From: Pseudomonadales bacterium
GTDB lineage: Bacteria > Pseudomonadota > Gammaproteobacteria > Pseudomonadales > JAHRWD01
DNA: 40,959 nt
Assembly (NCBI GenBank): GCA_016763075.1
Contig: JAESUM010000058.1
Span: forward strand, 1 to 40,959
Direction of reading: 5' to 3'
Both the position numbers and the translations under genes were made by a program. Every line of letters begins with the position of its first letter. Positions within the stretch are counted from its first letter, which is position 1. This document shows, in pieces, positions 1 through 40,959 of the stretch. Below the pieces are notes generated by a model. That model made no database searches. It saw only the letters and a list, made by a program, of their open reading frames with translations, and was not told where the DNA came from.

Positions 1-621
1 CAGCTCTCGGCGCAATCAGCTACAGAACAACCTGCCACAACCAATGAGTTACCTACATTAGAAATTAGCGCTAACGCCAACCATACGGCTACTGCCATTG
101 GTACGTTGGTGCACCGTACCCTTGCTCAAATTTGCGCCGATGGCATAGAGCATTGGTCCAGCGAGCGAATCGACAAACAAATACCCGTATGGCGTGCTCA
201 ACTGCAGCAACTAAGTGTTTTTGATGATTTAAGTAGTGCGGCAGCAACTATTCAACGTCATGTGAGCCGTTGTTGTGCAGGGAAATACGGGAAGTGGGTT
301 TTAGACAATACGTATCAAGATAGCCAATGTGAATGGCCGTTAACGGTTAAAAGCGCTACTGGCTATAAACAGTACCGAGTAGACCGTACATTCATTGATG
401 AGTACGGCACGCGCTGGGTTGTTGACTACAAGTCATCCCAACCTGCAACACAGGCTGGAACACAATCTAAAGAGGTGCAACTACAGCAGTTTTTGAATGA
501 ACAAAAACTGCAATACCAGAAGCAGATGTTGGCCTATGGTGAGGGCTTTCGTAAATTGGAGAACCGCCCGGTAAAACTAGCGCTGTATTATCCGGCGATT
601 GATTACTTACAGGTGCTTTAA
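1..621 (+). CDS. C-terminal part of RecB/AddA-type helicase-exonuclease (partial)
   Basis: The frame is open from the first base of the window to the TAA at 619-621, so this is the 3' end of a longer gene. The visible 206 residues carry the elements of a RecB-family PD-(D/E)XK nuclease domain: GTLVHR (the GxxxHR-type motif) near residue 34, an acidic VDRTF strand, VVDYKSS (the D-x-K catalytic pair) and a QKQMLAY element matching the QxxxY motif. The end (LALYYPAIDYLQVL) is typical of the last strand of AddA/UvrD-linked nuclease domains. Such proteins are usually about 1,100 residues long with an N-terminal UvrD helicase, and act in double-strand-break processing. Only the nuclease part is visible, so the helicase part is inferred. 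The stop codon overlaps the stop of the convergent ABC permease gene. Confidence 0.8.
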   Translation, partial: QLSAQSATEQPATTNELPTLEISANANHTATAIGTLVHRTLAQICADGIEHWSSERIDKQIPVWRAQLQQLSVFDDLSSAAATIQRHVSRCCAGKYGKWVLDNTYQDSQCEWPLTVKSATGYKQYRVDRTFIDEYGTRWVVDYKSSQPATQAGTQSKEVQLQQFLNEQKLQYQKQMLAYGEGFRKLENRPVKLALYYPAIDYLQVL

Positions 622-1391
622 GAACGTATTCCGCGACCTGAATTTAACAGGTGCAGCGCAAACATAAAGAATCCAACAATAAATACGATGATCGCAATAA
701 ACGCCCAGGTCACGTTAATATCGGACACACCTAATATTCCATACCGGAATGTGTTCACCATATACAAAATTGGATTTGCCATAGAAACCGAACGCCAAAA
801 ATCTGGCAGCATATTGATCGAGTAAAAGACTCCGCCAAGATACGTTAATGGAGTAAGAATGAACGTAGGCACAATCGAAATATCATCAAAACTATTGGCA
901 AACACCGCATTAATAAAACCAAAAATAGAAAACAATATTGCAGTAAGAAAAACCACTGTAATTGTAATGGGTATGTTGTCTACCGATAAATCGGTGAAGA
1001 ACAGTGACATTATGGTCACGATGATTCCGACGATGATGCCACGACTGACCCCACCCAAAATATAACCGACTAAAATAATGTAATTGGGTAGCGGTGACAC
1101 CAACATTTCTTCAATATGACGCTGAAACTTAGTGTTGTAAAAAGAGGCTACAACGTTTGCGTATGAATTGGTGATGACCGCCATCATAATCAGGCCCGGA
1201 ACAATATATTCCATGTAGTCGAACCCGCCCATTTCACCAATACGACTACCAATAAGGTTGCCAAATATCACGAAATAAAGCCCTGTAGTAATTGCAGGGG
1301 GCAGCAATGTTTGCAGCCAAATACGCATATAGCGTCTAATTTCACGACTTAATATTGTGTTAAATGCGATCCACTTTTCACGCCAGCTCAT
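618..1391 (-). CDS. yadH: ABC-2 type transporter permease, YadH-like
   Basis: A 257-residue inner-membrane protein with about six hydrophobic segments. It has the length and layout of E. coli YadH (about 256 residues) and of ABC-2 exporters generally: an amphipathic N-terminus (SWREKWIAFNTILSREIRRYMRI), a first membrane span (LPPAITTGLYFVIFG) and the family segment with FQRHIEEMLVSPLPNY. The start codon overlaps the stop of the upstream ATPase gene by 4 bases (ATGA), so the two are translationally coupled and form one exporter, probably two permease plus two ATPase subunits. The substrate of YadGH-type exporters is not established. The 3' end overlaps the convergent nuclease gene by 4 bases. 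Confidence 0.88.
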   Translation of the reverse strand: MSWREKWIAFNTILSREIRRYMRIWLQTLLPPAITTGLYFVIFGNLIGSRIGEMGGFDYMEYIVPGLIMMAVITNSYANVVASFYNTKFQRHIEEMLVSPLPNYIILVGYILGGVSRGIIVGIIVTIMSLFFTDLSVDNIPITITVVFLTAILFSIFGFINAVFANSFDDISIVPTFILTPLTYLGGVFYSINMLPDFWRSVSMANPILYMVNTFRYGILGVSDINVTWAFIAIIVFIVGFFMFALHLLNSGRGIRS

Positions 1392-2344
1392 ACTGATACT
1401 CCATCTTTTACGTCTTCTTTTTCACTTACCGAGGTATTCTCTACAAGCGAAACGAAGAGTTCTTCTAATCTATTTACCTTGTTACGCATACTGACAATAT
1501 CGATACCTTTTTGATTCAACTGCTCAAAAATATTATTTATATTTTGGTCTTTCTCAACTTCGACTTCAAAGCACTTTGAATCAATCTGTTTAACTGAATA
1601 GTTCTCCAATACAGGTGCTTTTTCCAGTTCATTACGGGTATCCAATATAAATGTTTCAGCAGAAAGCTGAGTTAGCAGGCTGCGCATATCGGTATTTTTA
1701 ACAATTTTACCTTGGTCTATAATCGCAATATTTCGACATAAGCTTTCTGCCTCTTCAAGGTAATGTGTGGTAAGAATAATGGTGGGGCCAGCATCATTGA
1801 TTTCTTGCATGAACTCCCACATGGAACGCCGCAACTCGATATCTACGCCTGCAGTAGGTTCATCCAAAATCAGTAGCCGTGGCTCATGCACTAACGCACG
1901 TACAATCATTAACCGGCGCTTCATACCTCCGGATAAAAACCGTGCTTTCTCGTTGCGTTTATCCCACAAACCTAATTTTTTAAGGTAGTGCTCACTTCGC
2001 TCGAGTGCTTGGCTTCGCGTTAATCCGTAAAAGCCAGCCTGGGTAGCTACAATATCGATGACCTTTTCAAACATACTAAAGTTGAATTCTTGCGGCACGA
2101 CACCAAGATCTTTTTTAGCCAGTGAAAAATTTTTATCGATATCTTGGCCAAATATTTCGACCGTGCCAGAGCTCTTATTCACCAGCGAACAAATGATCCC
2201 AATAGTGGTGGACTTCCCTGCACCGTTAGGCCCGAGCAAGGCAAAGAAATCGCCTTGTTCAACCTCTAAATCAATACCTTTAAGCGCCTGAAAACCGGTA
2301 TCGTAGGTTTTTTCAAGATTCTTGATAGAAAGTGCAATAGCCAT
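1388..2344 (-). CDS. yadG: ABC transporter ATP-binding protein, YadG-like
   Basis: A 318-residue ATPase of the ABC-2 exporter class. Visible motifs are Walker A GPNGAGKST near residues 38-46, a Q-loop (VVPQEFNF), the signature LSGGMKRRL, Walker B LLILDEPTAGVD and the switch histidine in ILTTHYLEEAE. The region after about residue 230 is a variable C-terminal extension common in this family, ending in a charged tail. It pairs with the permease just downstream through a 4-base overlap. The gene starts 41 bases after the thioesterase stop, so co-transcription is plausible. No strong ribosome binding site is seen before the ATG. The pair hydrolyses ATP to export an unknown, probably hydrophobic or envelope-related, substrate. 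Confidence 0.9.
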   Translation of the reverse strand: MAIALSIKNLEKTYDTGFQALKGIDLEVEQGDFFALLGPNGAGKSTTIGIICSLVNKSSGTVEIFGQDIDKNFSLAKKDLGVVPQEFNFSMFEKVIDIVATQAGFYGLTRSQALERSEHYLKKLGLWDKRNEKARFLSGGMKRRLMIVRALVHEPRLLILDEPTAGVDIELRRSMWEFMQEINDAGPTIILTTHYLEEAESLCRNIAIIDQGKIVKNTDMRSLLTQLSAETFILDTRNELEKAPVLENYSVKQIDSKCFEVEVEKDQNINNIFEQLNQKGIDIVSMRNKVNRLEELFVSLVENTSVSEKEDVKDGVSV

Positions 2345-2385
2345 ATTTTTATACAGTGGTTGAATGTGTACGTTAGAAATAGAGC

Positions 2386-3195
2386 CTAAGCTCCTTTATA
2401 TACCGGTGATGCAAGACAAGCTTGATTCACCATACCAATCAGGCCGGATTCATCAAATAATTTGGTTTCGACGATACCCACTCCGGTTGTAGCTACTTTA
2501 GTTTCGGCATCCAAACAAATCCATTCACTTTCAGGCATACGGTACAGGTGCATCGATATATCAGCGTTAATAATACCTGTATCGTCATCAATACGAAGTT
2601 GTGACATACCATTACCAAGGTCTGAGATAGCTGCAACAATCATCAGTGGTGTGTTGTCGACCCCAGCGATAATACGAGTCGGGATTTTGATCCAAACCGT
2701 ACCTTTCCCACCACCAAAAGTATTGGTGGTGGAGCGAATTTCCATCACGTTATGGAAACCCGGTGGCAGTTTCTGTATTTCACCAATCGCTTCAGCGCGA
2801 AACGAATGTAATTTTATACCCGCTGGACCTTCGGGTTTTTCTAGTGAAGGTACCCCGTGGGCCGGCACCTTGATCGGATTTTTGATGAGCAAAACGGCAA
2901 CCGCTCGACAGACTTCAACTTCAGCACATAACAGCGAAACTTCAATCACTTGAATTTTTCGCCCTTGGCGCAAAACCTTGGTGGTGAAATTCAGCCTATC
3001 TCTTGGCACAGGCCGAAACAGATCAATGGTTAAACGCGCTAACTGCATTTTTTCAGTATCTGCTGCCTGCTCTACGGCATACCCAATTAACCCTGCTGTT
3101 GCTGCGCCGTGTAGCAGTGTGGGCCCCCAGGGGCTGCTAGCGTTTACAGAGGGTATGAAATAGTCACCGTCTTGTTCGAAAATTGCGTCGGACAT
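2386..3195 (-). CDS. TesB-like acyl-CoA thioesterase family protein (double hotdog)
   Basis: The 269-residue protein has the pattern of double-hotdog acyl-CoA thioesterases: an N-terminal half with SPWGPTLLHGAATAGLIGYAVEQ and LTIDLFRPVPRD, where the latter matches the 'DllRPvP' strand of the family, and a C-terminal half with a second hotdog (IIAGVDNTPLMIVAAISDLGNGMS, ISMHLYRMPESEWICLDAET). It probably hydrolyses an acyl-CoA; substrate and chain length are not readable. I chose the ATG at 3195 because MSDAIFEQDGDYFIPS fits the family start. An in-frame GTG at 3228 would add 11 hydrophobic residues with no family support. The gene heads a possible operon with the YadGH exporter. Confidence 0.8.
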   Translation of the reverse strand: MSDAIFEQDGDYFIPSVNASSPWGPTLLHGAATAGLIGYAVEQAADTEKMQLARLTIDLFRPVPRDRLNFTTKVLRQGRKIQVIEVSLLCAEVEVCRAVAVLLIKNPIKVPAHGVPSLEKPEGPAGIKLHSFRAEAIGEIQKLPPGFHNVMEIRSTTNTFGGGKGTVWIKIPTRIIAGVDNTPLMIVAAISDLGNGMSQLRIDDDTGIINADISMHLYRMPESEWICLDAETKVATTGVGIVETKLFDESGLIGMVNQACLASPVYKGA

Positions 3196-3483
3196 ATTCA
3201 AAATAGCCAATCCAAATGCGATACACACTACTTAAAGTGCATACTAGAAGAATAAAAGGAACCGGTGATGGTACTACAGATTGCGCTAGGTTTGAGCAAA
3301 ATGTATTGAGAGGAAATTAAAGCGATAAAATCAGAGCGTTTGCCAAATACAAGGTATGTTTGATCACATAAGGTTGATGTAGAACAGGGGGTTGTCAGGC
3401 TGACTGACGGTCCATTTATTCACCACTGTCTGGGTATGGATTTTGGGTCCAGCACCATCAATTACGATGACATCAAACTCAGG

Positions 3484-4791
3484 TTAAAAATAACGTACGA
3501 ATTCGATTCTAAGGAAATCTTCGTCCTGTAAGTACCCTAGCTTGTTCTGTGAATCTGGGCTGCTTAGCTCTGCTAGCACGGAAACCAAATCATGAGGTAG
3601 TGGCTTACCGCCAACAAAGATTCGACTTTCAATGTAAACCTTCCAATATTCGCCAAGCCGCTTACTGGCTTCAAGAAAAAACACCAGCTCGTCACTTTGG
3701 CTATCAACCACTACGCCAAGCAATGCTTCGCTTGCGTCAACATCGTTGAGAGCCCAGCGTGTAGCCACAGTAAGGTCATGCTCGGGTACGCCAACGGGTG
3801 CGCTTTCGTCGCGGCCATCGTAAGAATATTCAACCACCCAACCAAGATCAAGGCGGGTGTCGTAGAGTCCGCTTTGGGTAAACTCAAAGCCAAAAGCAGT
3901 TGCGCTGTATCGTCCTGCATGGCCGTAGTGACTGATCGCCTCTAGTTTAAAAGCCCAACCCTCATACATATACTGCATTTCAATACCGGTTTGATCTACC
4001 ACCGCATACACCGGGGTCACCAATCCGTTAGGGACAAATGTGACGCCAACTACACTGCCGGCCAACTCAAAAGTTGGCGCTCGACCAATACCAGAAAAAT
4101 GTGATAGTGCTATATCGAAGTCACCAAAATATTGGTGCCAACGAACAGCCCCTTCTATTCGGCTACGCTTGTTTGACGACTCAAATTTAGGGTTATCGAC
4201 ATCAACGACCAAGGGGCCTCTTAGGCGGCCATCGGGACCTATAAAGGTTCTGTCCCGAAAAAAGCTCATCAGGTAAAAGTCTAGCGTTCCCCAGCTTTGG
4301 TCTATCGATAAATTAATCATCGGTTGACCTAGTTTATCTTCGCCGTCGAGGTTCATCACTTGATCAGTTTGGTTAATGATATCTACCAAATGACGTGTTT
4401 CCATAACGCCCCAAAATACGGTTCGTATTCCGCCACGCAGCTCCCATCCGTCGTCGACATGAACCCACGAAAACTCACGAATATCAAAATGGCTTCGTTC
4501 ACCATCCTGCACGTCTACAACCAAAATCGGGCTGAATGTGAAGCTCTCAAGGCCGTCTTTCCAGCCTTTGTAATATTCACCTTCAAAGCGTAGAGATGGG
4601 TGTATTTTTGCTTGTCCTTGAGGGCCAGAATGTTGGTAAATACGAGATTCGTAACCAACTTCAGCAGACCATTGTGACCCGTTCACAGCCGATGGCAGCG
4701 AAATAGAAGCGGCTAAAAGCAAGCCAATTTTAAGATAACGATTCAAAACTTTTCTCTTATCCGTACTGTTATTATTATCATGATATTTCAT
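3484..4791 (-). CDS. Predicted outer-membrane beta-barrel protein, partner of LolA-like protein
   Basis: 435 residues. The N-terminus is basic, followed by a hydrophobic stretch (IGLLLAASISLPSAVNG) that looks like a Sec signal peptide with cleavage near residue 38. The mature part is rich in alternating hydrophobic/aromatic strands (for example WELRGGIRTVFWGV, YMYEGWAFKLEAISHYG), and the protein ends in RIEFVRYF; a C-terminal Phe preceded by alternating residues is the BAM recognition signature of outer-membrane barrels. I recognise no named domain. The start ATG lies 9 bases after the TGA of the LolA-like gene, with a GGTGAG element overlapping that stop, so the two are coupled. A TTG directly before the ATG is an alternative start. 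Function unknown; transport or assembly of a lipid or lipoprotein is an inference from the neighbour. Confidence 0.75.
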   Translation of the reverse strand: MKYHDNNNSTDKRKVLNRYLKIGLLLAASISLPSAVNGSQWSAEVGYESRIYQHSGPQGQAKIHPSLRFEGEYYKGWKDGLESFTFSPILVVDVQDGERSHFDIREFSWVHVDDGWELRGGIRTVFWGVMETRHLVDIINQTDQVMNLDGEDKLGQPMINLSIDQSWGTLDFYLMSFFRDRTFIGPDGRLRGPLVVDVDNPKFESSNKRSRIEGAVRWHQYFGDFDIALSHFSGIGRAPTFELAGSVVGVTFVPNGLVTPVYAVVDQTGIEMQYMYEGWAFKLEAISHYGHAGRYSATAFGFEFTQSGLYDTRLDLGWVVEYSYDGRDESAPVGVPEHDLTVATRWALNDVDASEALLGVVVDSQSDELVFFLEASKRLGEYWKVYIESRIFVGGKPLPHDLVSVLAELSSPDSQNKLGYLQDEDFLRIEFVRYF

Positions 4792-4800
4792 CAATCATAC

Positions 4801-5601
4801 TCACCGAGCACGTTTAAGGCGGTTGACACTAAAATCAATCTCCTTCAGCCCCGTTTTAAACTCAAAGTCTGTAAACCTAAGCTCAGTACTCTTTCCTGTT
4901 TGGTGATTGTTCATCAACTGAGTACTCGCTCGCCAAAAAGCCCCTAAATAGAGCTCGTAGTCACTCACTTTAAGTGTTTTCAACAAACTATTTTTGCGAT
5001 CGTAAAAATCGATTTTCCAAATACGGTATTCCGTCTTATCCAGCCAAACATGTTGGCGTCGATACCCTGAATATTTATCAACTGGGTCTCGTTCGACAAC
5101 ATAGCAATCTCGCCCCAAATACTCTTCATCACGTAAGTATTTGTAACCGTATTTTTCAACCTCAGGGAAGTTAAAGTCTTCGTATGCAAATTCGCTTCCA
5201 ACGAATGGCCCTGATTTATTTCTAGACGCAATTCGCTTTACCCGTTTTGCGGCAGGTAAATATATCCATTGATCATCTGGTTTAGTTTTATAGGAATAAG
5301 TTAGAAGAGCTGAGCCTTTTTGATCACGCGGGCTGTCAAAAATCATCAATGACTTGTCGCCATTGGCGCTGCCCTTTAAACCTTCTAAAGTACGAACTCT
5401 CAATAAACGAGTATTGGATTTACCTTTCTTGTTTCTTAGGGTCATCGCTAAATTCGCGCGGTTATCAACAAACCCATCATTGCGCTTATCCGCTTCCGTT
5501 GCTATTTGAAGCCCTCGTTGTTGAGCATCGGCTAGTAGTGGAGCACTACTCATCACGATGTATAACAGTATTAGTGATTGTATCTTTAAAACTATGCGCA
5601 C
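4801..5601 (-). CDS. Outer membrane lipoprotein-sorting protein, LolA-like (PF17131-type)
   Basis: 266 residues starting at GTG with a GAGAG element about 6 bases upstream. A signal peptide covers about the first 26 residues (ILLYIVMSSAPLLADA). The mature protein has the LolA/LolB-like half-barrel pattern of the family often annotated 'outer membrane lipoprotein-sorting protein': SLMIFDSPRDQKGSALLTYSYK, DDQWIYLPAAKRVKRI, YRRQHVWLDKTEYRIWKIDFYD. The fold typically holds a lipid or acyl chain in the periplasm. Homologues usually sit beside an MMPL/RND transporter gene; none is next to this one, only the barrel protein gene 9 bases downstream. Cargo is unknown. It is distinct from the housekeeping lolA gene, whose product lacks these extended strands. 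Confidence 0.82.
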   Translation of the reverse strand: MRIVLKIQSLILLYIVMSSAPLLADAQQRGLQIATEADKRNDGFVDNRANLAMTLRNKKGKSNTRLLRVRTLEGLKGSANGDKSLMIFDSPRDQKGSALLTYSYKTKPDDQWIYLPAAKRVKRIASRNKSGPFVGSEFAYEDFNFPEVEKYGYKYLRDEEYLGRDCYVVERDPVDKYSGYRRQHVWLDKTEYRIWKIDFYDRKNSLLKTLKVSDYELYLGAFWRASTQLMNNHQTGKSTELRFTDFEFKTGLKEIDFSVNRLKRAR

Positions 5602-5923
5602 GTTAACTCTCTATATTCACAACCGGCTTACGGGTATTACACCCCACAGGAAGTATAGAATGAAATGCGCAAACCAACCAGAATCATACGTACATCACAG
5701 AAGTTGCGCTCGAAATAGACTAGGTTTTTCACTGGAGCGAATAGAAACAAGCTTTTGATAGCAGGGAATTCATCTGTAACGCTATTAACGACGACATGCC
5801 GATTAGCGGGTGCTAAAACAGATGAAAAATAACTTTATTTAGGTAAATCAGCCAACTCACGCCGACGTATGTCGCGTTAGAATTAACGCAACGGGTGGAA
5901 CAACTACACTTCAGTGGGTCTTT
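5602..5923. other. Non-coding gap between small gene and LolA-like gene
   Basis: This 322-base stretch holds no convincing gene on either strand. A TATACT-like -10 box on the minus strand (5652-5657 read in reverse) could serve the LolA-like/barrel pair, but its -35 region is poor. At 5874-5889 a 6-base stem (GCGTTA/TAACGC) with a GAAT loop lies about 35 bases after the stop of the small gene on the minus strand. It has no T-run, so it is not a good intrinsic terminator. Confidence 0.5.
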
Positions 5924-6166
5924 CTAGTGGATAACGGCGTTTTTTCCGTCTGCCGACTCGGGGTTTTCCCCTACGATATCACCGATCATTTTAATGCCTT
6001 TCTGCATCATTTCTTTTGCCACTATAGGATACGCACCTTCAAGAACACTCATAAGGGGCTTGGAAAACTGAATTTTTATCACCATTGGATCTCCCCCCTT
6101 ATCAGTCCTCTTAAGAGCGACTTCACCATCCCCAAGTTCTACAATTTCGTAAACGGATGTACTCAT
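5924..6166 (-). CDS. Conserved small protein of unknown function (topA neighbourhood)
   Basis: An 80-residue protein, MSTSVYEIVELGDGEVALKR at the N-terminus, with no membrane segment. I chose the ATG at 6166 because AGGCAGG lies about 9 bases upstream; a longer in-frame start at 6253 would pass through the promoter and palindrome and is unlikely. The first 35 residues look like short beta strands (EIVELGDGEVALKR, PMVIKIQF) followed by a helix (YPIVAKEMMQKGIKMIGDIV). A protein of this kind sits near topA in Pseudomonas genomes, next to a DUF6586-type gene, which matches this arrangement from memory. No function is known. A perfect 16-base palindrome overlaps its translation start region. Confidence 0.7.
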   Translation of the reverse strand: MSTSVYEIVELGDGEVALKRTDKGGDPMVIKIQFSKPLMSVLEGAYPIVAKEMMQKGIKMIGDIVGENPESADGKNAVIH

Positions 6167-6178
6167 CAACTTTACCTG

Positions 6179-6194
6179 CCTCTCGATCGAGAGG
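6179..6194 (-). promoter_or_regulatory. Perfect palindrome at the ribosome binding site of the small gene
   Basis: CCTCTCGATCGAGAGG is a perfect 16-base palindrome. On the minus strand its 3' arm (GAGAGG) runs directly into the CAGG part of the Shine-Dalgarno region 12 bases before the ATG at 6166. It could be an operator on DNA, or a hairpin in the short leader that hides the ribosome binding site. Confidence 0.45.
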
Positions 6195-6220
6195 TCGTCA
6201 ATACTGAAAAACCTCAGCGG

Positions 6221-6249
6221 AGTATACCAAAGCATATATAGACATCCAA
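6221..6249 (-). promoter_or_regulatory. Candidate sigma70 promoter for the small gene
   Basis: On the minus strand a TATACT -10 box (6221-6226) lies 17 bases from TTGGAT (6244-6249). The -10 matches consensus at 5 of 6 positions, the -35 at 3 of 6. Predicted initiation near 6214 gives a leader of about 48 bases that contains the 6179-6194 palindrome. Confidence 0.4.
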
Positions 6250-6367
6250 CCATACTGCAGGTTGGTTATAACCATATTATGAACTACCGATCGGATTTAA
6301 AAATTTTGGTGCGGGTAAATAGAAAAATGAGAAGGAACTTGGCGGGGGTCGGCGGGATAGGAACCCG

Positions 6368-6874
6368 TTACCATTCGACCAAACCGTCGCGGTGCCGGTC
6401 TATCAAGTCTGAAAGCTCAGCCAACCACAGTTTAGAGCTAGTTTTTGGCGGCTTGTTTATCGGTATCGAATCACTGATAAAGCGCAGTGGCGCTGGTTCG
6501 TGAGTAACAATTGAAACACTTTGATGGCCGTTGCAGTTGACTTGATGCTCGGAAAGCAAGGCAGCTATCCACCCGTCGTTGGTTGTTGATAGCAATATCT
6601 CATCGACCTCGGGCGAAATAATACCCTGTTGTTTGAGCGCCGATGAAAGCAGTGACGCTTCGCAATAATTAGGGTCAATGCCGTAGTTATCGGCGATTTC
6701 ACTCAGAAAAGCTCGGAGTGTATTTACCAGCTCAAAAACAATAGCCTCTTGCAGCGCAGCATGTTGTGCAAATCCATCATTAGAATGCGTAGTCTGTGCT
6801 GCTTCATACAGAGACTGAAAAAAACGTGCATGTCCAAGGCGCTGACCAACCAAAGGGTTGTATCGATAGCTCAC
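6368..6874 (-). CDS. DUF6586-like conserved protein downstream of topA
   Basis: 168 residues, GTG start, soluble and largely helical. The N-terminal half (residues 1-75) resembles a helical bundle (RLGHARFFQSLYEAA, ALQEAIVFELVNTLRAFLSEIADNYG). The C-terminal third is low in structure and ends in a short helix with a terminal W. Position and helical pattern match the DUF6586 protein next to topA in Pseudomonas; the family name is from memory. It follows topA by 43 bases on the same strand and is probably co-transcribed. No clear ribosome binding site precedes the GTG, so the start is uncertain. Function unknown. Confidence 0.65.
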   Translation of the reverse strand: MSYRYNPLVGQRLGHARFFQSLYEAAQTTHSNDGFAQHAALQEAIVFELVNTLRAFLSEIADNYGIDPNYCEASLLSSALKQQGIISPEVDEILLSTTNDGWIAALLSEHQVNCNGHQSVSIVTHEPAPLRFISDSIPINKPPKTSSKLWLAELSDLIDRHRDGLVEW

Positions 6875-6917
6875 AGAAAGAAAAACTCAACGCGAGACAG
6901 GAAAGATAATGCTTCTC

Positions 6918-9611
6918 TCATTTCGTTTTAGTCTTTGCTTTGGGTTTCGCCTTTGCTTTTGATTGACCCGCTGCTTTTGGTTTTGGCTTCTTCGCTAGCT
7001 CTTCGACCCATTTGTTATCCCTAAAAAATGCGCGCCAACCGGTTGCTTTACTGTCAACCTCAGTCATTACGTACTGTTCTTTCGACTTACGGCTGAAGCG
7101 AATAATAGAACGATTTCCGTCTGGATCTTTCAATGGTGCGGACAACAAAAACGTGTACTTCACATCAAGTTGGTCTTTCACTGGTAAAACTTCGTCAACG
7201 CAAGGCGCGCGCGTTTCTCGGTTTTTCGGGAACTTACTAGCCGCTAAAAACATACCGGATGCACCATCGCGCAACACGTAATGATCTTCAACCTTTACAC
7301 AGGCTAGATCTGGCATATCGATGGGGTCCATTTTTGGTGGAGCCGCTTCACCGCTTCGAAGTAACTTACGGGTATTTTTGCAATTATCGTTTGTGCAACC
7401 GAAGTATTTCCCGAACCGACCGGTTCGTAGCTCCATATCTTGCGTGCATTTATCGCACTCAATAATTGGCCCGTCATAACCTTTAATTTTGAACAGTCCG
7501 GTTTCAACTTCGTAACCTAAGCAGTCAGGGCTGTTGCCACAGACATGCAATTTACGATTTTCATCAATCAAATATTGATCCATCGCACTGTTACAAAATT
7601 CGCACCTGTGCTTAGAAATCAATAAGCGCGATTCTGCTTCGTCGTCCTCGCCTTCGGCAATGGCTTCTTCACCTTCAGTAAGGTTGATCGTTTGCTTGCA
7701 TCGCTCTTTAGGTGGCAACGCATAACCAGAACACCCCAGGAACACGCCAGTGCTGGCGGTTCGAATTTGCATGTTGCGTTCGCAGGTTGGGCACGCAATA
7801 TCTGTTTCAACCGGTACGTTAGGCCGCATACCGCCTTCAGCTTCCGATGCTTCTTGCAGTTGCGCGCTAAAGTCACGGTAAAAGTCGTTCAGCACGTCCT
7901 TCCAGTTTTGCTTACCTTCGGCAATACCATCAAGAGACTTTTCCAAGTTGGCGGTAAAGCCATAATCCATCAGTTCGCTGAAGCTCTCAGACAGGCGATC
8001 GGTAATGATGTCGCCCATTTTTTCTGCATGAAAACGTTTATTTTTCAGGCTTACATAACCGCGATCTTGGATCGTAGAAATAATAGCGGCGTAGGTTGAT
8101 GGCCTACCAATACCTTGTTTTTCTAGCTCTTTAACCAGGCCAGCTTCAGAAAATCGAGGCGGCGGTTTGGTGAAGTGTTGTTTAGGTTCCAATTGATTCA
8201 AATTTAGCAGATCGCCAACTTTCATGTCTGGCAGGATGACATCTTTGTCATTCGCTTTTGCTGCTTGCACTCGTAAGTAGCCATCAAAACGGATGATACG
8301 ACCCTTCGCTTTGAGTTCGTAATCACCGGCAGTTACTGCAACGGTTGTATTGGTGAACTCTGCAGGTGTCATTTGGCATGCTACAAATTGATTCCAAATC
8401 AATGTGTACAGACGCTCAACATCACGCTCAAGGCCGGTTATGCGCGTGGGTGTGGCGCTAACGTTTGATGGACGAATCGCTTCGTGAGCTTCCTGAGCGC
8501 CTTTTTTGCTGGAATAGCTAATCGGCTCGGTTGGCAGGTAAGCCTTGCTGAAGTTTTCAACAATGTAATCGCGGCAACTGGCTACGGCGTCGGCACTCAA
8601 GCTTGTTGAATCGGTTCGCATATAGGTGATATGCCCCGCTTCATACAGTTTTTGAGCCAGCGTCATGGTTTTCTTAACCCCAAAGCCCAAGCGCGTACTG
8701 GCAGCTTGTTGAAGCGTAGAGGTTATATAAGGTGCGGAAGGCCGTGACTGGGTTTTCCGGTCGTCTCGTGCAGTGATTTTGTATTGCTCACCACGAAGGT
8801 GTTCCAACGCCTCTTGAATCTGTTCTTCATTGACTGGTTTGTAGGCAGAACCTTTATATTTCCCTACTTGGAATCGGCACATCTCGGGGGTTTGCGTTGC
8901 AAGATCTGCAAACAGGTCCCAATATTCTTCGGGTACAAAGGCTCGTATTTCGCACTCGCGCTCGACCAGCAATTTCACTGAGACAGACTGTACGCGCCCT
9001 GCAGACAACCCGCGTGCAACTTTAGCCCACAACAATGGCGAGACCATAAACCCAACCACACGATCTAAAAACCGACGGGCTTGTTGCGCATTGACTCGGT
9101 CGATATTCAGCTCAACCGGTTTTTCGAAAGCAGCTTTAACCGCTTTTTCGGTAATTTCATTAAAAACCACACGTTTGTATTGGCTTAAATCACCACCGAT
9201 TTCTTCACGCAAATGCCAGGCGATAGCTTCTCCCTCTCTATCCAAATCAGTCGCGAGATAGATTGCATCTACCTTACTGGCAGCTAATTGCAGATCAGAA
9301 ACCACTTTTTCTTTGCCGGGTAATACCTGGTATTGGGCAGCCCAATCATTGTCAGGGTCTATTCCCATTCGCTTAATAAGCTGAGCTTGGGCTTTCTGTT
9401 TTTTATAGCTCACTTTCTTCTTATCGGTCATCTTGCGTGTTTTGGCGGCTTCTGCAGCACGCGCTTTAGGGTCTACCGGCTTTGCACTTCCACTGGTTGG
9501 AAGATCGCGGATATGCCCTACGCTAGATTTAACAATAAAGTCTTTCCCTAGGTATTTATTGATCGTTTTGGCTTTTGCCGGTGACTCGACGATAACTAGT
9601 GACTTGGTCAT
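6918..9611 (-). CDS. topA: DNA topoisomerase I (type IA)
   Basis: 897 residues. The TOPRIM domain begins [14 protein letters not shown] (catalytic Glu9) and contains TDLDREGEA (acidic Asp122, Asp124, Glu126). The active-site tyrosine is Tyr330 in [10 protein letters not shown]. Three C-terminal cysteine clusters follow: CPTCERNM...[20 protein letters not shown]...CGNSPDC and CDKCTQDM...CTNDNC, i.e. zinc-ribbon repeats that bind single-stranded DNA and RNA polymerase. The protein ends in a lysine/alanine-rich tail ([20 protein letters not shown]). It relaxes negative supercoils by single-strand passage. Length is slightly above E. coli TopA (865). A good sigma70 promoter lies 110-140 bases upstream. 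Two small conserved genes follow downstream. Confidence 0.98.
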
Positions 9612-10062
9612 GCTTGCTTAAAAAATTCCTAAAAATTATTGAGTTGCCGGGTATTTTCCCGCCCATGCAGAACCCAGTTGGTTCGCGCAATCTGTACTTA
9701 AAATATGAAAAAAGGTCGACATATATATAGCGAACCGCTGTTGCGGTCAAGCTTATGTAGCGCACAAAATTCGTGAATATTGACTTTATTTCTCACAATA
9801 CAAGCTTTTTTTGTCTCTATTATTCTGTCCACAACCCTGAACTTCTATAGGTTAGAGCAAGAGAAGCCTCCTTCAAATACACTAATTCACCTCTCAAAGC
9901 GCAAGCAACATTCGTTATAAAAAAGACACTAAAACCAAATTTTGGTTACATATGACTTGTGTCCGCTATAACAAAAACAGTACATTCAACTATCATAGTT
10001 ATTAGACAGAATAGTTTTTAGTTTATTCATCTATTTCAAATTTGCTAACGGGAGTTAGGAAT
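9612..10062. other. Divergent intergenic region between topA and uspA
   Basis: The 451-base region between the two divergent starts is AT-rich with no supported gene. It holds the topA promoter (9722-9750), a 7-base inverted repeat with one centre base at 9933-9947 (AACCAAA/TTTGGTT) and a TATAAC -10-like box at 9967-9972 that could serve the stress protein gene. Long A/T runs (for example around 9800-9815) suggest bent, easily melted DNA. Confidence 0.5.
9722..9750 (-). promoter_or_regulatory. Candidate sigma70 promoter for topA with an inverted repeat in the spacer
   Basis: On the minus strand TTGACC (9745-9750) and TATATA (9722-9727) are separated by exactly 17 bases. The spacer region contains a 5-base inverted repeat ACCGC-TGTT-GCGGT at 9734-9747 that reaches into the -35 box. 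Initiation near 9715 would give a leader of about 105 bases. Confidence 0.5.
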
Positions 10063-10500
10063 ATGGGAAAATACCATCACATATTAATTGCGGTTGATTT
10101 AACCGACGAAGGCAAGCAAGTCATCGCTAGAGCCGCAGAAATTGCAGATTCTGAGATCACTAAACTCAGTCTCGTTCATGCTATCGAACCACTTAGTTAT
10201 GCATATGGTGGCGATATCCCGATGGATTTAACCAGCATTCAAGAAGAGATTGAGCAGCAGGCAAAACTAAAGCTAACTGCACTTGCAGAAAGCATGGGCA
10301 TTCCTGAAGAGCAACAACATATCGTTTATGGCCGCCCAGAAGTTGAAATACACAAACTCTCCAAAAAACAAAAAGTAGACCTGGTCGTTATTGGTAGTCA
10401 CGGCCGGCATGGCTTTGCGCTGCTTCTTGGCTCTACCGCAAACGCTGTGCTACATGGCGCCAGTTGCGATATTTTGGCCGTAAGAGTTAGAAGCGAGTAA
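10063..10500 (+). CDS. uspA: Universal stress protein, UspA family
   Basis: 145 residues with the typical UspA layout: first strand YHHILIAVDL with helix DEGKQVIARAAEIA, then LSLVHAIEP, a long central helix, VDLVVIGSHGRHGF and the C-terminal GSTANAVLHGASCDILAVRV. The glycine-rich GSHGRHGFALLLGST segment corresponds to the nucleotide-loop region of the family. I chose the ATG at 10063, preceded by GGGAGTTAGGA. A TTG at 10042 would add seven residues and include the ribosome binding site. The protein is presumably a cytosolic stress-survival factor. The gene is divergent from topA; the next gene on the same strand starts 157 bases later. The symbol reflects the family, not proven orthology. Confidence 0.88.
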   Translation: MGKYHHILIAVDLTDEGKQVIARAAEIADSEITKLSLVHAIEPLSYAYGGDIPMDLTSIQEEIEQQAKLKLTALAESMGIPEEQQHIVYGRPEVEIHKLSKKQKVDLVVIGSHGRHGFALLLGSTANAVLHGASCDILAVRVRSE

Positions 10501-10657
10501 CAGCTATTGTTATAATCCCCTAACTCACTGGCAAAACCAATTGCCTCAGCTAGTCTTCCTGTATGCGGGCCAGTCAACCGCATTTGACGATACATACTGA
10601 CACTGATTTCTCCGCACAAGCGGTCACAATTAGCCAACAGGGTTATTAGTTATTGAA

Positions 10658-11197
10658 ATGAAGGCATCCACTTCCGAACACCCAGACTTAGACTGGAGTC
10701 AAGTTAGAGAAACGCTAACGATGGTCGCATTGGCGGTCGTGCAAATAAAGGCGTCTATGACGGAAAGTAACGAGTCAGCCATACGGTTGAGCACCGCGGT
10801 AACGGAGATCTCCTCCAACCTTCAAAAAATACGGTCCGCATACCTACAAGACAATCACAGCAGCGATGAATTCGAACAAATCGAGCGGCAGATTCAACAA
10901 AGCGTCATATCGCTTCAATCCAATGATCGCCTCAACCAGCGCTTAGAACACGTAGCGGATAGTTTGGTTAACTTAGGGAACTTGATAGAAGACCCTGCTC
11001 AACTGTACAACCCATCGGCATGGAAAGGTTTACAAGAAGAAATCAAAAGCAATCACAGCATGGAAGAAGAGCGCATCATGTTTGAACACATTATGATGGG
11101 CGCTACCATCGACGAAGCATTAGAAATTTACCAACATCATTTTGATAACAAACCCGAAGATGATGACGATACAGATGATGAAATCGAACTCTTCTAA
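10658..11197 (+). CDS. Helical protein of unknown function with acidic tail
   Basis: 179 residues, predicted almost entirely helical and soluble. Residues 10-60 form a heptad-rich helix (WSQVRETLTMVALAVVQIKASM, SAIRLSTAVTEISSNLQKI), residues 70-110 a second one (FEQIERQIQQSVISLQSNDRLNQRLEHVADSLVNLGNL), and the tail (about residues 163-179) is a run of Asp/Glu ending in IELF. The segment QQSVISLQSNDRLNQRLEHV resembles one seen in small uncharacterised proteins of Pseudomonas-like bacteria, and the whole recalls signalling four-helix bundles of the chemoreceptor or CheZ type. This is a loose resemblance, not a domain match. The start is the ATG at 10658; no strong ribosome binding site is seen. 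Confidence 0.65.
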   Translation: MKASTSEHPDLDWSQVRETLTMVALAVVQIKASMTESNESAIRLSTAVTEISSNLQKIRSAYLQDNHSSDEFEQIERQIQQSVISLQSNDRLNQRLEHVADSLVNLGNLIEDPAQLYNPSAWKGLQEEIKSNHSMEEERIMFEHIMMGATIDEALEIYQHHFDNKPEDDDDTDDEIELF

Positions 11198-11206
11198 CGT
11201 CCTGTA

Positions 11207-12007
11207 TTAATCCGAAATCAACACTTCATCCCCCACATGAATGGTGCCTTCACCCTGGTTAATTAAATTCTGACCAAGGTAAATTTGCTTATCTTTTGCG
11301 CGTCTAAATTCAGCCAAACCTGTCATGATTTCACGGTCTATTTCGGCAGTATTTTGGTCAATCGTCGGCATCGAACACCGCGCGCATGCTTTAGCTACAC
11401 TGAACTCAACCTCATTGATGCGAATCGACTTCCAACCATCTTCGGCAAAAGCATCACAACCTGAAATCACAATATTAGGCCTGAAACGGCTCATCGAAAC
11501 CGGACGTTTTAGTCGCGTACTGAGTTCAGCAAGTGAAGCTTCTGAAATCAGTAATATCGGGAAGCCGTCGGCAAAAGAAACCGTATCGGAAACGCCGCTG
11601 TAATCCGCATCGATGGACCGTCGAGTGCTTTCCGGCATAAATACCAGCCGGCACGGCACGTTCAAATATTGGCTGAGCCAATGAGCGGCTTCATCGCCCA
11701 TATCTTCTGCCTCACATTGATCTGACCATACCGTTACCTGCATGGCTACGCTAGAACCATTCTTAAAGGGCACATCAATTGAGGGCATAGACGGCGCACT
11801 CAATTCCAATGAAACACCCATCAGCTGAACGCCAATAAGAGCTATCGCGGGGGTCTGCCTTTGTGTGATGAATTTCCCACTCAAATCAACAATCATCCAA
11901 CGCCGATCGTTACTCAAACCAAAACGATCCATTGCGCTGCTTTCAAGTGATATTTGACCTGCGGATTTGATCGGATATATATTCAACTGCGAAACCAGTA
12001 TCGTCAT
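11207..12007 (-). CDS. MOSC domain protein, YcbX-like without ferredoxin domain
   Basis: 266 residues. The N-terminal MOSC_N beta-barrel domain starts VSQLNIYPIKSAGQI and contains DRRWMIVD and FITQRQTPAIALI. The C-terminal MOSC domain contains DGFPILLISEASLAELS, SRFRPNIVISG and the cysteine motif CARCSMPTID, whose second cysteine position is the conserved MOSC cysteine for molybdenum cofactor. E. coli YcbX (369 residues) carries an extra 2Fe-2S domain at the C-terminus; this protein stops before it, so electrons must come from elsewhere. The likely role is Mo-dependent reduction of N-hydroxylated compounds. The ATG at 12007 has AGGCGAG upstream. The longer frame to 12160 would run into the divergent lipoprotein gene and is rejected. 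Confidence 0.87.
   Translation of the reverse strand: MTILVSQLNIYPIKSAGQISLESSAMDRFGLSNDRRWMIVDLSGKFITQRQTPAIALIGVQLMGVSLELSAPSMPSIDVPFKNGSSVAMQVTVWSDQCEAEDMGDEAAHWLSQYLNVPCRLVFMPESTRRSIDADYSGVSDTVSFADGFPILLISEASLAELSTRLKRPVSMSRFRPNIVISGCDAFAEDGWKSIRINEVEFSVAKACARCSMPTIDQNTAEIDREIMTGLAEFRRAKDKQIYLGQNLINQGEGTIHVGDEVLISD
11954..11981 (+). promoter_or_regulatory. Candidate sigma70 promoter for the DUF1499 lipoprotein gene
   Basis: TTGACC (11954-11959) and TATATA (11976-11981) are separated by 16 bases on the plus strand. The promoter lies inside the 5' part of the divergent MOSC coding sequence. The two start codons are only 43 bases apart, so a promoter reaching into the neighbour is expected. 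Confidence 0.35.
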
Positions 12008-12050
12008 TAACTCGCCTATTCCATTTTCAACAACACTTACAGGATAATTT

Positions 12051-12509
12051 ATGCGCCATCTACATGGGTTGAACCCACTAACCGCTACTATTTTACTCGC
12101 AACTGCGATGTTTCTAAGTGGATGTAGCGGAACTATTCCAGATACGCTGGGGGTCATCAATGAAAAATTACCTGCCTGCCCCGATAAACCAAATTGCGTC
12201 GTCAGTCATCTATATGATGATGAACATCAAATTGATCCACTCACCTATTCCGGTGAGTTAGCCGCGGCTCATGCCCAACTTGTGAAGAGCATCGAGCAAA
12301 TACCAGGAAGTAAAATCATCACCAACAGCGAACGCTATATTCACGCCGAGTTTACCAGCCAAATCATGCGTTATGTGGACGACGTAGAGTTTTATTTTAA
12401 TAACGAAGAGAAGATAATTGATCTGCGCTCAGCATCTCGATTAGGGCATTCAGATATGGGAGTAAACCGCGAACGCATTGAAACATTACGAGGGTTTTTC
12501 AAACCCTAA
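12051..12509 (+). CDS. DUF1499 family lipoprotein
   Basis: 152 residues with a lipoprotein signal peptide: hydrophobic ATILLATAMFLSGC, with lipobox LSGC placing the lipidated Cys at about residue 25. The mature protein has the DUF1499 pattern, including LPACPDKPNCVVSH near the start, IPGSKIITNSERYIHAEF in the middle, and the closing VEFYFNNEEKIIDLRSASRLGHSDMGVNRERIETLR. Function of the family is unknown. The residue after Cys is Ser, so outer-membrane sorting is likely. AGGA lies 6 bases before the ATG. The gene ends before a two-way terminator shared with recA. Confidence 0.88.
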   Translation: MRHLHGLNPLTATILLATAMFLSGCSGTIPDTLGVINEKLPACPDKPNCVVSHLYDDEHQIDPLTYSGELAAAHAQLVKSIEQIPGSKIITNSERYIHAEFTSQIMRYVDDVEFYFNNEEKIIDLRSASRLGHSDMGVNRERIETLRGFFKP

Positions 12510-12529
12510 AATCTAGCGGGAATTATATT

Positions 12530-12555
12530 GCGCGCTGAAACAGCTTTCAGCGCGC
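12530..12555. terminator. Bidirectional hairpin terminator between DUF1499 gene and recA
   Basis: Perfect 11-base arms (GCGCGCTGAAA and TTTCAGCGCGC) with a 4-base loop lie between two convergent genes. No long T-run follows on either side, so the hairpin is stable but not textbook. Confidence 0.65.
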
Positions 12556-12568
12556 TATCAAGCGTTAC

Positions 12569-13600
12569 TTAAGATTCTGCTTCAATGCTATCAAGCAATT
12601 TTGCATCTTCAGAATCCGGCAGCAACAACGCGCGAATCCGGCCCATTAGCTCACTGGCTATTTCAGGGTTTTCAATTAAGAATTTCGTTGAATTGGCTTT
12701 ACCTTGGCCTATTCGGTCACTACCGTAGCTATACCAGGCTCCGGCTTTTTCAACCATTTCATGCTTAACACCAAGGTCGATAAGTTCGCCCAATTGGTTA
12801 ATCCCTTTACCGTACAAAATTTGGAATTCAGCCTGCTTAAACGGTGGTGAAACTTTGTTTTTCACAACCTTTACGCGGGTTTCATTACCGATAATTTCAT
12901 CGCCCTGCTTAACTGCGCCAATACGCCGGATATCTAGACGCACGGACGCATAAAACTTCAGTGCATTACCGCCGGTGGTTGTTTCTGGGCTACCAAACAT
13001 CACACCAATCTTCATCCGAATTTGGTTAATGAAAATCACCATACAGTTTGAACGACTGATATTACCGGTAATTTTACGCAGTGCTTGTGACATTAAACGT
13101 GCCTGCAAGCCAACATGGTGATCACCCATTTCGCCATCGATCTCGGCCTTCGGTGTTAACGCAGCCACCGAGTCAATAACCACAAGATCAACCGCACCCG
13201 AACGTACCAACATATCGGTAATTTCTAGTGCTTGTTCACCTGTGTCTGGCTGAGAGACTAATAAATCGTCAATGTTCACACCAATTTTTTGCGCGTAAGA
13301 AGGGTCAAGCGCGTGCTCAGCGTCTACAAACGCAGCCGTTCCACCGGCCATTTGGCACTGAGCAATCACTTCCAACGTCAGTGTTGTTTTACCTGAAGAT
13401 TCTGGCCCATAAATTTCTACGACTCGTCCGCGGGGCAAGCCGCCTATTCCAAGGGCAATATCTAACCCAATCGAGCCTGTCGAAATTGAAGGGATACGTT
13501 TAATTTCGGTATCGCCCAATCGCATGACCGCGCCTTTACCAAACTGCTTATCAATTTGAGAAAGTGCTGCTTGTAGTGCTTTTTTCTTGTTGTCGTCCAT
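12569..13600 (-). CDS. recA: Recombinase A
   Basis: 343 residues, nearly identical in layout to E. coli RecA (353). Walker A is GPESSGKT at residues 65-72. Walker B is [10 protein letters not shown], followed by the L1/L2 DNA-binding loops ([51 protein letters not shown]). The C-terminus is acidic ([18 protein letters not shown]). It catalyses strand exchange and stimulates LexA cleavage. It lies 65 bases after pncC on the same strand. I see no CTGT-N8-ACAG type SOS box in that gap or ahead of pncC. recX, often directly downstream in this lineage, is not present; instead a convergent lipoprotein gene follows. Confidence 0.99.
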
Positions 13601-13665
13601 CTATTTAACCCAAATTATGTACTTAAAATTTCCATCCAAAAAAGCCAACCATCATCAATAGATGT

Positions 13666-14157
13666 TCAACCATCACAAACTGCTAATAAACCCACCAAAG
13701 CCTGCTCCAACGCTTGCGCCCGAATTTGATTCCGGTCACCGCGAAAGCGGTAACGCCGGGTCTGGGTTTTCTCCCCTTCTACGGCCCAACCAAACCAAAC
13801 GGTTCCAACTGGTTTTTCTAACGTACCGCCACCTGGCCCAGCAACACCAGTAATTGAAACCGCTAGCTGTGCGCCGGTTTTTTTAAGCGCTCCTTCGGCC
13901 ATTGCGCGCGCCACTGCTTCGCTAACTGCGCCAGACCCGTCGATAACAAACTCGGGAATACCCAGTAAGTTTTGTTTCGACTGATTTGAATAGGTCACAA
14001 ATCCGCATTCAAACCAATCAGAGGAGCCAGAAACAGAGGTGCAAACCTCCGCTAGCCCTCCGCCAGTGCAGGATTCCGCCGTTACCATTCGAACATTCTT
14101 AGATTTAAGCGAATGCCCCAGATTTACAACCAGTGATTGAAGGTCGAGGTTTTTCAT
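13666..14157 (-). CDS. pncC: Nicotinamide-nucleotide amidohydrolase (CinA C-terminal domain)
   Basis: 163 residues matching the stand-alone CinA C-terminal domain: TAESCTGGGLAEVCTSVSGSS (catalytic Ser region), FVTYSNQSKQNLLGI, GAVSEAVARAMAEGA, SITGVAGPGGGTLEKPVGTVWFG. The enzyme deamidates nicotinamide mononucleotide to nicotinate mononucleotide, recycling NMN made by NAD-dependent DNA ligase. The ATG at 14157 has AGGGA 5 bases upstream; a longer frame to 14232 lacks support. It lies between recA (same strand, 65 bases downstream) and divergent mutS, the usual place in this lineage. Confidence 0.95.
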   Translation of the reverse strand: MKNLDLQSLVVNLGHSLKSKNVRMVTAESCTGGGLAEVCTSVSGSSDWFECGFVTYSNQSKQNLLGIPEFVIDGSGAVSEAVARAMAEGALKKTGAQLAVSITGVAGPGGGTLEKPVGTVWFGWAVEGEKTQTRRYRFRGDRNQIRAQALEQALVGLLAVCDG

Positions 14158-14257
14158 AGTCCCTTTTGATAACTCCAAATGTCGCTGGTTTGGCCTCAGA
14201 TTAAAAAATAGAATACCAGAAATCCCATTCAATAGTTTATCTGCCTAGCCCAAATCA

Positions 14258-14283
14258 CGTAAAATCAATCTATTTGATTTACG
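14258..14283. promoter_or_regulatory. Near-perfect inverted repeat in the pncC-mutS divergent region
   Basis: The arms CGTAAAATCA and TGATTTACG match except for one extra A, around an AT-rich centre of 7 bases. The site lies 18 bases before the mutS ATG and about 100 bases before the pncC ATG, a position suited to an operator or a promoter-overlapping site. No known regulator is assigned. Confidence 0.35.
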
Positions 14284-14300
14284 AGCATTTCTGATTCGCT

Positions 14301-16856
14301 ATGACTGTACCAACTACCCACACTCCAATGATGCAACAATACCTTCGAATTAAGGCAGACCATCCGGATAAACTCGTGTTTTACCGCATGGGCGACTTTT
14401 ATGAGCTGTTCTACGACGATGCAAAACAAGCCGCTGCATTACTGGATATCACGCTGACAAGCCGTGGGAATTCAGGAGGCAAACCTATTCCGATGGCCGG
14501 GTTACCTCATCACGCCGCTGAAAACTATCTGGCACGGCTGATTCGCCGTGGTCAGTCGATAGCCATTTGCGAACAAATAGGCGACCCTGCTACATCAAAA
14601 GGCCCCGTCGAAAGGAAAGTAATGCGCATCGTAACCCCTGGCACGGTAACCGATGAGGCATTCTTGGATGAAAGCCGTGACAACTTCCTAGCGGCGGTCT
14701 GCGGTACCACCAAGACCATTGGGCTTTCAGTGCTTGATATCAGCAGCGGTCAATTTGTGGTTTCCGAGCCTAAAGACCTTGACAGTTTACTGGCCGAACT
14801 TGAACGCCTCAAACCTGCTGAGCTGCTAATTCCTGAATCCTTACCTATCGAACTACCCGCACGCTGGCTTGCCATTCACAAGCAGCGTCCTGAATGGGAA
14901 TTTGACCAGCAAAGCGGTTACGACAATCTGTGCAGTCAGTTTCAGTCGAAATCATTAGAAGGTTTCGGCTGCGAAAACCTCGCCGCCGGAATTGGCGCTG
15001 CGGGCTGCTTGCTTGAATACGCAAAACTCACGCAACAGACCGCCCTACCCCATATCAACCGCATTAGCTGCTTACACTCAGCCGATTACGTACACCTGGA
15101 TGCCGCCAGCCGTCGCAACTTAGAGTTGGACCAAAACCTTTCCGGTGGTCGCAGCAATACCCTGCTTTCAGTGATCGACCACACCGCAACATCCATGGGA
15201 AGCCGTATGCTTGGCCGCTGGCTTAACCACCCAATATGCGACCTCGATACATTGCAGTCACGCCAACGCAGCATTTCAACGCTGGTAGATGGCTACTTAT
15301 ATGAAACCGTTTCGGAAATACTCAAACAAGTAGGTGATCTCGAGCGCATTATCGCGCGACTAGGGCTACGGTCAGCGCGGCCGCGAGACTTAGTACGCTT
15401 ACAGCATGGGCTTTCGCAGTTACCTGAATTACAAAAAAAACTAACGGTGGTCGAATCACCTCAACTTCGCGAATTACTTAATCAAGCTTCAGAGTTCCCA
15501 GCGCTTACTGAGCTACTGAACCGAGCTCTGATTGAGAACCCACCGGTTCTAATTCGAGATGGTGGTGTCATCGCCGATGGTTTTGACGATGATCTCGACG
15601 AACTACGAAACATCAGCCGCAACGCCGACCAATTTTTAATAAACCTCGAAGAACGAGAAAAGCAGCAAACCGGCATAAAAACGCTCAAAGTAAACTACAA
15701 CCGAGTCCACGGATTTTATATTGAGATCAGTCGCTTAAATGCCGACCAAGCGCCCGTGCATTATGTTCGAAAACAGACGCTAAAAAATGTCGAACGTTAC
15801 ATCACACCTGAGCTTAAAGAGTTTGAAGACAAAGTACTGAGTAGCCGCAGCAAATCGTTAGCCCGAGAAAAACAGGTGTACGAACGACTACTCGAGCAAC
15901 TCAATGAACAGCTCACTGAATTGCAAAACTCTATTCGTGCAATATCAGAAATCGACCTGCTCTCCACATTGGCTGAACGATCAATAACACTCAATTTAAT
16001 TCAACCTCAACTCACCGACACACCCGGCATAGAAATTAAAGGCGGACGCCACTTAGTCGTCGAGCAAATGCTCGATAAACCTTTCGTAGCAAACGACCTT
16101 CAGTTCAACTCAGAACGAAAAATGCTAGTGATAACGGGGCCGAACATGGGCGGTAAATCCACCTATATGCGCCAAAACGCTCTGATCGTGTTACTTGCAC
16201 ACATTGGCAGTTTTGTCCCAGCGGGTAGCGCAACCATTGGGATTGTCGACCGTATCTTTACGCGTATTGGCTCTTCAGATGACCTCGCTGGCGGCCGTTC
16301 TACCTTCATGGTAGAAATGACTGAAACGGCGAATATCATCCACAATGCGACCCAAAGAAGTTTAGTCCTGATGGATGAAGTTGGCCGCGGAACCAGCACC
16401 TTCGACGGCCTGTCACTTGCCTGGGCCTGCGCGCGCTATTTAGCCGAGAAGATCCAAGCATACACACTGTTTGCGACTCACTATTTTGAACTCACAAGTC
16501 TTGAAGAAGAAATCCCATGCGTCGTGAATGTACATGTAAAGGCCGTTGAATACGCAAACCAGATTGTATTTTTACACGCGGTTGAAGATGGCGCAGCGAA
16601 TCAAAGTTACGGATTAGAAGTCGCACGGCTTGCCGGCATTCCGAGTAAGGTTATTGGCCTAGCACGAACAAAATTACAGCAACTGGAGCAAGAAAGTGTA
16701 TCTGGGGCATCAATTTCAGTTGCCCCACAGCAACAAGAACTGTTTAGCGAACAACCAGATTCTGCTCTTCGAGAATGGCTTGATGCCATCGATATCAACG
16801 AAATCACGCCGATGGAGGCGATAATACTGCTCAGCGAGGCAAAAAAATTACCTTAA
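14301..16856 (+). CDS. mutS: DNA mismatch repair protein MutS
   Basis: 851 residues (E. coli 853). The mismatch-recognition F-x-E motif is Phe33-Tyr34-Glu35 in [11 protein letters not shown]. The clamp/lever region follows, then Walker [14 protein letters not shown] near residues 613-625, Walker [17 protein letters not shown], the [10 protein letters not shown]-type region ([10 protein letters not shown]), and a C-terminal tetramerisation segment ([28 protein letters not shown]). It recognises mispairs and recruits MutL. It is divergent from pncC and followed 125 bases later by fdxA. Confidence 0.99.
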
Positions 16857-16981
16857 TCGCGAAATCAGAGCACATAACTGATTTCAGTCACGCTCAAATT
16901 TGTTAAACTGCCCCGCTGAAATTGCCCGACTCTCTGCATCAAATGACAAACAGAGGTCTCGATTAGTAACTGGAGTAACGA

Positions 16982-17317
16982 ATGACCTTTATCGTCACCG
17001 ACAATTGCATCAAGTGCAAATATACTGACTGTGTTGAAGTATGTCCCGTTGACTGCTTTTACGAAGGCCCCAATTTTTTGGTAATTCACCCAGACGAATG
17101 TATCGATTGCGGACTATGTATTCCTGAATGCCCTGCAGAAGCCATCTTTGCAGACGATGAGGTTCCCGCAGATCAAGTACAGTTCTTCGAGATCAATGAA
17201 GAGCTCGCAGAGATCTGGCCAAACATCACTGAAATGAAGCCAGCACCAGATGACGCGGCTGAATGGGATGGCGTTCCTGATAAGCTCAAACATCTAGAGC
17301 GCGAAATAGCGTCATAA
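16982..17317 (+). CDS. fdxA: Seven-iron ferredoxin (3Fe-4S/4Fe-4S), FdxA
   Basis: 111 residues with nine cysteines in the FdI pattern: Cys9, 12, 17, 21, 25 and Cys40, 43, 46, 50 ([12 protein letters not shown]). The spacing fits Azotobacter FdI, in which one 3Fe-4S and one 4Fe-4S cluster are bound. The second half is an acidic tail, as in FdI. GGAG lies 7 bases before the ATG. It is a cytosolic electron carrier whose partner is not evident here. The position between mutS and rpoS is conserved in Pseudomonas-like genomes. A very long hairpin terminator follows. A separate 8-base inverted repeat (GAAATCAG/CTGATTTC, 16861-16885) lies in the gap after mutS and lacks a T-run. Confidence 0.97.
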
Positions 17318-17335
17318 GCATCCAGTTTGAACCGC

Positions 17336-17397
17336 ATTAAAAAGCGGGCATAAAAAAAGGCGGTTTGAACCGCCTTTTTTTATGCCCGCTTTTTAAT
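17336..17397. terminator. Bidirectional terminator: perfect 30-base inverted repeat
   Basis: Two perfectly complementary 30-base arms (17336-17365 and 17368-17397) flank a 2-base TG centre. Inside are two GC-rich stems, GGCGGTT/AACCGCC near the loop and GCGGGCAT/ATGCCCGC further out, separated by runs of seven A/T and bounded by runs of five A/T, so a T-tract follows a GC stem on each strand twice. It lies between convergent fdxA and rpoS and would stop transcription from both. Confidence 0.88.
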
Positions 17398-17425
17398 GAC
17401 CAATTAATTACGAGCTAACTGCCAA

Positions 17426-18382
17426 CTAGGCAAATACTAGCTCGCTGGAAAGCCCTTGCTGCTCAATAATCTCTTTCATGCGACGCAGAGCTTCGACTTG
17501 AATTTGGCGAACCCGTTCTCGGGTTAAGCCAATCTCGCTGCCTACATCTTCTAGAGTACTCATATCGTGCCCTCTAAGACCAAAGCGACGAGAGATAACC
17601 TCGCGCTGCTTCTCGGACAACTCGTCTAACCAGCTATCGATGCTGCTTTTCAAATTGCTGTCTTGCAACATTTCCGCAGGATCAATTTGATTATCATCAG
17701 CAACTGTTTCTAACAACGTTTTATCTGATTCTGATGAGATCATGCCATCAACCGATGCCACTCGCTCATTGAGTTTCAGCATCTTAGATACTTCTTCAAC
17801 CGGCTTATCTAACAGGTTGGCAATATCTTCGGGAGTTGGATCATGATCTAGTTTTTGAGTTAGCTCACGCGCAGCGCGCAAATAAACGTTTAGCTCTTTT
17901 ACAACATGAATCGGTAACCTAATGGTACGGGTTTGATTCATTATCGCCCGCTCAATAGTTTGTCGAATCCACCAGGTAGCGTAGGTAGAAAAACGAAACC
18001 CCCGTTCAGGGTCAAACTTTTCAACCGCGCGAATCAAGCCAAGATTTCCTTCTTCGATGACATCAAGCAACGTCAAACCGCGGTTGATGTATTTTCTCGA
18101 AATCTTTACGACTAAACGCAAATTACTCACGATCATATGATCGCGGGCTTTGGCTTCACCACAAATAGAGCGCCTAGAGAGAAACACTTCCTCCTTAGCG
18201 GATAGCAGCGGCGAAAAGCCAATTTCACCCAAGTATATTTGAGTGGCATCTAGCGTTTTTTGAAAGCCATCCCCTTCAGGAGTGCGGCGGTCTTGTTTCT
18301 TACGCCGATCAACTGTTCTACGCTCACTACCTGACTTTTCGCTATCAGAAGCGTCTGACGCATCACCTACCAATTCTCGCAT
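17426..18382 (-). CDS. rpoS: RNA polymerase sigma factor RpoS (sigma-38)
   Basis: 318 residues. It has an acidic/charged N-terminus, region 1.2 ([21 protein letters not shown]), region 2 with [44 protein letters not shown] split over 2.1-2.2, the 2.3-2.4 segment [17 protein letters not shown], region 3, and region 4.2 ([18 protein letters not shown]). Length is close to E. coli RpoS (330) and the gene follows nlpD as in E. coli and Pseudomonas, distinguishing it from rpoD or rpoH. It controls stationary-phase and general stress genes. The 184-base gap to nlpD contains a candidate promoter. No strong Shine-Dalgarno element precedes the ATG. Confidence 0.97.
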
Positions 18383-18442
18383 ACCACTACACCATTTTTT
18401 TCGACGGATATATCATCGATTTAATCAAGTAAACTAAGTTCT

Positions 18443-18471
18443 ATTGTTGTGATCTTGCGCTAGCTTGTCAA
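18443..18471 (-). promoter_or_regulatory. Candidate sigma70 promoter for rpoS
   Basis: On the minus strand a perfect TTGACA (18466-18471) and AACAAT (18443-18448, 4 of 6 matches) are separated by 17 bases in the nlpD-rpoS gap. The -35 lies inside a small inverted repeat (TAGCTT/AAGCTA, 18461-18475). Initiation near 18436 would give a leader of about 54 bases. Transcription from within nlpD, as in other species, may add to it. Confidence 0.4.
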
Positions 18472-18566
18472 GCTAACCGACTGACTCTACAAGTTAAGTG
18501 CCTAAATCAGGTTGTGGCTATTCGACGATGCCGCTTGAAGTCGGTTTGATCGCTCTATGTTGCCAC

Positions 18567-19361
18567 TTAAGGGAGATATTTTTTCGGATCTACCGAGACC
18601 CCTTTACGCCTAATCTCAAAATGCAGCATAGCTTTTCCACTTTCGTTACTACCTGTTTCGGCAATTTTCTCGCCAGCTTTAACTGTTTCGCCTTCTTTTT
18701 TAAATATTTTCCGATTATGCGCGTAAGCACTCAAAAAGCCATTCGAATGCTCGACAATAATTAATTTCTCTAACCCCCGGATACCCGCACCAACATACAC
18801 AACACTACCCGCCGCCGCAGCTACAACCGTTGAGCCTTTTGGAAGACCAATTTTAAGGCCCTGATGCAGCGGACTGTTACGTTTAAAACCTGATAAAACC
18901 GTACCTTTAACCGGCCATAGCCACTTATTTTTGGATTGGTTTTTAGAGACTATAGCGGTGGATCGCCCAGTCGCACTCTTTAGCTGTTTCTTTTTTGTAG
19001 GGAAATTTTGATTGGAGTTACGGCTTGCGGAACGCCCTGTAAATGCCTTCTTCGCTAAATACAATTTGATTCTTTGATTTGGAAAAATTACATAAGGTTT
19101 TTTAAGTCCGTTCGCGCTCGCCAGCTCTTTATAATCCCAGCCATAGCGCCAGGCAATTTGAAAGATCGTATCGCCTTCTTTGACGATGTGATAACCCCGC
19201 GTAACAAGAGGCATCCGCTGGTCGTAGTGAGATTTAAGCGGCGTAGCACAGGCTTGCAACATTAAAGAAAACAACACCCATACCACCATGCTGGACGATG
19301 AACATCGCGCTAATGGTTGTGACAACAGCCGGTAATATGTGCCCTGCAGTTTAGCGGTCAT
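18567..19361 (-). CDS. nlpD: NlpD-type lipoprotein, LysM plus degenerate LytM domain
   Basis: 264 residues. A lipoprotein signal reaches LQAC with Cys38 as the lipidated residue. A LysM domain spans about 57-100 (YHIVKEGDTIFQIAWRYG...), a basic linker follows, and the LytM/M23 domain spans about 160-264. The zinc ligand motif HxGxD appears as HQGLKIG and the last motif as LHFEIR, so ligands are missing, as in NlpD and EnvC, which activate amidases rather than cutting peptidoglycan. It probably activates AmiC at the septum from the outer membrane. The start lies one base after the DUF368 gene stop, so coupling is likely. The position before rpoS is conserved. Confidence 0.93.
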   Translation of the reverse strand: MTAKLQGTYYRLLSQPLARCSSSSMVVWVLFSLMLQACATPLKSHYDQRMPLVTRGYHIVKEGDTIFQIAWRYGWDYKELASANGLKKPYVIFPNQRIKLYLAKKAFTGRSASRNSNQNFPTKKKQLKSATGRSTAIVSKNQSKNKWLWPVKGTVLSGFKRNSPLHQGLKIGLPKGSTVVAAAAGSVVYVGAGIRGLEKLIIVEHSNGFLSAYAHNRKIFKKEGETVKAGEKIAETGSNESGKAMLHFEIRRKGVSVDPKKYLP

Positions 19362-19362
19362 G

Positions 19363-20304
19363 CTATGTTTTCGGGTTCTTCCTGATCAACAACTCTGGCA
19401 TAAATACAATCATCAAACCTACCACCATCATCACTACTGCCAATATGAGTTCTGGCTCATTACCCGTAATTTCACCAAAGGTTGATGGCATCAAATTACG
19501 GTGAACAATCGCAATCTGCTCGCCATTCGACTTAATTTGGTACGCCAGCACTTCTTTCCAGGGCCAAATTCGGTTCAAAGAACCCAACATAATGCCTAAT
19601 AGCAAAGCCATGGTAATGTCGTGAGCACGGTGCAGTAGCCACGTTAGCAACTTCGAAAAGGCCAACAACCCCACCAAACACCCGCAACAAAAAACTAAAA
19701 TCACAGGTATATCAAAGCCTTTGATCGCCGCGAGCACATTCATATACATACCCAGCATCAGGAGTATAAAGCTCCCAGAAATCCCAGGCAGTATCATTGC
19801 GCAAATGGCTATTGCTCCTGAAACGAACAAATATCCATAACTGAATTCAACATCGACGGGCGCGATATCAGTTAACAAGTACCCTGCCAGCACACCAAAG
19901 AGCATGTAGACAAACACAGAGCGCCACTGGGTAATGGTAGCGCCAAGGCGCAATGAAGAAGCTATGATCAACCCGAAGAAAAAGGACCAAACTGGTATTG
20001 GGTAATGATTTAAAGCAAATAAAATAACATGTGATAATAGTGCTGCACTGGTGACCATGCCACTAAACAGAACCAAGAGAAACCAACCGTTAATGTGCCG
20101 CCAGGCTGCGCCAAAGCCCTCACTAAATAGAAGTTTTAATGGGGCCAATCCAATGTTACTGATCGATTCAAGCAATTCACGGTAAATGCCGGTAATTAAG
20201 GCAATGGTTCCGCCAGAAACACCCGGGACAACATCCGCTGCCCCCATCGCCATTCCTTTTAAATAAAGGACAACCCGTTCTTTATTCGTCCGGGAAGCGC
20301 TCAT
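19363..20304 (-). CDS. popT: DUF368 membrane protein, undecaprenyl-phosphate translocase PopT family
   Basis: 313 residues with about eight to nine hydrophobic segments. The family signature [25 protein letters not shown] is near residues 16-40, and a second internal repeat-like motif ([20 protein letters not shown]) lies near residue 167, giving the inverted-repeat look of this transporter class. DUF368 proteins were shown in Vibrio and Staphylococcus to return undecaprenyl phosphate to the cytoplasmic face of the inner membrane; I apply this by family. The start overlaps pcm by 4 bases and the end is one base from nlpD, which ties the lipid-carrier recycler to cell-wall hydrolase control. 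Confidence 0.88.
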
Positions 20305-20984
20305 TCAATCACCCCACGCAGCATGGGAACAAAATGAGCAGGTTCAATAAGCTCCTGGGTAAACCCTGACTCAGTTCGCTGAACAAGGCACAATGCTTGC
20401 TCGCCTTCTTGCTCCACAGGAATGACCAAACGGCCGTTCTTGGCAAGTTGGTTGGTGAGCGATTTGGGTAATGTCGTAGATGCAGCGGTAACGATGATGG
20501 CATCAAATTTCATAGACGTTGGCCAGCCGCCATTTCCATCGGTATGGCGCAGGCTAACGTTGTGTAATTTGAGTTGATCCAATAACAACGCAGCTCGGCG
20601 ATGCAACGCACCGATTCGTTCAACGCTGAAAATACGATTTACCAATTGCGCAAGAACAGCGGTTTGATAGCCCGAGCCAGTACCCACTTCTAATACTGTT
20701 TTTAACGGCCCCGCTTCGAGCAATAGCTCCGTCATTCGAGCCACGGTGTAGGGCTGGGAAATGGTTTGGTCAAACCCTATGGGCAGCGCAGTATCTTCAT
20801 AGGCTTTATGCGCCATTGCCTCTTCAATAAACAGGTGCCTTGGCGTATTTCGTATCGCCTCGAGCGTGGCAATACTGGTAATACCTTGCTGCTTTAGGCG
20901 TTCGATCAGACGATCTCGGGTTCGTGCAGAGGTCATGCCAATACCTGCGTGACGCTGCTCCTCTTCAAACTGCTTATTTAACAT
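20301..20984 (-). CDS. pcm: Protein-L-isoaspartate O-methyltransferase
   Basis: 227 residues. The SAM-binding motif is [15 protein letters not shown] (about residues 95-109), preceded by the substrate-site segment [17 protein letters not shown] and followed by RIFSVERI and the DAIIVTAAS strand. It methylates abnormal isoaspartyl residues to start their repair, a cytosolic function important in stationary phase. It is about 19 residues longer than E. coli Pcm (208), mainly at the N-terminus. It lies 55 bases after surE and overlaps the DUF368 gene. surE-pcm-nlpD-rpoS is a known stationary-phase cluster. Confidence 0.96.
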
Positions 20985-21039
20985 AAAATTTCTAGAATAA
21001 TTTAGTAAATGCTAACCAACCAAGGCTCAGACAAAACGC

Positions 21040-21813
21040 CTAGCTGGGGTCCAATAAATTGTGTGTATCCAACCAAGCGCTAACGTTGTCGAAGCTTTTA
21101 TGGTGAGTCATATCAAATTGCAATGGTGTAATCGACACGCGTTTTTGACTAACGGCAAAAAAATCAGTGCCGCTACCGCCGTCATCTTCTTTGCCAGAAC
21201 CAGCCAACCAATAGCTTTTTGCGCCACGCGGGTCTTCAACAATATGCGGCTGTTCAGCTGGGCTTCGATGCCCCAACCGAGTAATTTCAATGCCGGTGAT
21301 ATCAGCAAGCGGGAGGTTGGGAACATTAATGTTCAAAACGGTCTTCGGAGCAAGTACCAATGGGTTAGCTTGCTCTAACAAACGCCGTACAATCACCGCT
21401 GCAGTATGGTAGTGCATGGCGTCATTGGGCTCTAACCGAACGAGAGAAACAGCGATCGATGCATGCGATAACCGACGCCCCTCCATAGCCGCAGCTACAG
21501 TGCCAGAGTACAGCACGTCGTCGCCCAAGTTAGCCCCGGCATTGATGCCAGAAACCACTCTTTGAGGTTCATTATCAACAAAACAATAGGCGCCCAAATG
21601 CACGCAATCGGTCGGTGTTCCTGGCAAGCTAATGAAGCCGTTATCAAGGTAGGTTGGTTTTAGCGGGCGGTCTAAGGTTAGGGAGTTGCTGGCACCGCTG
21701 CGATCTCGGTCTGGCGCAACCACTGTGATGGTTGCAATTTTTTGCAATTCATCAGCCAGTGCCTTTAACCCCGGTGCTGTGACACCATCATCATTTGAAA
21801 TCAATAGTTCCAT
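21040..21813 (-). CDS. surE: 5'/3'-nucleotidase SurE
   Basis: 257 residues from the ATG at 21813, chosen because GAGGG lies 6 bases upstream; a GTG two codons earlier is an alternative. The metal-binding Asp pair is in [11 protein letters not shown] (Asp8, Asp9). Further signature segments are [15 protein letters not shown] and [25 protein letters not shown], with NVP and ITRLG later. SurE dephosphorylates nucleoside monophosphates and short polyphosphates. It begins 12 bases after ispF. In Pseudomonas truD usually lies between ispF and surE; it is absent here. Confidence 0.97.
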
Positions 21814-21825
21814 GGTCACCCTCTA

Positions 21826-22320
21826 TTAGCTTGTTTGTGGAACAATGAGCACCACTGCGTGTGCCGCAATGCCTTCGCTACGTCCTTCAAATCCAAGCCG
21901 TTCTGTTGTGGTCGCTTTGACGTTAACCTCGCGAAAACTAACTCCCATATCTTTGGCCAGCTGAGTTCGCATGGATTCAATGTAGGAAGCTACCTTGGGT
22001 TTTTCCGCTACCAAGGTCAAGTCTGCATTACCTAACGCATACCCTTGGGTAGCGAGTTTTTTGATGACTACTTGGAGTAATTTTCGGCTACTGATGCCTT
22101 TATAGGCTGGGTCAGTATCTGGGAAGTGATGTCCAATATCGCCTAAACCAGCTGCGCCAAGCAGCGCATCGCACAGCGCGTGAATCATTACATCGCCGTC
22201 AGAGTGCGCAATGATGGCACACTCAGAAGGAACTTGAACACCGCCCAAAGCGATCATTTGTGGCTGCCCATCGGGTTCAGCAAAACGATGCACGTCATAC
22301 CCGTGACCAACCCTTATCAT
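21826..22320 (-). CDS. ispF: 2-C-methyl-D-erythritol 2,4-cyclodiphosphate synthase
   Basis: 164 residues (E. coli 159). Zinc ligands are visible as Asp9 and His11 in GYDVHRF and His47 in AHSDGDVMIHALCDALLG. GDIGHHFPDTDPAYKG and VNVKATTTERLGFEGRSEGIAAHAV are further family landmarks. It makes the cyclodiphosphate in the MEP pathway to isoprenoids, acting after IspD and IspE. It lies 28 bases after ispD on the same strand. The two enzymes are separate proteins here, not the IspDF fusion seen in some bacteria. Confidence 0.98.
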   Translation of the reverse strand: MIRVGHGYDVHRFAEPDGQPQMIALGGVQVPSECAIIAHSDGDVMIHALCDALLGAAGLGDIGHHFPDTDPAYKGISSRKLLQVVIKKLATQGYALGNADLTLVAEKPKVASYIESMRTQLAKDMGVSFREVNVKATTTERLGFEGRSEGIAAHAVVLIVPQTS

Positions 22321-22348
22321 GTTTTCATCGCCGCTGTATTCGACATTC

Positions 22349-23053
22349 TTATCCCATTCGCTCTAAGTAATACGCTGCTAACTCAAGGTCTTCTGGCTGA
22401 GTGACCTTAATATTTCTATCGCTGCCTTCAACCATCACCGGGTAACAACCTAATAACTCCATAGCGGAAGCCTCATCGGTAACCAATTTTTGTTCGTCGA
22501 TGGCGCTTGCCACAGCACGGGTTAGCTTAGCCACTGGAAACATTTGTGGGGTTTGCGCACACCACAAATTTGTCCGGTCGACGGTACTGGAAACCATATT
22601 ACCGTCGGTTACCCGCTTCATCGTGTCTTTTACCCGAGCACCAAGCAGTGCCCCGTTAACGCCTTGAATACCAACTTCAATAAGGCGGTTTAAATCAACG
22701 GGTGAAAGGCATGGCCTAGCAGCGTCGTGTACAAGCACCAACGCATCAGGAGTGATGTTTATTAAATATTGAAGCGCGTTTAGTACCGAATGGCAGCGTT
22801 CTTTTCCGCCTGCCACTAAGTGAATTTTTGGGTGAGCGGAAATAGGCAAGGTGTTCCAATAACGATCATCTTCGCTAATAGAAATCACCACCTGCTCAAT
22901 TTCTGGATGATCGCACAGAGGCTGAATCGCATGCTCAATAACTGTACGGCCACACAGTGGAAGATACTGCTTGGGAATAGCTGCACCCATACGCTTACCA
23001 ATGCCAGCAGCCGGTACGACAGCAACTAGCCGCGGCGCAATACTAGATGTCAT
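22349..23053 (-). CDS. ispD: 2-C-methyl-D-erythritol 4-phosphate cytidylyltransferase
   Basis: 234 residues (E. coli 236). The CTP-binding loop is VPAAGIGKRMGAAIPKQYLPL near residues 13-33. HDAARPCLS, ARVKDTMKRV and TDEASAMELLG are the other family motifs that shape the active site. It makes CDP-ME from MEP and CTP in isoprenoid synthesis. The gene lies between ftsB (46 bases upstream) and ispF, the classical ftsB-ispD-ispF order. Confidence 0.97.
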   Translation of the reverse strand: MTSSIAPRLVAVVPAAGIGKRMGAAIPKQYLPLCGRTVIEHAIQPLCDHPEIEQVVISISEDDRYWNTLPISAHPKIHLVAGGKERCHSVLNALQYLINITPDALVLVHDAARPCLSPVDLNRLIEVGIQGVNGALLGARVKDTMKRVTDGNMVSSTVDRTNLWCAQTPQMFPVAKLTRAVASAIDEQKLVTDEASAMELLGCYPVMVEGSDRNIKVTQPEDLELAAYYLERMG

Positions 23054-23099
23054 AGGTGTGATTCAAAGTATTTAAAAGGTGTGCAATCAAAACCAAACC

Positions 23100-23375
23100 C
23101 TATTCAGAGCCGGTGAACAGATAAAAGGTTTCGCCTTCTTTTATCATCCCTAGCTCTTCACGAGCAAACTGCTCTACTTTAGATGCACCTTGCTTGAGTT
23201 CCAACACTTCATTCACAAGCTGTTGGTTTCGTTTGATTTTTTGATCAACGCGGCTTTGTTGCTGAACCACTTCATTTTGTAGTCGGCGGTTATCTTCAAC
23301 ACTACCTGGCCCGACCCACAATTGATATTGCAGGCCGATCAGCATCAAAAATAGAACCCAACGAAACCATTTCAT
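23100..23375 (-). CDS. ftsB: Cell division protein FtsB
   Basis: 91 residues (E. coli 103). One N-terminal membrane span (FRWVLFLMLIGLQYQLWVG) is followed by a periplasmic coiled coil (about 28-70, with EDNRRLQNEVVQQQSRVDQKI) and the conserved EQFAREELGMIKEGETFY segment. FtsB bridges FtsL and FtsQ in the divisome and controls septal wall synthesis. It lies between eno and ispD, the order found across gammaproteobacteria. Confidence 0.95.
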   Translation of the reverse strand: MKWFRWVLFLMLIGLQYQLWVGPGSVEDNRRLQNEVVQQQSRVDQKIKRNQQLVNEVLELKQGASKVEQFAREELGMIKEGETFYLFTGSE

Positions 23376-23424
23376 GTCAGTTCAACAAGTTACCCGCTCC
23401 GCTAAAAACACGTTTTTTAAAGAA

Positions 23425-24738
<1,314 letters not shown>

Positions 24739-24751
24739 TCATTTTTTTCAG

Positions 24752-24810
24752 TGTTTTACCCGAACATGTTTTTAGCTGGGTAAAACATTGAACAATACTG
24801 CCAAGGGTAA

Positions 24811-24817
<7 letters not shown>
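24752..24817. repeat. Cluster of GGGTAA half-sites between kdsA and eno
   Basis: Two inverted pairs occur in 66 bases: TGTTTTACCC/GGGTAAAACA (24752-24761 and 24778-24787, perfect 10-base arms, 16-base spacing) and the perfect 14-base palindrome AGGGTAATTACCCT (24804-24817), which overlaps the kdsA stop codon. The arrangement could be an operator or a leader hairpin for eno. No T-run supports a terminator. Confidence 0.45.
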
Positions 24818-27299
<2,482 letters not shown>

Positions 27300-27331
27300 T
27301 TAGTCAGATTTGAGAGAAAGTTTGATCAACC

Positions 27332-27379
27332 TCCCGCAAATTAGGAAGTATTCTTGCTGCAGCAAGAACAGATGCGGGA
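27332..27379 (-). promoter_or_regulatory. Nested hairpin in the pyrG leader
   Basis: An outer 7-base stem (TCCCGCA at 27332-27338, TGCGGGA at 27373-27379) encloses a perfect 18-base palindrome TTCTTGCTGCAGCAAGAA at 27351-27368. It lies 45-90 bases before the pyrG ATG on the transcribed strand. It has no T-run, so a leader element or operator is more likely than a terminator. Confidence 0.45.
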
Positions 27380-27450
27380 TTTTACCAAATCGGCCCTTAG
27401 GATGAAACGAATAAAGAGAGTCAATCTGACTCAACCTATGGTTTGTGGCG

Positions 27451-28932
27451 CTATTTGTGCCCACCAATCCAATTCAACAAAACACCGGGCTCTAAATCAC
27501 CTGCTGCAAAGCCTTCACAAATAAAATAATTGGCAACCGCGACCAACTCTTCATCATAATAAATAAGCGGAACCCGGCTGCGCAACCAAGGCTCTACTCG
27601 GTATTCATTGAGCAGTTTTTTCAACGTGCGCGAACCTGAACGCCCGGACGGATGGCAACGCTCACCGCCTTGTCGGTATCGCACCGATACTCGCTGTGTT
27701 GTGGGCAGCGTTAATCTTTGGCTACCCTCTTCGAGCGTATTCTCAATATTTAGAATACCGTTGCCGTTAAGGCACATTGGCTGCTTTAAATCCCACTCAA
27801 CATTCACTGAACTATCAAAACTTGATGGCTCGCCAAATTCACTACGCAATAAAAAATGGATCGCTCCGTTATAGCGCCGTACCTGCCAAACACTGACTTC
27901 AAATAATGGTGCTGCATCTGCCGCGGCACCAATCACTTCGTCGATAATGGTTTCAACCCAGCCATGTTCGGGTTTGTTGGTGCCGTTTAACCCCAACCAA
28001 TGCCGAATCACATTTTGCTGCCGAAACCGATCCAGTTGTAATAATGGTGCCACTTGTAGTTGCGATACGCTTGCGCCTGCCGCCCCAAGCTCATCTCCCT
28101 TTGCATTAGCATAATCTTGCTGTGCAACTTGCTCCGCAAGGTTCGCATAATCAGAGAACACCCCCGCTGTACGAGACCAGGTTTTACGGTAGCCTGGCCA
28201 GCGTTGCTCCAACAACGGCAGTACATCGTGTCGTAAATAATTACGGTCATATTTCACTGAAGCATTGCTTGGGTCTTCAATCCAACTCAAATTTTGCAAG
28301 GTAGCAAAGCCTAACAATTGATCACGGCTTACGCTCAACAATGGCCGCAGCACTAGTGAGCAACCCATAGCCCTGCGCTGCGGGATACCTGCCAAACCTG
28401 TTGCCCCCGCACCTTTTAACAAACGCATGAGCATAGTCTCCATTTGGTCATCTAAATGGTGCGCCATGAGCAATATGCCCGAATCACCCAGAATATGCTC
28501 AAACACGGAATAACGTTGAACTCGCGCTTGCTCTTCGATGCTAAACCCTTGACCTGTGACCACGTGTATGGACTCACACACCAAAGCAATACCCAACTCG
28601 CCGCACACAGATTCACAATGGGCTTGCCATTGATTGGATTCACGCTGTAATTGATGGTTGATATGAACCGCATTCAAACTCAATGTTCGATCAGAAAACG
28701 CGCTATCGAGCTGAATTAGTTGTAGTGCTTGCTGCGCAATGAGCAGCAGAATATGAGAATCCATCCCACCGCTGTAGGCGACATGTATATTGTTCAGTGA
28801 AGGGTATTCAAGTAAAACTGCTCGAAGCTGTTGCGAACAGTCTTCGACCTGGCATTTATAAGCACGTTCGACATAGGCGCCTTCGACATAAGCGCGTTCA
28901 ATATAGCCGCGTTCAATCAACGGATCACCCAT
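27451..28932 (-). CDS. tilS: tRNA(Ile)-lysidine synthase
   Basis: 493 residues from the ATG at 28932. The PP-loop motif is HVAYSGGMDSHILLL, where SGGxDS binds ATP; further landmarks are NAVHINHQLQRESNQW, LMAHHLDDQMETMLMRLLKGAG and WIEDPSNASVKYDRNYLRHDVLPLL. The C-terminal substrate-binding domains end near VSVRYRQGGERCHPSGRSGSRTLKKLLNE. It puts lysine on C34 of tRNA-Ile(CAU). An unusual N-terminus has four 5-residue repeats before the core. No ribosome binding site is seen at either this ATG or the alternative TTG at 28974, so the start is uncertain. It follows accA closely. Confidence 0.95.
   Translation of the reverse strand: MGDPLIERGYIERAYVEGAYVERAYKCQVEDCSQQLRAVLLEYPSLNNIHVAYSGGMDSHILLLIAQQALQLIQLDSAFSDRTLSLNAVHINHQLQRESNQWQAHCESVCGELGIALVCESIHVVTGQGFSIEEQARVQRYSVFEHILGDSGILLMAHHLDDQMETMLMRLLKGAGATGLAGIPQRRAMGCSLVLRPLLSVSRDQLLGFATLQNLSWIEDPSNASVKYDRNYLRHDVLPLLEQRWPGYRKTWSRTAGVFSDYANLAEQVAQQDYANAKGDELGAAGASVSQLQVAPLLQLDRFRQQNVIRHWLGLNGTNKPEHGWVETIIDEVIGAAADAAPLFEVSVWQVRRYNGAIHFLLRSEFGEPSSFDSSVNVEWDLKQPMCLNGNGILNIENTLEEGSQRLTLPTTQRVSVRYRQGGERCHPSGRSGSRTLKKLLNEYRVEPWLRSRVPLIYYDEELVAVANYFICEGFAAGDLEPGVLLNWIGGHK
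28858..28917 (-). repeat. 4 x 15-base in-frame tandem repeat at the tilS N-terminus
   Basis: Four adjacent 15-base units on the minus strand (first ATTGAACGCGGCTAT, last GTCGAACGTGCTTAT) encode IERGY-IERAY-VEGAY-VERAY. The units keep the reading frame, so copy-number change would alter the protein by 5 residues at a time. They lie before the conserved PP-loop core. Confidence 0.85.
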
Positions 28933-28980
28933 TAGTTTTGAGCTGAGCCAACACCCATGCTGGCTCGGCCACAAACTTTA

Positions 28981-29934
28981 TTATTTATAGATCCCGTAAG
29001 ACATATAACGCTGGTAACGTTTTTCTAACATTTCGTCTTCAGAATATGCTTCAACCATATCGAGCTTTGCGGTAATGGCCAATTTAATACTACTGGCCAT
29101 ATTATCGATATCCCGATGGGCGCCGCCCAAGGGCTCTAATATACGTTGATCAACCAAACCTAAATCGACAAGTTTGGTAGAGGTCATTGCCATCATTTCT
29201 GCGGCATCAGAGGCTTTCTCAGCCGTCTTCCACAAAATAGTCGCGCAACCTTCAGGCGAAATCACTGAATACGTTGCGTATTCAAGAATCATCAATTGGT
29301 CACAAACCGCTAGTGCTAATGCGCCACCAGAGCCGCCTTCACCAATAACCACCGAAATAATTGGCGTTTTGAGTCGCGACATGACCGCTAAGTTGTGTGC
29401 AATGGCTTCACTTTGACCGCGCTCTTCTGACTCTACACCCGGGTATGCGCCGGAGGTATCAATAAAGGTAATAATGGGTATTTGAAAGCGTTCTGCAAGC
29501 TCCATTAAGCGGCAGGCTTTGCGGTAGCCTTCAGGTTGTGGCATACCAAAATTACGGTAAACCTTCTCTTTTGTACCCCGGCCTTTTTCATGCCCGATAA
29601 TCATCACCGGACGCCCATCCAATTGCGCGATGCCACCAACAATAGCCGGGTCATCTCTAAAATGACGGTCGCCATGAAGCTCGTCAAAATCGGTGAATAT
29701 TCGTTCAATATAATCAACGGTATACGGACGTGCCGGATGACGTGAAAGTTGAACAATTTCCCAGCTACCAAGGGATGAGAAAATGTTCTCGGTGAGTTTG
29801 CGGCTTTTCTCTTCGAGCTTAGTAACTTCTTCTAAGACGTTAATATCGTTATCGCGGCCTACTAGCCGAAGCTCTTCAATTTTGGCTTCCAGCTCTGCAA
29901 TCGGTTGTTCAAAATCGAGATAGTCGAGGTTCAT
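28981..29934 (-). CDS. accA: Acetyl-CoA carboxylase carboxyltransferase subunit alpha
   Basis: 317 residues (E. coli 319). It has an N-terminal helical segment ([19 protein letters not shown]), then the carboxyltransferase domain: [80 protein letters not shown] and [15 protein letters not shown], which forms the oxyanion/CoA site. It transfers the carboxyl group from biotin to acetyl-CoA together with AccD. It follows dnaE by 137 bases and precedes tilS, the common dnaE-accA-tilS order. No frameshift is seen. Confidence 0.98.
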
Positions 29935-30071
29935 TCAAATGCCTGATTATTTACTAAATATTATTCATGTGGACGAGAGTCTTGCCCTTATTTCCGGAAT
30001 TGTACCAGTCTCACCCGATAATCAGTAGAGAATCGAGCGGTAATTATCTGCGCTCTAGCTTTACGCTTACT

Positions 30072-33000
30072 TTAATAGACCAGCCCAACGTTGTTGGCAC
30101 CAACCAACTCTGCCAGCTGTGTTAACGCTTCGTCCGTCGGCAACATGCCTTGCTCTAAATTGATGATTGTTTTCGCCGCTGCGCCGCAATAATTGATTTT
30201 CACTCGGCACCGCCCTTTGGGCAAGTGCGACAACAAGGCTTGCAGATTACCCAGTTGCGTCTCGTCAATATTTGACGCATCTAACTCAAGCAACAAATGA
30301 CGAGAAAAATGTTGCCGCGCTTCATCTAACGACAGCACGGTTTCTGCCTGGGCTCTGATACCATCGCTGTATTCATCAAAACTAACATCGCCTTGAATGA
30401 CTAATACAGTGTCTTTGATCAGCTTGTCTTTATACAGTTGATAGGCTTCGCCAAACAGCCCAACTTCAACCCGCGCGCTACGATCATCCAGTGTTACAAA
30501 AGCGATATCTTGCCCGCGTTTACTCTTCATAGTACGAGAGGCAACCACTAAACCTGCTAATGTTTGGGTGCTATTTTTTGCAGTCAAATCGACCAATGGC
30601 GCGGTTGCAATTTGCAGCAGCTCTTTTTCATATTGGTCAATTGGATGACCTGAAAGGTATAAACCTAGGGTTTCTTTTTCAGCGCTTAAGCGCTCTTTAG
30701 ATGTCCAGTTACGGGCGGCTTTGTAGTCAATCAGGTCTTTCTTGGGGCCGTTATCAGCCGGCGGCGCTGCGAACAAATCCATGGTGCCGCTAGCAATGCT
30801 TCGGGCATTTTGATCCGACAGTTTTAAACCTTCGGGAATGTTAGCCATCAACACTCCTCTATCGATACCAAAACAGTCCATAGCGCCGGCACGCACCAAT
30901 GCTTCCAAGCCTCGCTTATTCACTTTACGAGTATCCATTCGGGTACAGAAATCAAATAAACTGCTGTAGGTTTGCCCTCCTTCGCGGCCTTCTACAATGG
31001 CTTCAACCGCAGCTTCGCCCAAACCTTTAATTGCGCCCAGCCCATATAAAACCTGATGATTTTCATCAACGGTAAAACGAAAATATCCGGAGTTAATGTC
31101 CGGTGCATGCAGCTCTATCCCGTTATTTCTTGCATCCTCAATAAAGATCACCACCTTTTCGGTATTGTGCATATCAGCCGACATCACCGCGGCCATAAAC
31201 TCTGATGGGTAGTGATATTTCAACCATGCGGTTTGGTATGAAACCAATGCATAAGCGGCGGAGTGAGATTTATTGAACCCGTAGCCTGCGAATTTCTCCA
31301 TCAAATCAAAAATTTCGGTCGCAATTTTTGGGTCGATATTATTTTCAGCGGCGCCTTTATCAAAAATTTCGCGCTGCTTGGCCATCTCTTCTGCTTTCTT
31401 TTTACCCATGGCCCGGCGCAACATATCCGCCGCACCCAACGTGTACCCCGCCAGCACTTGAGCAATCTGCATCACTTGCTCTTGGTACAAAATAACACCG
31501 TAGGTGTTTTCCAGAATAGGCTCTAAACCTGGGTGTAAGTACGTGACTGCTGCCCCGTGCTTACGGTCAATAAAGTCATCTACCATGCCGGATTGCAGCG
31601 GCCCAGGCCGAAACAACGCCACTAACGCAACGATGTCTTCAAAGCGATTGGGCAACAACCGTTTGATCAAATCCTTCATACCACGAGATTCAAGCTGGAA
31701 CACTGCAGTGGTATTGCCTTGGCTCAACATCTTGTAAACATCCCCATCATTTAGCGGAATACGGTCGATATTGATGGCGTCCAAGCCTTCTGCTTGGCGC
31801 TCTTTATTGATGGTTTCCAGCGCCCAATCGATAATTGTCAGGGTTCGTAAACCCAAGAAATCGAACTTAACCAAACCCACTGATTCGACATCGTCTTTAT
31901 CAAACTGAGTGACTACATTTTCGCCAGCCTCGTCTAAATACACTGGCGAAAAATCGGTAATTCTGCCCGGCGCAATAACAACACCACCGGCATGCTTACC
32001 GACGTTACGCACAACGCCTTCAAGCTTAAGCGACATCTCCAAAATTTCAGCTGCTTCTGCGCTGGTCTCTACAAAATTCTTGAAGTCGCTTGATTCTTTT
32101 AAGGCTTTATCGAGGGTCATACCCACTTCAAAGGGAATCAACTTAGACAGTTTATCGGCTAATCCGTAGGCTTTACCCTGGACCCGTGCGACATCTCTCA
32201 CCACCGCTTTAGCCGCCATGGTGCCAAAGGTGATAATTTGAGAAACCGCTTCGCGGCCGTAGGTATCGGCCACATATTGGATTACACGGTCGCGGCCATC
32301 CATACAGAAATCGATATCGAAATCTGGCATTGAGACTCGTTCCGGGTTAAGGAACCGCTCGAATAGAAGCTCATATTTAATGGGGTCTAAATCGGTAATT
32401 TTTAGCGCCCAAGCCACAATAGAGCCGGCACCGGAACCACGGCCAGGGCCAACCGGTATACGGTTGTCACGTGCCCAACGGATGAAGTCCATCACGATCA
32501 GAAAGTAACCAGGAAATCCCATTTGGGTAATAATGCCGACTTCATAATCAAGCCGCTCGTAATACTGTTTGCTATCAACTGGTTGGCCTTCAACATCAGT
32601 CGGGGGGATATCTGCAAGGCGCGCATCCAGCCCTTCAAGACAAACTTTTTTCAGAAATTCATGTTCGGTCATACCCTCTGGAATGGGGTAATCTGGCAGG
32701 TAGTTTTTCCCTAATGTCAGCTGTAAATTACACCGCTTGGCAATTTCCACACTGTTTTGCAGCGCTGCGGGAACATCGGCAAACAGCTCCTGCATTTCTT
32801 GGGTTGAACGCAGGTATTGCTGTTCTGAATGGCGGCGCGGTCTGCGCGGGTCATCTAATGTTCGCCCTTCATAAATGCAAACCCGTGCTTCATGGGCGTC
32901 AAAATCGGTTTGCTTTAAAAAACAAACTTCGTTGGTGGCAACCGGTGGGCACTCGAATTCCGATGCCAGCTCCAATGCTTTGGAAATATATAACTCTTGA

Positions 33001-33527
33001 TTGGGCCTGCCATTACGCTGTAGTTCAATATAAAAACGATCGGGGAAAATGCTCATCCACTCTCGTAGTATCGATTTAGCTAAAGGGCGGTTGCCCTTGA
33101 TGAGGGCATCACCGATTTCACCCTCTTCGGCGCCAGAGAGTACTATTAACCCTTCGGCGTGCTGATGTAACCATTCACGTTTCGCGACGGCTTTTTCTTG
33201 CTGCCGCCCCTCCATAAACCCCAGCGAAACAATACGCGTGAGGTTTTGGTAGCCAACGGAATTGGTTGCAAACAAAACAAGCTTGGTGCAGTGACTCGAG
33301 TCGTTTTGGCATTCAACCCACATTTCGGCCCCAACAACAGGCTTGATACCTTGAGCAAGGGCGGCGCGATAAAACTTAACTAAAGCAAACAAGTTGCTGA
33401 CATCAGATATCGCCACTGCGGGCATCTGTAATTCAGAGACCGCTTTCATCAGCGGCTTTACAGAGATCAGCCCATCAACAAGTGAGTACTCAGAGTGAAC
33501 GCGTAGATGAATAAAATCGGGTGACAT
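30072..33527 (-). CDS. dnaE: DNA polymerase III subunit alpha
   Basis: 1,151 residues from the ATG at 33527 (MSPDFIHLRVHSEYSLVDGL, the PHP domain start); an upstream in-frame start at 33590 lacks support. The catalytic aspartates are in PDFDIDFCMDGRDRVI near residue 402. GPGRGSGAGSIVAWAL precedes them, and FNKSHSAAYALVSYQTAWLK, the tandem HhH region (GLGAIKGLGEAAVEAI) and an OB domain near residue 980 follow. It is the replicative polymerase subunit. The PHP domain keeps HLRVHSEYS, so metal binding is plausible. It starts the accA-tilS-pyrG run. Confidence 0.99.
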   Translation of the reverse strand: MSPDFIHLRVHSEYSLVDGLISVKPLMKAVSELQMPAVAISDVSNLFALVKFYRAALAQGIKPVVGAEMWVECQNDSSHCTKLVLFATNSVGYQNLTRIVSLGFMEGRQQEKAVAKREWLHQHAEGLIVLSGAEEGEIGDALIKGNRPLAKSILREWMSIFPDRFYIELQRNGRPNQELYISKALELASEFECPPVATNEVCFLKQTDFDAHEARVCIYEGRTLDDPRRPRRHSEQQYLRSTQEMQELFADVPAALQNSVEIAKRCNLQLTLGKNYLPDYPIPEGMTEHEFLKKVCLEGLDARLADIPPTDVEGQPVDSKQYYERLDYEVGIITQMGFPGYFLIVMDFIRWARDNRIPVGPGRGSGAGSIVAWALKITDLDPIKYELLFERFLNPERVSMPDFDIDFCMDGRDRVIQYVADTYGREAVSQIITFGTMAAKAVVRDVARVQGKAYGLADKLSKLIPFEVGMTLDKALKESSDFKNFVETSAEAAEILEMSLKLEGVVRNVGKHAGGVVIAPGRITDFSPVYLDEAGENVVTQFDKDDVESVGLVKFDFLGLRTLTIIDWALETINKERQAEGLDAINIDRIPLNDGDVYKMLSQGNTTAVFQLESRGMKDLIKRLLPNRFEDIVALVALFRPGPLQSGMVDDFIDRKHGAAVTYLHPGLEPILENTYGVILYQEQVMQIAQVLAGYTLGAADMLRRAMGKKKAEEMAKQREIFDKGAAENNIDPKIATEIFDLMEKFAGYGFNKSHSAAYALVSYQTAWLKYHYPSEFMAAVMSADMHNTEKVVIFIEDARNNGIELHAPDINSGYFRFTVDENHQVLYGLGAIKGLGEAAVEAIVEGREGGQTYSSLFDFCTRMDTRKVNKRGLEALVRAGAMDCFGIDRGVLMANIPEGLKLSDQNARSIASGTMDLFAAPPADNGPKKDLIDYKAARNWTSKERLSAEKETLGLYLSGHPIDQYEKELLQIATAPLVDLTAKNSTQTLAGLVVASRTMKSKRGQDIAFVTLDDRSARVEVGLFGEAYQLYKDKLIKDTVLVIQGDVSFDEYSDGIRAQAETVLSLDEARQHFSRHLLLELDASNIDETQLGNLQALLSHLPKGRCRVKINYCGAAAKTIINLEQGMLPTDEALTQLAELVGANNVGLVY

Positions 33528-33813
33528 AATCCGTGGCAGTGTAAAGCGGTTAAAACAAGATGGTTTAAAATCGCCACGTGATGTGGGCAATTACCAGCGA
33601 AAAATTCTATTTTGGTCTTACAAATGATCGAAAATTACTGGCTACATACGCAGTAGTTGGGCTCCTTAGTGTATCAATAAGCACTCAATACGTTGCCCTC
33701 CAATACCTGTTTCGCTAAATATCCGAGCACGCCCAATACCCAGTTGTGACAGACCCGTAGATTACCATATCTACGCCCTTAAACCGGCAGGTAATCGCTG
33801 CAAAAAACCAAAT

Positions 33814-34725
33814 TTAATCGATTGAAAGCGGGTGTTTTATATTCATCATCCAGCGCTTGTATCCCTTCGGATGGTTATCAAAATGACGACCGCGATCAAC
33901 CACCCAACCCCTTACCGTAACGTGCTTTCCAATAAGATTATGTAGCTCGCCTTCATCAAAGTATTGGGTATTGTGTTTACTCACTTTAAGCACCAACTCA
34001 CCTACAAGCTCCACCCACCACGCATTTTTGGTTTTGGTTACCTTGGCAACTTTACCGGTTACCAAAGCAAAGCCGCTAGTTAAACTACTAGTTAACGCAC
34101 GGGCTAAACCATTTTGATTATCCGCAGGTATCGCTGAAAAGTCCTTCCAAACACCCAACCGTTGGGCACGTGCAAGGGACTCCACGCGCTTGAAGCAACC
34201 CACCTGCTTTAGGTTCGGTGGAAATACAATATAGAAACCCAGCCCACGCCGGATGATCTGCGCTGCAACGCTGTATAGATGAGTGCTCTGCGCCTCTATG
34301 GGCTGAACATAAAGGTGTGCGAGCGTGCGATTGTATCGATCTTTTCGCTCCTCACCCGGGCTCATATAAACCTGCGAAGAGCCTTTAACTATGTCTTTTA
34401 AATACTGTTTAGCCCGGTGTGCATAAGGTTGCGGGCCATGACTATTAGCGTTTTTACCCGCATTCATTTCTGGTGTATTCACACCAATAATACGAAGGTG
34501 GCGGCCATCGGCAAGTATTACCGTGTCGCCGTCTATTACCTTTTTGAGCTGTACGGGAATTAATACTTCAGAAACCAACGTTTCGGAAATTAACGCCTGT
34601 CGAACCGTACATAAAGGCTCAAGATTTGGCCCATTAATACCGGCTGCGAATACTGAAGGAATAACCATCAGGCATAAAAAAGCAGCCGCTGAAATACTGT
34701 TCCAGGGGCTGCTTAATATCGGCAT
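33814..34725 (-). CDS. Secreted thermonuclease-like protein with C-terminal OB-type domain
   Basis: 303 residues. A Sec signal peptide covers about 1-28 (FLCLMVIPSVFAAG). The SNase domain spans about 57-195: metal Asp65 and Asp67 in DGDT, Arg78 in HLRIIGVNTPE, Glu86, and Arg133 in DRYNRTLAHLYV match the catalytic Arg35/Glu43/Arg87 set of staphylococcal nuclease. Asp40 of that enzyme is Asn83 here, which may change calcium binding. Residues about 219-303 look like a second OB-type beta domain (VTGKVAKVTKTKNAWWVEL, GKHVTVRGWVVD). Secreted DNA/RNA hydrolysis is likely. It follows rpmE, as the PA5048-type nuclease does in Pseudomonas (from memory). Confidence 0.85.
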   Translation of the reverse strand: MPILSSPWNSISAAAFLCLMVIPSVFAAGINGPNLEPLCTVRQALISETLVSEVLIPVQLKKVIDGDTVILADGRHLRIIGVNTPEMNAGKNANSHGPQPYAHRAKQYLKDIVKGSSQVYMSPGEERKDRYNRTLAHLYVQPIEAQSTHLYSVAAQIIRRGLGFYIVFPPNLKQVGCFKRVESLARAQRLGVWKDFSAIPADNQNGLARALTSSLTSGFALVTGKVAKVTKTKNAWWVELVGELVLKVSKHNTQYFDEGELHNLIGKHVTVRGWVVDRGRHFDNHPKGYKRWMMNIKHPLSID

Positions 34726-34777
34726 CAGACGCTTGCTGCGTGCAGCTTAAGCGCAATGAGTGCCTGAGGTACGGATA

Positions 34778-34990
34778 CTAAGAAGTAGTACGCGAACCAA
34801 AACGTTTCTTGAAGCGATCAACACGGCCGCCAACGTCAACAGTCTTCTGTTTACCGGTATAAAACGGGTGGCATGCCGAGCAGATATCAAGGTGGAGATC
34901 TTTGCACAGCGTAGACTGAGTTTTAATTTCGTTACCGCAACCACAAGTAGCTGTAATAGCTTCGTACTTAGGATGAATATCGTTTTTCAT
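34778..34990 (-). CDS. rpmE: 50S ribosomal protein L31 (zinc type)
   Basis: 70 residues. The zinc-type bL31 pattern is present: Cys16 and Cys18 in TCGCG, Cys37 and Cys40 in [15 protein letters not shown]. Start [10 protein letters not shown] and the DRFKKRFG tail are typical. It is a late-assembling protein that bridges the two ribosomal subunits. The zinc-free paralogue L31B would be elsewhere. A strong candidate promoter 190 bases upstream implies a long leader with repeats and a hairpin next to the ribosome binding site, in line with L31 autoregulation known in E. coli. Confidence 0.97.
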
Positions 34991-35007
34991 TGATTCGTCT
35001 CTGATAA

Positions 35008-35026
35008 TAGGGGTATCGCCACCCTA
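35008..35026 (-). promoter_or_regulatory. Candidate L31 leader hairpin
   Basis: On the minus strand TAGGGT-GGCGAT-ACCCCTA can form a 6-base stem with one bulged C and a 6-base loop, ending about 18 bases before the rpmE ATG. This is a likely site for autoregulation by the ribosomal protein, by analogy with described gammaproteobacterial L31 leaders; the match is not verified. Confidence 0.4.
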
Positions 35027-35030
35027 AGGG

Positions 35031-35072
35031 ACCTTCAAATTCGGGGCTTCAAATTAGAACCTTCAAACAATG
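35031..35072 (-). repeat. 3 x 14-base imperfect tandem repeat in the rpmE leader
   Basis: On the plus strand the units are ACCTTCAAATTCGG, GGCTTCAAATTAGA and ACCTTCAAACAATG, sharing CTTCAAA at a 14-base period. In the RNA this reads as three UUUGAAG blocks just upstream of the candidate hairpin. Confidence 0.55.
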
Positions 35073-35180
35073 CAAAATTTACGCTGTTATCTGCCGCTAA
35101 CTTCTACCACAATGGAAGATGCTTTAGGAACCATACCCATCGTCGCTTAACTAACCGCGATTGATTAAAAATGGTGCCGC

Positions 35181-35208
35181 ATTCTACAAGATAAATGCTT
35201 ATTCACAA
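35181..35208 (-). promoter_or_regulatory. Candidate sigma70 promoter for rpmE
   Basis: On the minus strand TTGTGA (35203-35208) and TAGAAT (35181-35186) are separated by 16 bases. Both boxes are close to consensus. Initiation near 35174 gives a leader of about 184 bases, long for a 70-residue protein gene. Confidence 0.55.
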
Positions 35209-35340
35209 AGCACTGTTTTTAGTATATGTACAGCCCCGACATACTGCCAACGGATGTTGACCCAAACACCGCCACCTGCGCGAATTGGATAATGATAAGA
35301 TACGTCGCCACATCTTAGCCAATAGACCAACCGCTGCCCC

Positions 35341-37557
35341 ATGAAACATACCCGCCAGATACTCAGCGTTGCTGTACCCGTACCACTGACGGGGCTATTC
35401 GATTATTACCTCGAGGACCTCGATGACCCTACGCAAAGCTGCTTACCGGGGCAGCGAGTATGGGTATCCTTTGGTAACCGCCAATTGATGGCCATTGTCG
35501 TTGAAGTCAAAGACAACAGCGAGCTAGCGGCGGACAAAATAAAACCAGTACTACGGGTTTTAGAATCTGACAACATCATACCAAGCTCAGTGATGCAGCT
35601 GTGCCGCTGGGCCGCCAGTTACTACCACCACCCTATTGGCGAGGTATACAGCGCTGCCCTACCCACCCTGTTACGCGGCGAAAAGCCCCTGCCAGTTTCG
35701 ACAACAACATGGGTTTCACTAACCGACGCTGGCAAACAAACCGACCCTAAAACAATTACGCGCTCACCCAAACAAAGCCAGCTGCTAGACGTTTTACTCT
35801 CGCAAAACCCCTGCTCATTAGCCTTTATCAAACAACAGTCATTGGCCGGCAGCCCGCTGCAATCACTAATAAAAAAAGGTTTAGCTGAGAAAATAGAAGT
35901 TAAGGAACAGCTCGCACAAAAAAATGAAAGTAGCGCATTATTAGCCGAGCCCAACCTCCCTTTAAACGACGAACAGCAACACGCTTTTGATCAGATAAAA
36001 CAGGAGCTGGGCAACTATCACTGCTTTTTATTGGAAGGTGTAACCGGCAGCGGTAAAACCGAGGTATACCTGCAAGCGATTGAAGCTGTGCTAAGCAACG
36101 ACCAGCAAGTATTGGTTCTAATACCTGAAATAGGCCTAACGCCGCAAACCCTTAGCCGCTTCAAAAATCGCTTTAATTGCCCACAAACAGTGCTGCATTC
36201 AGGCCGCACCGAAAGGCAACGTCTGCACGGTTGGCAGCACGCTAACAGTGGCCATGCTCGTATTGTCATTGGCACTCGCTCGGCGATTTTCACCCCTTTT
36301 AAAAACCTCGGGCTAATCATTGTCGATGAAGAACATGACAGCTCTTTGAAACAACAGGAGGGTTTTCGGTATTCCGCACGTGATTTAGCCATTACCCGCG
36401 CTCACCAGCAAAAAGTACCTGTTATTTTGGGCTCAGCTACACCCTCACTGGAAAGCCTGCACAACGCTGAACAAAACCGTTATACCAAGTTACCGCTGAC
36501 CCAGCGCGCAGGCAATGCATCACTACCTATTTTTAGACTACTCGATTTACGCGGACGACCACTTGAAGGTGGGCTTAGCCAACCACTGGTTAAACTCATA
36601 CGGCAACACTTAGACAAACAAAACCAAGTACTGATATTTTTAAACAGGCGCGGCTATGCGCCGGTTTTAATGTGCCACGAATGCGGCTGGATATCCGAGC
36701 GCCGAAACTGCGACACACGAATGACCTTGCATCATTCGCCACGTTATTTGCATTGTCATCACTGCGACGAAAAACGCGGCATCGAAACCAGCTGCCCTAC
36801 TTGTAAAGCAAAGGAACTAAACCCGGTTGGGCTGGGCACCGAACGTACCGAGCAAGTACTACAAGAGCTATTCCCAGAAACCCCAGTAGTACGGGTTGAC
36901 CGCGATAGCACGCGAAAGAAATACGCCTTCGAAAACATGATTGCAGAAATACAAACCGGTAAACCGTGTATTTTAATTGGCACACAAATGCTAGCCAAAG
37001 GGCACCATTTCCCCAACGTGACGCTGGCGGCCATTCTCGATGCTGACGGAGCGTTATATAGTTCAGACTTCCGGGGAATGGAAAAAATGGGGCAATTATT
37101 AACCCAGGTGGCCGGGCGAGCCGGGCGCGAAAAACAACAAGGTGAAGTTGCACTGCAAACCCTTGAACCAGAGCACCCTCTTTTGCGTTGCCTGTTCAAC
37201 GAAGGCTATCCAACCTTTGCGAGTCACCTATTGCGTGAACGAAAGTTAATTGGCTTACCGCCCTATGGCTACATAGCGCTGGTACATGCGCAGTCGCCAT
37301 TTCGTGAAAAAGCCCAAAACCTTTTGCAACAACTCAGCGACTATTTGCCAGATAATTCTGAAACCGAAGTCCTTGGACCTATCCCGTCTACTATGGAGCG
37401 CCGGGCAGGTCGGTATCGGTTCCAATTGATGCTGAAGTCAGAGCAACGCCAAACATTGCATCAAAGCGTATCTCAATGCCGACTATTTTTGGAAAACCTG
37501 AAAATGGATCGGGATATTCGCTGGCAGCTTGATATCGACCCTATTGAGCTGTTTTAA
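35341..37557 (+). CDS. priA: Primosomal protein N' (PriA helicase)
   Basis: 738 residues (E. coli 732). The N-terminal 3'-DNA-binding domain starts ILSVAVPVPLTGLFDYYLE. The helicase core has Walker A GVTGSGKTEVYLQAI, the DEEH box in LIIVDEEHDSSLKQQ, and VILGSATPSLESL. Zinc-binding cysteines follow: CHECGW, CDTRMTLHH, CHHCDEK and CPTCKAK. The motif VI region reads QVAGRAGREKQQGEV. It reloads DnaB at stalled or repaired forks. It is divergent from rpmE, the common arrangement, and is followed by a convergent beta-helix gene rather than argS. No good ribosome binding site is visible. Confidence 0.98.
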   Translation: MKHTRQILSVAVPVPLTGLFDYYLEDLDDPTQSCLPGQRVWVSFGNRQLMAIVVEVKDNSELAADKIKPVLRVLESDNIIPSSVMQLCRWAASYYHHPIGEVYSAALPTLLRGEKPLPVSTTTWVSLTDAGKQTDPKTITRSPKQSQLLDVLLSQNPCSLAFIKQQSLAGSPLQSLIKKGLAEKIEVKEQLAQKNESSALLAEPNLPLNDEQQHAFDQIKQELGNYHCFLLEGVTGSGKTEVYLQAIEAVLSNDQQVLVLIPEIGLTPQTLSRFKNRFNCPQTVLHSGRTERQRLHGWQHANSGHARIVIGTRSAIFTPFKNLGLIIVDEEHDSSLKQQEGFRYSARDLAITRAHQQKVPVILGSATPSLESLHNAEQNRYTKLPLTQRAGNASLPIFRLLDLRGRPLEGGLSQPLVKLIRQHLDKQNQVLIFLNRRGYAPVLMCHECGWISERRNCDTRMTLHHSPRYLHCHHCDEKRGIETSCPTCKAKELNPVGLGTERTEQVLQELFPETPVVRVDRDSTRKKYAFENMIAEIQTGKPCILIGTQMLAKGHHFPNVTLAAILDADGALYSSDFRGMEKMGQLLTQVAGRAGREKQQGEVALQTLEPEHPLLRCLFNEGYPTFASHLLRERKLIGLPPYGYIALVHAQSPFREKAQNLLQQLSDYLPDNSETEVLGPIPSTMERRAGRYRFQLMLKSEQRQTLHQSVSQCRLFLENLKMDRDIRWQLDIDPIELF

Positions 37558-37611
37558 CCAAACCCAATGTCATTTCTCGCAGCAAATAGTCGATACGCAC
37601 TACCAACTACT

Positions 37612-38778
37612 TCAATTTTTCGGATCGATCTTCGGCAACATTGGATGCGCTTCAAGGCCAGCTTCTGCTCGACTAGAAAACATAAAATTCAACCCTTCAA
37701 TAGCCGGTGGGATTTCAGAAATTATGATATTTTGGTCAGCTTGTAGTTTTGGCAAACTAGGGTGCCCATGAAACAACGTATTGACCCCACGTCGCTCCAT
37801 GATAATCAAATTATCATGGAGCTTAACCTGATTCACGGGGTACTTTCGGTTCTCTAACCCGTAACCGATCAAATCTTGATTAGAAGATCCAACCCCCATT
37901 TGAAGTACTGAACCTCTGACGATGAGTGTTCCGCCGTCAGGAATATCGATCAAGCGGCTATCCTTTGAAGAAAATGAGGCTATCACGCTGTTTTCGATGA
38001 TCGTTATCGCTGCCCGACTCTTAACTTCATGGCCTTCGTTTTTCCCCGCAAGTATCATACTGTTACGTATAATAAGTTCGCCGCCATCAACATATATTCC
38101 GTGTGCGCGACCATTCAACCCTAGTTGCTCGAAGCGGCTATCTTCTATTAATACGGTTCCAGCCCAGCGTCCAGTCAACAGCCCTTGTTCGCTATGATGA
38201 AAGTACACGTGGGACAGCGTTAAATTTTCCCCTTCATGCCGTACGCATGCGCCATTTCTGTCGCGTACTCTTATCTCTCGGCATTCAATGTTAATGATTT
38301 TTGTATTGTTGCCTTTAGTAATAATTGCACCCTTGCCCTCTGCAGAGGCTTGTTTTATTACTACATGACCAACCCCAATTACGGTGACGTCGTTCGCCTT
38401 TATGACCAATGGCTGGGTATAGGTTCCTGCGCCAATTTTAAGCACATCTCCATTCTTTAAAACTCTACTAGCGTGACTTAACGAAAATACAGATTCGCCA
38501 TTAACCCAAATCCCTTCAATTTGATTTTTTGCGTCAACGGGTAGTGGTAGCCACTCACCAAAATTTAGCTTAATTTCCTCTGCAACCGATAAGCCCGACT
38601 CCCTCAATGAAAAAGCAAATTTGAACAAAGGTATTTTAGTTTCAAGTAGTGAGCACCCTCGATAATACACTTCGCGCAGCTGCTCTGGCGCCAGCACATA
38701 GGCACCTGCAAATGCAAAATGAACGGATACTCCCGCTAGAATTAAATACTGCTTAAGAAACGTTTTAAGTCTATGCAT
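37612..38778 (-). CDS. Membrane-anchored or exported right-handed beta-helix protein
   Basis: 388 residues from the ATG at 38778. An N-terminal hydrophobic segment (YLILAGVSVHFAFAGAYVLA) acts as a signal peptide or anchor. A region of about 65 residues with no recognised domain follows. From about residue 95 to 350 the sequence shows repeated short strands spaced 20-25 residues apart (DVTVIGVGHVVI, TKIINIECREIRV, NLTLSHVYFHHS, GTVLIEDSRFEQL, ELIIRNSMILAG, AITIIENSVIAS, GTLIVRGSVLQM), the pattern of PbH1 repeats in pectate-lyase-like folds. Polysaccharide binding or cleavage is the usual role, but no catalytic set is evident. It is convergent with priA, and lies 55 bases from its stop with no clear terminator. 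Confidence 0.72.
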   Translation of the reverse strand: MHRLKTFLKQYLILAGVSVHFAFAGAYVLAPEQLREVYYRGCSLLETKIPLFKFAFSLRESGLSVAEEIKLNFGEWLPLPVDAKNQIEGIWVNGESVFSLSHASRVLKNGDVLKIGAGTYTQPLVIKANDVTVIGVGHVVIKQASAEGKGAIITKGNNTKIINIECREIRVRDRNGACVRHEGENLTLSHVYFHHSEQGLLTGRWAGTVLIEDSRFEQLGLNGRAHGIYVDGGELIIRNSMILAGKNEGHEVKSRAAITIIENSVIASFSSKDSRLIDIPDGGTLIVRGSVLQMGVGSSNQDLIGYGLENRKYPVNQVKLHDNLIIMERRGVNTLFHGHPSLPKLQADQNIIISEIPPAIEGLNFMFSSRAEAGLEAHPMLPKIDPKN

Positions 38779-38849
38779 ATTTAGGGTTAACAACTTTCCA
38801 ACTAGTTACTTACATTTGCAGTAATAATACACAACTCCAATTAAGAAAC

Positions 38850-38880
38850 AAAAAAGCCCCGACCAATGGCCGAGGCTTTT
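38850..38880 (-). terminator. Intrinsic terminator downstream of the beta-helix promoter side, serving the thiolase operon
   Basis: On the minus strand a 10-base stem (AGCCTCGGCC/GGTCGGGGCT, two G-U pairs) with an ATT loop is followed by TTTTTTG. The G-U pairs form only in the minus-strand RNA, and the T-run is on that side, so it ends transcription of the thiolase/DUF35 unit about 50 bases after the stop. Confidence 0.75.
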
Positions 38881-38907
38881 AATATGCAGGTAACGCTCTC
38901 TGCTAAC

Positions 38908-38923
38908 GATGAGCTAGCTCATC
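38908..38923. repeat. Perfect 16-base palindrome beyond the thiolase stop
   Basis: GATGAGCTAGCTCATC is a perfect palindrome 6-21 bases after the thiolase stop codon, upstream of the intrinsic terminator. It is a possible 3' hairpin or protein-binding site. Confidence 0.5.
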
Positions 38924-38928
38924 ATTAT

Positions 38929-40074
38929 TTAGCTCACTTTTTCTAAGATATGAATAGCGCACGCATTACCAAGTCCTACCACGTGAGTCATGCCAATCCT
39001 TGCTCCTTCTACTTGTCGAGAACCCGCCTCACCACGTAAGTGAGTGGTAATTTCATAAATCCCAGCAATACCGGTTGCACCAAGTGGATGCCCTTTAGAG
39101 AGTAAACCACCGGATACGTTCACAGGTACTCGGCCGCCGTGTTGAGTAGCGCCAGAATCAATCAATTGACCACCCATGCCTTCGTCACAAAGGCCTAGGT
39201 TTTCGTAATGCATGATTTCTGCAGTCGCGAAGCAATCGTGCAGTTCAACCAAGTTCACATCGCCTGGGCCAACGCCTGCCATTTCATAGGCTTGTTCCAC
39301 GCACATTTTGGTACAGGTATTAAAATCAGGTAGCGTCAGGTTGTGCTCGGTGTATGGGTCACTGGTCAATGCAGAGGCTTTAACCCGAACTGCACGGCCC
39401 ATTAAACCAAGCTCTTTGACCTTCTTTTCAGACATAATAATGGCCGCAGCTGCACCATCCACGTTCACTGAACACATCAGCTTAGTGTTTGGATAAGAGA
39501 TCATCTCTGCATTCATAACCACATCAAGCGGTGTTTCAATTTGATACATCGACTTCGGGTTTTGAACTGAATGAAGGTGGTTTTTTACCGAAACCTTAGC
39601 GAACTGCTCAAAGGTTGTACCGTATTTACGGTGATGCTCCATGCCCAACTCGGAAAACATGGTTGGCATGGTGTTGGAGCCAAGAATTCCTTCGGTAGGA
39701 ATCCCTTCTGCAACATCGCCACTGCCCAACAGGCCACGGCCCATTTGCTCAACGCCGACACACAATACGGTATCGTACAAGCCTGCTTTAATAGCCGTCC
39801 AACCTTCGCGGAAAGCCGTAGCACCGGTTGCACAAGCATTCGCGCAGTTCACAACTGGGATTCCAGTTTGGCCAATTTCAGCCAAAATTTTCTGGCCAAT
39901 GGTATTACCGGACTGCATTAGGTTTCCGCAGTACATGGCTTGCACATCTTTAATAGATAAACCCGCATCCGCCAATGCTAGCGAAGCCGCTTCGCCGCCC
40001 ATTTTTGGTACGGTTCGATCAGGAAAACGACCGAATTTAATCATGTCTGTTCCAACTACATATACGTCACTCAT
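38929..40074 (-). CDS. Thiolase family protein, SCP-x type
   Basis: 381 residues from the ATG at 40074, chosen because AAGGAG lies 7 bases upstream; an ATG two codons earlier is too close to it. The nucleophile is probably Cys81 in NCANACATGATAFREG. The other family motifs are NVDGAAAAIIMSE, VNLVELHDCFATAEIMHYENLGL and GGLLSKGHPLGATGIAGIYEI, whose His is the active-site base. The set is that of SCP-x/lipid-transfer thiolases, which act on acyl-CoA or sterol-type substrates rather than acetoacetyl-CoA. With the DUF35 gene upstream it likely forms a heteromeric enzyme. The first SD overlaps the DUF35 stop (TAAGGAGA). Substrate unknown. Confidence 0.92.
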   Translation of the reverse strand: MSDVYVVGTDMIKFGRFPDRTVPKMGGEAASLALADAGLSIKDVQAMYCGNLMQSGNTIGQKILAEIGQTGIPVVNCANACATGATAFREGWTAIKAGLYDTVLCVGVEQMGRGLLGSGDVAEGIPTEGILGSNTMPTMFSELGMEHHRKYGTTFEQFAKVSVKNHLHSVQNPKSMYQIETPLDVVMNAEMISYPNTKLMCSVNVDGAAAAIIMSEKKVKELGLMGRAVRVKASALTSDPYTEHNLTLPDFNTCTKMCVEQAYEMAGVGPGDVNLVELHDCFATAEIMHYENLGLCDEGMGGQLIDSGATQHGGRVPVNVSGGLLSKGHPLGATGIAGIYEITTHLRGEAGSRQVEGARIGMTHVVGLGNACAIHILEKVS

Positions 40075-40085
40075 GGTCATTCTCC

Positions 40086-40511
40086 TTATGCAGGTTCAAA
40101 AAAGTAGGATGTATAGCTATTGCCCTTCGCATCTTGACGGCCCGCATCGGCGAACACAACCTTAACGGCTATATCGGTTTTGATTTTTTCTGGATCAGGG
40201 TCGATATTAATCAAGTTACCTTTAAGCGTACCGCCGCCGTCAAGGACAACAACCGCTGAAACAAACGGGACTTTTGTACCCGGAAAACTACGATAAACCA
40301 CGGTGTAGGTATAAAGCCGGCCAGTACCGGCAAGTTTAATCACTTCCATTTTATCCGTTGCAAAACACTTACTGCAGGTGTTTCTTTCACCTATATATAC
40401 AGCGCTGCATTCTTGGCATTTATGACCTTCCAAATAGGGCTCAGCACCCTCTGGCAACTTTAAAAAAGGCACTATCGGTAAAGGACTAGTGCTAGTGGCT
40501 TGCTCAGTCAT
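40086..40511 (-). CDS. DUF35 OB-fold protein with zinc ribbon, thiolase partner
   Basis: 141 residues. A rubredoxin-like zinc ribbon has Cys32 and Cys35 (HKCQECSAVYIG) and Cys46 and Cys49 (NTCSKCFATD). The OB-fold domain follows (LAGTGRLYTYTVVYRSFPGTKVPFVSAVVVLDGGGTLKGNLI). Proteins of this family bind acyl-CoA or stabilise thiolase-like partners, as in steroid side-chain degradation and HMG-CoA synthesis complexes in other organisms. GGGAG lies 8 bases before the ATG at 40511. The thiolase gene starts 12 bases after this gene's stop, so the pair is co-expressed. Confidence 0.9.
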   Translation of the reverse strand: MTEQATSTSPLPIVPFLKLPEGAEPYLEGHKCQECSAVYIGERNTCSKCFATDKMEVIKLAGTGRLYTYTVVYRSFPGTKVPFVSAVVVLDGGGTLKGNLINIDPDPEKIKTDIAVKVVFADAGRQDAKGNSYTSYFFEPA

Positions 40512-40859
40512 TACTTTTCTCCCGAATCTACAATGTTGTACCGGCGTTTATTGGCTAAAGCACCAAGTACGTTTATTTTTGGTCGCGGAAATAGTATGCA
40601 ATTGTATAACGAGGTACAAGCACTCAATTGATGGGTGGCTTCCATCATTTAGAATCCCTACTGCCCTCAGTATCGCCGTGATAGAAAACCAGCTAGACAA
40701 CCCGCAATGCACACCATTGCACGCACACACAGTAGTCAGAATTACGGTTTTTTATTGGCCACTCCCCACGAAATAACTACTGGCGACCAAACTTCAATGA
40801 CACACAGAAATTACCCTATTCACAACAGCCTCGGAGTATGAAAAACTACCCTACTATTG
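40512..40859. other. Non-coding region upstream of the DUF35/thiolase unit
   Basis: I see no supported gene on either strand. A 6-base stem with a 5-base loop (GCAATG/CATTGC) lies at 40704-40720. The stretch presumably holds the minus-strand promoter for the DUF35/thiolase unit and plus-strand signals for a gene to the right, but no box pair is strong enough to name. Confidence 0.45.
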
Positions 40860-40919
40860 TTTAAGGCCATCTTGTTTAAAATCATCTCGTTTGAAGCCAT
40901 CTCGATAAAAACCATCCAC
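40860..40919. repeat. 4 x 15-base imperfect tandem repeat at the right edge
   Basis: The units are TTTAAGGCCATCTTG, TTTAAAATCATCTCG, TTTGAAGCCATCTCG and ATAAAAACCATCCAC, sharing the xATCTxG core. The array ends 22 bases before an ATG at 40941 and is in frame with it. In the plus frame it would read FKAIL-FKIIS-FEAIS-IKTIH. Confidence 0.7.
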
Positions 40920-40940
40920 CCATACTCAGAGACTCCCAAC

Positions 40941-40959
40941 ATGAACTCACTTACCGCCG
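40941..40959 (+). CDS. Possible start of a gene running off the right edge
   Basis: ATG AAC TCA CTT ACC GCC begins an open frame of six codons before the window ends. No ribosome binding site is evident. An in-frame TTG at 40857 would include the 15-base repeats. Only the position after a divergent operon makes a gene here plausible. Confidence 0.25.

Follow-up and report, generated by a model that had tools for sequence, protein, structure and literature searches.

A perfect 31-bp inverted repeat between convergent fdxA and rpoS genes as a probable nested two-way transcription terminator

Terminators that serve both DNA strands, with A-tails mirroring their T-tails, have long been described (PMC1852404, in the passages cited here). 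In Bacillus cereus, mismatched intermediates of terminator stems were observed, as stepwise change predicts, and the accessible text of that study places the elongation and shortening of terminators outside its analysis (PMC5381666). A different route is suggested by excerpts of two further papers: in E. coli, imperfect palindromes gain symmetry through template switching (PMC7202029), and RNA genes have been used to argue that RNA stems are created and maintained by such switches (PMC8794818). Among the titles and opening lines of abstracts listed in our literature search, the scope of which excluded most subscription journals, none dealt with template switching as the origin of longer bacterial terminators. 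A bacterial test bed for template switching as a maker of RNA stems would be provided by outer arms that are perfect yet differ from species to species.

Here we describe a probable two-way terminator from a Pseudomonadales bacterium. The stretch of DNA analysed, called the window, is the whole of a 40,959-nt contig. A ferredoxin gene, fdxA, and the sigma factor gene rpoS are both transcribed toward a 108-bp gap (17318-17425), which contains a long inverted repeat (Table 1). The repeat had previously been noticed as a perfect one of 30 bases at 17336-17397; its symmetry is indeed perfect, the arms being 100% complementary over 31 nt around a 2-nt centre, and that earlier extent (17336-17397) was one pair short of the full 17335-17398. 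Written left to right, the + strand is CATT-A5-GCGGGC-AT-A7-GGCGG-TTTGAA-CCGCC-T7-AT-GCCCGC-T5-AATG, and the - strand reads the same except for the centre, TTCAAA. Each strand thus carries an inner GC stem plus T7 nested within an outer GC stem plus T5. The outer module consists of A5 (17339-17343), GCGGGC (17344-17349) paired with GCCCGC (17384-17389), and T5 (17390-17394).

Table 1. Features of the fdxA-rpoS region, in window coordinates.
Feature	Coordinates	Strand	Basis or remark
fdxA, ferredoxin, 111 aa	16982..17317	+	NCBIfam FdxA_Protbact, 169.9 bits (cut-off 135); transcribed toward the palindrome
11-nt direct repeat GTTTGAACCGC of hairpin loop and right stem	17325..17335	+	at the edge of the left arm
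Left arm of perfect 31-bp inverted repeat	17335..17365		arm complementarity
Outer nested module (putative)	17339..17394		encloses the inner module; stem 17344-17389 on both strands
Inner bidirectional terminator module (putative)	17352..17381		A7 17352-17358, GGCGG..CCGCC stem, T7 17375-17381
Right arm of perfect 31-bp inverted repeat	17368..17398		arm complementarity; centre TG 17366-17367
rpoS, sigma factor, 318 aa	17426..18382	-	NCBIfam RpoS, 486.1 bits (cut-off 394); transcribed toward the palindrome

Folded as RNA, the 64-nt element reaches -48.1 kcal/mol on either strand (z scores of -12.8 and -12.6; shuffle mean about -12), and the inner module with its flanking pair (17351-17382) reaches -17.5 kcal/mol on each strand. 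Symmetry of this length is exceptional in the window: the next-longest perfect arm elsewhere measures 13 bp (at 37794), and when the whole window was shuffled 50 times with dinucleotides preserved, the longest perfect arm (loop of up to 10 nt) came to 8-11 bp.

A GC-rich stem-loop followed by a T-tract is present on each strand, and the element lies downstream of both convergent genes. Judged from this anatomy and position, the palindrome is very probably a bidirectional intrinsic (Rho-independent) terminator common to fdxA and rpoS, with a second module nested around the first. On either strand, the first structure made by RNA polymerase would be the inner GGCGG..CCGCC hairpin with its U7 tail. 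Reading on for about 8 nt would complete the outer GCGGGC..GCCCGC stem, followed by U5, and would give escaping polymerases another opportunity to stop. Since a T-tract is required on each strand, A-tracts mirror the T-tracts and the whole becomes an inverted repeat. The earlier note had proposed a terminator of this two-way kind, nested twice on each strand, and the proposal is supported by the anatomy, by the convergent genes and by the recurrence of A-tract/GC-stem/T-tract palindromes at the site in relatives, described below. As the note further suggested, the palindrome may insulate rpoS. In kind the element is ordinary; it is extreme in its length and its nesting.

Just outside the left arm, an extra copy of TTTGAACCGC together with its preceding G forms an 11-nt direct repeat, which overlaps the arm by 1 base. 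A shared word of at least 10 nt arose in 22 of 5000 flank shuffles. The copy had been noted before and had been thought to give an alternative fold; the copy is real, but the fold has little support. When 17320-17374 was folded, the copy gave only CCGC/GCGG (4 bp) beside an intact inner hairpin, and it was unpaired with the hairpin in the minimum-energy fold of 17300-17430. Speculatively, the direct repeat may be a leftover of hairpin-templated copying.

The same site was compared among relatives at 130 fdxA loci, the window's included; a convergent rpoS lay within the fetched stretch in 49, and the other 81 were left out. Among the 30 fdxA-rpoS gaps no longer than 360 nt, 18 contain a perfect palindrome of at least 10 bp, and 17 of these 18 have A4/T4 in their arms; no perfect palindrome of 10 bp was found in the other 12 short gaps. 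Arms of at least 20 bp are present in five of the 30 (two of them from near-identical sister species), those of the window being the longest. Across the fdxA-rpoS gaps, the longest perfect arms were 31 (window), 24, 22, 22, 20, 19 and 18 bp, followed by values of at most 15. Such a hairpin is not essential at this site, because 12 of the 30 short gaps are without one and two exceptions occur in the genus g12 (loci L178 and L181).

The window's own family is represented in the comparison by its genome (G000) and one other species, the congener G001. The G001 gap has the same core and 20-bp perfect arms, with A-T in place of G-C at 17346/17387 and at 17348/17385 and with tracts of 6/6 rather than 7/7. 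Paired changes in related gaps had been put forward as a check on the terminator, and these two pairs, together with the matched tract lengths, are of that kind. Beyond the G001 arms, the next two pairs are mismatched (C.A and A.C on the + strand); both would be G-U in the RNA of the rpoS strand. The family of G006, examined for more congeners, was represented by two genomes only.

Turnover of the element was followed in genus g12, in which the fdxA locus was recovered (E up to 1e-40) from nine of 12 genomes, all nine with the gap. A GACCC..GGGTC core with its A/T tract is kept in six of these gaps, and four of the six have long arms: 22 bp in L005 and L006, 25 bp in L176 and 21 bp in L177. 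The palindromes of L005 and L006 are identical, with 2 changes in a gap of 161 nt, whereas the outer arms of the three lineages L005/L006, L176 and L177 have nothing in common, each being perfect in itself. L180 and L182 (90% coding identity) have arms of 13 and 15 bp; the changes that separate their flanks, left and right, are small and ordinary. The remaining gaps are varied. No palindrome of at least 7 bp was found in L178, and L179 has a different hairpin at the site. The 235-nt gap of L179 contains a 12-bp-arm terminator; visual inspection adds an extended but imperfect inverted repeat, GTTCAAG.../...CTTGAAC with a GC hairpin inside, which may be what is left of a long palindrome. In L181, from genome G060, a 24-bp perfect palindrome without a T-tract is present, and its 17-nt end, GGGGACAGTTTACTTTT, occurs in 77 copies in G060 with at most 1 mismatch (40 forward, 37 reverse), often as close inverted pairs; it was not found in the four other genomes searched. 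Judged by this distribution, the GGGGACAGTTTACTTTT family in G060 is REP-like. A second example of turnover is the gap behind rimI, which has a symmetric terminator in G001, and by eye none such occurs in the 170 nt following the G000 ortholog (76% identical).

Symmetry past the first tract exceeds what two T-tracts need, and its likeliest source would be hairpin-templated (template-switch) copying of flank onto flank. Folding back at a short core hairpin, the nascent strand would take one flank as the template for the other, and useful products would be kept by selection. As a general account, namely that two-way terminators are lengthened and periodically rewritten in this manner, with the outer arms replaced as perfect mirrors and sometimes a nested terminator gained in one step, we hold this tentatively, at a little below an even chance. 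The perfect complementarity of the 31-bp palindrome, and the sharp edges of the tract-paired terminators described below, are such as template-switch products would have.

Whether terminators in general are symmetric beyond their tracts was surveyed across 2.27 Mb of sequence drawn from G000 (the window included), G001, G006, G054 and G030, the last chosen for its ordinary 13-bp fdxA-rpoS hairpin. In these five genomes ORFs were called mechanically and hairpins followed by at least T5 were collected. Four fdxA-rpoS gaps were left out of the extension counts, because that of the window is the finding itself and G006 and G054 had been chosen for theirs. The tract was fully paired in 21 of the 53 convergent terminators. 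Beyond it these 21 had 9, 7, 5, 5, 4, 3, 3, 2, 2 and 1 extra pairs and eleven zeros (mean 1.95), compared with a mean of 0.46 in a cross-paired control that joined the left flank of one terminator to the right flank of another (364 pairs); the sum of 41 extra pairs was reached in 0 of 20000 permutations. Among co-directional terminators, 14 of 72 were tract-paired, with a mean extension of 1.14 against 0.11 in the control (143 pairs). The extension was uneven by genome, G030 having almost none (3, 3 and eight zeros; n=10). The 666 kb sampled from G000 and G001 contained six palindromes with perfect arms of 17 bp or longer, every one of them in a convergent gap, a class that makes up 61 of the 410 gaps there; the fdxA-rpoS gaps account for two of the six.

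Two other elements with 20-bp perfect arms in convergent gaps (L146, position 6187, in G000; L159, position 19230, in G001) lie beside folD and purA, the purA call resting on a partial protein query below the family cut-off. In G001, TGTCT followed 5 of the 20 T-tracts that come after a hairpin, compared with 6 of the 1534 remaining ones; these five cases represent three elements (L156, L159 and L170), two of them counted on both strands. In G000 the pattern was weaker, TG[TC]CT following only 2 of 21 hairpin T-tracts. A shared downstream TGTCT element was considered as the main cause of the symmetry and rejected, because the cross-paired control retains such motifs and yet extends little (the mean of 0.46 given above).

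The strongest alternative is that the symmetry stems from selection on RNA pairing alone, by point mutations and then compensatory ones, with no copying mechanism. We regard this as a serious possibility, though somewhat doubtful. It has a precedent in Bacillus cereus, where excerpts of the terminator study report compensatory evolution, mismatched intermediates and stronger constraint on bidirectional terminators (PMC5381666). In its favour are the greater frequency of paired tracts in convergent than in co-directional terminators (21/53 and 14/72; Fisher p 0.016) and the small ordinary changes that separate L180 from L182 on both flanks. Against it, extension lengths do not differ between the two classes of terminator (p 0.53, small numbers), and the outer arms of L005/L006, L176 and L177 are perfect within species while sharing nothing among these lineages.

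The edges of the symmetric parts bear on the same choice. They were analysed in 40 tract-paired terminators, of which 25 were convergent (with the four fdxA-rpoS gaps), 14 co-directional and one divergent. The first mismatch was wobble-type in 18 of the 40, compared with 25% in the control (p 0.006) and with an expectation of one third (p 0.13). This excess, like the two would-be G-U pairs outside the G001 arms, speaks for selection on RNA; an excess of wobble-type breaks would also be expected from single transitions. Over the 10 positions past the first mismatch, complementarity was 116/400 (0.29), against 0.30 in the cross control, and it was 37/140 in the 14 tract-paired terminators with at least 3 extra pairs. 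It was no higher after wobble-type breaks (33/108) than after others (37/132). The symmetric part of tract-paired terminators ends abruptly, with no fading. Fading stems are thus not seen, because complementarity is at background directly after the first mismatch, wobble-type breaks included, and this argues against a purely stepwise origin.

Flank comparisons were made for traces of individual copying events. Anchored flank alignments of the window and G001 gave p values of 0.01-0.04 in all four pairings (left-left, right-right and the two crossed), because the first ATG is shared, so that straight and crossed homology did not separate. Among the 28 flank pairings of genus g12, L180 and L182 are homologous left to left and right to right (0/400 shuffles each), which is plain descent; the crossed pairings L005-L176 and L176-L177 (uncorrected p 0.015 and 0.0125) were not counted as evidence. 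The earlier note had taken the symmetry to suggest recent duplication or templated repair. The overall pattern favours that idea, although no event could be polarised and both flanks of L180/L182 reflect plain descent. We lean to copying plus selection because long outer arms combine perfect pairing and sharp edges with sequences that change from one congener to the next; on these sequence comparisons, a hairpin-templated origin of the outer symmetry is plausible.

Other readings of the element fare less well than copying plus selection. The long stem could serve mainly as an RNA or DNA structure, with termination secondary. Stems of 31 perfect pairs are long enough for an RNase III target, a 3'-end stabiliser, a cruciform or pairing between mRNA 3' ends, and the ends of the two transcripts are complementary by construction. 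We consider this improbable, given that the element has every part that termination requires and that many relatives have T-tract modules on much shorter stems at the site. Much less probable again is a mobile or REP-like repeat copy that landed between fdxA and rpoS. Such a landing is real at the same site in G060 (the 24-bp palindrome whose 17-nt end occurs 77 times), but the window palindrome occupies a single site in G000, a draft that is about 95% complete, and has its core in common with the orthologous G001 gap. No second copy was found in the G000 draft, and the other matches in G000 and G001 were the orthologous site and weak short ones; a dispersed REP/BIME-like palindrome, which occurs in many copies, was rejected on this basis. 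A foldback artefact of assembly or amplification hardly deserves belief, since the genome is indeed a draft of 95 contigs but the element is internal to its 40,959-bp contig, lies at a recurrent site and has a related perfect palindrome in an independent genome.

Among known systems, the fdxA-rsmZ-rpoS region of Pseudomonas has the same convergent genes as the window. RsmZ was found in the fdxA-rpoS gap, on the rpoS strand, in all six Pseudomonas-named loci (L037, L041, L042, L055, L063 and L075) and was absent from the other ten of the 16 loci tested. The long Pseudomonas gaps are not comparable with that of the window because they carry RsmZ, whereas the window's gap has just 108 bp and no Rfam match. 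The RsmZ sRNA (RF00166) was accordingly rejected as the identity of the element, the Rfam search of the window giving no family at gathering score.

Cruciform-forming inverted repeats of E. coli resemble the window's in lying near gene ends and being mostly parts of intrinsic terminators; the same text, as far as cited, describes E. coli as poor in arms of at least 13 bp with spacers up to 8 (PMC6060812), against arms of 31 in the window. At quasipalindromes, a polymerase that switches template copies from the nascent strand and thereby improves the symmetry of an imperfect inverted repeat (cited part of PMC7202029), and it was argued that a single such event can create or repair an RNA stem (cited part of PMC8794818); of such a process, the window would show the end product alone. 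The bidirectional terminators of tail-to-tail gene pairs are described in the relevant passages of PMC1852404 and PMC5381666 as GC stems with A-tract and T-tract sides that often work on both strands. Compared with these, the window's element nests one stem-plus-tract module inside another on each strand and has 31 perfect pairs, more than any other in the sets sampled.
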